Origin: Marinihelvus fidelis
GTDB taxonomy: Bacteria > Pseudomonadota > Gammaproteobacteria > Xanthomonadales > SZUA-36
Assembly (NCBI RefSeq): GCF_008725655.1
Contig: NZ_VYXP01000004.1
Coordinates: 51,346 to 115,345, forward strand
Length of the DNA: 64,000 nucleotides
Direction: 5' to 3'
The notes below the pieces were generated by a model. The model saw only the letters and a program-made list of their open reading frames with translations, did not search any database and was not told where the DNA came from. Position 1 is the stretch's first letter. Every line of letters starts with the position of its first letter. Below, in pieces: positions 1-64,000 of this stretch. The translations under genes and the position numbers were made by a program.

Positions 1-30
1 ACTACTCACCACTCACTACTCACTACTCAC
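1..30. repeat. Heptanucleotide tandem repeat at window edge
   Basis: Read on the minus strand, the first 30 bases are about four copies of the 7-mer GTGAGTA (one copy is GTGAGTG). The tract lies just downstream of the gcvP stop codon and runs off the window, so its full length is unknown. I see no gene or terminator hairpin in it. Confidence 0.6.
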
Positions 31-38
31 CCAAAAAG

Positions 39-2966
<2,928 letters not shown>

Positions 2967-3031
2967 GTTTAAGGGCCTTTCGGCAGGCGTTTTGAGGCGC
3001 GTATTTTAAAGGCAATCGAACCCCGGCGCGA

Positions 3032-3910
3032 TCAGGCGCCGACGGTCCAGGCGGTAAAGTAGTGATCCACCATGAGCAGCGCGAACAGCACCATCAGGTA
3101 GACCACCGAATACTTGAAGGCCCGCATGGGCAGTTGCAGGTCATCGTTACGCAGCAGTGCAAAGGCGTACCACAAAAAGCCCGCGTTCAGCACGGTCGCG
3201 CCGGCCAGGTAGACCAGGCCGCTCATGCCCGTAAGCCAGGGCAGCGTGGTGACGATCACCAGCAGGATCGTGTAGAACAGGATATGCCAGCGGGTGAAAT
3301 TCACGCCGTGGGTGACCGGCAGCATGGGGATGTCGACGGCGGCGTAATCGGCGCGGCGGTAGATGGCCAGCGCCCAGAAGTGCGGCGGCGTCCAGGCGAA
3401 GATGATCAGGAACAGCAACAATGCGTCGGCGTCGACCTGGCCGGTGACCGAGGTCCAGCCCAGTACCGGCGGCGCGGCGCCGGCGGCACCGCCGATGACG
3501 ATATTCTGCGGCGTGGCCCGCTTCAGCCAGGTTGTGTAGATCACCGCGTAGCCGATCAGCGACGCGAAGGTCAGCACGGCCGTGAGCACATTGACGAAAA
3601 CCACCAGGATGATCATCGAGGCAATGCCAATCACGGCTGCGAACACGACCACCCGGGTGCTGGTCAGGTGACCGGTGGGCAGCGGGCGCTCACGGGTGCG
3701 TGCCATGACGGCATCGATACGGCGGTCGAGCAGGTGATTGATGGCGGCGGCCGACGACGCGGCCAGGCCAATGCCCGCCGTGCCCGCCAGCAGCGCGTTC
3801 CATGGCGGTAGTCCCGTGGTCGCCAGCAACATGCCGACAACGGCCGTGAACACGATCAGTGCCACGACGCGTGGTTTGCACAGCTCCAGGTAGTCCCGCC
3901 AGTGACTCAT
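3032..3910 (-). CDS. ctaB: Protoheme IX farnesyltransferase (heme O synthase)
   Basis: An integral membrane UbiA-type prenyltransferase that adds a farnesyl group to heme B to make heme O, the precursor of heme A for the aa3 oxidase. The first Asp-rich prenyl-diphosphate site is visible as [15 protein letters not shown] near residue 60, and the second conserved loop as [13 protein letters not shown]. Several hydrophobic helices follow, and 292 residues is normal for the family. It starts 2 bases after the ctaA stop, so the two genes are very probably cotranscribed. The product of this enzyme is the substrate of CtaA next door. E. coli calls the homologue CyoE. Confidence 0.96.
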
Positions 3911-3912
3911 GC

Positions 3913-4893
3913 TCAGGCCCTTCGTACCGTGGTCCGGGCCAGCAGCCAGACCAGGCAGGCGATCAGCAGCGCCGCCACGCCGTTATGCGCCACCGCGTTG
4001 GCCAGCGGCAGCTTCAGGTGAACATTCAGCAGGCCCAGGCAGAACTGCAGTGACACCAGCGTCATCAGCGCTAGTGCGCCGCTGCGCAACTCCTGCCAGT
4101 GCATCAGCCTGAGGCCAGTGGCCAGCAGAAACAGCAGGGTGACGATGGCGCCGATCCGGTGAGTGATGTGGATGGCGGCACGCGCCGGCTGGTCAAGGAT
4201 GCCGCCTTCATAGTTCACGCCCACTTCGCGCGAGACCGTGAACGCACCGGCGAAATCTGTTTCCGGCATCCACTGCCCCGTGCATTTCGGCAGGTCCGGG
4301 CAGGCGAGAGCGGCGTAGTTGGCGCTGGTCCAGCCACCCAGGGCGATCTGCAGGACCAGCACACCCAGCGCCGCCAGGACCATTCCGCGCATGCCGGTGA
4401 TCCGCTCGTACGGCAACCGTCCGCTGCGAAACGCAATCCAGCTCAACAGGCCCAGCGTGGCCATGCCACCCAGCAGGTGACCCATAACGACGATGGGCAT
4501 CAACTTCAGGGTCACGGTCCACATGCCTAGGGCGGCCTGGAACAGGATCAGCACAAGTGTCACGGCGGCGATTCCCCGCAGTGGCCTGGCCGAGCGCTCG
4601 CCGCGCCAGGCCATCCAGTTGATCGCGAGCACCAGCAGGACCAGGGTGCCGGCCAGGTAGCGGTGAACCATCTCGCGCCAGGCCTTGTGGACCTCGACGG
4701 GGCGCTCCGGAAAGGCTTCGTTCGCGGCGGATACTTCGTGATGAGCCGTTGGCCAGGTCAGCTTGCCGTAGCAACCCGGCCAGTCCGGGCAGCCCAGGCC
4801 GGCGTGGGACAGGCGCACCCAGGCCCCCAGCACGATGACGCACAGGGCCACCACGGCGGCGATCAGGGCCAGGCGGTGGATTTTCGGGCTCAT
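3913..4893 (-). CDS. ctaA: Heme A synthase (COX15/CtaA family)
   Basis: A polytopic inner-membrane protein of 326 residues that oxidises the methyl group of heme O to make heme A. It begins with a hydrophobic helix followed by [21 protein letters not shown], the conserved first periplasmic loop of the family. The family's paired heme-ligand histidines are visible in contexts such as [24 protein letters not shown] and VAHNGVAA. The start overlaps the end of the upstream Sco-like gene by 4 bases (ATGA type), which suggests translational coupling. Together with ctaB it completes heme A synthesis for the oxidase encoded just upstream. Confidence 0.95.
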
Positions 4894-5477
4894 TCTGACG
4901 CTCCCTTCAGCAGGCGTTTCAGGTCCTTGTTGATGTCACCCGGTTTGAACCCGGCCGGATAGGCCAGTGCGACCCGTCCCGCAGGGTCGACCAGGAAGAC
5001 CTTGCCGGTCAAGTCGGCGTCACCGGTGCCGGCCGCGCGCGCGGCGTCACTCAACACGCGCAAGGCACTGTCACCGCGGGTTTCGCCAAAAGCGAAGATG
5101 TCCGTATCGCCAAAATCCGCGGCTTCCAGGCGCGCTCCGGGCAGTGTCGGCAGCAAGCCGACGGCCAGGAACGATTGCCGGCGCCCGGCGGCGACGTAGA
5201 TGGCCGACAGCGCGGTGGCGTCTTCCACGCATCGCGCGTCGCAAGCGGACGGCGCCAGGTAGAGCACCAGCCAATGGCCGGCGACCGGTTTGCTCCAGTC
5301 AATCGCGTCGCCCGGCAAGGGCATGGCGGGTTCGACCAGCGCACCACGGTTGGTGGAATGGGCCGGCTCAAACTGCCACCACTTCGACTGCATCAGGATG
5401 GCGATGGCCACCGGGCAGAAAAACAGCAGGGCAATGGCGATCAGCGCCAGCCGGTTACGTGTACGTTGTTGCATCAT
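4890..5477 (-). CDS. Membrane-anchored Sco-like / thioredoxin-fold protein
   Basis: About 195 residues with one N-terminal membrane helix (LALIAIALLFFCPVAIAIL) and a periplasmic domain. The domain contains a CXXXC motif (SACDARC) of the kind that binds copper in Sco proteins, and ends with a segment typical of thioredoxin folds (GKVFLVDPAGRVALAY). The distal His ligand of true Sco proteins is not obvious. Its position between surf1 and ctaA suggests a role in cytochrome oxidase assembly, perhaps copper or thiol handling; this is inference. I chose the ATG at 5477, which has AGGAG just upstream and overlaps the surf1 stop (ATGA). The open frame continues 21 codons further upstream without a ribosome binding site. 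Confidence 0.75.
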   Translation of the reverse strand: MMQQRTRNRLALIAIALLFFCPVAIAILMQSKWWQFEPAHSTNRGALVEPAMPLPGDAIDWSKPVAGHWLVLYLAPSACDARCVEDATALSAIYVAAGRRQSFLAVGLLPTLPGARLEAADFGDTDIFAFGETRGDSALRVLSDAARAAGTGDADLTGKVFLVDPAGRVALAYPAGFKPGDINKDLKRLLKGASE

Positions 5478-6187
5478 GTTCTCCTGCGGAAGGCCAGCAC
5501 CAGCCAGCCCCCGATAGCCGTCGCCGCGAGTGCATACCACTGAATGGCGTAGCCGCGGTGGCGGTCTGGGCCCATGGCCACGGGCTGCCAGTCGCGACCG
5601 TCCAGCCCGGCGGGGCTGCTCGCGTCAAGATAAAGCACCAGCGGATAGAGGGGCTGCCCCAGTTCCGCTGAAAATCGTTCCATGTCCGGCCAGAGCACAC
5701 GCCTTGGCCAGGGCGCCGACGCGTCCAGTGCCTGCTCCGGCTCGCCCAGCTTCAGCCCGGGCGTCTTCAAAGGGGCCAGGTGCCCGCGTACGGTCGCCGT
5801 TGCGGGCGGCGGCGGCACGTCAGGCAGCTGCATTCGATCACGACCCTGGGACAGCCAGCCGCGATTGACCAGGATGACACGTGCCGCGCCGCGCTCATCG
5901 GTCACGTTCATCGGCGCCAGGACATGCACGCCGGGGCGCCCTTCAAACACCTGGTTGTCGACCAGCCAGGCGCGCCCGGTATCAAATGAACCGGCCAGGC
6001 TCACCCGGCTAAAACCCATGTCATCGGGTTGGGCGGGCAAGGCCAGCGATTGCTCGCCGGACTCGAAAGCCGCGATGATCTGGTCCTTTTCCACGGCACG
6101 ACCGGCCTGCCACTGGCCGAGTGCGAGAAAGCCGGCGGCCAGGCTGAACAACACCAGCGTGGATAACAGGGAAGGGCGGAATCGCAT
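5474..6187 (-). CDS. SURF1 family cytochrome oxidase assembly protein
   Basis: About 237 residues with the SURF1 layout: an N-terminal membrane helix (LLSTLVLFSLAAGFLALGQWQ), a periplasmic domain with the conserved VLVNRGWL-type motif (VILVNRGWLSQG), and a C-terminal helix (IQWYALAATAIGGWLVLAF). SURF1 proteins help insert heme A into subunit I of aa3 oxidases. The open frame extends to 6220, but the ATG at 6187 gives the usual short cytoplasmic N-terminus; the start is uncertain because neither ATG has a well-spaced ribosome site. It lies first in the surf1 / Sco-like / ctaA / ctaB minus-strand operon. Confidence 0.93.
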   Translation of the reverse strand: MRFRPSLLSTLVLFSLAAGFLALGQWQAGRAVEKDQIIAAFESGEQSLALPAQPDDMGFSRVSLAGSFDTGRAWLVDNQVFEGRPGVHVLAPMNVTDERGAARVILVNRGWLSQGRDRMQLPDVPPPPATATVRGHLAPLKTPGLKLGEPEQALDASAPWPRRVLWPDMERFSAELGQPLYPLVLYLDASSPAGLDGRDWQPVAMGPDRHRGYAIQWYALAATAIGGWLVLAFRRRT

Positions 6188-6204
6188 GATCCTAGGTCCG
6201 GGTA

Positions 6205-6230
6205 TTGACCGGCGGGACATCCGTTATACT
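6205..6230 (+). promoter_or_regulatory. Possible promoter of the DUF2909 gene
   Basis: TTGACC at 6205 and TATACT at 6225 could serve as -35 and -10 boxes, but the spacer is only 14 bases, shorter than the ideal 17. The -10 is the better half. It is 44 bases before the start of the DUF2909 gene. The same A+T-rich patch read backwards may serve surf1 on the other strand. Confidence 0.3.
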
Positions 6231-6273
6231 CGCCCCACGCGCGATGACTGGCGCGGGTAAACGGAGTGTTCGC

Positions 6274-6525
6274 TTGATTTCCAAACTGATCATCATCGCC
6301 TTTCTCATCGCCATCATCTGGTGCCTGGCCTCGTCGTTCTGGTTCCTGATCAGGGACAAGGGTGAGGGCGACCGCGTGGTCTGGCGCCTGACATGGCGTA
6401 TCGGGCTGTCGATGCTGCTGTTTGTACTGCTCTGGGTGGCCTACCAGGCCGGCTGGGTCAAGCCTTCAACACCCGGCCCTATTGGCCTGAAACCACCGGC
6501 CGAAGCCACGCCCGGGGACGGCTGA
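6274..6525 (+). CDS. DUF2909-type twin transmembrane protein
   Basis: A small inner-membrane protein of 83 residues with two hydrophobic helices: LIIIAFLIAIIWCLASSFWFL near the N-terminus and LSMLLFVLLWVAYQ near residue 50, joined by a short charged loop. This matches the DUF2909 twin-helix proteins found beside cytochrome oxidase assembly genes in proteobacteria; their function is unknown. I chose the TTG at 6274 because GGAG lies 7 bases upstream and the reading frame before it is not hydrophobic; an ATG at 6244 is the alternative. It is transcribed against the surrounding cox genes and sits between surf1 and coxC. Confidence 0.75.
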   Translation: MISKLIIIAFLIAIIWCLASSFWFLIRDKGEGDRVVWRLTWRIGLSMLLFVLLWVAYQAGWVKPSTPGPIGLKPPAEATPGDG

Positions 6526-6550
6526 GCCGCCCCGGGATGCCGACTGTTGC

Positions 6551-7423
6551 TCAGAGCACGTAGACGAAAATAAACAGCCCCAGCCAGACCACGTCAACGA
6601 AGTGCCAGTACCAGGCCACGGCTTCGAAGCCGAAGTGGTAGTCCGGCTTGAAGTGGCCACGCATGCAGCGAATCATGATCACGAACAGCATGATTGCGCC
6701 CAGGGTCACGTGCATGCCGTGAAAACCGGTCAGCATGAAGAACGTCGAACCGTAGATGCCTGAACCCAGCGTCAGGCCCAGGTGGCCGTAGGCTTCCGCG
6801 TACTCTTCCACCTGGTAGAACAGGAACAGCGCACCCAGCAGTACCGTCACCGCCAGCCAGATCACCAGCGGCTTACGCTGGTTGGCGCGCAGGGCATGGT
6901 GGGCCAGCGTCAGGGTCACGCCCGAGGTCAGCAGGATCAGTGTGTTCAGGAACGGCACGCCAAACGCCGGAATGGTGCCGAAGTCACCACCGACTTCACC
7001 CGGGCCGTTGGTCGGCCAGGCCGACACGTAACCCTGCCACAGCAGCTCATTGGTCGCCGCGTTGTTGCCGGCACCGCCCAGCCAGGGCACGGCCAGGGCA
7101 CGGGCGTAGAACAGCGCACCGAAGAAGCAGGCGAAGAACATCACTTCCGAGAAGATGAACCAGACCATGCCGATGCGGAATGATGCGTCGACCTGGCTGT
7201 TGTACATGCCGCCTTCGCTTTCACGAATGACCTGGCCGAACCAGCCAAACACCATGAAAATGATGATGGCCAGGCCAATGTACATACCCCACTCACCGGC
7301 GCTGGCGCCGTTCATCCACATGGCGGCGCTGACCAGGGTGGTGGCCAGGCCCAGGGAGCCGACCATCGGCCACTTGGTGCCGTGAGGTACGTAGTAAATG
7401 CTGCTATCCGCGTGTTGTCCCAT
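6551..7423 (-). CDS. coxC: Cytochrome c oxidase subunit III
   Basis: A 290-residue polytopic membrane subunit of the aa3-type cytochrome c oxidase. It has the family's seven-helix pattern and the conserved segment FRIGMVWFIFSEVMFFACFFGALFY, as well as GFHGMHVTLGAIML and the C-terminal WYWHFVDVVWLGLFIFVY. Subunit III stabilises the core and the proton path but holds no redox metal. It is the last gene of the minus-strand run coxB, coxA, a small protein, ctaG, coxC, with a 28-base gap after ctaG. Confidence 0.97.
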   Translation of the reverse strand: MGQHADSSIYYVPHGTKWPMVGSLGLATTLVSAAMWMNGASAGEWGMYIGLAIIIFMVFGWFGQVIRESEGGMYNSQVDASFRIGMVWFIFSEVMFFACFFGALFYARALAVPWLGGAGNNAATNELLWQGYVSAWPTNGPGEVGGDFGTIPAFGVPFLNTLILLTSGVTLTLAHHALRANQRKPLVIWLAVTVLLGALFLFYQVEEYAEAYGHLGLTLGSGIYGSTFFMLTGFHGMHVTLGAIMLFVIMIRCMRGHFKPDYHFGFEAVAWYWHFVDVVWLGLFIFVYVL

Positions 7424-7451
7424 GTTCAGGCCTCTGTGTCCTCTGGGGCGT

Positions 7452-8015
7452 TCAGGGGGCGCTTTGCGCCACGTCGTTTTCGTCGCCTTCGTTCCGGAAG
7501 AACGTATACGACAGGGTCAGTTCCTCGATGTCTTCCGGCAGGTCAGGCTGCAGGAAAAAGTACACCGGCATTTCGCGCTCCTCGCCCGCCGCCAGTTCCT
7601 GGCGGGTAAAGCAGAAGCACTCGGTCTTGATGAAGTAACGGGCCGCCCTTGGCGGGGACACGTTGAACGTGGCCATGCCGGCGCTGTCACGCTCCGACGG
7701 GTTGCCGGCGAAGTACAGCGCCGTGGTGGCCTCGCCCGTGGTCACCATCATGCTTGACTGCACCGGGCGAAATTCCCAGTCCAGTTTCGAGTTGGTGTTG
7801 GCGTCGAAACGCACCTTCACCTGGCGTGGCGCGGCATTGGCCTCGACTTCGCCCGTGGTCTTGATGCCGGCCTGGCCCAGGCCGGTTATCTCGCAGAAGG
7901 TGTCATACAGCGGCGGCATCGCGAACACACCGAAGCAGAACATGGCCACGGCCACGACCAGCAGTCGGCCGACCAGGCGGCGGTTGCCACCGCGCTTGGA
8001 TGACTGTTCGCTCAT
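7452..8015 (-). CDS. ctaG: Cytochrome c oxidase assembly protein CtaG/Cox11
   Basis: A 187-residue copper chaperone that delivers Cu to the CuB centre of subunit I. It has one N-terminal membrane helix (LVGRLLVVAVAMFCFGVFAMPPLYDTFCEITG) and a periplasmic immunoglobulin-like domain. The conserved copper ligand motif appears as ECFCFTRQ, with the second conserved cysteine in CEITG. Placement between coxA and coxC is standard. The start codon overlaps the stop of the 44-residue gene upstream by 4 bases (ATGA), indicating coupled translation. Confidence 0.95.
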   Translation of the reverse strand: MSEQSSKRGGNRRLVGRLLVVAVAMFCFGVFAMPPLYDTFCEITGLGQAGIKTTGEVEANAAPRQVKVRFDANTNSKLDWEFRPVQSSMMVTTGEATTALYFAGNPSERDSAGMATFNVSPPRAARYFIKTECFCFTRQELAAGEEREMPVYFFLQPDLPEDIEELTLSYTFFRNEGDENDVAQSAP

Positions 8016-8146
8016 GCGCCGGACACCCCTTTCCAGATAAACGCGGCGAACACGCCCAGCACCACCACGGCCAGCACCACGGCGGTGCGGCGCGCGGCGG
8101 CGCGGCGGCGCGCGATCTCCGGCGTATCAGGCAAACGGCCGCTCAT
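8012..8146 (-). CDS. Small single-helix protein of the cox operon
   Basis: A 44-residue open frame between coxA and ctaG. It has a basic N-terminus (RRRAAARR around residues 13-20), one hydrophobic helix (TAVVLAVVVLGVFAAFIW) and a short tail ending in KGVSGA. The start lies 8 bases after the coxA stop and the stop overlaps the ctaG start (ATGA), so it fills the gap exactly. Small one-helix assembly proteins at this position are known in proteobacterial cox operons. I infer a role in oxidase assembly from topology and position only. The start has no strong ribosome site and probably depends on coupling to coxA. Confidence 0.72.
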   Translation of the reverse strand: MSGRLPDTPEIARRRAAARRTAVVLAVVVLGVFAAFIWKGVSGA

Positions 8147-8154
8147 CGCTTCGC

Positions 8155-9801
8155 TCAGTGCGCCTCGTCGGCGTGCGCGACCATGGTGTCATCCACGGTC
8201 GGCGGGTGCGTGAAGGTGTGATGCGGAGCCGGGGAGGGCACTGTCCACTCCAGGCCTTTCGCGCCTTCCCACACCTGCGCCGTGGCCTTCTTCTTGCTGA
8301 ACCACACGCAGTGGATGATCACACCCACGAAGATCAGCTGGCTGGCGCCAAACAGGAAGCCACCGATAGACGACCACATGTTGAAGTCAGCGAACTGCGG
8401 CGAGTAGTCCGGAATACGGCGCGGCATGCCGGCCAGGCCCAGGTAGTGCTGCGGGAAGAACAACACGTTGACGAAGATCGCCGAGCACCAGAAGTGGATC
8501 TTGCCCCAGCGCTCCGAGTACATGTTGCCGGTCCACTTCGGCAGCCAGTAGTAGGCGCCCGCCATCAGCGTGAAGACGGCGCCCGGCACCAGCACGTAGT
8601 GGAAATGCGCCACCACGAAATAGGTGTCGTGGTACTGCAGGTCGGCGGCGGTAATCGCCAGCATCAGGCCGGACAGGCCGCCGATGGTGAACAGCACGAC
8701 GAAGCCGATAGCGAACAGCATCGGGGTCTCGAAGGTCATCGAGCCCTTCCACATGGTGGAGACCCAGTTGAAGACCTTCACGCCTGTCGGTACCGCGATC
8801 AGCATGGTGGCGTACATGAAGAACAGTTCGCCCTCCAGCGGCATGCCCACGGTGAACATGTGATGCGCCCAGACGATGAACGACAGGAACGCGATCGATG
8901 CCGTGGCGTAGACCATCGCGGCGTAGCCAAACAGCGGCTTGCGGCTGAAGGTCGGCAGGATCTCCGAGACCACGCCGAAGGCCGGCAGGATCATGATGTA
9001 GACCTCGGGGTGACCGAAGAACCAGAAAATGTGCTGGAACATCACCGGGTCACCGCCACCGGCGGCGTTGAAGAAGCTGGTGCCGAAGAAGTGGTCGGTC
9101 AGCAGCATGGTCACCGCGCCCGCCAGCACCGGCATGGCCGCGATCAGCAGGAAGGCGGTGATCAGCCAGGTCCAGACGAACAGCGGCATGCGCAGCAGGG
9201 TCATGCCCGGCGCGCGCATGTTGAAGATGGTGGCGATGATGTTGATCGCGCCCATGATCGAGCTGATGCCCATCATGTGCACCGCGAACACCACGAAGGC
9301 GAAGCTGGAGCCGGTCTGCAGGCTCAGCGGCGGGTACAGCGTCCAGCCCGCGGCCGGGCCGCCCGAATCCATGAACAGCGTGGACAGCAGCATGGTGAAG
9401 GCGAATGGCAGGATCCAGAAGCTCCAGTTGTTCATGCGCGGCAGCGCCATGTCCGGCGCGCCCACCTGCAGCGGGATCATCCAGTTGGCGAAACCGACCC
9501 AGGCCGGCATGACCGCGCCGAAGACCATGATCAGCGCGTGCATCGTGGTCATCTGGTTGAAGAAATCCGGGCGAACCAGTTGCATGCCGGGCATGAACAG
9601 CTCGGCGCGGATGACCATGGCCATGGCGCCGCCGATGAAGAACATCAGCAGGGCGAAGACCAGGTACAACGTACCGATGTCCTTGTGGTTGGTGGTGAAG
9701 ACCCAGCGATCCAGGAAGCCTTCCGGCTTGTGATCGTGGTCGTCGTGGGCATCGTGGCTATCGTGACCCGTGATGGTGCCTTCGCTGGCAATCGTGCTCA
9801 T
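8155..9801 (-). CDS. coxA: Cytochrome c oxidase subunit I
   Basis: The 548-residue catalytic subunit of the aa3 oxidase, with twelve membrane helices. It binds low-spin heme a and the heme a3-CuB centre where oxygen is reduced. Diagnostic motifs are visible: FWFFGHPEVYIMILP (His-Glu-Val-Tyr, the CuB His-Tyr crosslink), WAHHMFTVGM (the next two CuB histidines) and YVVAHFHYVL-like DTYFVVAHFHYVLV (heme a3 and heme a ligands). The K-channel region (GAYYWLPKWTG) is also present. The N-terminus has a His/Asp-rich run (GHDSHDAHDDHDHK) with metal-binding character. It is 15 bases downstream of coxB. Confidence 0.98.
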   Translation of the reverse strand: MSTIASEGTITGHDSHDAHDDHDHKPEGFLDRWVFTTNHKDIGTLYLVFALLMFFIGGAMAMVIRAELFMPGMQLVRPDFFNQMTTMHALIMVFGAVMPAWVGFANWMIPLQVGAPDMALPRMNNWSFWILPFAFTMLLSTLFMDSGGPAAGWTLYPPLSLQTGSSFAFVVFAVHMMGISSIMGAINIIATIFNMRAPGMTLLRMPLFVWTWLITAFLLIAAMPVLAGAVTMLLTDHFFGTSFFNAAGGGDPVMFQHIFWFFGHPEVYIMILPAFGVVSEILPTFSRKPLFGYAAMVYATASIAFLSFIVWAHHMFTVGMPLEGELFFMYATMLIAVPTGVKVFNWVSTMWKGSMTFETPMLFAIGFVVLFTIGGLSGLMLAITAADLQYHDTYFVVAHFHYVLVPGAVFTLMAGAYYWLPKWTGNMYSERWGKIHFWCSAIFVNVLFFPQHYLGLAGMPRRIPDYSPQFADFNMWSSIGGFLFGASQLIFVGVIIHCVWFSKKKATAQVWEGAKGLEWTVPSPAPHHTFTHPPTVDDTMVAHADEAH

Positions 9802-9816
9802 CGTTCCTGTCCCTCT

Positions 9817-10659
9817 TTAGTTGCCGGCGGCGCCAGCGGCGGTGTTACCGGCCTGCTGCTGGCTGACCCACGCATCGTATTCGTCGGCGGGCAGGGCCTC
9901 GACCACGATCGGCATGAAGCCGTGGTCCATGCCGCACAGCTCCGCGCACTGGCCGCGGTACGTGCCAGCCTCGTTGATTTCCACCCAGCCCTCGTTGATG
10001 TAACCGGGCACGGCGTCACGCTTCCAGCCAAAAGCCGGGACCCACCAAGCGTGGATCACGTCGTCCGCCGTGATCAGGAACTTGATCTTGCGACCCACTG
10101 GCAGCACCAGCGGGTTGTCGACGTCCAGCAGGTAGTTCTCAACGGTCCGCGGGTCGATGTTTGAACCCAGTTGCCGTGCGGCGTTGGATTCCGCGGTCAG
10201 TGAGCTCATGAACGCGATGTCCTGGTCCAGGTACTCGTACTTCCACTTCCACTGGTAGCCGGTGATTTTCACCGTCATCTCGGCGCCGCCGGGGGATTCC
10301 ATCTGCACCAACGCGGAGGTGCCGGGAATGGCCATGCCAACCAGGATCAGCACCGGGATGACCGTCCAGGCGATTTCCGCCTTGGTGCTGTGGCTGAACT
10401 GTGCAGCCTCGTGACCTTTGGACTTACGGTGCAGCACGATCGACGTGAACATGGCGGTAAACACCAGGATGCCGATGACCACGCACACCCACAGGATGAT
10501 CATGTGCAGGTTGTAGTGCGTTTCCGCCAGCGAGGACACGCCCCGCGTCATGTTGATCTCGTTGCCCGTGTGCGCCGGGGCGACGAGCAGGAGCCAGAAA
10601 GCGGCGATAACGGCAACCAGCACAGCAAGGCTGACGATGAATGTATTCTGTTTTTTCAT
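9817..10659 (-). CDS. coxB: Cytochrome c oxidase subunit II
   Basis: A 280-residue subunit that takes electrons from cytochrome c through the dinuclear CuA site. An N-terminal helix is followed by a second (ILWVCVVIGILVFTAMF), then the periplasmic cupredoxin domain. CuA ligands are clear in GQCAELCGMDHGFMPIVV (Cys, Cys, His, Met), with the upstream His in DDVIHAWWVP. It ends soon after the CuA motif, so there is no fused cytochrome c domain. It is the first gene of the cox operon; its promoter should lie in the 236 bases shared with putA. Confidence 0.97.
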   Translation of the reverse strand: MKKQNTFIVSLAVLVAVIAAFWLLLVAPAHTGNEINMTRGVSSLAETHYNLHMIILWVCVVIGILVFTAMFTSIVLHRKSKGHEAAQFSHSTKAEIAWTVIPVLILVGMAIPGTSALVQMESPGGAEMTVKITGYQWKWKYEYLDQDIAFMSSLTAESNAARQLGSNIDPRTVENYLLDVDNPLVLPVGRKIKFLITADDVIHAWWVPAFGWKRDAVPGYINEGWVEINEAGTYRGQCAELCGMDHGFMPIVVEALPADEYDAWVSQQQAGNTAAGAAGN

Positions 10660-10895
10660 GAAAACGACCTGATCCTAGAGCGGTCGAACGCCGGACGGGG
10701 TCATATACAGACCGCGTTTTAACCGGATGAATTGGACCTTTGGGAGTCGTAAAACGACTGGGTAATGCCAGCGCAACATTGTAACTTTCGCGACGTTCGC
10801 CGGGCAAGAAGGAAAACACTTTCGGGCTTGGCTGAATGTGGGCGCCTGCTTAAACTGTGCCCCCGGCCAACGCCGGCTGCCCAGGAAACCCGCCC
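10660..10895. other. Divergent intergenic region between coxB and putA
   Basis: This 236-base stretch separates two divergent operons and must hold both promoters. I see a small hairpin near 10745-10760 (AGTCGT-AAA-ACGACT) and A+T-rich patches, but no -35/-10 pair convincing enough to place. Confidence 0.5.
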
Positions 10896-13800
10896 ATGAC
10901 CACTGAACAGCCCTCCGCATACCTGGAGAAGGACGCTCCCCGGACCGACGCAATGGAGGCGGCGATCGACGCCCTCTACCTGGCCGACGAGGATGCCGTG
11001 CTGCCGGCACTGCTGGAACAGGCCCGGCTGGATTCCCGCGCCCGCGAACGGGTACGGGACCGGGCCGAGACCCTGGTCGCCGCGGTACGCGCCCGCAAAC
11101 AGGACCAGAACGCGCTCGAGGCCTTCATGGCGGAGTATGACCTGTCCACGGAAGAGGGCGTGGTACTGATGTGCCTGGCCGAGGCGCTGCTGCGTGTGCC
11201 CGATGACGACACCGCCGAGAAACTGATCGCCAGCAAGCTGTCGGCCGCGGACTGGGAGTCCCACCTGGGGCGCAGTGCTTCCGTGCTGGTCAACGCGTCG
11301 ACGTTCGGGCTGATGCTGACCGGACGGCTGGTCCGCCTGGGCCGTGACAGCCGCAAGGATTTCCGTGGCGCGTTGCGCCGGCTGGTGAACCGTAGCGGTG
11401 AGCCGGTGGTGCGCGGCGCCATACGCCAGGCCATGCGCATCATGGGGCACCAGTACGTGATGGGGCGTGATATCCAGTCCGCACTGGAACGTTCCCGCAA
11501 GAAGCGCAACCGCGAATACCGATACTCATTCGACATGCTGGGCGAAGCGGCGCTGACCGCCGCCGACGCGGAGCGTTACCTGCAGGCTTACCGCGACGCA
11601 ATCCGCGTGGTCGGCGCTCAACGCGGTGACGAGGACATCTTCGCCGCGCCCAGCGTGTCGGTGAAACTCTCCGCGCTGCATCCGCGCTACGAGTTTGCCC
11701 AACGCGAGCGGGTGCTGAATGAACTCGCACCCAAGCTGCTGTCACTGGCCATGTTGGCGCGTGAGCGCGACGTGGCGCTGACCGTCGATGCCGAGGAAGC
11801 CAACCGCCTGGCGCTGGCCCTGGAGCTGTTCTCCGGCGTGCTGGACGACCCCGGCATGAAGGGCTGGAACGGCCTGGGCCTGGCGGTGCAGTGTTACCAG
11901 AAGATGAGTTCGGCCGTGTTCGATTACCTGGCCGACCTGGCGCGGCGCAGCGGGCACCGTATCCCGGTCAGGCTGGTCAAGGGTGCCTACTGGGATACCG
12001 AGATCAAGCACGCGCAGGTGGAAGGGCACCCGGGCTATCCGGTGTTCACCCGCAAGGCCAATACCGACGTCTCGTACATCGCCTGCGCCCGCAAGGTGCT
12101 GGCCGATCGCCAGGCGTTCTACCCGCAGTTCGCCACCCACAACGCACAGACGATTGCCACGATCACGGAGCTGGCCGGCGACCGGCTGGATTACGAGTTC
12201 CAGCGCCTGCACGGCATGGGCGAAGACCTCTACGGCGAGGTGCTGGGCACCACGGGCTATAACCATGCCTGCCGCGTCTACGCGCCGGTGGGCAGCCACC
12301 AGGACCTGCTGCCTTACCTGGTGCGCCGTTTGCTTGAAAACGGCGCCAACACCTCGTTCGTCAATCGCCTGGTCGATGAACGCCTGCCGATCGGGCAGGT
12401 GGCCGAGGACCCGGTAGAGAAGGCCGCCGCCAACGAGGCCGTGGCCCACCCCGGCATTGTATTGCCACGGGACCTGTATGGTGCGTCACGACGTAATTCG
12501 GCCGGTGTTAACCTGGCAGATCGCGCCGCGCGCGCGCAGTTGGCGACGGCGATCGCTGAAGCCGCGGCACGGGACTGGGTGTCGCAGCCGATGCTGGGTG
12601 GCGAGGCGTCACCTGGAAACCCGGTATTCCGCGACTGTCATGACCCTTCGCATCCTGGCCGCGTGGTCGGTCGCGCCACCGATGCCAGCGCGGAGGATGT
12701 CGACCGGGCGCTGGATATTGCGCGTGAGTTCGCGCCGACCTGGGACGCGACGCCTGCGGATGACCGGGCCGATGCCCTGGACCGGGCCGCGGACCTGTTC
12801 GAGGAACACCTGCCGGAGTTCATGGCGCTGTGTGCCCGCGAAGCCGGCAAGACGGTCAACGACGCCGTCGCGGAAGTCAGGGAAGCCGTCGATTTCCTGC
12901 GCTATTACGCGCACGGGGCCCGGGAGCAGTTTAGCCAGCCGGTCCAGTTGCCAGGGCCGACCGGTGAATCAAATGCCCTGTCGCTGCATGGCCGTGGCGT
13001 GTTCGCCTGCATCAGCCCCTGGAATTTCCCGTTGGCGATTTTCACCGGCCAGGTCTCGGCGGCGCTGGCGGCGGGCAACGCGGTCATCGCCAAGCCGGCG
13101 GAACAGACGCCGCTGGTCGCGGCCCGCGCGGTCGAGCTGCTGTACCAGGCGGGCATCCCGCACGCCGCACTACAGTACCTTCCCGGTGAGGGGGCAGTGG
13201 TCGGAGCACGGTTAACCCGCGACGACCGCGTCGACGGGGTGGCCTTTACTGGCTCCACGGAAACCGCGCGGCTGATCAACCGTAGCCTTGCCGCGCGCGA
13301 ATCGGCACTGGCGACCCTGGTGGCGGAAACCGGTGGCCAGAACGCGATGCTGGTCGACTCCACGGCCTTGCCGGAGCAGGTGGTTAAAGATGTCATTGGC
13401 AGTGCGTTTCTGAGTGCCGGGCAACGTTGCTCCGCGCTGCGCGTGCTGTTCCTGCAAAAGGATATCGCCGACCACGTGCTGGACATGCTGGCCGGGGCCA
13501 TGGATGAGCTCAGCATCGGCGACCCGGCGCTGCTGTCGACCGATATCGGCCCCGTGATTGATACCGATGCGCTGGCAATGCTGCAGGCCCATGCCGAACG
13601 CATGGCCACGGAGGGCAGGCTGGTTGCCCGGGCACCGCTGGATCCGCAGTTGCAAGGGCATTTCTTCGCGCCCTGCGCCTTCGAAATTGACGATATCAAC
13701 CGCCTGGGGCGTGAAGTCTTCGGCCCGATCCTGCACGTGGTGCGTTATCGCGCCCGCGACCTTGACCAGGTGGTCGATGCCATCAACGGGACCGGATATG

Positions 13801-14063
13801 GCCTGACGCTGGGCGTGCACAGCCGTAACGAGGACACGCAGGCGCGAATCGCGAGCCGGGTCCGGGTAGGCAATTGCTATATTAACCGGACGATGACCGG
13901 CGCCGTCGTGGGGGTGCAGCCCTTTGGCGGTGAGCGGTTGTCCGGAACTGGCCCGAAGGCGGGCGGTCCACATTACCTGGCGAGGTTCGCGACCGAGCGG
14001 ACCCTGACAATCAACACGGCGGCGGTGGGTGGCAATGCCAGCCTGCTGGCGATGGAAAACTGA
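10896..14063 (+). CDS. putA: Bifunctional proline dehydrogenase / P5C dehydrogenase
   Basis: About 1055 residues catalysing both steps of proline to glutamate. The N-terminal FAD-dependent proline dehydrogenase barrel is shown by motifs such as RLVKGAYWDTEIKHAQ and FATHNAQT (residues ~360-450). The C-terminal NAD-dependent aldehyde dehydrogenase has FACISPWNFPLAIF, VAFTGSTETA, the catalytic Glu in ETGGQNAMLVDS and catalytic Cys in SAGQRCSALRVLFLQ. The ribbon-helix-helix DNA-binding domain found in E. coli PutA is absent and the chain is shorter, so this is a short-type PutA that should not repress its own gene. The ATG at 10896 has AGGAAA upstream; the open frame extends 13 codons earlier. 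No putP is adjacent. Confidence 0.96.
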   Translation: MTTEQPSAYLEKDAPRTDAMEAAIDALYLADEDAVLPALLEQARLDSRARERVRDRAETLVAAVRARKQDQNALEAFMAEYDLSTEEGVVLMCLAEALLRVPDDDTAEKLIASKLSAADWESHLGRSASVLVNASTFGLMLTGRLVRLGRDSRKDFRGALRRLVNRSGEPVVRGAIRQAMRIMGHQYVMGRDIQSALERSRKKRNREYRYSFDMLGEAALTAADAERYLQAYRDAIRVVGAQRGDEDIFAAPSVSVKLSALHPRYEFAQRERVLNELAPKLLSLAMLARERDVALTVDAEEANRLALALELFSGVLDDPGMKGWNGLGLAVQCYQKMSSAVFDYLADLARRSGHRIPVRLVKGAYWDTEIKHAQVEGHPGYPVFTRKANTDVSYIACARKVLADRQAFYPQFATHNAQTIATITELAGDRLDYEFQRLHGMGEDLYGEVLGTTGYNHACRVYAPVGSHQDLLPYLVRRLLENGANTSFVNRLVDERLPIGQVAEDPVEKAAANEAVAHPGIVLPRDLYGASRRNSAGVNLADRAARAQLATAIAEAAARDWVSQPMLGGEASPGNPVFRDCHDPSHPGRVVGRATDASAEDVDRALDIAREFAPTWDATPADDRADALDRAADLFEEHLPEFMALCAREAGKTVNDAVAEVREAVDFLRYYAHGAREQFSQPVQLPGPTGESNALSLHGRGVFACISPWNFPLAIFTGQVSAALAAGNAVIAKPAEQTPLVAARAVELLYQAGIPHAALQYLPGEGAVVGARLTRDDRVDGVAFTGSTETARLINRSLAARESALATLVAETGGQNAMLVDSTALPEQVVKDVIGSAFLSAGQRCSALRVLFLQKDIADHVLDMLAGAMDELSIGDPALLSTDIGPVIDTDALAMLQAHAERMATEGRLVARAPLDPQLQGHFFAPCAFEIDDINRLGREVFGPILHVVRYRARDLDQVVDAINGTGYGLTLGVHSRNEDTQARIASRVRVGNCYINRTMTGAVVGVQPFGGERLSGTGPKAGGPHYLARFATERTLTINTAAVGGNASLLAMEN

Positions 14064-14068
14064 GCGGC

Positions 14069-15706
14069 TTGTATCTCAAATACTTCGGACTGGCGGAAAC
14101 GCCATTCTCCATAACGCCCGACCCGACGTTCATTTACCTGAGTCGGCGACACCGCGAGGCCTTCGCGCACCTGCTCTATGGCGTGGGGCAGGGTGGCAGT
14201 GGCGGTTTCGTGCAGCTGACCGGCGAAGTCGGGACCGGCAAGACCACGCTGTGCCGGGCGCTGCTGGAACAGGTGTCGGAGGACACCCATGTCGCCCTGG
14301 TCCTGAATCCGCTAATGAACCCGGTGGAGATGCTCGAGGCCATTTGCGAGGAACTGGCCATAGACATCGACGGCGCGCGCGGCAGCGCCAAGTCGCTGGT
14401 CGACCGGCTGAACGTGTTTCTGCTGGATGTGCACGAACGCGGTGGTCGCACCGTGGTGGTCATCGACGAGGCCCAGAACCTGAGCCCGGAGTCGCTTGAG
14501 CAGGTCCGCCTGCTGACCAACCTGGAAACCCGCAAGGACAAGCTGCTGCAGATTATCCTGCTGGGCCAGCCGGAACTGCGTGAGCTGCTGCAGCGGCGCG
14601 ACCTGCGCCAGCTGGCGCAGCGCATTACCGCGCGCTACCACCTGGCACCGCTGGACCGGGAAGAGACCGGGCATTACGTAGCGCACCGGCTGGAAGTCGC
14701 CGGCGCCAACCGCAACCTGTTTTCCCGCGCGGGGCTTAACGCCCTGTACCAGCGGTCCGGCGGCGTGCCGCGGTTAATCAATATCATTGCCGACCGGGCA
14801 TTAGCGGGCGCCTATGCCCGCGAGCGCGAGCGCGGGGACGCGCGCCTGGTCCATGCGGCGGCTGACGAAGTCCAACTGGGTGAGCCGGGTGTGCACCGGT
14901 CGCGTTGGCCCTGGCTGGCTGCGGCGGCCGTGCTGGTGGGCATTGCGCTGGCCGTCAGCTGGCAGGCGACCCGCCAGGGCACACCGCCTGGACCTTCGGT
15001 TGCCACGGTAGAGCCGGTGACCATGCCGGATACGCAGGCGCCTGAACCGGCCCTGCCGGCCCAGGAAAACATCACGGCTGGGGACGCCCAGGCCGCGCCC
15101 CGGGCGGTGACCGAAATCACCGATGAATGGCTCCTGGCCGCCAGCGCGGCGGCCTGGCCGTCACTGGCCACGGCCTGGGGCCGGCCGGCGGATGCCGCAC
15201 TGGTCCAGGCCAGTTGCCGTGGCCAGGAGGGCCTGGGTTATGCCTGTGTCAGGGAACAGGGGACCTGGTCACGTATCCTGCAGATTGGTTTGCCAGTCAT
15301 CATTGAGCTGGAGGGCAACGCGGCGACGCCCGTGATGCTGGCCGGTATCGATGGTGACACCCTGTTGACCGGATCCGGTGAGCGGATCAGCCGCCAGGCG
15401 CTCGAATCGCGATGGTTCGGGTCGTTCCTGGTGGCCTGGCCGCAGGCGTCCGCATGGCCCAGGCAGGTGTCCGCCGGCGACTCGGGTCCGGTGGTGGACC
15501 GGCTCATGGCCATGGCGGCACTGGCCGACACGCCTTACCGGGGTGCGCCCGGTTTCGGGCCCGAGTTCGAGGCCTGGCTGCGCGACTTCCAGCGACGCCA
15601 CGGACTGGATGTGGATGGTATCGTCGGCCCGCGAACGCTGCTGTACCTGATGCGATTTTCAATTGAACAACCACGGCTCGACACCGGGTTCGTGAGCGGA
15701 GCCTGA
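14069..15706 (+). CDS. gspA: ExeA/GspA-like AAA ATPase with peptidoglycan-binding tail
   Basis: About 545 residues. The N-terminus (KYFGLAETPFSITPDP) and AAA+ domain with Walker A GEVGTGKTTLCRAL and Walker B VVVIDEAQNLS are typical of ExeA/GspA. A single membrane helix (WPWLAAAAVLVGIALAVSW) lies near residue 285. The C-terminus carries a peptidoglycan-binding repeat (LRDFQRRHGLDVDGIVGPRTL). In Aeromonas, ExeA with ExeB helps place the type II secretin in the cell wall. It starts with TTG 6 bases after putA and ends 3 bases before the gspB-like gene. No other type II secretion gene is in the window. Confidence 0.88.
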   Translation: MYLKYFGLAETPFSITPDPTFIYLSRRHREAFAHLLYGVGQGGSGGFVQLTGEVGTGKTTLCRALLEQVSEDTHVALVLNPLMNPVEMLEAICEELAIDIDGARGSAKSLVDRLNVFLLDVHERGGRTVVVIDEAQNLSPESLEQVRLLTNLETRKDKLLQIILLGQPELRELLQRRDLRQLAQRITARYHLAPLDREETGHYVAHRLEVAGANRNLFSRAGLNALYQRSGGVPRLINIIADRALAGAYARERERGDARLVHAAADEVQLGEPGVHRSRWPWLAAAAVLVGIALAVSWQATRQGTPPGPSVATVEPVTMPDTQAPEPALPAQENITAGDAQAAPRAVTEITDEWLLAASAAAWPSLATAWGRPADAALVQASCRGQEGLGYACVREQGTWSRILQIGLPVIIELEGNAATPVMLAGIDGDTLLTGSGERISRQALESRWFGSFLVAWPQASAWPRQVSAGDSGPVVDRLMAMAALADTPYRGAPGFGPEFEAWLRDFQRRHGLDVDGIVGPRTLLYLMRFSIEQPRLDTGFVSGA

Positions 15707-15709
15707 ACC

Positions 15710-16531
15710 ATGTCGATTCTGCTCGATGCACTGAAGAAATCCGAACGGCGCCAGCGCCTGGGGGAGGCCCCCAGCCTGGCGACTGACGCCGGGGAGCCGG
15801 GCGGCCCCCAGGGTGATCGCACGGGCTCTGCCTGGCGGTATGCCGTAGTCGTCGTTCCCGTGTTGGCCTGTATCGGCTGGCTGGCGTGGCAACAGTATGC
15901 GCCGTTGGGTGAGTCAGTCGGCCAGGAGCGCCGCGTGGCTGCGGCCGAAGCAGCGGGCGTTGCCGATGATGTTGCTGGCGAGAATACATCATCGCCCAAT
16001 ACCGCCGATATCGATGGCCGTGAAGTCACAGCCAATGAGGCCCGGGTGGTTACCCGCCGCTCACCGGTTGAAGACTTGCCGGATTCGCCGAGCCTGGCCA
16101 GGGCGCCCGACAGTGATGAAGGCGAATCACCGAGCGCCGACGCGACAGCATCGGCCGAAGAAATGACGCCCCTGCGCGAACCATCACCGGTAACCGAGTC
16201 GGCTGAAGTGCAGCGCACAGAATCCCGTCCTGATGAAACCCGCGCCCGTGAATCTTTTGATGACGCGAATCATGGCGACGGCGCGGACGGGCAGGCGCGG
16301 GCCCAGGTGCTGACCTATTGGGAGTTGCCCGGCTCCGTGCGCAACGGCCTGCCGCCACTGGCCGTGACCGTAATGGTGTACTCCGATGAGCCTGCTAACC
16401 GGTTCGCGCTGGTCGATGGCCGGCGCCTGGGTGAGGGGGATGATGCCGGCTCGGGTGTCATGCTGGTGCGCATCCGGCGCGATGGCGTGGTGTTCCGCAA
16501 AGGCGCGTACCGCTTCCTGGTCAAGCCCTGA
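15710..16531 (+). CDS. gspB: GspB/ExeB-like general secretion pathway protein B
   Basis: A 273-residue bitopic protein. The N-terminal MSILLDALKKSERRQRLG is the hallmark of GspB-type proteins and is followed by one membrane helix (YAVVVVPVLACIGWLAW) and a long Glu/Ala/Pro-rich, probably disordered linker (about residues 65-195). The last 75 residues form the conserved periplasmic domain (LPPLAVTVMVYSDEPANRFALVDGRRLGEGD). GspB/ExeB partners GspA/ExeA in assembling the secretin. The 3-base gap to gspA supports cotranslation. Confidence 0.87.
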   Translation: MSILLDALKKSERRQRLGEAPSLATDAGEPGGPQGDRTGSAWRYAVVVVPVLACIGWLAWQQYAPLGESVGQERRVAAAEAAGVADDVAGENTSSPNTADIDGREVTANEARVVTRRSPVEDLPDSPSLARAPDSDEGESPSADATASAEEMTPLREPSPVTESAEVQRTESRPDETRARESFDDANHGDGADGQARAQVLTYWELPGSVRNGLPPLAVTVMVYSDEPANRFALVDGRRLGEGDDAGSGVMLVRIRRDGVVFRKGAYRFLVKP

Positions 16532-16536
16532 CCGCA

Positions 16537-17244
16537 ATGGCGTCGGCCTGGGGCAAGGGGCGGGAAAAGCGGCTGTTCGAACGCCGTAGCGGCTTGCCGT
16601 TGGTGACCCTGTTGCTGACGGTGCTCTGCCTGGCCGTTTACATCCTCATTGCGTTACTTCCGCCGCTGCAACACCGGATCGTCATCGAGGTCGCCGGGGT
16701 TAACCCCAGCTCGATGGCCAGGGCCTTTGCAATGCCGGTGAGCGAGTGGCATGCGGCGACCTTCCGGCCGTTGCTGGCGGCACTGTTCGTGCACGTTGAG
16801 TTCCTGCACCTGCTGGGTAACCTGGCCTACCTGTGGGTTTTCGGCATTCCGATCGAGCGATTGCGCGGGGCACTGTTTCTCCTGCTGGTGTTCATCCTTG
16901 GCGGGGCGGGCGCCTACCTGATCCTGGCGCAACGCCTGCCCCAGGTCGATACCATCGTGATTGGCGCGAGCGGTGCGGTATCCGCGGTGCTGGGCGCCTA
17001 CCTGGGACTGTTCCCGGGGCGCCAGATTGGCCTTTACCTGCCGTTGGGGCTGGTCGTGCAATCCGTTCGCGTGCCCGCGCTGCTGGTCATTGGCTCCTGG
17101 TTCGCATTGCAGTTGCTTTACTCCATGGTCGGCCCCATTTCCGGAATGATGGCCTGGTGGATCCACCTGACGGGGTTCGCGCTCGGCCTGATGCTGGCGC
17201 TGTTGGCGCGGGCGGCCAGTCACTTCCGGCCACGCCGCTACTGA
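16537..17244 (+). CDS. Rhomboid family intramembrane serine protease
   Basis: A 235-residue polytopic membrane protein. The catalytic serine motif is GASGAV (near residue 147), the catalytic histidine lies in the last helix (WWIHLTGFALG, near residue 209), and HVEFLHLLGNLAYLWVFG is the conserved HxxxHxxxN-type second helix. Rhomboids cut membrane-spanning substrates; the substrate here cannot be told. The start lies 5 bases after gspB. The tract is leucine-rich with six or seven hydrophobic helices. Confidence 0.9.
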   Translation: MASAWGKGREKRLFERRSGLPLVTLLLTVLCLAVYILIALLPPLQHRIVIEVAGVNPSSMARAFAMPVSEWHAATFRPLLAALFVHVEFLHLLGNLAYLWVFGIPIERLRGALFLLLVFILGGAGAYLILAQRLPQVDTIVIGASGAVSAVLGAYLGLFPGRQIGLYLPLGLVVQSVRVPALLVIGSWFALQLLYSMVGPISGMMAWWIHLTGFALGLMLALLARAASHFRPRRY

Positions 17245-17265
17245 ATTCCTTGGGGAACTGTTCGC

Positions 17266-17595
17266 ATGTCGTCCAAAACGCTATACCGGGTTGCTTTTCT
17301 CAGTCACGGAAAGGTCTACGAAATCTACTGTACCGGCGTGGTGTCCAGCGGACTCTGGGGCTTTGTCGAGGTTTCCGGGCTGGTATTTGATGACGCCGGC
17401 GCGGTCGTGGTCGACCCCACCGAGGAGAAGCTGCGCGACGAATTTGCCGATGTCGAGGTCCTGCACCTGCCGATGCAGTCGGTGCTGAGGATCGAGCAGG
17501 TCCGCCGCAAGGGCCAGTCGGTGATCCGCGACCGTGAGTCCGGAGAAAAGGTGACCCCGTTCCCCCTGTCAGGCCCCGGTCGCCAGGGCAGCTGA
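17266..17595 (+). CDS. DUF1820 family protein
   Basis: A 109-residue soluble protein matching the DUF1820 family by eye: it opens with YRVAFLSHGKVYEIYC and ends with a run of charged residues around EQVRRKGQSVIRD. Function is unknown. A good ribosome site (TTGGGGAACTG) precedes the ATG. Its 3' end overlaps the convergent S41 protease gene by 27 bases. It may be the last gene of the putA-gspA-gspB-rhomboid run. Confidence 0.85.
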   Translation: MSSKTLYRVAFLSHGKVYEIYCTGVVSSGLWGFVEVSGLVFDDAGAVVVDPTEEKLRDEFADVEVLHLPMQSVLRIEQVRRKGQSVIRDRESGEKVTPFPLSGPGRQGS

Positions 17596-18768
17596 TTCCG
17601 GCTCGGGCGGGTCAGTCTTCAGGGCCGACATCGCCGCCCCGATCACGGGGTCATTGACGTCGCCCGTTGGGTGCAGCCCACCCCGAATTTCGATATTCGG
17701 TTTGATTCCAGACTGGTCGATTTCCCGCCCGGACGGCGTGTAATAGCGCGCCGTCGTGAACTTCAGCGCCGAGCCGTTGTGCAAACGCACCACGGACTGC
17801 ACGGTACCCTTGCCGAAGCTGGTCCGTCCCAGGACGATGGCGCGGCCATGGTCCTGCAACGACCCGGCCAGGATCTCGGCCGAAGACGCCGTCAGCGAGC
17901 TGGTCAGCACCGCGACCCGGGCCTGGGGGCGCCACTGGCCGGGCTGGGCGACGTAGCTCATCCGCGTCGACGGCGTACGCCCCCGCGTTTCGACCACCAG
18001 GCCACTTTCGAGAAATCCGTCGGCCACGGCCAGCGCCGAGGTCAGGACCCCACCGCGGTTGTCGCGCAGGTCGATGATGATGCGGCTCGCCTCAATTGCG
18101 CCCGGCTGCTGCCCCAGCTGTTCGAGTTCATGCTCGAAATCACGGTCCGTGTGGTCATTGAAGTGGCTGATGGCGAGATAGGCCGTTCCGGGTTCCAGCC
18201 ACTGGCCGCTGACACTGTCGACGGGCACATAGGCGCGTTCGATGTCAATGGTGCGTTTCGCGCCACTGCGGTCGCGGATGCGCAGCGTCACGGTCGTGCC
18301 CGGCTCGCCGTCCAGGGCCTGCAGCGAGGTGTCCAGCCGACGGCCGCGCACGGGTTCGCCATCGACGGCGAGTAACTGGTCGCCGGGTTCAAGCCCCGCG
18401 ATCTCGGCTGGTGAGTCAGGGGCGATTGCATCGACAAAGAGCCGCTTCTCGTTCACCTCGAACGTTGCGCCGATGCCGCCCTGGCGACCACGGGAACTGT
18501 CGTTATGGGCCTGGAAGCGGCTGGCCGGCAGCCAGCCGGAATGCTCGTCCAGCCCGGCGACCAGGCCGGCCATGGCGCTGTGTAACAGGTCGTCCTCGCC
18601 GATCTCGTCGACGTAGTTGTCGCGGATCAGCTGAACCATGTCGGACAGCGTGCGCAAATCATCCAGCCGTGAGCTGTCTTCAGCTGGGGCTTCGGCATGG
18701 CCATTCGAGGGCAGGGCGCTGGCCAGCAGGGCCAGGCAGGCGAGGATGCGTGTCGCGGTCAGGTGCAT
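17569..18768 (-). CDS. S41 family C-terminal processing peptidase with PDZ domain
   Basis: A 399-residue exported protease. A signal peptide (ILACLALLASALPSNGHA) is followed by the N-terminal helical part (RDNYVDEIGEDDLLHSAMAGLVAGLDEHS), a PDZ domain (IAGLEPGDQLLAVDGEPV, about 120-190) and the S41 catalytic domain with the serine in SSLTASSAEILAG and lysine in GRTSFGKGTVQS. CtpA-type enzymes trim periplasmic and envelope proteins. It lies 9 bases after envC in the order gpmI-envC-ctpA, common in gammaproteobacteria, consistent with a cell-envelope role. A CtpA-like name fits, but paralogue assignment is not certain. Confidence 0.93.
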   Translation of the reverse strand: MHLTATRILACLALLASALPSNGHAEAPAEDSSRLDDLRTLSDMVQLIRDNYVDEIGEDDLLHSAMAGLVAGLDEHSGWLPASRFQAHNDSSRGRQGGIGATFEVNEKRLFVDAIAPDSPAEIAGLEPGDQLLAVDGEPVRGRRLDTSLQALDGEPGTTVTLRIRDRSGAKRTIDIERAYVPVDSVSGQWLEPGTAYLAISHFNDHTDRDFEHELEQLGQQPGAIEASRIIIDLRDNRGGVLTSALAVADGFLESGLVVETRGRTPSTRMSYVAQPGQWRPQARVAVLTSSLTASSAEILAGSLQDHGRAIVLGRTSFGKGTVQSVVRLHNGSALKFTTARYYTPSGREIDQSGIKPNIEIRGGLHPTGDVNDPVIGAAMSALKTDPPEPESAALATGA

Positions 18769-18777
18769 GGCGGTCTC

Positions 18778-19926
18778 TCAGTTTCGATCAATCCAGGCGG
18801 CGGGGTCGACGGCGCTGCCGTCGTGGCGCAGTTCGAAATAGACACCTTCCGACTGCCCCGTGTTCCGTCCGGACTGGGCGATGGTGCGCCCGGCCGGGAC
18901 CCAGTCGCCCACCTCCGCCAGCAATGCCTCATTATGGCCATACAGGCTCATGAAGCCGTCGCCGTGGTCGATGATCAGCAGCAGGCCGTAGCCACGCAAC
19001 CAGTCCGCGTAGGCGACCCGTCCATAGGCAATGGCGTTGACGTCGGTGCCCGCCGGGGCGCTGATCAGCCAGCCCTGCCAGCGCAGGCCGGCGGTGCGAG
19101 GTTGGCCATAGGCCGCGGCGACACGGCCCCGGACCGGCATGGGAAGCTGGCCTTTCAGTTCGGTGGGGTGCAGGCCTCCGCCCAGGTCGCTGGGGATGTC
19201 GGCCAGGCTGTCGTCCAGTCGCTCAAGCAGGGTCTCCAGGTCGGCGCGGTCACGCTGCAGGGTTTGCAGCCGTGTTTCACCCTCGTCCAGCGCCGCCTCG
19301 ATGGCGGCCAGGGTCAGGGCCTGCTGCTCACGCTGGCCGCGAAGCTCGTCCTCCGCGGCGCGATGTGCTGCTTCCGCCTGCGCCAGTTCGGCCAGTTCGG
19401 CTTCGATCGCGGCGGTCATGGCGTCCAGGTCGTCGAGGGCGGCTTCGAGCGCATGAATCTGCTCGCCCTGGGCGTTGCTGAGGTGCTCGTAGTAAGCCAG
19501 CAGGCGCTGCACGCGGGACGGGTCGTCCTGGTTCAGCAGCAGCTTGATGCGTGATTCGCGCCCGGCACGCCAGGCCGCCAGGACCTGCGCTTCCAGCCGG
19601 TCACCGCTGTCGGCCAGGCGGTCGATGTACGCCAGACGCTCGGCCTCCAGCCGAACAACTTCGGCATCATGGTCAGCGCGCGTGCTGGCCAGCTCGCGGT
19701 TGCGCCGGGCTGCATCCTGCAGGGCCAGGTCGATTGTTTTCAGCGCGGCCTGCTCGTCGCCCTGGCGCGCGCGTTCCTGTTCCAGTTCGGCCTGCAGGCG
19801 GGCGATGTCCGCATTGACCGAATCCAGTCGTTGCTGCGTATCTTCGCGCTCGTCGGCGGCATGGGCCGTTGCGGCCAGGAGCAAAACCAGGCCGACGAGC
19901 GCGATCCGTGTCACCGCGAGGCTCAA
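18778..19926 (-). CDS. envC: EnvC-type murein hydrolase activator (degenerate LytM)
   Basis: A 382-residue periplasmic protein: a signal peptide (ALVGLVLLLAATAHAADE), a long coiled coil (about residues 25-240) and a C-terminal M23/LytM domain. In active M23 enzymes the zinc ligands are HxxxD and HxH. Here the first is replaced (GLRWQGWLISAPAG) and the last appears as YFELRHDG, so the domain is probably non-catalytic. This is what is known for EnvC, which activates the AmiA/AmiB amidases at the division septum through FtsEX. The start overlaps the gpmI stop by 4 bases (ATGA). Confidence 0.92.
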   Translation of the reverse strand: MSLAVTRIALVGLVLLLAATAHAADEREDTQQRLDSVNADIARLQAELEQERARQGDEQAALKTIDLALQDAARRNRELASTRADHDAEVVRLEAERLAYIDRLADSGDRLEAQVLAAWRAGRESRIKLLLNQDDPSRVQRLLAYYEHLSNAQGEQIHALEAALDDLDAMTAAIEAELAELAQAEAAHRAAEDELRGQREQQALTLAAIEAALDEGETRLQTLQRDRADLETLLERLDDSLADIPSDLGGGLHPTELKGQLPMPVRGRVAAAYGQPRTAGLRWQGWLISAPAGTDVNAIAYGRVAYADWLRGYGLLLIIDHGDGFMSLYGHNEALLAEVGDWVPAGRTIAQSGRNTGQSEGVYFELRHDGSAVDPAAWIDRN

Positions 19927-21467
19927 CCGTTGCCGTTCTGCCCGTCGTCCAGGTGAACCAGGTTGCGCCCGGTCATGGCGGCCGGTTGGGTCAGCTTCAA
20001 CAGGTGCAGCATTGTCGGCGCGATGTCACGCAGGCTGCCGTTGTCCTCGAGCCGGGCCGCGCGGCCGCGGTACACCAGCGGCACTGGGTTGGTGGTGTGG
20101 GCGGTGTGCGACTGGCCGGAGTGGGGGTCTGACATCTGCTCGACATTGCCGTGGTCGGCGGTCAGCAGCAGTTCGCCGCCGGTCGCGTCAAGCGCCGCGC
20201 AGACACGGCCGATAACGGCGTCAACGGCTTCCACGGCCGCCATGGCCGCGTCCATCTTGCCGCTGTGTCCGACCATGTCGGGGTTGGCGACATTGCAGAT
20301 GATGACGTCGAAGTCACCGGAGCGGATGCTCGTATCCAGCGCCTCGGCCAGTTCCGGTGCGCTCATTTCCGGCTGCAGGTCATACGTGGCCACCCTGGGT
20401 GAGGGGATCAGGATGCGCTGCTCACCTGCGAAGGGTTCCTCGCGGCCACCGTTCAGGAAGAACGTGACGTGTGCGTACTTCTCGGTTTCCGCGGCCCGCA
20501 GCTGGCGCAGGCCCTCGCGTGACAGCACTTCGCCCAGCAGGTCGCTCAGCGATTCCGGCGGAAACGCGATCGAAGCGGGCAGGCCGGCGATGTACTCGGT
20601 CATGCAGACATAGGCCGACAGATCGGGCACGCGGCGCTCGAAGCCATCGAAGCCCGGCTCGCGAAAGGCCCGGCTGATCTGGCGGGCGCGGTCGGCACGG
20701 AAGTTCACGAAAATCACGGCGTCGCCATCGGCAATACCGGCGTAATCGCCGATCACCGTGGGCGCCACAAACTCGTCGTTCTCGTCGCGGCCATAGGCAG
20801 CGCCCAGTGCCTCGCCGGCCGAACCGGCACTGTAGGTTGAGTCGGCTTCAACGATGGCCTTCCATGCCCTCTCAACGCGGTCCCAGCGCTGGTCGCGGTC
20901 CATGGCGTAATAGCGCCCGGTCACGGTGGCGTAAGCGGCACCCTCGATGCCGTCCAGCGTCGACTGCATGGCTGCCAGCGACGGCTGGGCACTGCGTGGC
21001 GGTGTGTCGCGCCCGTCCAGGAAGGCGTGTACGCGGATGCGCCCGGCGCCCTTGCTGGCCGCCATTTCGACGACGGCGCGGAAGTGTTCCTCGTGGCTGT
21101 GAACGCCGCCCGGAGACAGCAGTCCCATGATATGCACGGTGTGCCCCGTGGCCTGGGCCGCTTCGATGGCGTCGACCAATACAGCGTTTTCGGTGATTTC
21201 CCCGGACTTGACCGCCTGGGTGATGCGGGTGAAGTCCTGGTAGACCACGCGCCCGGCGCCGATATTCATGTGCCCGACCTCGGAGTTGCCCATCTGCCCG
21301 GCGGGCAGGCCGACGGACTCGCCGGACGTGTCAATCAACGTGTGCGCGGCGGTGTCCCACAGCGTGTCCCAGTTCGGCGTGTTGGCCTGGCTGATGGCGT
21401 TGTCCGGGCCGGGCTCGCGGTAGCCCCAGCCGTCGAGAATCATGAGTACCAGTGGAGAATTTGACAT
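19923..21467 (-). CDS. gpmI: 2,3-bisphosphoglycerate-independent phosphoglycerate mutase
   Basis: About 514 residues, the normal length for the Mn-dependent iPGM of glycolysis, which interconverts 3- and 2-phosphoglycerate. The N-terminal metal motif is LVLMILDGWGYRE; the catalytic phosphoserine lies in GNSEVGHMNIGAGR. The C-terminal metal site appears as NVANPDMVGHSG and LLTADHGNVEQM. The open frame runs on to 21530, but MSNSPLVLM at 21467 matches the family start. It is followed without a gap by envC. Confidence 0.97.
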   Translation of the reverse strand: MSNSPLVLMILDGWGYREPGPDNAISQANTPNWDTLWDTAAHTLIDTSGESVGLPAGQMGNSEVGHMNIGAGRVVYQDFTRITQAVKSGEITENAVLVDAIEAAQATGHTVHIMGLLSPGGVHSHEEHFRAVVEMAASKGAGRIRVHAFLDGRDTPPRSAQPSLAAMQSTLDGIEGAAYATVTGRYYAMDRDQRWDRVERAWKAIVEADSTYSAGSAGEALGAAYGRDENDEFVAPTVIGDYAGIADGDAVIFVNFRADRARQISRAFREPGFDGFERRVPDLSAYVCMTEYIAGLPASIAFPPESLSDLLGEVLSREGLRQLRAAETEKYAHVTFFLNGGREEPFAGEQRILIPSPRVATYDLQPEMSAPELAEALDTSIRSGDFDVIICNVANPDMVGHSGKMDAAMAAVEAVDAVIGRVCAALDATGGELLLTADHGNVEQMSDPHSGQSHTAHTTNPVPLVYRGRAARLEDNGSLRDIAPTMLHLLKLTQPAAMTGRNLVHLDDGQNGNG

Positions 21468-21600
21468 GGGTCGGGTGGTTTCCGGTTTGAAAGTGTTCAA
21501 GTGATGTCGCCGGTGGACTTGCAAAACCATCCGGTCGCCACCAGATGATGCTCACCCGCCGGAGCATGGCGAAAAACGGCATTATCACAAAGGCACAACC

Positions 21601-22026
21601 ATGCAGCAATTGATGGAGTTCATTGGTAATCACATCCTGTTGTCAGGCGGCTTCCTGGCGGTACTGGTGTTGCTGGTGGCGACCGAGGTCATGCGTCGTG
21701 GCCAGCGTTTCCGGACCCTGGGCCCGGCCGAGGCGGTGGCTTTCATGAACCGCAACAACGCGGCCGTGCTGGATGTGTCATCGGCCGCCGATTTCAATCG
21801 CGGCCACATCCTGGGCGCCCGTAATGTGCCGGTATCGGCGCTGGACAACCCGGACAAGCAGGTCGCCAAGCTGGTGTCCGGCCCCCTGCTGGTGGTCTGC
21901 AAGAACGGCCAGGCCGCGCCGCAGGCCGCGCAGAAACTGATCAAGGCCGGGGCGGAGGACGTCGTTGTCCTGCGCGGCGGCATGGCCCAGTGGGCCTCGG
22001 ACCAGTTCCCGGTGACCCGGGCCTGA
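21601..22026 (+). CDS. Membrane-anchored rhodanese-like protein
   Basis: 141 residues: one N-terminal helix (HILLSGGFLAVLVLLVATEV) and a rhodanese domain with the active-site cysteine in LLVVCKNGQAA (near residue 100). Rhodaneses carry sulfur as a persulfide. The gpmI / rhodanese / secB / gpsA neighbourhood is common in Pseudomonas-like and Xanthomonadales genomes, usually with a glutaredoxin between rhodanese and secB; here the glutaredoxin is missing. The ATG has AAAGGCAC just upstream. Confidence 0.9.
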   Translation: MQQLMEFIGNHILLSGGFLAVLVLLVATEVMRRGQRFRTLGPAEAVAFMNRNNAAVLDVSSAADFNRGHILGARNVPVSALDNPDKQVAKLVSGPLLVVCKNGQAAPQAAQKLIKAGAEDVVVLRGGMAQWASDQFPVTRA

Positions 22027-22120
22027 ACTGGCCAACCCGCCCCGCGGGGTGGGATAATTTTACTTTGGCCCGGGTACGGCCCGGCGCCACTTTCAAACCA
22101 ACCTAAAGAGATTTTTAGTC

Positions 22121-22630
22121 ATGGCAGAAGAGCAGAACGAGATTCCCGCGGCCGCGGCCGAACAGCCGGCCACCGGCGCCCGCTTCCAGTTGCAGAAGCT
22201 GTACGTCAAGGATGTGTCCTTTGAGGTTCCCGGCGCGCCGCAGGTGTTCCAGGAAGAGGGTGCGGCGGAAATCAAGCTGAACCTGGCCCAGCGCGTTAAC
22301 AACGTTGGCGAAGGCCTGTATGAAGTGGTGCTGTCGGTGACCGTCACCGCAACGTCAAAGGACAAGACCGCATACCTGGCCGAAGTGCACCAGGCCGGCC
22401 TGTTCGGCATCAACGGCCTGGAAGAAGCGCAGTTGCAGGCCGCGCTGAACACCCTGTGCCCGCACTCGCTGTTCCCGTACGCGGCCCGCACCATCACCGG
22501 CCTGGTGGCCGATGGCGGTTTCCCGCCGCTGGTGCTGCAGCCGATCAACTTCGATCACGTCTACCAGCAGCGCCTGCAGGAAGCGCAGATGCAGCAGGCT
22601 GCGGGTGACATCGAAGCCGGCAACGCCTGA
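22121..22630 (+). CDS. secB: Protein-export chaperone SecB
   Basis: A 169-residue cytosolic chaperone that keeps preproteins unfolded and hands them to SecA. The core FQLQKLYVKDVSFEVPGAP and the C-terminal PINFDHVYQQRL motif are typical. Compared with E. coli SecB it has a short Ala/Glu-rich N-terminal extension and a longer C-terminal tail. AAAGAG lies upstream of the ATG. The gene sits 20 bases before gpsA, the usual order. Confidence 0.97.
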   Translation: MAEEQNEIPAAAAEQPATGARFQLQKLYVKDVSFEVPGAPQVFQEEGAAEIKLNLAQRVNNVGEGLYEVVLSVTVTATSKDKTAYLAEVHQAGLFGINGLEEAQLQAALNTLCPHSLFPYAARTITGLVADGGFPPLVLQPINFDHVYQQRLQEAQMQQAAGDIEAGNA

Positions 22631-22650
22631 GGCGTGACCCGGAACACCAC

Positions 22651-23664
22651 ATGAGCCGCGCCGCGACCGCCATCGGCGTTCTCGGCGCCGGTTCGTGGGG
22701 TACCGCGCTGGCCATCCAGCTGGCGCGGAACGGCCAGGCCGTGTCACTCTGGGCGCGAGACCCGGAGCACGTCGCGGCCATGGCGGCTGACCGGCGCAAT
22801 GCCCGGTACCTGCCCGATAACGCATTTCCAGACGGGCTCCAGCCCACGGCAGATTTCGATGCCGCCGTGGCGGCAGGGGACGTGGTGCTGGTGGCCGCGC
22901 CCAGCCATGCCTTCGCCGATACCATCACCCGGCTGCAGCCGCTGCTCCAACCGGGGCAGGGCATCGTCTGGGCCTGCAAGGGTTTCGAGCCCGGCACCGG
23001 ACGCCTGTTGCATGAAGTAGCCCAGAAGCAACTGGGTGATGACGTCCCGCTGGGGGCCATCACCGGGCCCAGTTTCGCCCGCGAAGTTGCCATGGGCCTG
23101 CCTACCGCGGTTACCGTGGCCGCTTTCGATGAAGATTTCAGCCGTGAGGTTGCCCAGCGGCTGCATGGCGAGGCCTTCCGTGCCTATACCTCCACCGACA
23201 TGGTTGGCGCCGAGCTCGGTGGTGCGGTCAAGAACGTGCTGGCCGTGGCCACCGGCATTGCCGATGGCATGGGGCTGGGTGATAACGCCCGCGCCGCGCT
23301 GGTGACCCGGGGCCTGGCGGAGATGATGCGCCTGGGTGAGGCCATGGGCGCCCGCCCGGAAACCCTGACCGGCCTTGCCGGCATGGGCGACCTGGTGCTG
23401 ACCTGCACGGGCGACCTGTCGAGAAACCGCCGCCTTGGCCTGGCGCTGGGTCGTGGCGACGATATCGAGACCGCGGTCAGGGACATCGGCCAGGTGGTCG
23501 AAGGGATCGGTACTTCGACTGAAGTCAGGCGCCTGTCAAAGGCGCACGATGTCAGTATGCCGATCTCCCGGGAGGTCTTCGGCATCATTCACCAGGGTCA
23601 GGATCCCAAGGCCTGCGTCCGTCGTTTGCTCGCGCGCGACCAGAAGCCCGAACACGCGTCCTGA
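22651..23664 (+). CDS. gpsA: Glycerol-3-phosphate dehydrogenase [NAD(P)+]
   Basis: 337 residues. It reduces dihydroxyacetone phosphate to sn-glycerol-3-phosphate for phospholipid synthesis. The Rossmann motif is GVLGAGSWGTALA (residues ~9-21). Substrate and catalytic motifs include ITGPSFAREVAMGLPTAV and LGGAVKNVLAVATGIADG, with the catalytic lysine in GGAVKN, then GMGDLVLTCTG. It follows secB with a 20-base gap and is probably the last gene of that unit. Confidence 0.97.
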   Translation: MSRAATAIGVLGAGSWGTALAIQLARNGQAVSLWARDPEHVAAMAADRRNARYLPDNAFPDGLQPTADFDAAVAAGDVVLVAAPSHAFADTITRLQPLLQPGQGIVWACKGFEPGTGRLLHEVAQKQLGDDVPLGAITGPSFAREVAMGLPTAVTVAAFDEDFSREVAQRLHGEAFRAYTSTDMVGAELGGAVKNVLAVATGIADGMGLGDNARAALVTRGLAEMMRLGEAMGARPETLTGLAGMGDLVLTCTGDLSRNRRLGLALGRGDDIETAVRDIGQVVEGIGTSTEVRRLSKAHDVSMPISREVFGIIHQGQDPKACVRRLLARDQKPEHAS

Positions 23665-23682
23665 CCGCCGGAACGGCGGTTT
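23665..23682 (+). terminator. Weak hairpin terminator after gpsA
   Basis: A 6-bp stem (CCGCCG / CGGCGG) with a GAA loop begins right after the gpsA stop and is followed by only three T residues. It may end the secB-gpsA transcript, but the short T tract makes it weak. Confidence 0.35.
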
Positions 23683-23832
23683 GCGACGAAACGAACATCC
23701 CGCAAACCCGCATCGCATCGTCAGGGCGGATCAACCGGCTGTCGTTGTGTGCTCCCTTGGCGTCGCCTATGTTCCTGTAAAAGAAGAGGAAAGCGTGAAA
23801 TGAGCAAGGCCCGAAAAGGCGGCTCACGGCAT

Positions 23833-23861
23833 TTGACAGCCCCCCAAAGCAGGCGTATCTT
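23833..23861 (+). promoter_or_regulatory. Promoter of nrdJa-nrdJb
   Basis: A perfect -35 TTGACA (23833-23838) and a -10 TATCTT (23856-23861) are 17 bases apart, the ideal spacing. Transcription should start near 23868, about 95 bases before the nrdJa ATG and just ahead of two NrdR-type palindromes. This is the best sigma-70 promoter I found in the window. Confidence 0.72.
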
Positions 23862-23872
23862 GTGACTCCTTG

Positions 23873-23921
23873 GCACAATATCTTGTGTCCGGCGCAAACA
23901 AAGAGGCACAAGCACTTGTGC
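23873..23921 (+). promoter_or_regulatory. Tandem NrdR-box-like palindromes upstream of nrdJa
   Basis: Two similar palindromes lie at 23874-23887 (CACAATATCTTGTG) and 23907-23920 (CACAAGCACTTGTG), 33 bases (about three helical turns) apart. They resemble the NrdR box, which usually occurs in pairs at whole-turn spacing before ribonucleotide reductase genes. They lie just after the predicted transcription start, a sensible place for repression by NrdR when dATP/ATP is high. The nrdR gene itself is not in the window. Confidence 0.72.
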
Positions 23922-23962
23922 CGACAAACCAAGCAAAACCAAATAATTGGGTGGGAGAGTTC

Positions 23963-26110
23963 ATGAGCAGTGTCCAAGCCGAGTCATCCGTGACTGATTC
24001 GCAAGCGATTCCTCTCCAGCCAGCGTCCTGGGACATCTGGGACAAGAAGTACCGGCTGAAGTCCAAAACAGGGGAAATTATCGATCACACCATTGACGAC
24101 ACGTACAAGCGTGTCGCGCGCGCCTTGTCGCGGGTGGAAAAGGGCAAGGAACTGCGCGAGAAATGGTACGAGGCGTTTCTGTGGGCGCTGCGCCGCGGCG
24201 CGATTCCCGCCGGGCGCATCACCTCGAACGCAGGGGCCGAGGCGCACAAGCCGGCCACATCCACCATCAACTGCACCGTGTCGGGCACCATTCATGATTC
24301 AATGAACGGCATCCTGGACAAGGTCCACGAGGCCGGCCTGACGTTGAAGGCCGGTTGCGGCATTGGCTACGAGTTCTCGACGCTGCGCCCGAAAGGCGCT
24401 TACGTGTCGGGTGCCGGCGCTTACACCTCCGGGCCGCTCAGCTTCATGGATATCTACGACAAGATGTGCTTCACCGTGTCGTCGGCCGGTGGCCGCCGCG
24501 GTGCGCAGATGGCGACCTTCGAGGTCGGCCACCCTGACGTCATGGAGTTCATCCGAGCAAAGCGTGAAGACGGCCGCCTGCGCCAGTTCAATTGCTCGTT
24601 GCTGATCACCGATGAATTCATGGACGCGGTGCGCGAGGGTGGCGAGTGGCCGCTGGCGTTCCCGCTGGCCAGCGACGAGTCCGGTGATTTTGACCTGGAT
24701 GACCCGGAACAGGTGCTCTGGCGCGAATGGCCGGTCACCGATGACTATGTTACCCGCGAGGATGGCCTGGTCGCCTGCCGCATCTACAAGCGCATACCGG
24801 CGCGCCGGGTGTGGGACATGATCATGTCCTCCACCTACGACTTCGCCGAGCCGGGTTTCATCCTCGTCGACCGCATCAACGAGATGAACAACAACTGGTT
24901 CTGCGAGAACATTCGCGCCACTAACCCCTGTGGCGAGCAGCCTCTGCCGCCTTACGGCGCCTGCCTGCTGGGTTCGGTCAACCTGACCCGGTTCGTCACC
25001 GACCCGTTCACGGCCCAGGCGGCGTTCGACTGGGACGAGTACCGCAAGGTGGTCAAGGTGTTCACGCGCATGCTCGACAACGTGGTCGAGATCAACGGCC
25101 TGCCGCTGGAAAAGCAGCGTGACGAGATCATGCGCAAGCGCCGTCATGGTATGGGCTTCCTCGGCCTGGGGTCGACGCTGACCCTGCTGGGCATGAAGTA
25201 CGGCGAAGCCGAATCAGTCGATTTCACCGAGAAGGTGGCGCGTGAAATGGCACTTGCCGGCTGGGAAGAGTCGCTGGAGTTGGGGCGCGAGAAAGGCATT
25301 GCACCCATCATGGACGAGACCTTCGAGGTCACCGGTGACATGCTGCGCCGGCGCCCGGAAATGCAGGCCGATGGTTACAAGGTGGGCGATACCGTCCCGG
25401 GTCGTGTGCTGCACGCGAAATACAGCCGTTACATGCAGCGCGTGGCCCAGCATGCGCCGGAACTGGTCGAGGCGCTGATTGCCGAAGGCGGGCGCTTCAC
25501 GCACCACACCTCGATCGCGCCCACCGGCACGATCTCGCTGTCACTGGCCAACAATGTGTCCAACGGCATCGAGCCCAGCTTCGCGCATCACTACAACCGC
25601 AACGTCATTCGTGAAGGCCGCAAGACCAAGGAAAAGGTCGAGGTGCTCAGTTACGAGTTGCTGGCCTATCGTGAACTGGTTGACGCCCAGGCCATGCCGG
25701 ACGGGGCGGATGCCGAGCATGGACTTCCCGATTATTTCATTGCCTCGGACGCCGTCAGCCCGGACCAGCACGTCGATATCCAGGCCGCCGCGCAGTTGTG
25801 GGTCGATTCCAGTATCTCCAAGACCGCCAATGTGCCGACGGATTACCCGTACGAGGATTTCAAGGACATCTACACCTACGCGCACGGCAAGGGCCTGAAG
25901 GGCTGCACCACGTTCCGCTTCAACCCGGAAGCGTTCCAGGGCGTGCTGGTCAAGGACCAGGACCTGGCGAACACCACTTACCGCTTCGTGCTCGAAGACG
26001 GCAACGTGGTCGAGGTGAAGGGCGACGAAGAGATCGAGTACGACGGTGAGACCCATACCGCCGCGAACCTGTTCGATGCCCTGAAAGAAGGTTACTACGG
26101 CAAGTTCTGA
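23963..26110 (+). CDS. nrdJa: Adenosylcobalamin-dependent ribonucleotide reductase, catalytic part
   Basis: About 715 residues forming the class II (B12-dependent) ribonucleotide reductase barrel, which makes deoxyribonucleotides with or without oxygen. Active-site cysteines lie in INCTVSGTIHDS, NPCGEQPLPPYGACLLGS (the thiyl-radical region) and KGCTTFRFNPEA; other motifs are GCGIGYEFSTLRP and SIAPTGTISLS. The C-terminal TSCPD and redox-Cys part is in the next gene, as in the split NrdJa/NrdJb of Pseudomonas aeruginosa. I chose the ATG at 23963 (GGGAGAG upstream). The frame opens at a TTG at 23870, but that would put the NrdR boxes inside the coding region. Confidence 0.94.
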   Translation: MSSVQAESSVTDSQAIPLQPASWDIWDKKYRLKSKTGEIIDHTIDDTYKRVARALSRVEKGKELREKWYEAFLWALRRGAIPAGRITSNAGAEAHKPATSTINCTVSGTIHDSMNGILDKVHEAGLTLKAGCGIGYEFSTLRPKGAYVSGAGAYTSGPLSFMDIYDKMCFTVSSAGGRRGAQMATFEVGHPDVMEFIRAKREDGRLRQFNCSLLITDEFMDAVREGGEWPLAFPLASDESGDFDLDDPEQVLWREWPVTDDYVTREDGLVACRIYKRIPARRVWDMIMSSTYDFAEPGFILVDRINEMNNNWFCENIRATNPCGEQPLPPYGACLLGSVNLTRFVTDPFTAQAAFDWDEYRKVVKVFTRMLDNVVEINGLPLEKQRDEIMRKRRHGMGFLGLGSTLTLLGMKYGEAESVDFTEKVAREMALAGWEESLELGREKGIAPIMDETFEVTGDMLRRRPEMQADGYKVGDTVPGRVLHAKYSRYMQRVAQHAPELVEALIAEGGRFTHHTSIAPTGTISLSLANNVSNGIEPSFAHHYNRNVIREGRKTKEKVEVLSYELLAYRELVDAQAMPDGADAEHGLPDYFIASDAVSPDQHVDIQAAAQLWVDSSISKTANVPTDYPYEDFKDIYTYAHGKGLKGCTTFRFNPEAFQGVLVKDQDLANTTYRFVLEDGNVVEVKGDEEIEYDGETHTAANLFDALKEGYYGKF

Positions 26111-26136
26111 GAACGGCCGTCGAGAGAGAAGCTCAC

Positions 26137-26865
26137 ATGTCCATCAAAATAGACAACAAGATCGTCGGCTACGAAGTGGCCAAGCCCGAAGACAAGGCGC
26201 CAAAAGGCAAGCCGGAAGCCGAGGAACGCACGCGCGCAAAGGTCATTCGCATGACCGAGCAGGTGCAGCGCCCGGAAGGCTACGAGGCGCTTGAAGGCTC
26301 GACCTACAAGATCAAGACGCCGCTTGATGAGCACGCCATGTACGTGACCATCAACGACATCGTGCTCAACCCGGGGACCGAGCACGAGCAGCGCCGGCCG
26401 TTCGAGATCTTCATCAATTCCAAGAACATGGATCACTTCCAGTGGATCGTCGCGCTGACGCGGCTGATGTCCGCGGTATTCCGCAAGGGCGGGGACGTGA
26501 CGTTCCTGGCCGAGGAATTGCAGGCCGTGTTCGACCCCAAGGGTGGGTACTTCAAGCCGGGTGGCAAGTTCATGCCGTCCATCATCGCTGAGATCGGCGC
26601 GGTGATTGAGCATCACCTGCAGAAGATCGGCCTGATGGAGAAGGAGCAGTTGTCCGAGCAGCAGATGCTGATGCTCGACCAGAAGCGCGCGGAGGCCGAG
26701 GCCGCGGGTCAAAAAAAAACGCTGACTGATACGAACCAGGCAGCCGGAGAGGATTCGGGTTACCCGGCCTCGGCCTCTTTGTGCACCAAGTGCAACACCA
26801 AGGCCATGGTCATCATGGACAACTGCGCTACCTGCCTGTCCTGCGGTTACAGCAAGTGCGGCTAG
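26137..26865 (+). CDS. nrdJb: Class II ribonucleotide reductase accessory subunit (TSCPD domain)
   Basis: 242 residues corresponding to the C-terminal part of a full-length NrdJ. The TSCPD-type domain spans about residues 30-170 (including IFINSKNMDHFQWIVALTRLMSAVF). A charged linker follows, then a Cys-rich tail (LCTKCNTKAMV, NCATCLSCGYSKCG) that should re-reduce the active site or bind zinc. It starts 26 bases after nrdJa and must work with it. A run of nine A residues at 26711-26719 in the linker is unusual in this G+C-rich sequence and could allow slippage; a frame change there would remove the Cys tail. Confidence 0.9.
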   Translation: MSIKIDNKIVGYEVAKPEDKAPKGKPEAEERTRAKVIRMTEQVQRPEGYEALEGSTYKIKTPLDEHAMYVTINDIVLNPGTEHEQRRPFEIFINSKNMDHFQWIVALTRLMSAVFRKGGDVTFLAEELQAVFDPKGGYFKPGGKFMPSIIAEIGAVIEHHLQKIGLMEKEQLSEQQMLMLDQKRAEAEAAGQKKTLTDTNQAAGEDSGYPASASLCTKCNTKAMVIMDNCATCLSCGYSKCG

Positions 26866-26912
26866 GGTCGGTCCGACGGAAGTCGGATTGACTCCGTGGA
26901 AGGGGGAGGAAA

Positions 26913-27533
26913 ATGACAGGAGTTGGAATCAGGTATTTCCTGTACCTTTTGTCGACCTATTTTTTGGGTGAGGTGCTCATTCTTGAAACGCGCCTGCTCG
27001 GTCCTGCAGATATGTATTCTGAATGGGGAATTGTCGAACGCCTTCATTCGGGCATGCTCTTCCTGGCCGTCATTTTCGCACTGATCAGCGCCTGGAGGTC
27101 GCCAACGTGTCGCGAATTGGCCATTTGTCTCGCGGCGATGCTGTTTATGCTGTTGTTGCGTGAGAATGATGCTACTTTCGAGCTCTTTCTGCCCCACGGC
27201 GTTTGGAAGTATTTCGCGGCGGTAGTCGCTGTAGCCGTGACCGTGTACGCAGTTCCCCGGTTGAAGCGCATCATGATACAGGCCAATGAGTACGTTCGGT
27301 CCGCTGCCTTCGGCATGTTTGCCACTGCGGTAATCGTGCTCGCGTTTTCACGATTTTTTGGTCAAACCACGCATTGGAAGCTGGTCATGGGTGAGCAATA
27401 CATGCGCCATGTGAAGAATGCCGCAGAAGAGGGTGTCGAGTTACTCGCGCTCACGTTGGTGGCAATGGCCATGCTTGAATTTCTCTTCATGTCCCGGTCA
27501 ATGAAGGCCGTTTCCCTGACAGGAAATCAATGA
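26913..27533 (+). CDS. Unknown multi-pass membrane protein
   Basis: 206 residues with about five hydrophobic helices, for example YFLYLLSTYFLGEVLIL at the N-terminus, LAICLAAMLFMLLL near 75, YFAAVVAVAVTVYAV near 105, SAAFGMFATAVIVLAF near 130 and LLALTLVAMAMLEFLFM near 180. I do not recognise a family. Base composition is visibly less G+C-rich than in neighbours, with more A/T in third codon positions, so it may be a newer acquisition. GGGGGAGGAAA gives a strong ribosome site. It is linked by a 4-base overlap to the next membrane gene. Confidence 0.75.
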   Translation: MTGVGIRYFLYLLSTYFLGEVLILETRLLGPADMYSEWGIVERLHSGMLFLAVIFALISAWRSPTCRELAICLAAMLFMLLLRENDATFELFLPHGVWKYFAAVVAVAVTVYAVPRLKRIMIQANEYVRSAAFGMFATAVIVLAFSRFFGQTTHWKLVMGEQYMRHVKNAAEEGVELLALTLVAMAMLEFLFMSRSMKAVSLTGNQ

Positions 27534-27928
27534 GCGCGAATCCCAATGTGGTGGATGCGGGAAGCAGGCTGCTAGCCTTGGCGCTGTGGCTGGTCGCCTT
27601 CCTGGGCCTGTTCGCGGCCGGTTCGTATTACCTGGCCGGGCATGTCAAGAGCGAACTCGATGGCTGGGTGCAACCGGCGCTATTGATGCTTGTGCTCACC
27701 GGCATACACGTGGCGCTGGCCGTCGGCGTGGCCCGGCAGCGGCCCTGGGTGCGCTGGCTGGTCTTCGTTAGCATGGCGATGATGGCGTTGTCGGTCATCC
27801 TCGACGCGAGTCGCCAGCAGGTGCTCGACCTGGTGGCGGCACTGTGGCTGTTACTTGCCGTGGTTGCTAACCTGGCCGTGCTGGCCTGGTTGCGATTCGG
27901 CGGGGGACGACGCGCGCCGGCGCCATGA
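27530..27928 (+). CDS. Unknown small membrane protein
   Basis: 132 residues with four hydrophobic helices (LLALALWLVAFLGLFAAGSYYL, ALLMLVLTGIHVALAVGVA, LVFVSMAMMALSVIL, LVAALWLLLAVVANLAVLAWL) and a basic C-terminus. No family recognised. It overlaps the preceding gene by 4 bases (ATGA) and the deoA start by 4 bases, so it is translationally tied to nucleoside salvage genes. That coupling hints at a transport or membrane role in the same operon, but nothing in the sequence shows it. Confidence 0.75.
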   Translation: MSANPNVVDAGSRLLALALWLVAFLGLFAAGSYYLAGHVKSELDGWVQPALLMLVLTGIHVALAVGVARQRPWVRWLVFVSMAMMALSVILDASRQQVLDLVAALWLLLAVVANLAVLAWLRFGGGRRAPAP

Positions 27929-29250
27929 ATGCCGCGGACCTGATCCAGGTCAAGCGCGACGGCGGTGAACTCGAAACCGCCGCCATCCAGCATCTCGTCC
28001 AGGGTATCGGTGAGCACACGCTCAGCGACATCCAGTTGGGCGCGTTGCTGATGGCCATCTACCAGCAAGGCATGTCGCCCCGCGAGCAGGCCGACCTGAC
28101 GCTCGCCATGCGCGACAGCGGCATTGTACTGAATTGGGACGACCTCGACGGCCCGGTCGTCGACAAGCACTCCACGGGCGGTGTCGGCGACCTGGTCAGC
28201 CTGGTGCTGGCACCGATGCTGGCAGCGTGTGGTGTGTACGTGCCGATGATTTCGGGCCGGGGATTGGGCCATACCGGGGGCACACTGGACAAGCTCGAGA
28301 GCATCCCCGGCTTCAGTGTCAATATCGATATCGGGGACTTCCAGGCCCATGTTCGCCGGCACGGATTCGCGCTGGTAGGGCAGGGGCCGGACCTGGCGCC
28401 CGCCGACCGCCGCATGTACGCGGCCCGTGATGTCAGTGCCACGGTGTCCTGCACGCCGCTGATCGTGGCGTCCATCCTTTCGAAGAAACTGGCGGAAGGG
28501 CTCGATGGCCTGGTCATGGACGTTAAGGTCGGGCGCGGCGCCATTCTCGAAGACCTTGGCCGGGCCCGGCACCTTGCCGCTGCGCTGTGCGAGGTCGCGG
28601 CCGGCGCTGGCTTGCCGTGTCACGCCGTGCTGTCCGATATGAACCAGCCCCTGGCATCCGCCGCGGGCAATGCGCTGGAAGTGCGCGAGGCCATCGACTT
28701 TCTGCTTGGTCGCCGGCGTGAGCCACGCTTCACGGAGGTGGTCATGGCGCTGTCCGTGGAAGCCCTGCGCGTGGTGGGGGGCGCCGCCGACGACGAATCA
28801 GCCCGGCGAATGCTCGATCATGCCCTGGACAGCGGCGACGCGGCGGAGCGCTTCGCAACCCTGGTCGCCGCCCAGGGCGGGCCGCGTGACCTGATGGAGC
28901 GCGTGGATGACCACCTGCGCGCCGCACCGGTCATCCGACGCGTATCGGCGGGTGCGGCAGGCTATGTACAGGCCGTCGATGCGCTCGAAGTCGGACGCCT
29001 GGTTCGGGACCTGGGTGGCGGTCGCCGGCGCGAAGATGACACGATTGACCCGGCCGTTGGCGTCAGTGGCCTGTGCGCCGTGGGTGACCGGCTCGATGCG
29101 GACGATGCACTGGGCAACATTCATGCACGGGATGAGGCGGCGGCAGAGGCGGCGGCAGAACGGCTGGCCCGGCTGGTCAGCATTGGCCCCGAGAAGCCGG
29201 TGAAAACGACGATGATTTACCGGGTCGAACGCCCGGGCCACCAACACTAA
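27925..29250 (+). CDS. deoA: Thymidine phosphorylase
   Basis: 441 residues, close to the E. coli enzyme. It cleaves thymidine with phosphate to thymine and 2-deoxyribose-1-phosphate. The phosphate-binding signature is VVDKHSTGGVGD (near residue 80); the pyrimidine phosphorylase signature is around SGRGLGHTGGTLDKLESIPGF. It starts inside the stop region of the membrane protein upstream and is followed after 12 bases by deoD. deoC and deoB, which use the sugar phosphate in E. coli, are absent here. Confidence 0.95.
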   Translation: MNAADLIQVKRDGGELETAAIQHLVQGIGEHTLSDIQLGALLMAIYQQGMSPREQADLTLAMRDSGIVLNWDDLDGPVVDKHSTGGVGDLVSLVLAPMLAACGVYVPMISGRGLGHTGGTLDKLESIPGFSVNIDIGDFQAHVRRHGFALVGQGPDLAPADRRMYAARDVSATVSCTPLIVASILSKKLAEGLDGLVMDVKVGRGAILEDLGRARHLAAALCEVAAGAGLPCHAVLSDMNQPLASAAGNALEVREAIDFLLGRRREPRFTEVVMALSVEALRVVGGAADDESARRMLDHALDSGDAAERFATLVAAQGGPRDLMERVDDHLRAAPVIRRVSAGAAGYVQAVDALEVGRLVRDLGGGRRREDDTIDPAVGVSGLCAVGDRLDADDALGNIHARDEAAAEAAAERLARLVSIGPEKPVKTTMIYRVERPGHQH

Positions 29251-29262
29251 TGAGGCCGTAAC

Positions 29263-29976
29263 ATGAGCACACCCCATATCGACGCCAGCCCGGGCGATTT
29301 CGCAGAACTGGTCCTGATGCCGGGTGATCCCCTGCGTGCGCAGGCCCTGGCGACGCAGGTGCTGGAGGGCGCGAAGCAGGTCAATGGCGTGCGTAACATG
29401 CTCGCGTTCACCGGCCGGTACCAGGGGCACGAGGTGTCAATCATGGGTTCCGGCATGGGCATGCCATCCATCAGCATCTACGCGCATGAGCTCTACGATC
29501 ATTTCGGCGTCCAGCGCATCGTGCGCGTGGGCACCTGCGGTGCGTTGACCACTGATCTGCAGCTGGGTGACCTGGTGCTGGCGACCGCGGCGAGTACGGA
29601 CTCGGCGATGAACCGGGAGCGGTTCTCGGGTTGGGACTATGCGCCGGCGGCCGACTTCGCCATGGCGCGCGCCGCCTATGACGCGGCAGTATCGGCCGGA
29701 CTCGCCGTAACCGCTGGCGAGGTGATGTCGACAGACTGGTTCTACCACCCGGACACGGAATTCGTCGACAGGGTTGCCGCTGCGGGCGTACTGGCCCTGG
29801 ACATGGAGACGGCGGCACTTTATGCGCTGGCCCGCCAGCATCAGCGCCGGGCGCTGACTCTGCTGACCGTCAGTGACGTCATTCCGGCCGGGGCGCATTT
29901 CACGCCGGCAGAACGGCAGTCCGCTTTCGGCGCCGTCATCGACGCCATCCTGCCAGCACTGGTGAACGAAGCGTGA
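29263..29976 (+). CDS. deoD: Purine-nucleoside phosphorylase, DeoD type
   Basis: 237 residues of the hexameric DeoD type, which cleaves purine (deoxy)ribonucleosides with phosphate. Motifs include VLMPGDPLRAQALA (phosphate binding), MGSGMGMPSISIYAHEL, RVGTCGAL and the C-terminal substrate region ALDMETAALYALA, with the catalytic Asp in LLTVSDVI. The deoA-deoD-cdd order forms a nucleoside salvage operon; the cdd start overlaps the stop of this gene by 4 bases. Confidence 0.95.
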   Translation: MSTPHIDASPGDFAELVLMPGDPLRAQALATQVLEGAKQVNGVRNMLAFTGRYQGHEVSIMGSGMGMPSISIYAHELYDHFGVQRIVRVGTCGALTTDLQLGDLVLATAASTDSAMNRERFSGWDYAPAADFAMARAAYDAAVSAGLAVTAGEVMSTDWFYHPDTEFVDRVAAAGVLALDMETAALYALARQHQRRALTLLTVSDVIPAGAHFTPAERQSAFGAVIDAILPALVNEA

Positions 29977-30398
29977 CAGACGCGAGCCCCGTGGAACAGG
30001 CCGAAGCATTGGTCGAGCGCCTGCGCCCGGTCGCCAGGCAAGCCAGCGCCCAGGCCTGGTCGCCACACAGCGGCTACCGTGTGGGTGCCGCGGTTCGCGC
30101 CGTGTCCGGGGCCGTCTTCCCCGGTTGCAATGTCGAGAGTGACAGCTATGGGCTGACCCAGTGCGCGGAGCGAAATGCCTTTGCGGCAGCCATCGTCGGC
30201 GGCGTCCGGCCAGGTGAAATGGATGCCGTGTTGATCTATGTTCCGGGCCCGGTGACACTGCCGCCATGCGGTGGATGCCGGCAGTGGATGGTCGAACTGC
30301 TGGCCGAGGCAGGGCGTATCGTGTCCTGCTGTGACGGTGACCGCTTCGAGACCTGGGTTCGCGATGAGTTGATGGCAGGGGCGTTCAGGATGCGCTGA
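29973..30398 (+). CDS. cdd: Cytidine deaminase
   Basis: 141 residues, the small tetrameric form. It deaminates cytidine and deoxycytidine to uridines. The zinc site is complete: NVESDSYGLTQCAERNAF (Cys and catalytic Glu) and PCGGCRQWMVEL (two Cys). The start (GTG at 29973) overlaps the deoD stop, so it belongs to the same operon and feeds pyrimidine nucleosides to salvage. Confidence 0.95.
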   Translation: MTDASPVEQAEALVERLRPVARQASAQAWSPHSGYRVGAAVRAVSGAVFPGCNVESDSYGLTQCAERNAFAAAIVGGVRPGEMDAVLIYVPGPVTLPPCGGCRQWMVELLAEAGRIVSCCDGDRFETWVRDELMAGAFRMR

Positions 30399-30484
30399 AG
30401 CCGTCCAGCCCGGTTCCCGGGCGTCCCGGTGATTTTGTTCACACCGATGCTATGCTTGTGTGAAACAACGAGGGGAGGGTGCGC

Positions 30485-31045
30485 ATGGCTAGTCATCTGT
30501 CCAGGCGGGAATGCCTGGGAATCGGGGGGCGCCTGCTTGGCGCCGGTTGGCTCGGGCTGAACGCCCCGGGCGTTCTCGCGGCAGCCGAGGCCGCGGCCGC
30601 GTCGATTGAAGCGACGGCCCCATGGGCGATTCTGCAACCCGCCGAGGTCGCCACGCTGCGGGCGGTGGCGGACCAGGTCTATCCTCCCGACAATGGTCCG
30701 GGTGCGGCCGATATCGGCGCGGTGCGGTTCATGGACGCGGCGCTTGCAGGCTTTATGGCTGGGGCGCTGGGCATGGTCCGCGACGGCATGACGGATCTCG
30801 ATCAAAGGGCGAGCGCTACCGCTGGCAGCACCTACGCTGACCTGGATTTCGATGCCCAGACCCGGGTGCTTACACAGGTCGAAAACACGCCCTTCTTCGG
30901 TACGATTCATTTTTTGACCATGTGCGGCGTATTCACGCTGCCCGTTTACGGCGGCAACCGTGACCTCGCCGGCTGGAAAGCCATCGGTTTCGAAAGCCGT
31001 CATGTCTGGACGCCACCGTTTGGGTACTACGATGCCAGCGCCTGA
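30485..31045 (+). CDS. Gluconate 2-dehydrogenase subunit 3-like protein, Tat-exported
   Basis: About 186 residues with a twin-arginine signal (SRRECLGIGGRLLGAGWLGL, residues 4-23 or so) and a body like the small (gamma) subunit of membrane gluconate/sorbitol-type dehydrogenases: LQPAEVATLRAVADQVYPPD and FFGTIHFLTMCGVFTLPVYGGN. In such complexes this subunit escorts the GMC flavoprotein through the Tat pathway. The ATG at 30485 has GGAGG six bases upstream; an in-frame GTG at 30479 is too close to it. Its 3' end overlaps the GMC gene by 14 bases. Confidence 0.88.
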   Translation: MASHLSRRECLGIGGRLLGAGWLGLNAPGVLAAAEAAAASIEATAPWAILQPAEVATLRAVADQVYPPDNGPGAADIGAVRFMDAALAGFMAGALGMVRDGMTDLDQRASATAGSTYADLDFDAQTRVLTQVENTPFFGTIHFLTMCGVFTLPVYGGNRDLAGWKAIGFESRHVWTPPFGYYDASA

Positions 31046-32711
31046 GCCGGCGGTGCGGTTTCCGACCCGCGAGCCTGTCGATTTCGTCATTGTCGGATCG
31101 GGCGCGTCCGGTGGCATCCTGGCCCGGGAACTGTCCACGGCCGGTTTCGACGTGGTCGTGCTCGAGCAGGGGCCTTACCGCACGGCCGCCGATTTCAGCC
31201 ACGACGAGATGGTCAATTTTATCCAGGGCGAAATGACGTCCCATCCCGGGTGGAATGATCCGCAGACCTTTCGCGATGACCCCGATGCGGTTGCCGACGC
31301 CAATGCCAATGGCGGATTGCCACCCGCCCTGTACGCCCGGACCGTGGGTGGCGCGAGCGTCCATTTTTCCGGCAATTACTGGCGAATGCGGCCGCTGGAC
31401 TTCAAGGAGCGCAGCCTGCTCGGCCCGATGTCGGGTACCGGTTTCGCCGACTGGCCCATCAGCTACGACGAACTGGAACCCTATTACACGCGCGTCGAGT
31501 GGGAGATCGGCGTGTCCGGGGAGCCGGGGCCATTCGATCCACCGCGTTCCAAGCCATACCCGTTGCCACCCATGCCGGTGAAATCGTCCGGCGTGTTGCT
31601 GGAGAAAGGGGCCAGGGCACTGGGCCTGCACCCGCAGGCCGCCCCCGTCGCCATCCTGTCGCAGGCCTACAACGGCCGGCCGGCCTGCGTGCATTGCGGC
31701 TTTTGCATGGGTTTTGGCTGCGAGATGAACGCCAAGTCGTCCACCCTGGCAACGGTCCTGCCACAGGCTGAAGCCACAGGGCGATGCGAGATCCGGCCGC
31801 TTTCGACGGTCTACCGGGTGGACACGGGTGACGATGGCCGGGTTGACCAGGTGCGCTACTACGATGCCCAGGGCGCGGAGCAGGCCCAGAAGGCGCGGGC
31901 AGTCATCCTGGCGGCCAACGGCGCGGAAACGCCCCGGCTGTTGCTGATGTCGGCGTCTTCCGCGCACCCCGACGGCCTGGCCAACTCGTCCGGACTAGTC
32001 GGTAAGTACCTGATGGGCAATGGCCATTCGACACTGCACGCGACGTTCGACGAGCCGGTCAATGACTGGAAGAGTATCCAGGTGACCCGCATCATCCATG
32101 ATTTCTACGAGACTGATCCGGCCCGGGGCCACTACGGCGGCGGTGGCATCGATGCCCGCCCCCTGCTCAACGCCACGCCGCTAATGCACGCGCTCACCGA
32201 AACCGGAATGGGTACACCGCGCTGGGGCAAAGATTTCAGGCGCGATGTGGACTTCGGTTTTAGCCACCATGTCGCCGTGCTCGGCAGCACGACCTCCGTA
32301 CCGCTGGAGCGAAACAGTGTCAGCCTGGACCCCACGGTCACGGATGACAAGGGGCGCCCGGCGTTGCGGGTGACCTACCGGGACCACGACGACGACCTGG
32401 CCATGATGCAATTCCTGCAAGACCGCGGTGAGGAGATCATGGACGCGGCCGGCGCCCGCCGGACCTGGCGCGAGCCGGTGGTCCCGCAGACGTTGCTTGC
32501 GCACCTGCTGGGGACCTGTCGCATGGGCAACGACCCCGCCACATCGGTCGTCGACGCGGCGCATCGTAGTCATGATGTCCCCAACCTGTTTATCTGTGAT
32601 GGTTCAAGCCTGGTGTCGTCGGGGCGGGGCCAGCCCACCCTGACCATCCAGGCGCTGGCCTTCAGGGCCGCCGACAAGATTATTGAAGCGGCCAGGAACA
32701 ACGAGATATGA
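31032..32711 (+). CDS. GMC family FAD oxidoreductase (gluconate 2-dehydrogenase-like large subunit)
   Basis: About 559 residues. The FAD motif is VIVGSGASGGILARELSTAG near the N-terminus, with the second GMC signature (GAETPRLLLMS) in the middle and the C-terminal HLLGTCRMGNDPATSVVD plus PTLTIQALAFRAADKI. It oxidises an alcohol, sugar or polyol; the substrate cannot be read from sequence. It pairs with the Tat subunit upstream. The third, cytochrome c subunit of classical complexes is not adjacent, so the electron acceptor is unknown. I chose the ATG at 31032; the open frame begins earlier inside the previous gene. Confidence 0.9.
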   Translation: MPAPEPAVRFPTREPVDFVIVGSGASGGILARELSTAGFDVVVLEQGPYRTAADFSHDEMVNFIQGEMTSHPGWNDPQTFRDDPDAVADANANGGLPPALYARTVGGASVHFSGNYWRMRPLDFKERSLLGPMSGTGFADWPISYDELEPYYTRVEWEIGVSGEPGPFDPPRSKPYPLPPMPVKSSGVLLEKGARALGLHPQAAPVAILSQAYNGRPACVHCGFCMGFGCEMNAKSSTLATVLPQAEATGRCEIRPLSTVYRVDTGDDGRVDQVRYYDAQGAEQAQKARAVILAANGAETPRLLLMSASSAHPDGLANSSGLVGKYLMGNGHSTLHATFDEPVNDWKSIQVTRIIHDFYETDPARGHYGGGGIDARPLLNATPLMHALTETGMGTPRWGKDFRRDVDFGFSHHVAVLGSTTSVPLERNSVSLDPTVTDDKGRPALRVTYRDHDDDLAMMQFLQDRGEEIMDAAGARRTWREPVVPQTLLAHLLGTCRMGNDPATSVVDAAHRSHDVPNLFICDGSSLVSSGRGQPTLTIQALAFRAADKIIEAARNNEI

Positions 32712-32725
32712 CCAGAGGAAAACAC

Positions 32726-33169
32726 GTGAAAACAATGAAATATGCGTTTATTTTAATGTTGATTGGTGCTTCTTTCCCGCTGTTTGGGGATGACGACCTT
32801 CAATACCACGCCATCGAATCGGAACGGCCACTGCCGTTCTCTGACGCGGTGCGGGTGGATAACCTGCTGTTCCTGTCGGGCAAGCTGGGGAATATCGCCG
32901 GAACCATGCAACTGGTCGAAGGCGGCATCCAGGCGGAAACCCGGCAGACCATGGAGCACATCAAGGCCGCGGTGGAAAAATACGGCGGCTCCATGGACCG
33001 CATGGTCAAATGCACGGTCTTCCTGGCCGACATGGCCGAGTGGGGCGCCATGAACGAGGTCTACATGACCTATTTCCCGAAGAACCCGCCGGCCCGCAGT
33101 GCATTGGGTGCGAGCGGACTGGCGCTGGATGCACGCGTGGAGATCGAGTGCATCGCGGCGCTTGACTGA
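32726..33169 (+). CDS. Exported RidA-like (YjgF/Rid family) protein
   Basis: About 147 residues. The body is a Rid-family fold: SDAVRVDNLLFLSGKLG, EHIKAAVEKYGGSMDRMVKCTVFL and a C-terminus with the conserved arginine in PPARSALGASGLALDARVEIECIAAL. That arginine binds the carboxylate of enamine/imine substrates in RidA. Unlike cytosolic RidA it has an N-terminal signal-like helix (YAFILMLIGASFPLFG), so it should be periplasmic. I prefer the GTG at 32726 (GAGGAAAAC upstream); an ATG at 32708 overlaps the GMC stop. Location after an exported oxidoreductase suggests a shared pathway. Confidence 0.85.
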   Translation: MKTMKYAFILMLIGASFPLFGDDDLQYHAIESERPLPFSDAVRVDNLLFLSGKLGNIAGTMQLVEGGIQAETRQTMEHIKAAVEKYGGSMDRMVKCTVFLADMAEWGAMNEVYMTYFPKNPPARSALGASGLALDARVEIECIAALD

Positions 33170-33183
33170 CAGGAGACGGGCGC

Positions 33184-33639
33184 GTGAGTGGTGGCCAGAA
33201 AGTCCTTGTGGCGATTGACCTGAGCGACGAGTCCGGGGAAATCATTGAGCGTGCGCGGTCGATTGCCGGTGACGGTGATTTGCACCTGGTTCATGTCCAG
33301 GAGCCGATGGACACGGTCTACATGGGCGTGGTGCCATTCGGGCCGGTTTTTCCCGGTGTCGACGAGGCCGAGGATAAGTTGAGAGATGAACTGCGCAAAC
33401 GCCTCGACCACTGGGCCACCCGGTTTTCGGTCGCGGCCGGGCAGGCGCACTTGCGATACGGCACGCCGGCGAGCGAGATCAAGGCCCTGGCGGATGAGAT
33501 CGATTGCGACCTGATCGTCATCGGAACACACGGCCAGAAGGGTGTTCAGTTGTTGCTGGGCTCGACGGCCAATTCCGTGCTCCATGGCGCCTGTCACGAT
33601 GTGCTCGCCGTCAGGGTGGGCGCTAAAGGGGATGACTGA
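33184..33639 (+). CDS. Universal stress protein (UspA family)
   Basis: 151 residues with one Usp domain. The N-terminal KVLVAIDLSDESGEIIERA and the C-terminal ATP-type motif (VIGTHGQKGVQLLLGSTANSVLHGA, reading G-x2-G-x9-G-S/T) are clear, so it belongs to the nucleotide-binding Usp type. The start is GTG with GGAGACGGGC upstream. Its end overlaps the AlkB-like gene by 8 bases. Confidence 0.93.
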   Translation: MSGGQKVLVAIDLSDESGEIIERARSIAGDGDLHLVHVQEPMDTVYMGVVPFGPVFPGVDEAEDKLRDELRKRLDHWATRFSVAAGQAHLRYGTPASEIKALADEIDCDLIVIGTHGQKGVQLLLGSTANSVLHGACHDVLAVRVGAKGDD

Positions 33640-34225
33640 GTTCCCTGGGTTCAGTTACACACCATCATTCATTCCTGCCGGGCAGGCCGATGTGCTGTTC
33701 ACGGCCCTTTGGGCGAACACGCCATGGGAGCAGTTGGACATCGTTCTTTTCGGTCGCACGGTCAGGCAGCCCCGATTGACGGCCTGGTATGCAGAACGGG
33801 GTGTCCGCTATCGCTACAGCGGGCTGGAAATGTCGGGTGACGAGTTTCCGGCTGACATCGCGGACCTTGCGGCGCAGCTAGACCAGCACCTGGGGGTCCG
33901 ATTCAACGCGGTCCTGCTGAATGCCTATCGCGACGGCGATGACGCCATGGGCTGGCATGCCGACGACGAGCCGGAACTGGGCGCACAACCGGTCATCGCC
34001 TCGGTCAGCCTGGGGGCCACCCGCGTGATGCGGGTCCGCCATGGCAAGAGTGGCCCGTCAACGGGGCTGTCGCTGGAAAATGGCAGCCTGCTGGTCATGT
34101 CTGGCGATAGCCAGGCAAACTTCCGGCACTCGATTCCCAGGACCCGCCAGCCGGTGGGCCGGAGAATTAACCTGACGTTTCGCCGTGTTGCCCCTGCAGG
34201 GGCACCGCGCCCGTCGCGAGCCTGA
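33632..34225 (+). CDS. AlkB-like 2-oxoglutarate/Fe(II) dioxygenase
   Basis: About 197 residues, similar in layout to ALKBH2/3-type and bacterial AlkB-like repair enzymes that remove alkyl groups from DNA or RNA bases. The iron triad is visible as HADDEPELG (HxD) and a distal His in NFRHSIPRT, with the 2-oxoglutarate arginines in [10 protein letters not shown]. The fold motif [20 protein letters not shown] is typical. The ATG at 33632 has AAAGGGG upstream. The last 59 bases overlap the end of the convergent dxs gene. Confidence 0.9.
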
Positions 34226-36119
34226 CCGGGCCGGCCGCAGGGCTGGCCTGGCCGGGCAGGGCGCGTAGGCGGGCCTCGATGGACGCCTGTATGCCGTCGG
34301 GGTGCAGTCCAGCGTCCTCCAGGCATTCCTCGCGACTACCGTGTTCGAGATACGCGTCAGGCAGCCCGATATTGAGAATGGGCACCAGAACGCCGGCCGC
34401 GGCCAGGGCTTCATTAACGCCGCTTCCCGCGCCACCCAGCACGGCGTTTTCCTCCACCGTGACCAGCAGGTCATGGCTCTTGGCCAAACGTTCGACCAGG
34501 GCCGTGTCCAGCGGCTTGACGAAGCGCATGTTCACCAGCGTGGCGTCGATGGCCTCGGCGGCCTGGCGGGATGCGTCGACCATGGCGCCGAAGGCCAGGA
34601 TCGCGACCTTATGGCCCTCGCGAATGACCTTGCCACGGCCGATCTCCAGGCCGGGTGCGCCTGGGTCGACCTCGACGCCGGGCCCCTTGCCGCGCGGGTA
34701 ACGCACCGCGGTCGGCCCTTCATAGGCGAACCCGGTCTTGAGCATGCGCCGGCATTCATTTTCATCGGCCGGCGCCATGATGACCATGTTCGGCACGCAG
34801 CGCAGGTAGCTGTAATCGAAACTGCCGGCATGGGTCGGGCCGTCGGGACCCACCAGGCCGGCGCGGTCGATGGCGAACAGCACCGGCAGGTTCTGCAGGG
34901 CGACATCATGCAGCAATTGATCGTAGGCACGCTGCAGAAAGGTGCTGTATATCGCGACCACCGGGTGCGCGCCTTCGCAGGCCATGCCGGCGGCCAGCGT
35001 CACGGCATGCTGTTCGGCGATGCCGACATCGAAATACTGTTCCGGAAAACGCTCGTGAAATTCGACCATGCCTGAGCCTTCCCGCATGGCCGGCGTGATG
35101 GCCAGCAGCCGCTTGTCCTGCTCGGCGGTGTCACACAGCCAGCGCCCGAACACCTCGGTGTAGGTCGGCAGCGGCTTTTGTGGCCGCGGCTTGCTCTTGA
35201 CGCCCTCGTCACGATCGAAGGGGCTGACCGCGTGGTACTTGACCGGGTCGTCCTCGGCCGGCGCATAGCCCTTACCCTTGGCGGTGATGATGTGCAGCAG
35301 CATGGGGCCTTCCAGCGTCTGCGCCGTGCGAATGGAGCGCAGCAGGGTCGGCAGGTCATGGCCGTCGATGGGGCCCAGGTAGTTGAAGCCCAGCTCCTCG
35401 AACAGCGTGCTGGGCATCACCATGCCCTTGACGTGCTCTTCCCATCGGCTCATGAAGCGCCAGGCCGGTGAGTCCTTGCGCATCATGCGCTTGCCACGCT
35501 CACGAATGCCCATCATCGTCGGGCCGCTCATCAGGCGACCGAGCATCTTGGTCATCGCGCCGACATTCGGCGAAATCGACATCTGGTTCTCGTTCAGCAC
35601 GACCAGCAGATTGGGGTCGATGTCACCGCCATGGTTCAGCGCCTCGAAGGCCATGCCGGCGGTCATGCCGCCATCGCCGATGACCGCGACCACGCGGCGG
35701 TCGTGACCCAGGCGCTCGGCCGCCAGCGCCATGCCCAGGGCGGCGCTGACCGACGTGGAGGAATGACCCACGCCGAAAGTGTCGTACTCGCTCTCTTCGC
35801 GCTTGGGAAACGGCGCCAGGCCGTCCTTTTTCTTGATCGTGGTGATCTCGGCCTTGCGCCCGGTGAGGATCTTGTGGGGGTAGGCCTGGTGGCCGACATC
35901 CCAGACGATCCGGTCCTCAGGCGTCTGGTACAGGTAATGCAGGGCCACGGTGAGTTCCACGCAACCCAGGCCGGCGCCGAAGTGCCCGCCCGCGCTGGAG
36001 ACGGAATCGATCAGGTATTCGCGTAGTTCTTCGGCGAACGCCGGCAGCTGCGCTTCATCAAGTTCGCGCAGGTCGAGCGGCGTTTCTACGCGCTCCAGTA
36101 ATGGGTACTTGGACGTCAT
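34167..36119 (-). CDS. dxs: 1-deoxy-D-xylulose-5-phosphate synthase
   Basis: 650 residues; the thiamine-diphosphate enzyme of the first step of the MEP isoprenoid pathway (pyruvate + glyceraldehyde-3-phosphate). TPP motif: [17 protein letters not shown] (near 150). Other signatures are [20 protein letters not shown] and the transketolase segment [16 protein letters not shown]. The C-terminus is about 20 residues longer than usual ([20 protein letters not shown]) and this tail is the part that overlaps the AlkB-like gene. It is followed on this strand by nothing further; ispA and xseB lie upstream, giving an xseB-ispA-dxs operon. Confidence 0.97.
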
Positions 36120-36131
36120 GACAGGCCTATT

Positions 36132-37043
36132 TTACCCCTCACGGCGGATGGCGTAACCCGCCAGCCACGCCAGGGCACGGGTATCCCCCGGGAGTTCGGA
36201 CAAAGAGCGCGTGGCCTTTTCGACCAGCTCCGACGCGCGCTCGCGCGACCGCTCCAGCCCCAGAACGGACGGAAAGGCGGGCTTATTGCGGGCGGCATCG
36301 CCCTGCGACGGCTTGCCGGTCTGCTGGCTGCTGGCCGTGACATCAAGCACGTCATCATGAATCTGGAAGGCCAGGCCCACGCAGGCGCCGTAATCGGACA
36401 GTGCACTGGCCTGATCGGCGGGCGCCAGGGCGTACAGCGCGGGCGCGGTGGCGCTGACGCGGATCAACGCACCGGTCTTCAGCCGGTGCATCGTCTCCAG
36501 TGCCGTCGCGTCGATGGTCTTGTCGATGGCGGCAAGGTCCAGAACCTGCCCTCCGGCCATGCCCGCGGCTCCGCAAGCGTGGGCGACCGCGCCGATCACG
36601 CGGACCTGTGCCGCCGGGTTTTGTGACAGGTTGGCATCATTGGCGAGCACTTCGAAGGCCAATGCCTGCAGCGCGTCACCGGCCAGGATCGCTGTGGACT
36701 GGCCATACACCCGGTGATTGGTCGGCCGGCCCCGACGGATGTCATCGTCGTCCATGGCGGGCAGGTCATCGTGAATCAGCGAATAGGCATGGATCAGCTC
36801 GATCGCCGCGGCGATGCCGTGCAGTTCGTCAACGTCAATGCCGAGGGCCTGGCCGGCACCGTAGACCAGCAGGGGGCGCATGCGCTTGCCGCCGGCGAGG
36901 GCGGAATAGCGCATCGATTCCAGCAGGTCTCCCGGCGTGTCGCCGGTTTCCCGCAGTCGCTGTTCCAGCTCGGACTCGAAACGCTGTCGCCACAGGGCCG
37001 CCTGGTCCGACGGCGATGGCGTGTCGGGGGCGGTTTCAGTCAC
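36132..37043 (-). CDS. ispA: Farnesyl diphosphate synthase (short-chain polyprenyl synthase)
   Basis: About 303 residues. It condenses DMAPP/IPP to geranyl and farnesyl diphosphate. The first Asp-rich motif is DDLPAMDDDDIRRG, the second is QIHDDVLDV; GGKRMRPLLVYG and LIHAYSLIHDD complete the signature. The start is uncertain. A GTG at 37043 overlaps the xseB stop (GTGACTGA) and gives the usual family length, but ATGs at 37073-37076, deeper inside xseB, are possible. Dxs, its metabolic partner in isoprenoid supply, follows after 12 bases. Confidence 0.94.
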   Translation of the reverse strand: MTETAPDTPSPSDQAALWRQRFESELEQRLRETGDTPGDLLESMRYSALAGGKRMRPLLVYGAGQALGIDVDELHGIAAAIELIHAYSLIHDDLPAMDDDDIRRGRPTNHRVYGQSTAILAGDALQALAFEVLANDANLSQNPAAQVRVIGAVAHACGAAGMAGGQVLDLAAIDKTIDATALETMHRLKTGALIRVSATAPALYALAPADQASALSDYGACVGLAFQIHDDVLDVTASSQQTGKPSQGDAARNKPAFPSVLGLERSRERASELVEKATRSLSELPGDTRALAWLAGYAIRREG

Positions 37044-37275
37044 CCGGCTTGAAGTCGCTTGCGGAGGATTCATCATCGATGTCCAGCAGTTGTTCAACGG
37101 TCAGCTGGGCCTTGTCGAGCACCGCCTGGCAACGGCGCGTGAGTTCCACGCCCTTGCGGAACTCGGTCAGTGACTGGTCCAGCGTCAGTTCCCCGGACTC
37201 CAGCTTCTGCACCAGGGTTTCCAGCTCGGAAAGGGCGTGTTCAAAGTCGGGGTTTTCGGGCGATTTATCTGACAT
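37036..37275 (-). CDS. xseB: Exodeoxyribonuclease VII small subunit
   Basis: 79 residues, the normal size. It forms the small helical subunit that binds XseA. The motif FEHALSELETLVQKLESGEL and FRKGVELTRRCQAVLDKAQ is diagnostic, and the tail is acidic. The ATG at 37275 has GAGG nine bases upstream; an earlier ATG at 37305 would lie at the end of tilS. xseA is not nearby. Confidence 0.95.
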   Translation of the reverse strand: MSDKSPENPDFEHALSELETLVQKLESGELTLDQSLTEFRKGVELTRRCQAVLDKAQLTVEQLLDIDDESSASDFKPGD

Positions 37276-37304
37276 TCGATGATCCTCGCGAAGGCGCAGC
37301 GACA

Positions 37305-38705
37305 CTACCCCAGAGCGGGTGGGGATTCAAGGGAATCATGGCGGGTGTGCTGCTGTTGTCCAAGCCGGTCAGCCAGTTGTTTCAACACGGGGTCGGCCGG
37401 TTGCCACGACAGGGTCTGCAGTACATTCCCAGTGGATTCCTGTCCATCGGGATCCAGCAACCAGTGGCCGACGCCCACCAGCGTGTCCCCGCGGTAGATC
37501 AGGGGAACAAATTCGCGGAACCATGGCGGGATGCCGGCTTCGCGTAGCAGGTCTTTCAGCGCGCGCCGCGGTGACCCGGTGCTGAACCGGAACTGCTCCC
37601 CGCCGCTACGGAAACGGACGCTCAACTCGGTGGTGGCGTCGTTGGCAGCTGCGGATGACAACCCACCCGCTACTGGACCCAGGTCGAGGGACTGGTCCCC
37701 TGTCCACTGGCAAGGCTGTGCTGGTGCCGGGTAGGCGTCCGCACCCAGCCACAGGGCGTCATCGAAGTAGCGCAGCGCGTGGCCGCTCCAGGCCAGGCAA
37801 GTGGCCGAGCCGGCCTCGGCGGTTGCCAGCTGCTCCAGGAATGTGTCAAGGCGCTTTCCGGGCGGTGTCGAAAGGCCCCGTCGACGCAGCCAGTGCCGGA
37901 TGACGACGCTGGCCAGGTAGGGCCTAACCTGGCGCAGGCCGGACCAGGGCAGGACGTGGCCGTCGAGGCGCAATTGTTCCAGCCAGGGTTCGGCGGCCTG
38001 GGCCAGCAGGCTGGACACCTCGGCCTGGTGGCCAGCCACGCGCGCCAGCCGCGCGGCGATGCCCGGCCAACGCTGTTCCATGACCGGCAGGACGGCCTGG
38101 CGGAGGTAGGCCCGGTCCATGGCCGTGTCGCTGTTGGAGTCGTCGTCGATCCAGTCCAGGTCCTGGTCGCGCAGGTAGTCACGTAATGCCTCCGGACCGA
38201 TGTCGAGCAGTGGGCGCCAGACCCGTCCCTGGCCGAGCTGCCGCGAGCGGGGAATGGCCCCGAGACCATCAGGTCCGCTACCACGGGTCATGTTCAGCAG
38301 CAGGGTCTCGGCCTGGTCGCCCTGGTGGTGGGCGGTCAGCAGGACATCGCCGTTTTGCAGTAACGCTTCGAACTCGGCATAACGAATACGCCGCCATTCC
38401 GCTTCGGGGCCCAGGCGACTGTCCGGGTCGGGCCGGGTGCGGCGCACGACCAGCGACAGACCAATGCGCTCGCAAAGCGCCTGGCAGTGCCTCTGCCAGG
38501 CATCAGCATGTGTGTTGACGCCATGATGGATGTGAGCTGCTTCAACAGGCAAACCCAGTTCCGTGGCGAGTGCCGCCATGGCTACGGCCAGTGCACTGGA
38601 ATCCGCACCACCCGACAGGGCAACAATGAATCGTCCGCCCGGCGAGATAGCGGGCAGTTGCGTGGCCAGCCACCTGGCGCTGAACCCGGTGTCCTGGCCA
38701 CTCAT
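37305..38705 (-). CDS. tilS: tRNA(Ile)-lysidine synthetase
   Basis: 466 residues. It attaches lysine to C34 of tRNA-Ile(CAU) to change both amino-acid identity and codon reading; the gene is essential in most bacteria. The PP-loop ATPase motif is VALSGGADSSALAVA (near residue 30), followed by EAAHIHHGVN and the HHQGDQAETLLLN motif. The C-terminal tRNA-binding domains follow (about 250-466). It lies 10 bases after accA, the usual accA-tilS arrangement. Confidence 0.95.
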   Translation of the reverse strand: MSGQDTGFSARWLATQLPAISPGGRFIVALSGGADSSALAVAMAALATELGLPVEAAHIHHGVNTHADAWQRHCQALCERIGLSLVVRRTRPDPDSRLGPEAEWRRIRYAEFEALLQNGDVLLTAHHQGDQAETLLLNMTRGSGPDGLGAIPRSRQLGQGRVWRPLLDIGPEALRDYLRDQDLDWIDDDSNSDTAMDRAYLRQAVLPVMEQRWPGIAARLARVAGHQAEVSSLLAQAAEPWLEQLRLDGHVLPWSGLRQVRPYLASVVIRHWLRRRGLSTPPGKRLDTFLEQLATAEAGSATCLAWSGHALRYFDDALWLGADAYPAPAQPCQWTGDQSLDLGPVAGGLSSAAANDATTELSVRFRSGGEQFRFSTGSPRRALKDLLREAGIPPWFREFVPLIYRGDTLVGVGHWLLDPDGQESTGNVLQTLSWQPADPVLKQLADRLGQQQHTRHDSLESPPALG

Positions 38706-38715
38706 GGTGATGGGG

Positions 38716-39672
38716 TCAGTCCTTGTAGCGGCCGTAGGACAGCAGCCGGTCGTAACGGCGGTCCAGCAGCTTGTCCGTGGTCATGGCGGTCAGTTCGTTC
38801 AACTGCCGTTCCAACGTCTCGCCGATGCTGGCCGCGACCGCTTCGGGATCCTTGTGTGCACCACCCAGCGGCTCGGGAATCACTTCATCGACCAGGCCAA
38901 GTTCAGAAAGCTTGGCGGAGGTGATACCCAGCGCGGAGGCGGCTTCCTCGGCATGGGCAGCGTCCTTCCAGAGAATGGACGCACAGCCCTCCGGTGAGAT
39001 TACGGAGTAGGTGCTGTACTGGAGCATGTTCACGCGATCGCCGACACCGATGGCCAGCGCGCCGCCGGAGCCGCCCTCACCGATCACGGTGCAGATGATG
39101 GGCGTTTCCAGCCGGGACATCACCGCCAGGTTTCGGGCGATGGCCTCGGACTGGCCGCGTTCCTCGGCGCCGACACCGGGGTAGGCCCCCTGGGTATCGA
39201 TGAAGGTCAGCACGGGCAGGCGAAAGCGTTCGGCCGTGCGCAGCAGGCGCAGCGCCTTGCGGTAGCCTTCCGGGCGCGGGCTGCCGAAGTTGCGGAAGAC
39301 CTTGGCCTTGGTGTCGCGGCCTTTCTGGTGCCCGATCAGCATCACGCCGCGACCACGGAAACGCGCCAGGCCGCCGACGATGGCGTGGTCATCGGCAAAG
39401 GCGCGGTCACCGTGCAATTCATGAAACTCGTCGAACAGCATGTCCACGTAGTCCAGCGTGTAGGGACGCTGGGGGTGGCGGCTGAGCTGGGAAATCTGCC
39501 AGGCATCCAGGTTGCTGAAGATGGATTCAATCTTCTGGTGCATCTTGGTCTGCAGGCGCTGGATTTCTTCTTCCAGGTTGATGGCGTTGTCGGAACCGAC
39601 GTTGCGCAGTTCGTCGATCTTTTCCTGGAGTTCCGCGATGGGCTGTTCGAAGTCGAGATAGTTCGGATTCAT
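38716..39672 (-). CDS. accA: Acetyl-CoA carboxylase carboxyltransferase, alpha subunit
   Basis: 318 residues, matching the E. coli length (319). With AccD it transfers CO2 from biotin to acetyl-CoA, the first step of fatty acid synthesis. It begins [16 protein letters not shown] and has the oxyanion-hole motifs [17 protein letters not shown] and [18 protein letters not shown]. The open frame runs on to 39861 but that part lies within the gluQ coding region. The ATG at 39672 is the accepted family start. Confidence 0.97.
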
Positions 39673-39709
39673 GTTGAATTCACTGGTGAAGCAGGGCGCA
39701 GTATAACGC

Positions 39710-40612
39710 CTAGGCCGCCCCGGCGGCATCGGCCCGGGCCCGCCACTGCGCGGAGACCTTCCGTGGCACGGTGCCCGGTGTCCAGTTTGCGGTCGCCGCG
39801 GCAATCTGCCCTTCGACACCCAGGTCCGGCCTGGCCTGCTGGCCCAGTACCTGCAGGGCACGGGCGATCGCCAGTGCGGGTTCCAGGGTCTTGACCGGGT
39901 CGTCGCCGTCCTGTTTGCTCAGTTTGCGACCGTCTGCGTCGCACACCAGTGGCAGGTGCATATAGGCCGGGTGCGGCAGTCCCAGCAACGATTGCAGGTG
40001 CACCTGGCGCGCGGTCGAATCCAGCAGGTCGGCACCGCGAACCACCTCCGTCACGCCCTGGAATGCATCATCCACGACCACCGCGAGCTGGTAGGCCGGC
40101 AGGCCATCGGCACGTCGAATGACGAAGTCGCCGCAATCGTGTTGGAGTTGTTCCGTAATGACGCCATGAACGGCGTCGGTGAAGGTCACCGGGGTCGCAT
40201 CCACGCGTGCGCGGATCGCTCGAGCGGTTTTCCCCCTGGCGATGCCGTTCCGGCAGGTTCCCGGGTAGACGCCATTATCGGGCAGGTCGGCCCGTGAGCA
40301 GCCGCACTCAAAGGCCTTGCCTTCGCGTAGCAGTCTTTCGATGGCATTGTCGTAGGCGGTGGCGCGGGTGGACTGGAAAAGGACTGGCTCGTCGGCCACC
40401 AGGCCGAAGCGGGCGAGGTCGGCGATGATGCGTTCCGCGCTACCTTCGACTTCTCGCGGTGGGTCGATGTCTTCGACCCTGACCAGCCAGCGTCCGCCCT
40501 GCGAGCGGGCGCTCAGTGCGCTGCCCAGTGCGGCGACCAGTGAACCGAAATGCAGGTCGCCGGTGGGCGATGGCGCGAAGCGCCCCGTGATGGCAGATCG
40601 CCCGCGAGTCAC
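39710..40612 (-). CDS. gluQ: Glutamyl-Q tRNA(Asp) synthetase
   Basis: About 300 residues. It is a truncated GluRS paralogue that glutamylates queuosine 34 of tRNA-Asp. The HIGH-type motif is [14 protein letters not shown], the KMSKS-type motif is [11 protein letters not shown], and the zinc-binding motif ECGCSRAD with YPGTC is present; there is no anticodon-binding domain. I chose the GTG at 40612, which has AAGG six bases upstream and lies 8 bases after the preceding gene's stop. The open frame extends to 40741 but there it lies inside the neighbour. Confidence 0.93.
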
Positions 40613-40620
40613 CGCGAGCC

Positions 40621-42783
40621 TTATTCGCCGATGACCTTGGGCTTGCCTTCGAGGAAGTCCCCGGTCACCAGTTTGACGCCGCACTGCCAGAGCAGGGCGA
40701 GGTCGGATGAGCTGCGGACGTTGTTCACGTAGACGGAACAACTGTGATTGGCGGCTTCGCTGACCACGCGTCGAACACGGTCAACCAGCTCCGTGCGCTG
40801 CCCGAGTTCCTCGGTCAGGACAGGGTCAAGGCGCACCAGTTCGGGGTTCAGTGCATCGATCAGCGCGAGCTTGCGGTTGCTGTCATCCATGGCCGACAGG
40901 CTGAAACCGCAGCCAGTGTTGGCCAGTTCGTCCATCAACCGTCGGGCGGCCTTGGTGTGGTCGCGGGCCATTCCGGATTCCAGTTGCAGGAACACGCGTT
41001 CACCCGCAACACCGGATTCCTGCAGTTGCCTGCGGAACCAGCCAGGAAAACTGAAATCCTGCAGTGAGTTCCCACTGATGGAAATGATGTGCCGGTCCGT
41101 TCCGCCATCGATGGCGCGCAGCAGGCCGGGAATCACCAACCGGTCGATCCGGCTGGCCAGGCCATTACGTTCCGCGGCTCCCTGGTAGTCGGGGTCGCTG
41201 TCATCGACCGCATCATCGTGCATGACAGTGCGGTTCTCGAACAAGGTTTCGCCTTCGCCTTCCAGGTGCATGATGTTGTGCTGGATGGTGAAGAAATCGT
41301 CGTTGTCGAGGGCGTAGCGAATGCGCTCAACCCAGGCGGCCTCGTGATTCTCGCTGGTCAGCTCGCCACGGGCCGGCTTGTAGCGAACCACGGTGTCACC
41401 GGTCTGGACCGCGGTGTGCCAGGCATCACGTGCGTGCGCCAGCGCGGTTTCCGCGTCCTGGGAGTACGGGTCAAACATCGCCACACCCACACTGCATGGC
41501 CGTGGCATCGACCGGGCAGCTTCGCTGGTGCCTTTTCGCTTGACGGCCTCCCTGAGGCGTTCCGCGAGGGCTTCAACACCGGCGCGGTTCTCGCGCAGGG
41601 CGTAAACGGCAAACGTGGCGTCGCCGAAGCGACAGGCCAGTTCGTCGTCATGCAATTCATCGCTGATGGCGCTCGAGATGCCCTTGACCAGGTGATCCAT
41701 CTCGGCCACCGTCAGGTCATCAAACAGGCTGGCGTGCTGATCCGCGGCGACAAACAGCACCGCACCGCGGGCTGGCTCGTCTGAACCGGACACGCCGCTA
41801 TCGACACGGGCGACAAAATCGGCACGAAACAGCAGGCCGGTGACAGGGTCGGCCAGGGCGGGAACGGTGTCATTGCTGACCGCCGGCACCGCCGGTGCCT
41901 CAACCGACGGCACTTCTTCCGGCTCGGGGGTCTCCACCACGAGGGCTTCAATAACAGGCGCTTCAGCAACGGGCGCTTCGTCAACGGCTGCTTCGGCTGC
42001 CGTTTCGCTCTGGGCGACTTCGGTAGACGCTGCCTCATGAACGTTGACCAGCATCTGAATGCAATCTTCGTGGTCCAGGCGTGCGGGGTCGAAACGCAGT
42101 GATACGGCGACAGACTCATCTTGGCGCGGCTTGATCCGTGCCTCGATGGGTTCGGGTGGGAACTGTCCGTCGCCCAGGTCCCTGATCAGTCGCTTCAGGT
42201 CGAGATCCTCGGCCTGGACGATTTCCAGCAGCGAGGTGCCAGCCAGGTCGCCAAACTGGTCCACACCCAGGAGATCAAGGTAGGCGGCATTGGCGGCCAC
42301 GTGCAGGCCTTCATGGAAATAGGTAATGGGGTCTTTCGTGGTCTCCAGCACCAGTGCGAGCTGGGCGCGGAGTTCATCGATATCACCCTGGCGCTGGTCG
42401 TTTCTACGCAGCGCGGCACCGGCACCCAGCAAACGCCGGCACAACGACACCATGCGGTCGTCGTTGCCGGACTGGATCAGCATGCCACCGTTCTGGAGGA
42501 CCTCGCCAGCACGTCCGGCCAGGTTGTCCTGGTCCGCGGTCACTGCAAAAAAGGTCTGCAACTCATTGGCCAGCGATGCCGTTTCATGCAACGAGACCGG
42601 GCCATCCGCGCCATGTACCACCAGCACGGGCCGGAATTCGCGGCCCAGACGGGCGGCTTCGTGCGACGAGTCGGCGTGCAGCACCTGTACGCTGAGGCCG
42701 GCATTGCGCAACTGGCTGTTGAGCCCGGCGGCGGCTTCAGGTGACGGGTCGATGACGAGGATGAATTGGCCCTCTATGGGCAT
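40621..42783 (-). CDS. FimX-like degenerate GGDEF/EAL protein
   Basis: About 720 residues with a REC-like N-terminus (GQFILVIDPSPEAAAGLN), a PAS-like part (about 140-230), an Ala/Glu/Pro-rich linker (about 260-310), a GGDEF-like domain and an EAL-like domain. The GGDEF signature reads RFGDATF, and no intact EAL or catalytic metal motif is found, so neither enzyme activity is expected. This layout matches FimX, which in Pseudomonas and Xanthomonas binds c-di-GMP and controls type IV pilus extension. The ATG at 42783 has AGGGAA upstream; the frame opens 14 codons earlier. Whether this copy still binds c-di-GMP is uncertain. Confidence 0.78.
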   Translation of the reverse strand: MPIEGQFILVIDPSPEAAAGLNSQLRNAGLSVQVLHADSSHEAARLGREFRPVLVVHGADGPVSLHETASLANELQTFFAVTADQDNLAGRAGEVLQNGGMLIQSGNDDRMVSLCRRLLGAGAALRRNDQRQGDIDELRAQLALVLETTKDPITYFHEGLHVAANAAYLDLLGVDQFGDLAGTSLLEIVQAEDLDLKRLIRDLGDGQFPPEPIEARIKPRQDESVAVSLRFDPARLDHEDCIQMLVNVHEAASTEVAQSETAAEAAVDEAPVAEAPVIEALVVETPEPEEVPSVEAPAVPAVSNDTVPALADPVTGLLFRADFVARVDSGVSGSDEPARGAVLFVAADQHASLFDDLTVAEMDHLVKGISSAISDELHDDELACRFGDATFAVYALRENRAGVEALAERLREAVKRKGTSEAARSMPRPCSVGVAMFDPYSQDAETALAHARDAWHTAVQTGDTVVRYKPARGELTSENHEAAWVERIRYALDNDDFFTIQHNIMHLEGEGETLFENRTVMHDDAVDDSDPDYQGAAERNGLASRIDRLVIPGLLRAIDGGTDRHIISISGNSLQDFSFPGWFRRQLQESGVAGERVFLQLESGMARDHTKAARRLMDELANTGCGFSLSAMDDSNRKLALIDALNPELVRLDPVLTEELGQRTELVDRVRRVVSEAANHSCSVYVNNVRSSSDLALLWQCGVKLVTGDFLEGKPKVIGE

Positions 42784-43028
42784 GTGGCGTGTTCCCTTGT
42801 GTCTGGTGATCTGGTGCGGATACAACGATAACTACGGAAAAACAATATCCGTATTTGCGCAAATCTGCCGCACGTTAATGAAAAATTTAGTCTAGCCCCC
42901 TGGTGAACCGACAATTATGACCAACTTCTCCATGATTGTGTATGACAAGCTGAATCATCCCGGGGTTCACTGATATCATGCGCGTCTGATTCGCGCGCCC
43001 GCGCAAAAACAATCAAACGGAGCAGGCC
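42784..43028. promoter_or_regulatory. Divergent region between the FimX-like gene and efp
   Basis: These 245 bases separate two divergent genes. For efp, a good -10 (TATCAT at 42974-42979) lies 50 bases before the start, with no clear -35. The part nearer the FimX-like gene is A+T-rich (42825-42900) and probably holds its promoter. I see no known operator. Confidence 0.4.
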
Positions 43029-43601
43029 ATGGCCTCATACAGCACCAATGAATTCCGGGGTGGACTGAAGATCATCCTGGATGGCGACCCCTACAACATC
43101 GTCGAAAACGAATTCGTCAAACCCGGCAAGGGGCAAGCGTTCAACCGCGTCAAGATTCGCAACCTGCTGACCGGGCGCACCGTCGAGCGCACCTTCAAGT
43201 CCGGCGAGTCCGTTGAAGCGGCCGATGTTTTCGAAACCGATGTGCAATACCTGTACAACGATGGCGATGAGTGGCATTTCATGCACCCCGACAGCTTTGA
43301 GCAGTACGCTGTGGCCAAAGACACGGTGGGTGAGGGTGCCAAGTGGATGAAGGAAGAGGACACCTGTCGCCTGACGCTGTGGAATGGCAGCCCGTTGGCT
43401 GTTGAGCCGCAGAACTTTACCGAGCTGAAGATCGTCGAGACCGACCCGGGGCTCCGCGGCGACACTTCCGGCAGTGGCGGCAAGCCGGCCACGCTGGAAA
43501 CCGGCGCCGTGGTGCGCGTACCGCTGTTCGTGCAGGAAGGCGAGGTCATCAAGGTCGACACGCGCAAGGGTGAGTACGTTTCCCGCGTGAAAGACAGCTG
43601 A
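43029..43601 (+). CDS. efp: Elongation factor P
   Basis: 190 residues with the three-domain EF-P layout. It relieves ribosome stalling at polyproline stretches. The tip loop reads KPGKGQAF, with lysine at the position beta-lysylated by EpmA/EpmB in gammaproteobacteria. The C-terminal signature is [26 protein letters not shown]. The ATG is preceded by CGGAGCAGG. The window's own proline-rich proteins are few, so no special link is implied. Confidence 0.97.
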
Positions 43602-43611
43602 GGTTCCGGCC

Positions 43612-44931
43612 ATGAGCGCCAGCATGCTGCTCCTGCCGCGCTACCTGCTGCCGGTCCGGCCGGCGCGGGAATTGCAGGTTGGGATGGCCGTTCGCGTTGT
43701 CGACGGCAACATCGACGCGGTGTTGCCCAGGGCAGAGGCGCTTGCGCGCTTTCCCGAAGACCGGCGTGTCGAACTTGATCGCCACGTGTTGATGCCCGGG
43801 CTGGTCAACATGCATACGCATTCGCCGATGGCGCTGTTGCGTGGCTACGCCGACGACCTGGCCCTGGATACCTGGCTGCAGGACCACATCTGGCCGGCCG
43901 AGGGTCGCTGGGTCAGCGAGGCCTTCGTCCGTGATGGCACGCGACTGGCCATGGCGGAAATGATCCGCGGCGGCACGACCTGCTTCAACGAAATGTATTT
44001 CTTCCCGCGGGAAATCGCGCGAGTCGCGGCCGAGGCCGGTGTGCGCGCGGTGATCGGCAACCCCGTCATTGATGTCCCCACGCCGTGGGCCAGTGGCATC
44101 GACCAGTGCCTGGCGCTGGCCGAAAGCCTGTCCGACATGGTCGAGGCCGAACCGCTGCTGGACATGACCCTGGCGCCGCATGCCCCGTACACCGTGGACG
44201 ATGCCGGCCTGTCCCGTGTGGCTGAACTGTCCGCAACGCGGGGCTGGCGGGTGAACATGCACGTGCTCGAGGCGGGCTGGGAAGTCGCGCGGTCGCAGGA
44301 GATGCACGGCGAAGATACCTTGTCCCGGATGGACCGCCTGGGGCTGCTGAGCCCGGATTTCGTCGCCGTGCACATGGTGCACCTGACGGCCGCGGATATC
44401 GAGTTGGTTGCAGAACGTGGCGTGCATGTCGTGCATTGCCCTGAGTCCAACCTGAAGCTGGCCAGCGGAATCAGCCCGGTCGCGCAGCTGCTGGCCGCAG
44501 GCGTTAACGTTGCTGTCGGCACGGATGGTGCCGCCAGCAACAATGATCTGGACCTGCTGGGTGAGCTCCGCACCGCGGCCTTGCTGGCCAAGGGCTCGTC
44601 GGGTGACCCGGCTGCGCTGGATGCCTGGGCCGCCATCGAGATGGCCACGCTGTCCGGCGCGCGGGCCCTGGGCCTGGGCGACCGCCTGGGCAGTATCGAA
44701 CCGGGCAAGGCCGCGGATCTCGCCGCGATGGACCTGTCCGCGCCCGAGACCCAGCCCGAACACCATGTTCAGTCACAGGTTGTCTACGCCGCCAATTCCC
44801 GCCAGTTTTCGCATGTCTGGGTTGCGGGCAAAGCGCTGATGGAAGAGGGCGAACTGACCACGCTGGACGTCGACCGGGTGGTCGCACGCGCCGCCGAATG
44901 GGACGAACGCCTAGCGGTGAGGGCGGCATGA
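43612..44931 (+). CDS. mtaD: 5-methylthioadenosine / S-adenosylhomocysteine deaminase
   Basis: 439 residues of the amidohydrolase (TRZ/ATZ) type. Metal ligands are seen in GLVNMHTHSPMALLRGYADD (HxH), LAPHAPYTVDD, and the catalytic GTDGAASNNDLDLL. The EMYFFP motif after GGTTCFN is typical of MtaD. The family deaminates MTA or SAH to inosyl forms. It lies 10 bases after efp and overlaps the ubiG start by 4 bases. UbiG uses SAM and makes SAH, so the pair links a methyltransferase to removal of its product. Confidence 0.9.
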   Translation: MSASMLLLPRYLLPVRPARELQVGMAVRVVDGNIDAVLPRAEALARFPEDRRVELDRHVLMPGLVNMHTHSPMALLRGYADDLALDTWLQDHIWPAEGRWVSEAFVRDGTRLAMAEMIRGGTTCFNEMYFFPREIARVAAEAGVRAVIGNPVIDVPTPWASGIDQCLALAESLSDMVEAEPLLDMTLAPHAPYTVDDAGLSRVAELSATRGWRVNMHVLEAGWEVARSQEMHGEDTLSRMDRLGLLSPDFVAVHMVHLTAADIELVAERGVHVVHCPESNLKLASGISPVAQLLAAGVNVAVGTDGAASNNDLDLLGELRTAALLAKGSSGDPAALDAWAAIEMATLSGARALGLGDRLGSIEPGKAADLAAMDLSAPETQPEHHVQSQVVYAANSRQFSHVWVAGKALMEEGELTTLDVDRVVARAAEWDERLAVRAA

Positions 44932-45641
44932 ACACGTCGAACCTCGACCCGGCCGAACGGGATCGTTTCAACGAACTCGCGTCCAGCTGGTGGGATCCGC
45001 AGGGCGAGTCGAAGCCGCTGCATGACCTGAACCCGGCGCGCCTGCGCTATATCCGTGATCGCGCAACGCTTGCCGGCGCGGCCGTTGTCGATGTCGGCTG
45101 TGGTGGTGGCCTGCTCTCGGAAGGCATGGCCGCGATGGGTGCGCGGGTCACTGGCCTGGATGTCGCCCGCCGCGCACTTGACGTCGCCCGCCTGCATCTT
45201 CACGAAAGCCAGCTTGAAGTCGACTATGTCGAAACCACGGTCGAAGCCTATGCGGACGACCACGCCGGCACCTTTGACGTGGTGACCTGCCTGGAAATGA
45301 TCGAGCATGTTCCGGATCCGGTGTCCGTGGTGGCGGCCTGCGCACGACTGCTGAAGCCGGGTGGCCAGGCGTTTTTCTCGACGCTGAACCGTACGCCGGT
45401 CGCTTTCGCGCTGGCGATCGTTGGGGCAGAGCATGTCATGCGCATGTTGCCCCGGGGCACGCATCGCTACGACCGCTTCATCCGCCCGTCCGAGTTGTCA
45501 GCCTGGCTGCGGCGCGCAGGGCTGGAGGTGCACGAAGTCACCGGCCTGCATTACAACCCGCTGTCCGGAACTGTGCGCACCGGGGGCAGGCTGGATGTCA
45601 ATTACCTGGTTCATGCCTCCCGGCCCGTAGCGGCTCCATAG
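44928..45641 (+). CDS. ubiG: Ubiquinone biosynthesis O-methyltransferase UbiG
   Basis: 237 residues. It carries out both O-methylations in ubiquinone synthesis. The N-terminus (RFNELASSWWDPQGESKPLHDLNPARLRYI) is diagnostic and the SAM-binding motif is VVDVGCGGGLLSEGMA; the family's LKPGGQAFFSTLNRT segment follows. The ATG at 44928 overlaps the deaminase stop (ATGA), showing translational coupling. Next comes a phytoene-synthase-like gene with no gap. Confidence 0.96.
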   Translation: MNTSNLDPAERDRFNELASSWWDPQGESKPLHDLNPARLRYIRDRATLAGAAVVDVGCGGGLLSEGMAAMGARVTGLDVARRALDVARLHLHESQLEVDYVETTVEAYADDHAGTFDVVTCLEMIEHVPDPVSVVAACARLLKPGGQAFFSTLNRTPVAFALAIVGAEHVMRMLPRGTHRYDRFIRPSELSAWLRRAGLEVHEVTGLHYNPLSGTVRTGGRLDVNYLVHASRPVAAP

Positions 45642-46466
45642 ATGACGCCCGCGTCCCGTTCAGCCTGCCTGGCGATCGTGCCGGGCGCGGGCTCCGCCTT
45701 TGACTCGGCTGCCCGTTTCCTTCGCAACCAGCCTGCTGAATCCCTGCTCGCTGCTGAAGCGCTGGTGCGCTCGGTGATCGAGGTGCCTGCCACGGTCTCT
45801 GACCCCGGCGTGGCCCTGGTCAAGCTGAAATGGTGGCGCGATGCGGTCGCCGACGCGGTGGTCAAGGGTGCGCACCAGCACCCGGTCATCCAGGCCGCAT
45901 TGGACACGGGTGCGCTTGCCCACTGGCGCGAAGAGGCCTGGAATGACGGGGTCCTGGCCATCGGGCTCCAGTGTGATGGTGGCCCGTTCAACCACACAGA
46001 CGCGCTGCTCGACTGGCATTGCAATGCCCGGGGCGGGCTGGAAATGGCACTGCTCCGCAAATCTACTGAGGCAAGGGATGCCGGCCTGGCCATGGCTGTG
46101 CTGGAGCCACTGGAATCCTGGCTGGTCAATGGCGGCGAGCCGACATGGCTGCCGCTCGATGTGCTGGCCAGGAAAGGCGGGATGTCGGCCCAGGCTCACG
46201 CCGATGACGAGTCAGTACGGGCCGCACTGGTTGGTGAGCTGGCCGGGGCCGTATTGTCCCGTGTGAGGAAACCATCGGAAGTGCAGGACTGCCCCAACGC
46301 ATTGGAAACAGGCCTGTCCGTGCGCGATCACGTGGTCTTTCTGCGTTTGGCAAGGCTTGCCAAAGCGCCCGCATCCGTACAGCGGCGGGGCATCGTGCCG
46401 ACACTGGGCGAGGTGTTTTCCACCTGGCGCCATGCGCGTCGCGCCACTGCTAGAATGGCGTCATGA
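45642..46466 (+). CDS. Squalene/phytoene synthase-like protein, probably non-catalytic
   Basis: 274 residues. The segment PGVALVKLKWWRDAVADAV resembles the conserved helix of the squalene/phytoene synthase family (and its NDUFAF6-like relatives), and the helical layout fits. The two Asp-rich motifs (DxxxD) needed for prenyl diphosphate binding are not visible, so it may act as an assembly factor or bind lipid rather than make phytoene. It begins directly after the ubiG stop, and overlaps the GFA gene by 4 bases. Association with quinone synthesis is inferred from position. Confidence 0.6.
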   Translation: MTPASRSACLAIVPGAGSAFDSAARFLRNQPAESLLAAEALVRSVIEVPATVSDPGVALVKLKWWRDAVADAVVKGAHQHPVIQAALDTGALAHWREEAWNDGVLAIGLQCDGGPFNHTDALLDWHCNARGGLEMALLRKSTEARDAGLAMAVLEPLESWLVNGGEPTWLPLDVLARKGGMSAQAHADDESVRAALVGELAGAVLSRVRKPSEVQDCPNALETGLSVRDHVVFLRLARLAKAPASVQRRGIVPTLGEVFSTWRHARRATARMAS

Positions 46467-46855
46467 ACGCACAACGCGCTTGTGAGGGCGGTTGCCACTG
46501 TGGCGCCGTACGCTTCCGGATCGCCGTTCCCGGCGAGGTCGATGTGCTGCGTTGCAATTGTTCCATCTGCCGTATGACCGGCTACCAGCACCTGACCATC
46601 CGGCACGAAGATTTCACGCTGCTGCGCGGCGGCGACACACTGACGGAATACCGCTTTAATACCGGTACTGCCCGGCACCTGTTCTGTGCCCACTGCGGAA
46701 TCAAGTCGTTCTACCAGCCGCGGTCCCACCCCGACGCCTGGAGCGTCAACCTCAATTGCGTGGAACTGCCGGCCGGCGTGCATGTTCGAATGGTTGAATT
46801 TGACGGCGGCAACTGGGAGCGACACGTGGATGAAATCCGTGAACTGGTCAACTAG
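46463..46855 (+). CDS. GFA family (CENP-V/GFA fold) zinc protein
   Basis: 130 residues with the complete GFA cysteine set: CEGGCHCGAVRF (residues 6-17), LRCNCSICRMTG, and LFCAHCGIKSFY. This fold binds zinc and includes glutathione-dependent formaldehyde-activating enzymes, though most members have no known activity. It starts with a 4-base overlap with the preceding gene and ends inside the start region of the Slp-like gene. Confidence 0.9.
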   Translation: MNAQRACEGGCHCGAVRFRIAVPGEVDVLRCNCSICRMTGYQHLTIRHEDFTLLRGGDTLTEYRFNTGTARHLFCAHCGIKSFYQPRSHPDAWSVNLNCVELPAGVHVRMVEFDGGNWERHVDEIRELVN

Positions 46856-47333
46856 TCGAACGGTCCTGGCCATACTCCTGGCCGTGACCCTTAGTGCGTG
46901 CACAACCGTGCAGTTTGACGGCACCGAAGACCGGTTACAGGTCTATCCCACCGATGTCGGCAAAAACGGTGTGCCCACGCAGGGCGTCGTGGTCTGGGGC
47001 GGCCAGGTCATGGCCCTGACCAACAGCGAGGAAGGCACCATCCTGCAGATCCTTGCCGTACCCATCGACAGTGGCAACGTTCCGCAACCGGATTCGCGTT
47101 CAGTAGGGCGGTTTATCGCGTTTTACCCCGGCTTCCTGGAACCGCGGGACTACGGGGAAGGGCGCTGGGTCACACTGGCTGGTGACCTTGACGGCCTGGC
47201 CGACGCGCAGGTCGGTGAATACGTGATGAGTGTGCCCTACGTGAAGGTCCGGCAGATCCACCTCTGGCCGCCCAATCCCTACAACTGGTCACCGAACTGG
47301 AATGTGGGCGTCGGCGTTGGTGTAACGCTCTGA
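46830..47333 (+). CDS. Slp-family outer membrane lipoprotein
   Basis: About 167 residues with a lipoprotein signal (TVLAILLAVTLSACTT; the lipidated cysteine is residue 23 or so) and a body like E. coli Slp, the starvation-inducible outer membrane lipoprotein: GVPTQGVVVWGGQVMALTNS and RFIAFYPGFLEPRDYGEGRWVT. The C-terminus is VRQIHLWPPNPYNW. The ATG at 46830 lies inside the GFA gene by 26 bases. Function of Slp proteins is poorly known; stress and envelope roles are proposed. Confidence 0.88.
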   Translation: MKSVNWSTSRTVLAILLAVTLSACTTVQFDGTEDRLQVYPTDVGKNGVPTQGVVVWGGQVMALTNSEEGTILQILAVPIDSGNVPQPDSRSVGRFIAFYPGFLEPRDYGEGRWVTLAGDLDGLADAQVGEYVMSVPYVKVRQIHLWPPNPYNWSPNWNVGVGVGVTL

Positions 47334-47357
47334 AGTCTTCCTGCGGCTGTTAGCCGG

Positions 47358-47657
47358 TCAGCGCTTGGTGCCCGTTTCTCGCCCGTCAATGATCGCCGGG
47401 CCCTTGCCAGCCGTTTTCTCGTAAACACCTTTCTCCAGTTTTCGATACTGGGTGAAACCGTGTTTATCGATGTTCTTTTCGTCCATCGCAGGCCCTGAAC
47501 TGGTCAGCGCGGGTGCCGAAATGACGCGGCGGATCGCCGAGCCGCATTCCGGGCACCGTTCCAGGGCCGGGGCCGAGATTTTCTGGCGCCATTCAAAGCC
47601 GTTCATGCAGTAACGGCACTGGTCGTCGCCCGTGGGTTGATAGACGTAGGTCGGCAT
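47358..47657 (-). CDS. FmdB-like zinc ribbon protein
   Basis: 99 residues. It begins with the FmdB-type MPTYVYQ and has two Cys pairs for zinc (CRYC near 14-17 and CPECG near 35-38), followed by a charged C-terminal tail. FmdB-like proteins are small putative regulators of unknown target. The gene is convergent with the Slp lipoprotein gene and divergent from the SDR gene. The open frame continues upstream, but the ATG at 47657 fits the family start. Confidence 0.85.
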   Translation of the reverse strand: MPTYVYQPTGDDQCRYCMNGFEWRQKISAPALERCPECGSAIRRVISAPALTSSGPAMDEKNIDKHGFTQYRKLEKGVYEKTAGKGPAIIDGRETGTKR

Positions 47658-47760
47658 ACGCCCATTATCACCGCAATCGCCAGCGCGCCAAAGCCCCATG
47701 GTTTGGCCCCCGGCTGAAAACGGAATAAAATTGCCGGCTCTCAAGCCGGTGCCTCCCCGA

Positions 47761-48471
47761 ATGTCGAATTCCAAGCATGTAAAAACCGTCCTGATTACCG
47801 GCGCCGCCGGTGGCCTGGGTCGCTCACTGGCCCTGGCCTGTGCGAAGCAGGGCATGCAACTGGTGGTGCTGGACAAGGACCGTCGCGGCCTCGCAGGTCT
47901 CTGCGACGAGATCGAATGTTCCGGCGCGCCCGCGCCCGGCGTCTGTGAGTACGACCTGGTCGCCCTCGGCCCTGACCAGTGCGACGAACTGGTTTCCGGC
48001 ATTGTCGAGGCCTATGGCCAACTCGACGGCCTTGTTCACTGCGCAACACGATTCGATGGATTGCAGCCGCTGGACCAGGTCGCTGGTGACGCCTGGCTCG
48101 GTCACATGCAGGTCAACCTCAATGCACCGTGGCTGCTGACGCGTACCGCGCTGCCGGCGCTACGGGATCAAGGCGGGGCCGTCGTGTTCGCAATCAACGA
48201 CGATGCGGCTCGCGGCAAGGCATACTGGGGTCCATATGGCACCAGCCAGTCAGCCCTTCAAACGATGGTCACGATGTTGTTTGAGGAATGTGAAGGAACG
48301 CCATGCCGGGTCTACGGCATCAATCCCGGCCCCATGCGGACCGGTGTTCGAGCCAAGGCATTTCACACTGAGGACCCTTCATCGGTCCCGTCCCCCGACC
48401 GTGCCGCCGGAAAGTTTCTCGACGCGGTCCTGGGCAAGTGCGCAGCCGGGCCAGCCTTGCAGCTAGACTAG
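47761..48471 (+). CDS. SDR family protein, YciK-like, catalytic residues missing
   Basis: 236 residues with a classical short-chain dehydrogenase fold. The NAD(P) motif is VLITGAAGGLGRSLALA and the second is LDGLVHCATR. Where SDR enzymes have YxxxK the sequence is YGTSQ, so the catalytic lysine is glutamine, and the usual serine before it is replaced (VFAINDDAARG). The general layout (AYWGPYG, NPGPMRTGVRAKAF) is YciK-like. It probably binds nucleotide but may not be an oxidoreductase. The ATG at 47761 follows an A+T-poor leader; the frame extends to 47698. Confidence 0.85.
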   Translation: MSNSKHVKTVLITGAAGGLGRSLALACAKQGMQLVVLDKDRRGLAGLCDEIECSGAPAPGVCEYDLVALGPDQCDELVSGIVEAYGQLDGLVHCATRFDGLQPLDQVAGDAWLGHMQVNLNAPWLLTRTALPALRDQGGAVVFAINDDAARGKAYWGPYGTSQSALQTMVTMLFEECEGTPCRVYGINPGPMRTGVRAKAFHTEDPSSVPSPDRAAGKFLDAVLGKCAAGPALQLD

Positions 48472-48541
48472 TCCACTCCATTTCCTGCCGCCTGCAGTCC
48501 AGAGGGGCAGGGCGGACAGCCACCCATAAGCAGGTGCCACC

Positions 48542-48886
48542 ATGTCAGAAGATCTGTTCCTGAAAATCATCGACCGCGAAATCCCCGCGGATATCGTCCA
48601 CGAAGACGACGACGTGATCGCCTTCCGTGACATCAATCCGCAAGCCCCGCTGCACGTGTTGATCGTCCCCAAGTATCACATCAGGACGATTAACGACATA
48701 GAGCAGAAAGACGAAATACTTGTAGGAAAACTATTCTCAGTGGCGAAGGAAATCGCCCGGGAGGCGGGCTACGCCGAAGATGGCTACCGCGTCGTGATGA
48801 ACTGTAACGGCAGCGCCGGCCAAACCGTATTTCACATCCACCTGCACCTGCTCGCAGGCCGGGAGTTCAGCTGGCCGCCAGGCTGA
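48542..48886 (+). CDS. HIT family protein (HinT-like)
   Basis: 114 residues with the histidine triad HIHLHLLAG at the C-terminus and the N-terminal LFLKIIDREIPADIVHED. HinT-type proteins hydrolyse AMP-lysine and other purine phosphoramidates. A hairpin after the gene may end its transcript. Confidence 0.93.
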   Translation: MSEDLFLKIIDREIPADIVHEDDDVIAFRDINPQAPLHVLIVPKYHIRTINDIEQKDEILVGKLFSVAKEIAREAGYAEDGYRVVMNCNGSAGQTVFHIHLHLLAGREFSWPPG

Positions 48887-48893
48887 AAACCCA

Positions 48894-48919
48894 AGCCGGG
48901 GACCACACGATCCCCGGCT
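48894..48919 (+). terminator. Hairpin after the HIT gene
   Basis: A perfect 9-bp stem (AGCCGGGGA / TCCCCGGCT) with an 8-base loop begins 7 bases after the HIT stop. There is no T run after it, so termination would not be of the classical type. Confidence 0.4.
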
Positions 48920-48984
48920 GACGTTGCAAATCTCACTACAGAATCAAACCCACTCTGCAAACAGCTGCGTCAGCATTCCCTGCC

Positions 48985-49017
48985 GAGAAAAAGCGCCCCT
49001 GCAAAGCTGCAGGGGCG
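48985..49017 (-). terminator. Rho-independent terminator of the repeat-protein operon
   Basis: On the minus strand a perfect 10-bp stem (CGCCCCTGCA / TGCAGGGGCG, loop GCTT; 48994-49017) is followed by GCTTTTTCTC. It lies 40 bases past the stop of the repeat protein and should end its transcript. Confidence 0.75.
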
Positions 49018-49056
49018 AGCTCTCGTTGGTTAACTCATGCTATGCAATCGCCAGCC

Positions 49057-50061
49057 TTACTGACGGATTGACCCCGTCGGCGAACCAAAGCGATCATCAA
49101 TGCCGATCGATCCGCCAACGCACTGGCCCGTAGCACCAGAAACCTTGACGTTATCAAACGACACAACTTCATAACCTGCTGAATCCAGAACGGAAACAGT
49201 CGCGGTGTTGCAGCCCAGGGTTACGGACATGTTCATCATGGTGCCGGCGGGAAGCGTAATGGAGATACCTTCAATTCCAGTACCACCACCTGCAACTTCG
49301 ATGCCCGTTCCGCCACCGGCAACGTGTACACCTGTTCCACCGCCAGCGACGCCCGTGCCACCGCCCGCGACTTGCACGCCTGTGCCACCACCGGCGACGC
49401 CCGTGCCACCGCCCGCGACTTGTACGCCTGTACCGCCACCAGCGACGCCCGTGCCACCACCGGCGACTTGCACGCCCGTGCCGCCACCGGCAACGCCTGT
49501 GCCACCGCCGGCAACTTGTACGCCTGTACCGCCACCAGCGACGCCCGTGCCACCGCCTGCGACTTGCACGCCAGTGCCTCCACCGGCAACCTTGAGGCCC
49601 GTGCCTCCGCCGGCAACACCCGTGCCACCACCGGCGACTTGCACGCCCGTGCCTCCACCAGCGACGCCTGTGCCGCCGCCAGCCACATCAAGTCTTGAGT
49701 CGCGACGCGTTGGCGTAACTTCAATTAGGGAAAGATTTCCTGACCCAGCGTCAATGCTGGAGAAACCGACGAAAATGCTTCCGTCGATGTGCCAGGATGC
49801 TGAAATTCGGTTGTTCTCAACCGAGATACTGAGATCGCCATTGGGGCTCAGTGAATCTGCATTTGCAGTACTCAGGAAACCAGCAGCAAAAAGTGCGCAG
49901 GCCAGAGCTGTCCGTCGGATGCCAGTTCCCGACTTTTCAATTCCAGTGCCATTCTTTTCAATGCCGGTGCCGCTTTTTTCGATACCAGTACCGGACTTTT
50001 CGATACCAGTGCCGCTTTTCTCAATACCTGTTCCGCTTTTTTCAATTAACCAACGAGTCAT
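49057..50061 (-). CDS. Exported Gly-rich repeat protein with VAGGGTG repeats
   Basis: 334 residues, no family recognised. Residues 6-47 are six tandem heptads IEKSGTG (one IEKNGTG). A signal-peptide-like segment follows (RRTALACALFAAGFLSTANA, about 49-68, likely cut after ANA). Residues 69-125 are a possible beta domain. Residues 126-264 are 17 copies of VAGGGTG, mostly alternating as 7- and 9-residue units (the extra pair is usually VQ). The C-terminal 70 residues hold two cysteines (LGCNTA, GQCVGG) that could form a disulfide. The repeat core is identical in all copies while codons vary. The ATG has AAGGAG upstream and overlaps the DUF6502 stop (ATGA), so the pair is coupled. Confidence 0.82.
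   Translation of the reverse strand: MTRWLIEKSGTGIEKSGTGIEKSGTGIEKSGTGIEKNGTGIEKSGTGIRRTALACALFAAGFLSTANADSLSPNGDLSISVENNRISASWHIDGSIFVGFSSIDAGSGNLSLIEVTPTRRDSRLDVAGGGTGVAGGGTGVQVAGGGTGVAGGGTGLKVAGGGTGVQVAGGGTGVAGGGTGVQVAGGGTGVAGGGTGVQVAGGGTGVAGGGTGVQVAGGGTGVAGGGTGVQVAGGGTGVAGGGTGVHVAGGGTGIEVAGGGTGIEGISITLPAGTMMNMSVTLGCNTATVSVLDSAGYEVVSFDNVKVSGATGQCVGGSIGIDDRFGSPTGSIRQ
49270..49686 (-). repeat. Coding repeat array: 17 VAGGGTG units
   Basis: A 417-base array inside the repeat protein gene made of 21-base and 27-base units, mostly in alternation as a 48-base higher-order unit. Synonymous differences are scattered across the units but the seven-residue core never changes. On the opposite strand it reads as a long Pro-rich open frame, which is only a shadow. 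Confidence 0.92.
49921..50046 (-). repeat. Coding repeat array: six IEKSGTG units
   Basis: Six tandem 21-base units encode IEKSGTG before the signal peptide of the same protein. Several units contain runs of five or six A residues. Gain or loss of a unit keeps the frame, so the copy number could vary between strains. Confidence 0.9.
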
Positions 50062-50933
50062 CTCATATCTCCTTCTTCATCAGTTTCATGACCGCCCCAT
50101 TGGTACCATCCGATACCTACAGTGAGTTGGCCTGGTTGCTTTTTTGGTTCCTCGAATTTCTCGAGTAGTTGCTCGCCTTCCTTGATTTGTTTTTCTAATA
50201 ACTGTCTAGCTTCCTTTCTAAACGATCTAAAGTTTTGTGGTGCCAGTCTGTAAGTCCATCGACCTTGCTGAGGAACGCGCCATTCAGGGTCAGTCTCCAT
50301 ATTGTGAATTGCGGCGCTAAGGACTCTTGAGGATTCGATGTAAGCAATGTCTGTCATTTTTGCTACATCATCTGAAACTGGTGAATACCAAGGGGACAGT
50401 AGCTTTACCCTCTCAACAGCACCAGATTGCAGTTGAACATTTCCGGAAGATACAACTCTGTCGAGCACGGTTTTAACAGTGATGTTTCGCCCAACAGATT
50501 TGAGAATCAGCCCCTGAAAGGTTCTGCCACGGCCTTCCACTGGCAGAATGGCGGGTTGACCAGTCTCATTATTCGAGAAAAATGGGTCGGTTGCCCACAT
50601 ATCCAAAAGAGCACTTTCGGCACAAATTTCATTGGGTTCAAGCTTTTTCTTAAACTTGTCTTGAAGAACCGAAGTAACTACTCGGGTATCTAAGCCCGTC
50701 ATTAGCGCTAGCGCGCTCTTTGTCGGCTTTTTGCCGTCCTTTGAGAGTTTCTTTTCCGCCTCTTCTACGTAAATGACCCGAATGAGATCCATGAGAGCGG
50801 AAAACGACAAAGTGCCGATCAGAAGACGAATTAGTCTTCTGAGCACCAATTGAACAGCATCAGCAACTGATGCGTATTCACCAGGGTTTGAATTCTGATT
50901 TTCCAGTGGTCTGCCCAACATTGGTTGCTGCAC
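50058..50933 (-). CDS. DUF6502 family protein
   Basis: 291 residues. The N-terminal part (VLRRLIRLLIGTLSFSALMDLIRVIYVEEAEKKL, then KKPTKSALALMTGLDTRVV) looks like the winged-helix-like opening of DUF6502 proteins, and LLDMWATDPFF with LPVEGRGRTFQGLI matches the middle of that family by eye. No enzyme motif is seen; a DNA-binding or regulatory role is possible but unproven. The C-terminus is Lys/Glu-rich coiled coil (about 235-275). The start is a GTG with GGGGA nine bases upstream. Base composition is clearly less G+C-rich than the flanks, suggesting transfer. It is translationally coupled to the repeat protein. Confidence 0.8.
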   Translation of the reverse strand: MQQPMLGRPLENQNSNPGEYASVADAVQLVLRRLIRLLIGTLSFSALMDLIRVIYVEEAEKKLSKDGKKPTKSALALMTGLDTRVVTSVLQDKFKKKLEPNEICAESALLDMWATDPFFSNNETGQPAILPVEGRGRTFQGLILKSVGRNITVKTVLDRVVSSGNVQLQSGAVERVKLLSPWYSPVSDDVAKMTDIAYIESSRVLSAAIHNMETDPEWRVPQQGRWTYRLAPQNFRSFRKEARQLLEKQIKEGEQLLEKFEEPKKQPGQLTVGIGWYQWGGHETDEEGDMR

Positions 50934-51215
50934 TCATTCCCCAGGGTTCGGGCGTCCGCAAGGGCGGAGCACCGCCACCCATGTCCGCTGTGTGGCGAAT
51001 GCGCTAACGACCGAAGTCCATCAATGTGCAAGCCTTGATGCCGCAGACCATCAAGTTCTTGGTTGGCGTTTTGGCCGTAGATCCGCTGAGGCCAGTGACG
51101 CCAAGTTATCAGGATAGCTACTTATTCAATAGCTTGCACGTAATTTTTTAACAAAGTTCGCTCCGATGTCACCTAAGTTTGGGTGGGTCGGTGCGGCCGG
51201 GAATTTGGCAGCGGG
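50934..51215. other. Non-coding stretch upstream of the DUF6502 gene
   Basis: I see no credible gene in these 280 bases. They contain an inverted repeat CTTGATG / CATCAAG (51034-51055) and A+T-rich tracts near 51115-51160 (for example a run of six T at 51144-51149), where the promoter of the DUF6502 operon probably lies. The ends of 51003-51070 can pair, but the match to integron attC sites is poor. Confidence 0.45.
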
Positions 51216-51567
51216 TTATAAAATAGGGCGCCTACACTCCATGTAGGCGCCCTGCACAGAGCGAAAGTGACGGAAACTTTCGCCTTTCCTTGAGCGTCCC
51301 TGCTCCAATTTGGCCGTCCTGGCCAGGATTTCCCACATCCGTATGTCGGGTCGAGGTCCTTGGTGAGTGCTTCGGCTACTGCGCGGTGACTGTCTTCAGT
51401 CACTTGCTTGAACCGGTGATGTTCCTTCCTTAGAACTGCGCTCATCTGTGTTCTCGACCCGCAACAACCGTCGTATTCGTTTTGCCTGGGACTTCAAGTC
51501 CCGTTGCTTCCCCGGATACATGTCCTTGACGCGTTTACATCACTTCCACGAATCCTTCAGAAATAAT
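51216..51567 (-). ncRNA. Candidate CsrB/RsmZ-type GGA-rich RNA (minus strand)
   Basis: About 350 bases on the minus strand carry 15 GGA motifs, roughly three times chance. GGA or AGGA lies in the loops of GTTC-TAAGGAAG-GAAC (51421-51436), TGGCC-AGGAC-GGCCA (51311-51325), GAGC-AGGGAC-GCTC (51292-51305) and the terminator hairpin (11-bp stem, loop TGGAG, 51226-51252), which is followed by TATTTTAT. An 8-bp long-range stem (51453-51460 with 51348-51355) closes part of the fold. This is the pattern of RNAs that sequester CsrA/RsmA. A possible -10 (TATACC, minus strand of 51574-51579) would start it near 51567. A 90-residue open frame overlaps it but looks unlike a protein. Confidence 0.5.
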
Positions 51568-51576
51568 TTATCAGGT

Positions 51577-51688
51577 ATAGCCACTAACGTCTATAGCCAT
51601 ATATGAAATTAGCCGCATCCGCACATAGCCGAAAATGTATTTAGACTTTTTTGTGTTTAGACACTTGTGTGTTTAGCCAAATGTGGCT
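51577..51688 (+). promoter_or_regulatory. Seven 16-bp direct repeats between two divergent RNA promoters
   Basis: The hexamer (A/T)TAG(C/A)C occurs at 51577, 51593, 51609, 51625, 51641, 51657 and 51673, exactly 16 bases apart each time. The 10 bases between hexamers vary. TAG is invariant and five of seven copies end in CC. Next to the last copy, TTAGCC-N6-GGCTAT forms an inverted pair that runs into the plus-strand -10. The array fills the space between the two predicted -10 boxes, so it looks like an operator for a regulator that controls both RNAs. The regulator is unknown. Confidence 0.75.
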
Positions 51689-51693
51689 ATACT
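51665..51693 (+). promoter_or_regulatory. Promoter of the plus-strand GGA-rich RNA
   Basis: TTGTGT (51665-51670) and TATACT (51688-51693) are 17 bases apart and predict a start near 51700. The -35 is weak, which fits dependence on an activator bound to the repeats that overlap it. Confidence 0.6.
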
Positions 51694-51699
51694 TGTTTT

Positions 51700-51880
51700 C
51701 AACGAGGGACGAAAAGGGCACGGATCGCCTTTTTCAGCGACGCAGGAAGCGTTGTTTGGCAGATGGATTTGCGGGACGAAGGAATCGTCTTGACCTCGGC
51801 GCAAGGAGGCAATTCGCGGGTGGCGACACGTCCGCAGAGCGGTTTGGGGCAGTAAGGATGCTGCCCCGGCCGCTTTTTTT
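51700..51880 (+). ncRNA. CsrB/RsmZ-type CsrA-sequestering RNA (plus strand)
   Basis: A transcript of about 180 bases with eight GGA motifs. Several lie in loops of clear hairpins: CGACGC-AGGAA-GCGTTG (51738-51754), GCAGA-TGGA-TTTGC (51759-51772), GACGA-AGGAA-TCGTC (51775-51789) and the terminator hairpin with TAAGGATG in its loop. AGGA in a hairpin loop is the known CsrA/RsmA binding signal, and RNAs built like this (RsmX/Y/Z, CsrB/C) titrate CsrA. It has a promoter just upstream and a strong terminator. Short open frames crossing it are not convincing. csrA is not in the window. Confidence 0.72.
51839..51880 (+). terminator. Rho-independent terminator of the plus-strand RNA
   Basis: An outer stem GCGG / CCGC and an inner 7-bp stem GGGGCAG / CTGCCCC (51846-51867) precede seven T residues at 51874-51880. 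The T run also supplies the TAA stop codon of the dioxygenase gene on the other strand, so the two units abut exactly. Confidence 0.85.
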
Positions 51881-52418
51881 ATGCCTGCGGGTAGCCCGCG
51901 GGTGCCGGGTTCAGGTGTCCGCAGCTGTTGCAGGTGCGGTGATCCAGGTCGTTATAGAAGTGTTCGAACACGGCAGGAAACTGCGTTTCGATATCGGTCA
52001 GCTGGAAGTACTCTTCATAGAGCAACGTCTCGCATTGTTCGCAATACCATATAAGGCCATCCAGTTCGCCTTCGAGCCGTTTGCGCTCAATGACCAGGCC
52101 GACGGTGTTCTCAAACCGTTGCGGTGAATGCGGGATACGAGGAGGGAGCAGGAATATTTCCCCTTCGGCGATTGGAACGTCCCTGATGGCGCCGTCCTCG
52201 TGAACGCGGAGCACCATGTCGCCTTCCAGTTGGTAAAAGAACTCAGGCCCTTCTTCGAAGTGGAAGTCGGTGCGGATGTTGGGTCCGCCGACGACCATGC
52301 AGATAAAGTCGCCGTTCTTCCAGATCACCTTGTTACCGACTGGCGGCTTCAGTTGATCCCGGTTCGCTACGATCCATTCCTGGAAATTGACCGGCAGCCC
52401 CGGGATCGTCATGCGCAT
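51879..52418 (-). CDS. 3-hydroxyanthranilate 3,4-dioxygenase
   Basis: 179 residues of the cupin type. The enzyme opens the ring of 3-hydroxyanthranilate in the kynurenine pathway, leading to quinolinate/NAD or to degradation. Iron ligands are visible in [16 protein letters not shown] (His, Glu) and PRIPHSPQR (His). The bacterial C-terminal rubredoxin-like metal site is present as CEQC and CNSC. The start codon overlaps the asnS stop (TGATG), so it is translated after asnS. No other kynurenine pathway gene is in the window. Confidence 0.95.
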
Positions 52419-53818
52419 CAGAAGTCAGCGCGTCCCGGGACCCTAGGGTAGGGGATCGCGTCACGGATGTTGGACATGCCGGTGATGTAGCTGACCAGGC
52501 GCTCGAAGCCCAGGCCGAAGCCGGCGTGCGGCACGGTGCCGTATCGGCGCAGGTCGATGTACCAGTCGTAGCCTTCCTTATCCAGGCCCAGTTCGTCCAT
52601 GCGCCGCTCAAGAACGTCAAGCCGTTCTTCGCGCTGGGCGCCGCCGATGATCTCGCCAATGCCGGGTGCGAGCACGTCCATGGCGGCCACGGTACGCTCG
52701 TCGTCAGACAGGCGCATATAAAAGGCCTTGATCTCGGTGGGGTAGTTGAGCACGATCACCGGCGCCTTGAAGTGAACTTCCGTCAGGTACCGTTCGTGCT
52801 CGGTTTGCAGATCCAGTCCCCATTCGGGCGAGTACTCAAAGGTCTTGCCGGACGCCTGCAGGATTTCAATCGCCTCAGCGTAGTCAACACGAACAAAGGG
52901 GGCCTTGATCACGGACTCCAGGCGTTCAATGGCGGTCGGCTCGATACGTTGGGCAAAGAACGCCATATCGTCCGGGCACTCAGCCAGTACGGCTTCAAAG
53001 ACATATTTAAGGAACGTCTCGGCCAGGTTGGCCAGGTCGTCCAGGTCTGCAAAGGCTACTTCAGGCTCGACCATCCAGAATTCGGCCAGGTGGCGCGTGG
53101 TGTTGGAGTTCTCCGCGCGGAACGTGGGGCCGAACGTGTAAACATTGCTCATGGACAGGCAGTAGGCCTCGACGTTGAGCTGGCCCGAGACGGTCAGAAA
53201 AGTCTCGCGGCCGAAGAAATCCTTGCCGAAATCGATGTCGCCGGCGTCGGTCCGGGGCAGGTTGGCCATGTCCAGCGTGCTGACACGGAACATGTTGCCG
53301 GCGCCCTCGGCATCAGACCCGGTGATGATCGGTGTGTTGATCCAGTAGTAGCCGCGCTCGTGAAAGAACCGGTGGATGGCGTGGGCTGCTGCATTGCGTA
53401 CCCGGGTCACCGCGCCAAAGGTGTTGGTGCGTGGGCGCAGGTGGCCGACGTCGCGAAGGAACTCAAAACTGTGCTGCTTTGGCTGGATCGGGTAGGTGTC
53501 CGGGTCTTCGACCCAACCCATGACCTCGACACTGTCGGCCTGGATTTCAAAGGCCTGGCCGCGGCCGCGCGATTCAACCAGCTCGCCGGTGCAGCGCACG
53601 GAACAGCCCGGGCTCAGCTTCTGGATTTCGCTGGCGTAATTGTCGAGTTCGGCACGCGCGACGACCTGGATGGGGTCGAAACAGGAGCCGTCGGAAACGG
53701 TCAGGAATGAGAAACCCGCCTTGGAGTCGCGGCGGGTGCGAACCCACCCTTGCACGGTGACGGTTGAACCTGCCGGCACGTCGCCGGCCAGGCAGTGTTT
53801 GATGCTGCTTGCGGCCAT
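52418..53818 (-). CDS. asnS: Asparaginyl-tRNA synthetase
   Basis: 466 residues, the same length as the E. coli enzyme. The N-terminal OB-fold binds the anticodon ([20 protein letters not shown]) and the class II catalytic core has motif 2 ([21 protein letters not shown]) and motif 3 ([16 protein letters not shown]). The open frame extends to 53875, but the ATG at 53818 gives the standard N-terminus ([10 protein letters not shown]). The stop overlaps the dioxygenase start. Confidence 0.97.
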
Positions 53819-53890
53819 GAAATTTCGGTTGATCTGGGATGAATCGGCCCCAGATAATAAAGCACACAGGGCCACGATACGAGCAATTGA

Positions 53891-54214
53891 ATGTCCATTT
53901 CACTGACGGATGCAGCGATTCACCGGGTACGCGAATTCATGGCGCGTGAAGGCGGCCGTGCGTTGCGCGTGGGCGTCAAGCGGACAGGGTGTTCGGGCTG
54001 GGCCTATGTCGTCGGGCTGGCGGAAACGATCGAGCCGGGTGACCACCAGTTTGAAGACGCCGGGATCACCATCGTGGTGGATGCCGAAAGCCTGCCGCTG
54101 GTTGACGGGTCGCGCATTGATTTCGTCATTGATGGGCTGAACCGCACGTTCAAGTTTGATAACCCCAACGCGACCGAGGAATGCGGTTGCGGTGAGAGTT
54201 TCACCATCCAGTAA
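53891..54214 (+). CDS. IscA/SufA-type iron-sulfur cluster assembly protein
   Basis: 107 residues with the A-type carrier motif: a first cysteine in RTGCSGWAY (near residue 34) and the C-terminal pair in EECGCGESF. It takes Fe-S clusters from the scaffold and inserts them into target proteins. There is no isc or suf operon nearby, so this is a lone copy, closest in pattern to IscA/SufA rather than ErpA; the exact paralogue is uncertain. The start is only weakly marked by a ribosome site. Confidence 0.9.
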
Positions 54215-54221
54215 TTTCTGT

Positions 54222-54351
54222 TAGAATCCGCCGGCTTCGCGCGCCGGACCCGTTCCGTTGTGTGAAGAATCCTTGCTTCACCCGGGCGCCCGTCGGCCGG
54301 GGAGGCTCTGAAAGCCCATGAAAATGGGCCGATTATCCGAGAGGAATGACA
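54222..54351 (+). promoter_or_regulatory. rpsF operon promoter and leader (possible S6:S18 site)
   Basis: A -10 (TAGAAT, 54222-54227) lies about 125 bases before rpsF. The leader holds a hairpin GCCCAT-GAAA-ATGGGC (54314-54329) followed by CCG-containing sequence and the ribosome site GAGG. In many bacteria the rpsF-rpsR leader is bound by the S6:S18 complex for feedback control; the position and the CCG elements fit, but I cannot prove the structure by eye. Confidence 0.45.
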
Positions 54352-54825
54352 ATGCGACATTATGAAATCTGCTTTCTGGTTCATCCGGACCAGAGCGAGC
54401 AGGTTCCCGCCATGCTTGAGCGTTACCGGGGCCTGATCGAAGAAAACGGTGGTGTGATTCACCGCCTGGAAGACTGGGGACGCCGCCAGCTGGCTTTCTC
54501 CATCGCCAAGCTGCACAAGGCGCACTACGTTCTGATGAACATTGAGTGCAACGCCGACACCCTGGCCGAACTGGAAGGCGTGTTCCGCTTCAACGACGCG
54601 GTCCTGCGTCACCTGACCGTGCGCCGCCAGGACGCAATCGTTGACGAATCACCGATCCTGAAGGCCAAGGAAGAAAAAGACCGGGTGCAGAAGGAACGCG
54701 AAGATCGTCGTGGTGACAAGCCGTCATCCGATGACGACAACGATAACGACGACGTGAAGGCTGACGCCGACAAGTCGCCTGCAGCGGAAGAAGCTGCGGA
54801 AACCAACAGCGAGGAGGGTGCATAA
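54352..54825 (+). CDS. rpsF: 30S ribosomal protein S6
   Basis: 157 residues. The S6 domain occupies about residues 1-100 ([20 protein letters not shown], then [21 protein letters not shown]). The C-terminal 55 residues are a long Asp/Glu/Lys tail ([18 protein letters not shown]), longer than the acidic tail of E. coli S6 that RimK extends with glutamate. I chose the ATG at 54352 because GAGG lies 7 bases before it; an ATG at 54346 is too close to that site. Confidence 0.97.
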
Positions 54826-54826
54826 C

Positions 54827-55051
54827 ATGGCACGTCATTTCCGTCGCAGAAAATTCTGCAAGTTCACCGCTGAAGGCATTACCGAGATCGATTACAAGGA
54901 TCTCAACCTGCTGAAGCAGTACGTTGGCGAGTCCGGCAAGGTCGTTCCCAGCCGCATTACAGGCACCAAGGCGCGCTACCAGCGCCAGCTGGCCACCGCG
55001 GTGAAGCGCGCGCGCTTCCTGGGCCTGTTGCCGTACACCGACAACCACTGA
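54827..55051 (+). CDS. rpsR: 30S ribosomal protein S18
   Basis: 74 residues: [33 protein letters not shown] and the C-terminal [14 protein letters not shown] are diagnostic. It binds next to S6 on 16S rRNA. The ATG at 54827 follows GAGGAGG, which lies within the end of rpsF. Order rpsF-rpsR-rplI is standard. Confidence 0.98.
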
Positions 55052-55067
55052 TCGGGAGACGAAGGAC

Positions 55068-55517
55068 ATGAGACTGATTCTCCTCGAAAAGGTGATGAAC
55101 CTGGGCAACCTGGGGGACACCGTCGATGTGAAGTCCGGCTACGGCCGCAACTTCCTGGTGCCGCAGGGCAAGGCCGTACCGGCCACCAACGACAACGTGG
55201 CGATGTTCGAAGCCCGTCGCGCCGAGCTGGAAGCGGCTGCCAACGAGAAGCTGGCAGAAGCCGAAAAGCGCCGTGGCGGTATCGAGGAACTGGTGCTGGA
55301 AATGAGCGCCAACGCCAGCGACGAAGGCAAGCTGTTCGGTTCCATCGGCCCGCGTGAAATCGCGGTCGCCGCTACCGAAAAGGGTGTCGAGCTTGAGAAA
55401 GCGGAAGTGATCATGGGCGAAGGCCCGATCCGCGAAACCGGTGAGTACGACGTCCTGGTGCAGCTGCACGCCGACGTTGAGACCACCATCAAGGTGATCG
55501 TCACCTCCGAAGAATAA
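55068..55517 (+). CDS. rplI: 50S ribosomal protein L9
   Basis: 149 residues with the N-terminal RNA-binding domain ([30 protein letters not shown]), a long connecting helix (about 45-75) and the C-terminal domain ([12 protein letters not shown]). GGGAGACGAAGG lies before the ATG. It is the last of the three ribosomal genes before a strong hairpin and dnaB. Confidence 0.98.
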
Positions 55518-55527
55518 AAATTCTTCA

Positions 55528-55558
55528 AACACGGGTCCCGGCAACCGGGGCCCGTGTT
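55528..55558 (+). terminator. Strong hairpin between rplI and dnaB
   Basis: A 14-bp stem with one G-T pair (AACACGGGTCCCGG / CCGGGGCCCGTGTT, loop CAA) starts 10 bases after the rplI stop. A short weak T tract (ATTCTTC) follows. It may be a partial terminator that lowers dnaB expression relative to the ribosomal genes. The dnaB start is only 14 bases further on. Confidence 0.6.
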
Positions 55559-55571
55559 ATTCTTCGACCCG

Positions 55572-56954
55572 ATGTCCGACCCCCACCTGGCCACTGTCGA
55601 AAAACTCAAGGTACCCCCGCATTCCATCGAGGCGGAGCAGGCCGTTCTTGGCGGTATGCTGCTTTCTGAAAGGGGTTACGAAGAGGTTGCCGACCGTATC
55701 GGCGCGGCGGATTTCTACCGCGAAGACCACCGCCTGATCTTCCAGGCCATTACCGAACTGAACGACGACAACGAGCCGTGCGATGTGGTCACCGTCACCT
55801 CGTGGTTTGTCAGCAACGGCCATATCGACCGTATCGACGGTGGCCGTTATGTCCAGCAACTGGCGCTCGACACGCCCAGTGCCGCGAATATCCGCGCCTA
55901 CGCCGATATCGTTCGCGAAAAGAGCATTCTGCGCGCCCTGATCGACGTCGGCACGAAAATCACCGGCCAGGCGTTCTCTACCGAGGGCCGCAACAGCCAC
56001 GATCTGCTCGAAGAGGCCGAACGCGCGATTTTCGCAATCGCCGACAAGGGCCAGCGCTCCGGTGCCGGCTTTGTTTCGGTCAAGGACACCATCGACCACG
56101 CCTTCGAGCGGATTCAACAACTGGTTGAGCAACAGGGTGACATCACCGGCATTCCCACGGGCTTCAAGGATTTCGACATGAAGACGGCGGGGCTGCAGAA
56201 TTCCGACCTGTTGATCATTGCTGGCCGCCCGGCCATGGGCAAAACCACGTTCGCGATGAATATCGCCGAAAACGCCGCATTGAAGGGCGGTGTGCCCGTG
56301 GCGGTCTTCAGCATGGAAATGTCGTCGCTGCAGCTGGTCATGCGACTGTTCTCCTCGCTGGGCCAGATTGAGCAGGGGCGGCTTCGTACCGGCAAGCTGA
56401 ATGACACGGATTGGGCGAGCCTGACCTCGGCCATGACATTGCTGAAGAAAAGCAAGATCTTCATCGACGAAACCCCGGCGCTGTCGCCGTCGGAGCTCCG
56501 TGCACGGGCCAGGCGTCTGAAGCGCGAACACGACATCGGGCTGATCGTTGTCGACTACCTTCAGTTGATGCAGGTGCCCGATTCAAAGGAGAACCGGGCC
56601 ACGGAAATCGCCGAGATTTCACGGTCGCTGAAAGCCCTGGCCAAGGAACTGGATGTGCCCGTGCTGGCGCTGTCACAGCTCAACCGTGCGTTGGAGCAGC
56701 GCCCGAACAAGCGCCCGGTGATGGCCGACCTGCGTGAATCCGGTTCCATCGAGCAGGACGCCGACCTGATCATCTTCATCTACCGTGACGAGGTCTATAA
56801 CCAGGATTCACCGGACAAGGGCAAGGCCGAGATCATCATCGGCAAGCACCGAAACGGCGAAACCGGCACGGTCGAACTGGCGTTCCAGGGGCCCTGGTTG
56901 CGCTTTGTGAATATCCTGCCCGATTACTACCATCATCACGACGAACTGGGCTGA
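55572..56954 (+). CDS. dnaB: Replicative DNA helicase DnaB
   Basis: About 460 residues, a hexameric helicase. The N-terminal domain begins VPPHSIEAEQAVLGGMLL, the RecA-type domain has Walker A GRPAMGKTTFAMNIAEN and Walker B LIVVDYLQLM, and LSQLNRALEQRPNKRPVMADL with RESGSIEQDADLI is diagnostic. No intein is present. The ATG at 55572 has no obvious ribosome site; a GTG at 55554 inside the hairpin is the alternative. Confidence 0.97.
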   Translation: MSDPHLATVEKLKVPPHSIEAEQAVLGGMLLSERGYEEVADRIGAADFYREDHRLIFQAITELNDDNEPCDVVTVTSWFVSNGHIDRIDGGRYVQQLALDTPSAANIRAYADIVREKSILRALIDVGTKITGQAFSTEGRNSHDLLEEAERAIFAIADKGQRSGAGFVSVKDTIDHAFERIQQLVEQQGDITGIPTGFKDFDMKTAGLQNSDLLIIAGRPAMGKTTFAMNIAENAALKGGVPVAVFSMEMSSLQLVMRLFSSLGQIEQGRLRTGKLNDTDWASLTSAMTLLKKSKIFIDETPALSPSELRARARRLKREHDIGLIVVDYLQLMQVPDSKENRATEIAEISRSLKALAKELDVPVLALSQLNRALEQRPNKRPVMADLRESGSIEQDADLIIFIYRDEVYNQDSPDKGKAEIIIGKHRNGETGTVELAFQGPWLRFVNILPDYYHHHDELG

Positions 56955-56984
56955 TCGGGCTTCACTGCGTTCGCCGCGACCGGC

Positions 56985-57998
56985 TTACTCTGCGTCGGTC
57001 AATTCATACTTTCTCAGGTAACCCCGCAACTGGTGATAGGTCATGCCCAGGTGTTCGGCGGTCTGCTTCTGGTTGTAACGGCATGATGCCAGTGCCGACT
57101 TGATCAGCTCGATCTCGACGTCCTGGATATGCTGCTTGAAGTCATACGGCGTGTCGGGCGCTGTGGTTGCCGGGCCGGGTGAAGGCGCGGCTTCTTCGCC
57201 AGGGTTCGCATTCGGGCGCCACGGTGAGTCAAACGGATCGAACACGATGTCACGGACCGTTTCGGCATCACTGTCGGCACGGTAAACGGCGCGCTCGACC
57301 ACGTTTTTGAGTTCGCGGACATTGCCTGGCCAGTCGTAAGAGAGCAGGGCGTCACGGGCGGACTCGGAGAACCCCTGGAATAGCTCTCGCCCCAGGTCAC
57401 CGGCCATTTTCACGGCGAAATGCTCGGCCAGTGGCAGGATGTCCTCCGGTCGGGCGCGCAAAGGTGGCAGGGTGATGACGTCAAAGGCCAGGCGGTCGAG
57501 CAGGTCGGCGCGAAACCGCCCTTCGTCGACCAGCGATGGCAGGTCTTCGTGGGTCGCGCCGATGATACGGACATCGGTGCGTACCGTGTCATTGCCGCCA
57601 ACGCGCTCAAGTTCACCGTACTCGATCACGCGAAGCACCTTTTCCTGCACACGCGTTGACGTGGTTGCCAGCTCGTCCAGGAACAGGCTGCCCTGGTCGG
57701 CGAGTTCAAAGCGGCCCAGGCGGCGCTTGTTGGCGCCAGTAAACGACCCGGCTTCGTGGCCGAACAGCTCGGTTTCCAGCAGGGACTCGGCCAGCGCGGC
57801 GCAGTTCATCTTCACGAATGGCTGGTCCCAGCGGGCGGAGAGGTAGTGGATACGCGCGGCGATCAGTTCCTTGCCGGTACCGCGCTCGCCAATGACCAGG
57901 ACCGGCCGGTCCAGCGGCGCGACCCGTGAAACGTGCTCCAGTACTTCCAGGAAGCCGGCCGATTCGCCAATTAACGGTTGCTCCTTACGGTTTCGCAA
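56985..57998 (-). CDS. pspF: Sigma-54 activator PspF (phage shock)
   Basis: 337 residues with an AAA+ domain at the N-terminus, no receiver domain, and a C-terminal Fis-type helix-turn-helix (NQKQTAEHLGMTYHQLRGYL), exactly the PspF layout. The opening GESAGFLEVLEHVSRVAPLDRP, Walker A IGERGTGKELIA and the segment RVIEYGELERVGG match PspF closely. The sigma-54 contact loop reads GSFTGA instead of the usual GAFTGA. PspF is normally next to pspA, which holds it inactive, but no psp gene is in this window; radA is divergent. Confidence 0.9.
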   Translation of the reverse strand: MRNRKEQPLIGESAGFLEVLEHVSRVAPLDRPVLVIGERGTGKELIAARIHYLSARWDQPFVKMNCAALAESLLETELFGHEAGSFTGANKRRLGRFELADQGSLFLDELATTSTRVQEKVLRVIEYGELERVGGNDTVRTDVRIIGATHEDLPSLVDEGRFRADLLDRLAFDVITLPPLRARPEDILPLAEHFAVKMAGDLGRELFQGFSESARDALLSYDWPGNVRELKNVVERAVYRADSDAETVRDIVFDPFDSPWRPNANPGEEAAPSPGPATTAPDTPYDFKQHIQDVEIELIKSALASCRYNQKQTAEHLGMTYHQLRGYLRKYELTDAE

Positions 57999-58135
57999 GT
58001 GGGTATTCCCTCAGTTTTCGCCGGCTCATTGTAGGAAATGAACTGATTATTGTCGTGGGTCAGCGGTCATGGACGGATCGGGCTGGATGAGCGGCGCCCG
58101 AAGTGCTACAAACGCCCCTGCAGACAGGAGTCGAT

Positions 58136-59497
58136 ATGGCCAAGGCAAAAACCCGCTTCCAGTGTTCGGAATGCGGCAGCGTGCAATCCAAGTGGGTCGG
58201 GCAGTGCCCGGACTGCCAGGCATGGAACACCCTTTCCGAATCACGGCAGCCGGCGCCGTCAGAAGGGCGCGGCCGGTTGGGCTACGCCGGCTCGGGTGCG
58301 CGCGGCGTGGTTTCACTGGCCAGCGTCGTTGATACACCGGATGAGCGTCGCTCGACCGGGCTCGCGGAGCTCGACCGCGTGCTGGGTGGCGGGCTGGTTT
58401 CCGGGTCGGTGGTGCTGATTGGCGGCGACCCCGGCATCGGCAAGTCCACCTTGCTGCTGCAGGCGCTTGCGCATATTCGGGCCAGCGGGCCGTGCCTGTA
58501 CGTGACCGGCGAGGAATCGTTGCAGCAGATTGCCATGCGGTCGCGCCGCCTGGGCCTGGACGCGGGCGCGCTGGATTGCCAGACCGAGACCAGCGTCGAG
58601 CAGATCCTGGCCACCATCGCTGAACGTTCTCCCGGGCTGGTGGTGATTGACTCGATCCAGACATTGTTCTCCGAGCAGGTAGCCTCTGCGCCGGGCTCGG
58701 TCACACAGGTGCGTGAATGCGCGGCCGCGCTGGTTCGTTATGCCAAACAGCACCAGTGCACCATGCTGCTGGTGGGCCATGTCACCAAGGACGGCGCGCT
58801 GGCCGGCCCCAGGGTGCTGGAGCACATGGTCGATGCGGTGCTGTATTTCGAGTCCGACAGCGGCAGCCGTTACCGCGTCGTGCGTTCGGTCAAGAATCGC
58901 TTTGGCACGGTCAACGAGCTGGGGCTGTTTGCGATGACAGGAACAGGGCTGAAGCCGGTCAGCAACCCCTCGGCCATTTTCCTCAGCGGTGTCGAATCCA
59001 CCAGCGGCAGCGTGGTCACGGTCATTCGCGAGGGCACCCGGCCGCTGCTGCTGGAATTGCAGGCGCTGGTCGATACCAGCCACCTGGCCAACCCCAGGCG
59101 CGTGGCCCTGGGGCTCGATCACAACCGGCTGGCGATGTTGCTGGCCGTGCTGCACCGGCACGCCGGCATCTCGATGTCGGACCAGGATGTCTTTATCAAC
59201 GTGGTGGGCGGCATTCGCCTGTCGGAAACCAGTTGTGACCTGCCGGTGGCGCTGGCGGTCATGTCCAGTTTTCGCGACCGACCATTGCCGCAGCGCCAGG
59301 TCTGCTTCGGAGAAGTGGGGCTTGGCGGTGAAATCCGCCCCGTCTACAACGGCGAGGAACGCCTGAAAGAGGCGCAGACGCATGGCTTCAGCCGCGTGTT
59401 GCTACCCGCGGCGAACGCGCCCCGGCAGGTGCCCGAAGGCATGGAGGTGGTGGCGGTCAAGACACTGGGCGAGGCGCTGGAGCGCGCGTTCGACTGA
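58136..59497 (+). CDS. radA: DNA repair protein RadA
   Basis: About 453 residues. A C4 zinc finger (CSECGSVQSKWVGQCPDC) opens the protein; a RecA-like ATPase follows with Walker A GGDPGIGKSTLLLQ, the KNRFG motif (VKNRFGTVNELG) and a C-terminal Lon-like domain (about 290-453). RadA helps branch migration in recombination. The ATG at 58136 has CAGGAG five bases upstream; the open frame starts 11 codons earlier. Confidence 0.97.
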   Translation: MAKAKTRFQCSECGSVQSKWVGQCPDCQAWNTLSESRQPAPSEGRGRLGYAGSGARGVVSLASVVDTPDERRSTGLAELDRVLGGGLVSGSVVLIGGDPGIGKSTLLLQALAHIRASGPCLYVTGEESLQQIAMRSRRLGLDAGALDCQTETSVEQILATIAERSPGLVVIDSIQTLFSEQVASAPGSVTQVRECAAALVRYAKQHQCTMLLVGHVTKDGALAGPRVLEHMVDAVLYFESDSGSRYRVVRSVKNRFGTVNELGLFAMTGTGLKPVSNPSAIFLSGVESTSGSVVTVIREGTRPLLLELQALVDTSHLANPRRVALGLDHNRLAMLLAVLHRHAGISMSDQDVFINVVGGIRLSETSCDLPVALAVMSSFRDRPLPQRQVCFGEVGLGGEIRPVYNGEERLKEAQTHGFSRVLLPAANAPRQVPEGMEVVAVKTLGEALERAFD

Positions 59498-59501
59498 AAG
59501 G

Positions 59502-60329
59502 TCAGGCGGCCCAGTGCTCACCCAGCAGCACTTCCAGGACCAGTTTGCTGCCGAAATAGGCCAGCAAAAGTACGGCAACCCCGGCCAGCGTCAGGCGCAC
59601 GGCCATGCGACCGCGCCAGCCCCAGGCTCGGCGCCCCACAAGCAACAGGCCAAAGATAATCCACGCCACGACCGCCAGTATGGTCTTGTGCGCCAGGTGC
59701 TGGGCCAGCAGGTCATCAACAAACAACAGGCCGGTTGCCAGCGATACGGTGAGCAGTACGAAGCCGATCGCGATCAGCCTAAACAGCAAGGCTTCCAGGG
59801 TCTGCAGCGGGGGCAGGGCCCGGACCAGCCGGTTCAGGTGATGGTGGCGCAGGAAATGGTCGATGATGGCGATAAAGCCGGCGTAAACGCCGGCCAGGCC
59901 CAGCAGTCCAAAGGCCATGACGGAACTGAACACGTGCGCCGCGAGTGCCGGCGACGAGGCGTTCAGCAGGTTCGCCGGTGCCGGTACCGTGAGTTCAACC
60001 CCAAGCACGATCACGGCCAGCGGCAGGACTACCAGTCCGGCATCAAACAGCGGTGACCGGGTCAGCAGGGACAGCAGCAACAACACCACGCCTACCAGCG
60101 CACACAATGACATGACGTTGAGCAGGCTGACCGCCGCCTGGTCCGTCGGCAACCAGTGCGATGACTGCGCCAGCGCGTGGCACAGCGCGCCCAGGCTCGT
60201 CAGCACGATGGCCGGCGTTCGACGGGCGCCGTTGCTTTCGATGGCGGTTTCCGCCAGCAGGGACTTGTAGAGCATGAACACCGCGCCCAGGTAACAGACT
60301 ACGGCGCCCAGCAGCCAGGCTTGGTGCAT
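59502..60329 (-). CDS. CcsA/YpjD-type inner-membrane protein
   Basis: 275 residues with about eight hydrophobic helices, matching the cytochrome c assembly (CcsA/HemX/YpjD) family. Conserved histidines are visible in CHALAQSSHWL, ALAAHVFSSVMAFG, DHFLRHHHLN and LLAQHLAHKTILAVVAWI. YpjD is placed next to ffh in many gammaproteobacteria, as here, but its role is not established; a link to heme or cytochrome c handling is suspected. It is convergent with radA (4-base gap) and divergent from ffh. Confidence 0.9.
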   Translation of the reverse strand: MHQAWLLGAVVCYLGAVFMLYKSLLAETAIESNGARRTPAIVLTSLGALCHALAQSSHWLPTDQAAVSLLNVMSLCALVGVVLLLLSLLTRSPLFDAGLVVLPLAVIVLGVELTVPAPANLLNASSPALAAHVFSSVMAFGLLGLAGVYAGFIAIIDHFLRHHHLNRLVRALPPLQTLEALLFRLIAIGFVLLTVSLATGLLFVDDLLAQHLAHKTILAVVAWIIFGLLLVGRRAWGWRGRMAVRLTLAGVAVLLLAYFGSKLVLEVLLGEHWAA

Positions 60330-60395
60330 TGAATTCGTCGCTCACGACCAGGTGACGGTCGCTATAATAACCGACCCCGGCAAACGGAGCCCCGA

Positions 60396-61775
60396 ATGTT
60401 TAACAGCCTCACCGAACGCCTGTCCGGCGCGATGCAGGGTCTGCGCGGCAAAGGCCGCCTGACCGAAGACTCCATACGCGATGCCCTGCGAGAAGTGCGT
60501 GTTGCACTGCTCGAGGCGGATGTCGCGCTGCCGGTGGTCAAGGACTTCATTGCCCAGGTGCGCATGCGCGCGCTTGGCCAGGAAGTAACCAAGAGCCTGA
60601 CGCCGGGCCAGGCGCTGGTGAAGATCGTCAACGACGAACTGATCCGGGTCATGGGCGAGCAGAACGAGTCGCTGGACCTGAATGCCGCGGCGCCCGTGGT
60701 GGTCATGCTCGCCGGCCTGCAGGGCTCGGGCAAGACCACGACGACGGCCAAGCTGGCGAAACACCTTGCCGAGGCGCATGGAAAGAAGGTCATGGTGGTC
60801 AGTGCCGATGTCTACCGGCCGGCCGCCATTGCCCAGCTGGAAACCCTTGCGGGGCAGGTTGGGGCAATCTTCCAGCCCTCGGATGTCAGCCAGTCACCTG
60901 TGGATATCGCCAGCGGCGCGCTCGCCGAGGCGCGGCGCCAGTTCGCCGACGTGCTGCTGGTCGACACCGCGGGCCGGTTGCATGTCGACGCCGAGTTGAT
61001 GGACGAGGCGAAGGCGATTGCCGCGGCCGTCAATCCGCACGAGATCCTGTTTGTCGTCGATTCCATGACCGGCCAGGACGCCGCCAACACCGCGCGCGCC
61101 TTTGACGAGGCACTGGCGCTGACGGGCGTGGTGCTGACCAAGACGGATGGTGACGCGCGCGGCGGTGCGGCGCTATCGGTGCGCCAGGTCACCGGTAAGC
61201 CGATCAAGTTCATCGGCGCGGGCGAGAAGCCCGACGCACTGCAGCCGTTCTACCCGGACCGTATCGCCTCACGCATCCTGGGCATGGGTGATGTGCTGTC
61301 GCTGGTCGAAGAGGCCGAGCGTTCCGTCGACAAGGCCAAGGCCGAGAAACTGGCGAAGAAGATTCGCCGGGGCGCCGGATTCAGCCTGGAAGATTTCAAG
61401 TCACAGATCGAGCAGATGGACCAGATGGGCGGGGTCTCCGGCCTCATGGACAAGCTGCCGGGCATGGGCCAGATTCCCGACCAGGTCAAGAACAAGGTCA
61501 ACGACGGCGAAACACGGCGCATGGTGGCCATCATCAATTCGATGACACCCAAGGAGCGGGAGTTTCCTGACGTGATCAAGGGGTCGCGCAAGCGTCGCAT
61601 CGCCAACGGTTCCGGCACCACCATCCAGGACGTCAACAAGCTGCTGAAGCAGTTTGGCCAGATGCAGAAGATGATGAAAAAGTTTGGCAAGGGCGGCATG
61701 GGCAAGATGATGAAGCGCCTTGGCCAGTTGCAGAAAATGGGCGGCCCCGGCGGTTTCAACCCCAGGATGCGGTGA
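60396..61775 (+). CDS. ffh: Signal recognition particle protein Ffh
   Basis: 459 residues. The N domain, GTPase G domain (G1 GLQGSGKTTTTAKLA, DTAGRLHVD, TKTDGDARGG) and methionine-rich M domain (from about 300, with GSGTTIQDVNKLLKQF and MQKMMKKFGKGGMGKMMKRL) are in order. It binds 4.5S RNA and signal sequences for cotranslational targeting via FtsY. The -10-like TATAAT at 60363-60368 just upstream gives a likely promoter (GCTATAATAACC). The stop lies one base from the end of the convergent GNAT gene. Confidence 0.98.
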   Translation: MFNSLTERLSGAMQGLRGKGRLTEDSIRDALREVRVALLEADVALPVVKDFIAQVRMRALGQEVTKSLTPGQALVKIVNDELIRVMGEQNESLDLNAAAPVVVMLAGLQGSGKTTTTAKLAKHLAEAHGKKVMVVSADVYRPAAIAQLETLAGQVGAIFQPSDVSQSPVDIASGALAEARRQFADVLLVDTAGRLHVDAELMDEAKAIAAAVNPHEILFVVDSMTGQDAANTARAFDEALALTGVVLTKTDGDARGGAALSVRQVTGKPIKFIGAGEKPDALQPFYPDRIASRILGMGDVLSLVEEAERSVDKAKAEKLAKKIRRGAGFSLEDFKSQIEQMDQMGGVSGLMDKLPGMGQIPDQVKNKVNDGETRRMVAIINSMTPKEREFPDVIKGSRKRRIANGSGTTIQDVNKLLKQFGQMQKMMKKFGKGGMGKMMKRLGQLQKMGGPGGFNPRMR

Positions 61776-61776
61776 G

Positions 61777-62307
61777 TCAGCCTCCGCTGGCGTAGCGTTC
61801 CCGGCTGATCGCGTAGACCAGCCAGAATACGCCGTTGTCTTCGGCCATTTCTCGGAAGCGCATGCCAAGCTTCTGCAGGACGGTAATGGAAGGCAGGTTT
61901 TCGCGCATGGCCCAGCCGGTAATGGTGTCCAGGCCGAACTGGTCGAAACCGGCGCCGAGCGCTGCACGGGCCGCCTCGGTCGCGTAACCACTGTCCCAGA
62001 ATCGATGGGCAATCCGGTAAGCCAGGTCGACGTCGCCAAATTCCGGATGCCGACGCAAACCGCAAAACCCCATGAATTGCTCATCCGCCTTGCGGATAAC
62101 GGCCCAACGCCCGAAGCCGTGTCGCGCGTAGTGGTCATAATCCCGGATGAACTTGCGTGCCGCGGCGGGGCTGGGAAAGGGCGCGTCACCGGTATAGCGC
62201 ATCACATCGGAATCCGCGTTGAGCTGGTAGAGGTCGTCCGCATCCGCCTCGCGAAACTCGCGCAACACGAGTCTCGATGTGTGCAGTTCAAAGGCTGTTG
62301 CCGACAA
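61777..62307 (-). CDS. GNAT family N-acetyltransferase (RimJ/RimL type)
   Basis: About 176 residues from a TTG at 62307 with GGGAG about nine bases upstream. The RimJ/RimL pattern is visible: LHTSRLVLREFREADADDLY, FMGFCGLRRHPE, and the acetyl-CoA region DSGYATEAARAAL, then ENLPSITVLQKLGMRF. Substrate unknown. The frame opens at 62427 (an ATG), but that part lies over the rpsP promoter and is not family-like. It is convergent with ffh. Confidence 0.85.
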   Translation of the reverse strand: MSATAFELHTSRLVLREFREADADDLYQLNADSDVMRYTGDAPFPSPAAARKFIRDYDHYARHGFGRWAVIRKADEQFMGFCGLRRHPEFGDVDLAYRIAHRFWDSGYATEAARAALGAGFDQFGLDTITGWAMRENLPSITVLQKLGMRFREMAEDNGVFWLVYAISRERYASGG

Positions 62308-62560
62308 AAGTGACCGCTCCCGGGTGCGCGCGCGAAACGGAGAGATTAGCCAGCGCGGCCGGTCACGACAAGCCCCAGGGTTGGGACAGTAAAAAAAGCG
62401 CAACCCGTTGTTTTCTTTTAGGCGCAATGCGGTTACAATGCGCGGTTTCCTGAGTCCGGAACGGGACGGGTTGTCGTGTGCGGCCCGAAAATGTGAATCC
62501 CCTGAAGGGGGTGCCCGTAAACAGGGCTCGATTCAACGAGAACAGAAGGTCAATATCAGG
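62308..62560 (+). promoter_or_regulatory. rpsP operon promoter and leader
   Basis: A strong -10 (TACAAT, 62434-62439) lies near the middle of this 253-base gap, with a T-rich tract upstream (62408-62419) that could hold the -35, though none has ideal spacing. Transcription should begin near 62446, giving a leader of about 115 bases before rpsP. No known leader structure is recognised in it. Confidence 0.5.
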
Positions 62561-62818
62561 ATGGTTAAGATTCGTTTGTCGCGCTCCGGCGCCAAGAAGC
62601 GTCCGTTCTACAGCATTGTCGTGACGGACAGCCGCAACAAGCGTGACGGTCGTCGCATCGAGCGCATCGGCTTCTTCAACCCGGTCGCCCGCGGCCAGGA
62701 AGAGCGCCTGCGTCTCGACCTCGACCGCGTCGAGTACTGGACCGGTGTGGGCGCGCAGATGTCAGAGCGCGTCAACAAGCTGGTCGGCGAAGCGCGTACG
62801 GCCGCTACCGCTTCCTGA
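62561..62818 (+). CDS. rpsP: 30S ribosomal protein S16
   Basis: 85 residues beginning [22 protein letters not shown], with IGFFNPVA and [18 protein letters not shown], all typical of S16. It is the first gene of the rpsP-rimM-trmD operon (rplS would follow beyond the window). The ribosome site is weak (ATCAGG). Confidence 0.97.
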
Positions 62819-62826
62819 GCGCGCGC

Positions 62827-63327
62827 ATGGACACCGTGGCGCTGGGGTATGTCTCCGGTGTTTACGGGGTCAAGGGGCAGGTGAAGATTTTCAGCTTCAC
62901 CGACCCGCGCGAAGCCATTTTCGAGTACCAGCCGTGGTTGCTGGGTTCGGAAATGAAGGCGGTAGAAGTGACCGGCGGACGCCGGCAGGGCAAGACGTTG
63001 ATCGCGTCCTTGCCCGGGGTGGAAACCCCCGAACAGGCCCGCGAGTTTCTGCAGGCCGAGATTGCCGTCGCCAGGGCGCAGTTGCCCGAAGCAGGCGATG
63101 ATAGTTACTACTGGGCCGACCTGGTTGGCCTTGAAGTACTGACCACCGCGGGCGTGCCCCTTGGGCGCATCGCGCGGATGGTGGCTACCGGGGCAAATGA
63201 TGTCATGGTGGTGCGAGGTGAGCCTGATGGCAGGGAGCGGCTGGTGCCGTTCGTCGTCGGGCACTTTGTCACCCGGGTTGATCTTGCCGCGGGCGTCCTC
63301 GAGGTCGAGTGGGACCCGGAAGACTAG
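62827..63327 (+). CDS. rimM: Ribosome maturation factor RimM
   Basis: 166 residues with the N-terminal RimM domain ([20 protein letters not shown]) and the C-terminal PRC-barrel domain ([11 protein letters not shown], then [10 protein letters not shown] and [14 protein letters not shown]). It binds S19 in the 30S head during maturation. Order after rpsP (8-base gap) and before trmD (8-base gap) is standard. Confidence 0.96.
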
Positions 63328-63335
63328 GCAATACG

Positions 63336-64000
63336 ATGCGTATTGACGTCGTTACCCTGTTTCCCGACGAGTTTCGATCCATGGTCGGCGTCGGGGTGAC
63401 CGGCAGGGCCATGTCCCAGGGCAGAGTCAGCCTGGACACGTGGAACCCGCGTGACTATGCCGAAGACCGGCATAACACGGTGGATGACCGTCCCTACGGT
63501 GGCGGGCCAGGCATGGTGATGACGGTCGAACCGTTGCGCAGTACGATTCGCGCGGCTCGACAGGCGGACCACCGGCCTGTGAGCGTTGGCTTGCTGAGCC
63601 CCCAGGGGCGACAGTTGGACCAGGCGGCAGTGCGGGAACTTGCTGGGCGTGAGCGGATCCTGCTGGTCTGCGGGCGCTACGAAGGCATTGATGAACGCCT
63701 GGTGCGACTGGAAGTCGACGAAGAGTGGTCCATCGGTGACTACGTGCTGAGCGGCGGAGAACTGGCCGCTGCGGTCATGATCGACGCGCTGTTGCGCTTG
63801 TTGCCCGGTGTGCTTGGTGATGCGCAGTCGGCGGAGCAGGATTCGTTTACCGGAGACCTGCTGGATCATCCGCACTACTCGCGTCCCGAGAGTGTAGAGG
63901 GCTTGGATGTGCCGCCTGTGCTGTTGTCGGGTGACCACGGCGCAATCGCTCGCTGGCGTTTGAAGCAGGCCCTGGGTCGAACGTGGAAGCGGCGACCGGA
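63336..64000 (+). CDS. trmD: tRNA (guanine-N1)-methyltransferase, cut by window end
   Basis: The first 221 codons of TrmD, which methylates G37 of several tRNAs. The start reads [18 protein letters not shown]-family trefoil-knot motifs follow: [27 protein letters not shown] and [13 protein letters not shown], then [16 protein letters not shown]. The frame is open at the window edge, so about 30 residues are missing. No frameshift is seen. Confidence 0.96.

Follow-up and report, generated by a model that had tools for sequence, protein, structure and literature searches.

A conserved dyad array between predicted divergent promoters of two Csr/Rsm-sponge-like RNAs in Marinihelvus fidelis

The locus studied here raises the question of what a hexamer repeated at a strict interval between two divergent promoters is for, and which protein reads it. 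It lies in a stretch of 64,000 nucleotides from Marinihelvus fidelis (the whole stretch analyzed, hereafter the window). The seven (A/T)TAG(C/A)C hexamers reported for positions 51577-51688 were confirmed. The units started at 51577, 51593, 51609, 51625, 51641, 51657, and 51673, in exact 16-bp steps with zero slip, and their hexamers were, in order, ATAGCC, ATAGCC, TTAGCC, ATAGCC, TTAGAC, TTAGAC, and TTAGCC. The array, to which no strand was assigned, occupied 51577-51689, the last dyad ending at 51689. A chance origin of the seven-unit periodicity was excluded by simulation: the longest 16-bp chain of TAG was three in 20,000 simulated 250-nt sequences of the local composition, and the longest TAGMC chain was two across 100 simulated 64-kb windows. 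Furthermore, the scan of the whole 3.43-Mb genome that had been suggested gave the array locus as the sole match of the three-unit pattern.

The comparison of 117 units from 21 genomes indicated that each unit was an imperfect dyad with the consensus TAG[AC]CA-N4-TG[TG]CTA and with the reported hexamer as its stronger half-site. T2, A3, G4, and C6 were invariant, in agreement with the original observation that TAG never changes, and position 5 was A or C. The bases in between had been described as varying freely, which was contradicted by the data. Position 7 was A in 83%, position 12 was T in 75%, position 13 was G in 93%, and position 16 was T in 81% of these units, and the spacers are therefore part of the imperfect dyad rather than free. 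The second half of the dyad was strong in the two terminal units (GTCTATA in the first, TGGCTATA at the other end), whereas the middle units had a weaker one. Neighboring hexamers had been thought to face opposite sides of the helix; the period of about 1.5 turns stood, but the hexamer as the binding unit did not. Since the predicted binding unit is the dyad, neighboring dimer sites would be rotated by about half a turn, with alternate dyads on one face. Such a rotation suits cooperative filling and is compatible with it rather than proof of it.

The locus was recovered throughout the same GTDB family by a DNA search with the region. When 22 good genomes from this uncultivated family of the Xanthomonadales were searched with a four-unit pattern, 20 were found to carry the array (four to seven units, one per genome, at the same locus); the family members seen were all MAGs. 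The array-bearing genomes represented 12 of the 14 genera, always with the array in the same place. In the alignment of related genomes, which had been proposed as a check, the hexamers and their spacing were kept while the centers diverged. Thus, the view that the repeats reflect conserved contacts and not a recent duplication was upheld, and the comparison across the family bore out an operator-like array between divergent promoters. No real four-unit match occurred in about 360 genomes from other families of the same order, the matches in three other-family genomes being merely 8-bp TTAGCCC simple repeats. In addition, no further arrays or two-unit operators were detected in the family genomes beyond the array locus, and the phage contigs searched contained no tandem dyad. 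The named records with a related promoter pattern were MAGs labeled Lysobacterales, Xanthomonadales, Oceanospirillales, or Gammaproteobacteria, including isolate SZUA-36. One relative (G027) possessed six near-identical units, a sign that the unit number may grow by duplication.

Both ends of the array merged into predicted promoters. The right promoter (51665-51693, plus strand) had the -35 element TTGTGT (51665-51670), a 17-bp spacer, and the -10 element TATACT (51688-51693), with a start predicted near 51700; unit 6 contained the -35, and unit 7 filled the spacer. Apart from the two of the genus g8, every relative kept it as TTG[TC]G[TC]-17-TA[TA]A[ACG]T, whereas the same positions in the inner units were variable. 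The left promoter (51565-51593, minus strand) had the -35 element TAGACG (51593-51588), a 17-bp spacer, and the -10 element TAAATT (51570-51565), which was preceded by TGA (TGA-TAAATT, 51573-51565), with a start predicted near 51558. Its -35 and most of its spacer were covered by unit 1, whose right half, when read on the minus strand, was TAGACA or TAGACG, and TTGACA in three loci (L114, L115, and L120). The left -10 was assigned to TAAATT because the relatives lose TATACC yet keep TAnnnT at 17 bp; TAnnnT was found 17 bp past the left -35 in 19 of 21 loci. Two similar -10 regions had originally been proposed to bound the block. This was right for the plus strand, where GGCTATACTTG is the half-site GGCTA fused to the -10 TATACT, but not for the minus strand, where GGCTATACCTG is mainly the half-site GGCTA and the conserved -10 lies a few bases beyond it. 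Judged by their elements, both promoters are sigma70-type and divergent, and the terminal dyads overlap their -35 and spacer regions.

The predicted right transcript was a Csr/Rsm-sponge-like RNA of about 180 nt (51700-51880, plus strand), whose GGA motifs were located in hairpin loops and which was closed by an intrinsic terminator with a GGA loop (51839-51880). Its fold had a z of -4.0. Among 18 genomes, 28 pairs were conserved and 15 of these were changed on both sides, compared with a shuffled mean of 6.4, and 96.4% of the alignment cells could pair, compared with 33-47% in slid controls. In the genus g8 (L119 and L122), the right GGA RNA was not recognizable, though the array and the left small ORF were kept. 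One hairpin of the right RNA, GCGGGUGGCGACACGUCCGC (window 51816-51835), was nearly invariant and lacked GGA, while the surrounding GGA hairpins drifted; this hairpin may bind something other than CsrA.

The left RNA, also Csr/Rsm-sponge-like, was predicted to be about 340 nt long (51216-51558, minus strand), with 15 GGA and a GGA-loop terminator at 51253-51225 that recurred with a changed stem in relatives. It folded better than shuffled sequences (z -5.4). The 3' ends of the left RNA were highly diverse among the relatives, and the covariation support therefore comes from the right RNA alignment only. In several relatives (L013-L021, L057, and L059), the left transcript opened with a small ORF (MYWVIHY... 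or MLYVLHH...), and the MLYVLHH-type ORF carried VE[KR]xGTGI, the motif of the neighboring GTG-repeat protein. A promoter-like block on the minus strand, GTGCAAG...TTGAATAAG...CTATCCTGA (window 51109-51139), was conserved in relatives and sits between the left terminator and the DUF6502 gene described below.

In well-studied Gammaproteobacteria, the level of sponge RNA is set mainly by GacA/UvrY activation. The genome encoded one CsrA (E 5.2e-24), and both RNAs had the traits expected of a sponge RNA, with multiple GGA in a structured, terminated transcript: the right RNA through its covariation and GGA loops in 18 genomes, and the left RNA through its GGA richness, its fold, and its GGA-loop terminator. 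Several GGA in hairpin loops together with an intrinsic terminator are shared with RsmW, RsmY/Z, CsrB/C, and RsmU. Both RNAs thus look like CsrA/RsmA sponges, and CsrA would be sequestered by them. No Rfam family reached its gathering score; RsmW (RF02809) gave a weak match of 25.5 bits (E 0.085) compared with a gathering score of 52 bits. Membership in a known RNA family, RsmW included, was rejected, with scores below every Rfam threshold. RsmU derives from a 3'-UTR and is restricted to Xanthomonas, and in the paper describing it no Xanthomonas genome was found to have a homologue of the classical sponge RNAs (PMC7694677). Unlike RsmU, the pair studied here is divergent, self-standing, and family-specific.

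The UvrY/GacA box is TGTAAG-N6-CTTACA. GacA/UvrY activates the sponge promoters known from Csr/Rsm systems (PMC4682653), acting at one or two 18-bp elements located far upstream (PMC4682653, PMC4950607). This box was absent from all 21 loci, in which the best match was 7-8 of 12 positions, at or below the shuffled mean. The array was therefore distinct from the GacA site, as had been stated at the outset, and the identity of the locus as a GacA/UvrY-controlled promoter was rejected because the 18-bp element was not present. The csrB/csrC and rsmX/Y/Z promoters would still be comparable, with a regulator that binds dyads ahead of genes for CsrA-sequestering RNAs, whose output sets free CsrA. 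The difference is that here both core promoters are traversed by four to seven dyads of another, 16-bp kind, with no GacA box. A tandem dyad of the same kind was found in Sphingomonas sp. CFBP 13720 (L087 4432-4477), where two to three TAGACA-N4-TGTCTA dyads with an exact 16-bp period lie over a promoter directly upstream of a hicA-hicB pair. That operator controls a toxin-antitoxin pair in a bacterium of another class. Identity with a HicAB operator was rejected, as the neighbors of the array are DUF6502, the GTG-repeat protein, and 3-HAO, with no hicAB gene.

One-mismatch dyads elsewhere in the genome were all but one inside long open frames and were dismissed. The exception was the single dyad TAGACTTTTTTGGCTA (G000:C6:64346-64361; L102 1501-1516), just past one gene and about 100 bp ahead of the small ORF MDVANDLKPTLLLALAIFLASAPNPD. 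In each of the six genomes of the genus (L214-L219), an orthologous dyad matched at 11 of 12 positions and lay between -97 and -109 relative to the ORF, while its centers had diverged among the six. The leader after this dyad was GGA-rich, and the GGA were folded into hairpin loops in several of the six genomes. The array regulator may also control this CsrA-type leader.

We propose, with moderate confidence, that the array is a cooperative and probably repressive operator array through which a dedicated regulator sets the output of the Csr sponges. A sequence-specific protein, probably a dimer, would bind each 16-bp dyad, and adjoining dyads would be filled cooperatively. Occupancy of the terminal dyads, which cover the -35 and spacer at both promoters, would most likely silence both: polymerase would be excluded from the two promoters together, and the inner dyads would bridge them. 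As occupancy would exclude polymerase, the output of sponge RNA, and hence free CsrA, would depend on the regulator. With the array occupied, few sponge RNAs would be made and CsrA would be free; with the array empty, many would be made and CsrA would be titrated. Repression is suggested, though not proved, by the position of the dyads. Two observations count against this reading, namely the array of the genus g8 with no recognizable right GGA RNA and the small ORF at the start of the left transcript in some relatives.

The position of the dyads also bears on the opposite sign of control. The array might be an activator-binding region in a GacA-like role, the bound dyads recruiting polymerase to two weak promoters. 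This would fit the right -35 (TTGTGT/TTGCGT), which is far from the consensus, and also the GacA/UvrY activation of the known sponge promoters (PMC4682653). We regard activation as rather unlikely, because a protein bound in the -35 and spacer of both promoters should block polymerase, and because spacers of 17 bp on both sides make a MerR-type spacer activator unnecessary. An alternative sigma factor might otherwise recognize the dyads as its promoter elements, given that TAG[AC]C...GGCTA occurs at the -35/spacer of three promoters; the five inner units without a promoter partner, and the sigma70-like -35 and -10 at both ends (TTGACA in three loci), render this very improbable. Hardly credible is a functionless, neutral tandem repeat (minisatellite), which would account for the variation from four to seven units and for the six near-identical units in G027, but not for half-sites that stay invariant, with drifting centers, at a single location in genomes of 12 of the 14 genera.

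For a repressive operator array, the candidate regulator is the neighboring DUF6502 protein (50058-50933, minus strand; Pfam PF20112, E 3e-17), to which the Pfam match, a structural model, and synteny point. Its AlphaFold2 model (mean pLDDT 80) contained an HTH (72-91) and a winged HTH (139-178). Wherever the contig extended far enough, DUF6502 was the conserved HTH-bearing gene next to the array, and the recognition helix of the array-linked protein differed from that of other DUF6502 members. Of the 23 array genomes, 22 had the syntenic-type gene, and the remaining one stopped at a contig edge; among 16 array-less assemblies the gene occurred once, cut by the contig end. These counts are confounded by linkage and by incomplete assemblies. 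On these grounds, DUF6502 is put forward tentatively as the likeliest candidate, at somewhat less than an even chance. About as likely, and in our estimate close to an even chance, is the same operator function with an unlinked regulator, such as an XRE/HicB-type or ribbon-helix-helix protein. The Sphingomonas hicAB promoter indicates that another protein can use such dyads, and dyads were not found at DUF6502 loci in other families, nor at DUF6502 paralogs within the family. Moreover, one genome (G004) keeps the dyad of the second target, though its fragmented assembly yielded no DUF6502. The constant linkage of DUF6502 to the array and its distinctive recognition helix argue against an unlinked regulator.

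Compared over its whole length with PDB structures, the DUF6502 model matched HetR best (Foldseek E 1.1e-5; VIA Z 8.8, rmsd 9.5, 207 residues). For a second model, of a canonical DUF6502, HetR topped the VIA list (Z 7.6, rmsd near 10), with no significant Foldseek match, and a profile search of PDB sequences gave no HetR link to DUF6502, although a more distant relationship may exist. DUF6502 is thus weakly HetR-like by its predicted fold, and since a sequence link and Foldseek support for the second model are missing, the likeness is a lead and not a membership. The two systems, HetR being that of heterocystous cyanobacteria, may resemble each other in the model fold match and in G[ST]G-containing peptide motifs; they differ in that no sequence similarity was found between HetR and DUF6502 and in that HetR reads GGG-N5-CCC sites (PMC4192349), unlike the dyads here.

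The gene of the GTG-repeat protein (49057-50061, minus strand) overlaps the DUF6502 stop. Its product carries tandem IEKSGTG heptads at the N-terminus as well as a segment resembling a signal peptide and GGGTG repeats, and repeated IEKSGTG/IERDGTG was found in the DUF6502-adjacent protein inside the family. Outside the family, DUF6502 was followed by a G[ST]G-motif gene in 25 of 27 loci (Gammaproteobacteria), with GGIGGTGIS after the lipobox in DUF5666 lipoproteins. The order of DUF6502 and then a predicted exported G[ST]G protein, often with overlapping stop and start (window 49057-50933; loci L123-L152), together with the HetR-like model, recalls HetR with its RG[ST]GR peptides. It is conceivable, but quite unlikely in our judgment, that DUF6502 proteins are proteobacterial HetR-like, peptide-responsive regulators paired with exported G[ST]G proteins, one of which binds the array and links a peptide or envelope signal to Csr via the twin sponge RNAs, with no GacA input there.

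Each component, whether operator array, Csr sponge RNA, or divergent promoters, is of a known kind. The papers searched contained no description of the combination, in which a four- to sevenfold dyad array instead of a GacA box covers two divergent sponge promoters and a further site is conserved elsewhere; DUF6502 did not turn up in the literature search, and DUF5666 appeared in passing mentions only. How active a global post-transcriptional regulator is depends on Csr/Rsm sponge RNAs. At this locus two sponge-like RNAs, both structured and conserved, appear to lie under a multi-site operator different from that of GacA, in an order for which RsmU alone had been described. The array can be used as bait for finding its regulator. 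It also singles out as a probable DNA-binding regulator DUF6502, a family of unknown function that is widespread in Gammaproteobacteria and has a conserved partner gene. In several relatives, TCAGGAGACTGA, which contains GGA in a possible hairpin, lies immediately before the DUF6502 start, as if DUF6502 were itself under the control of CsrA.
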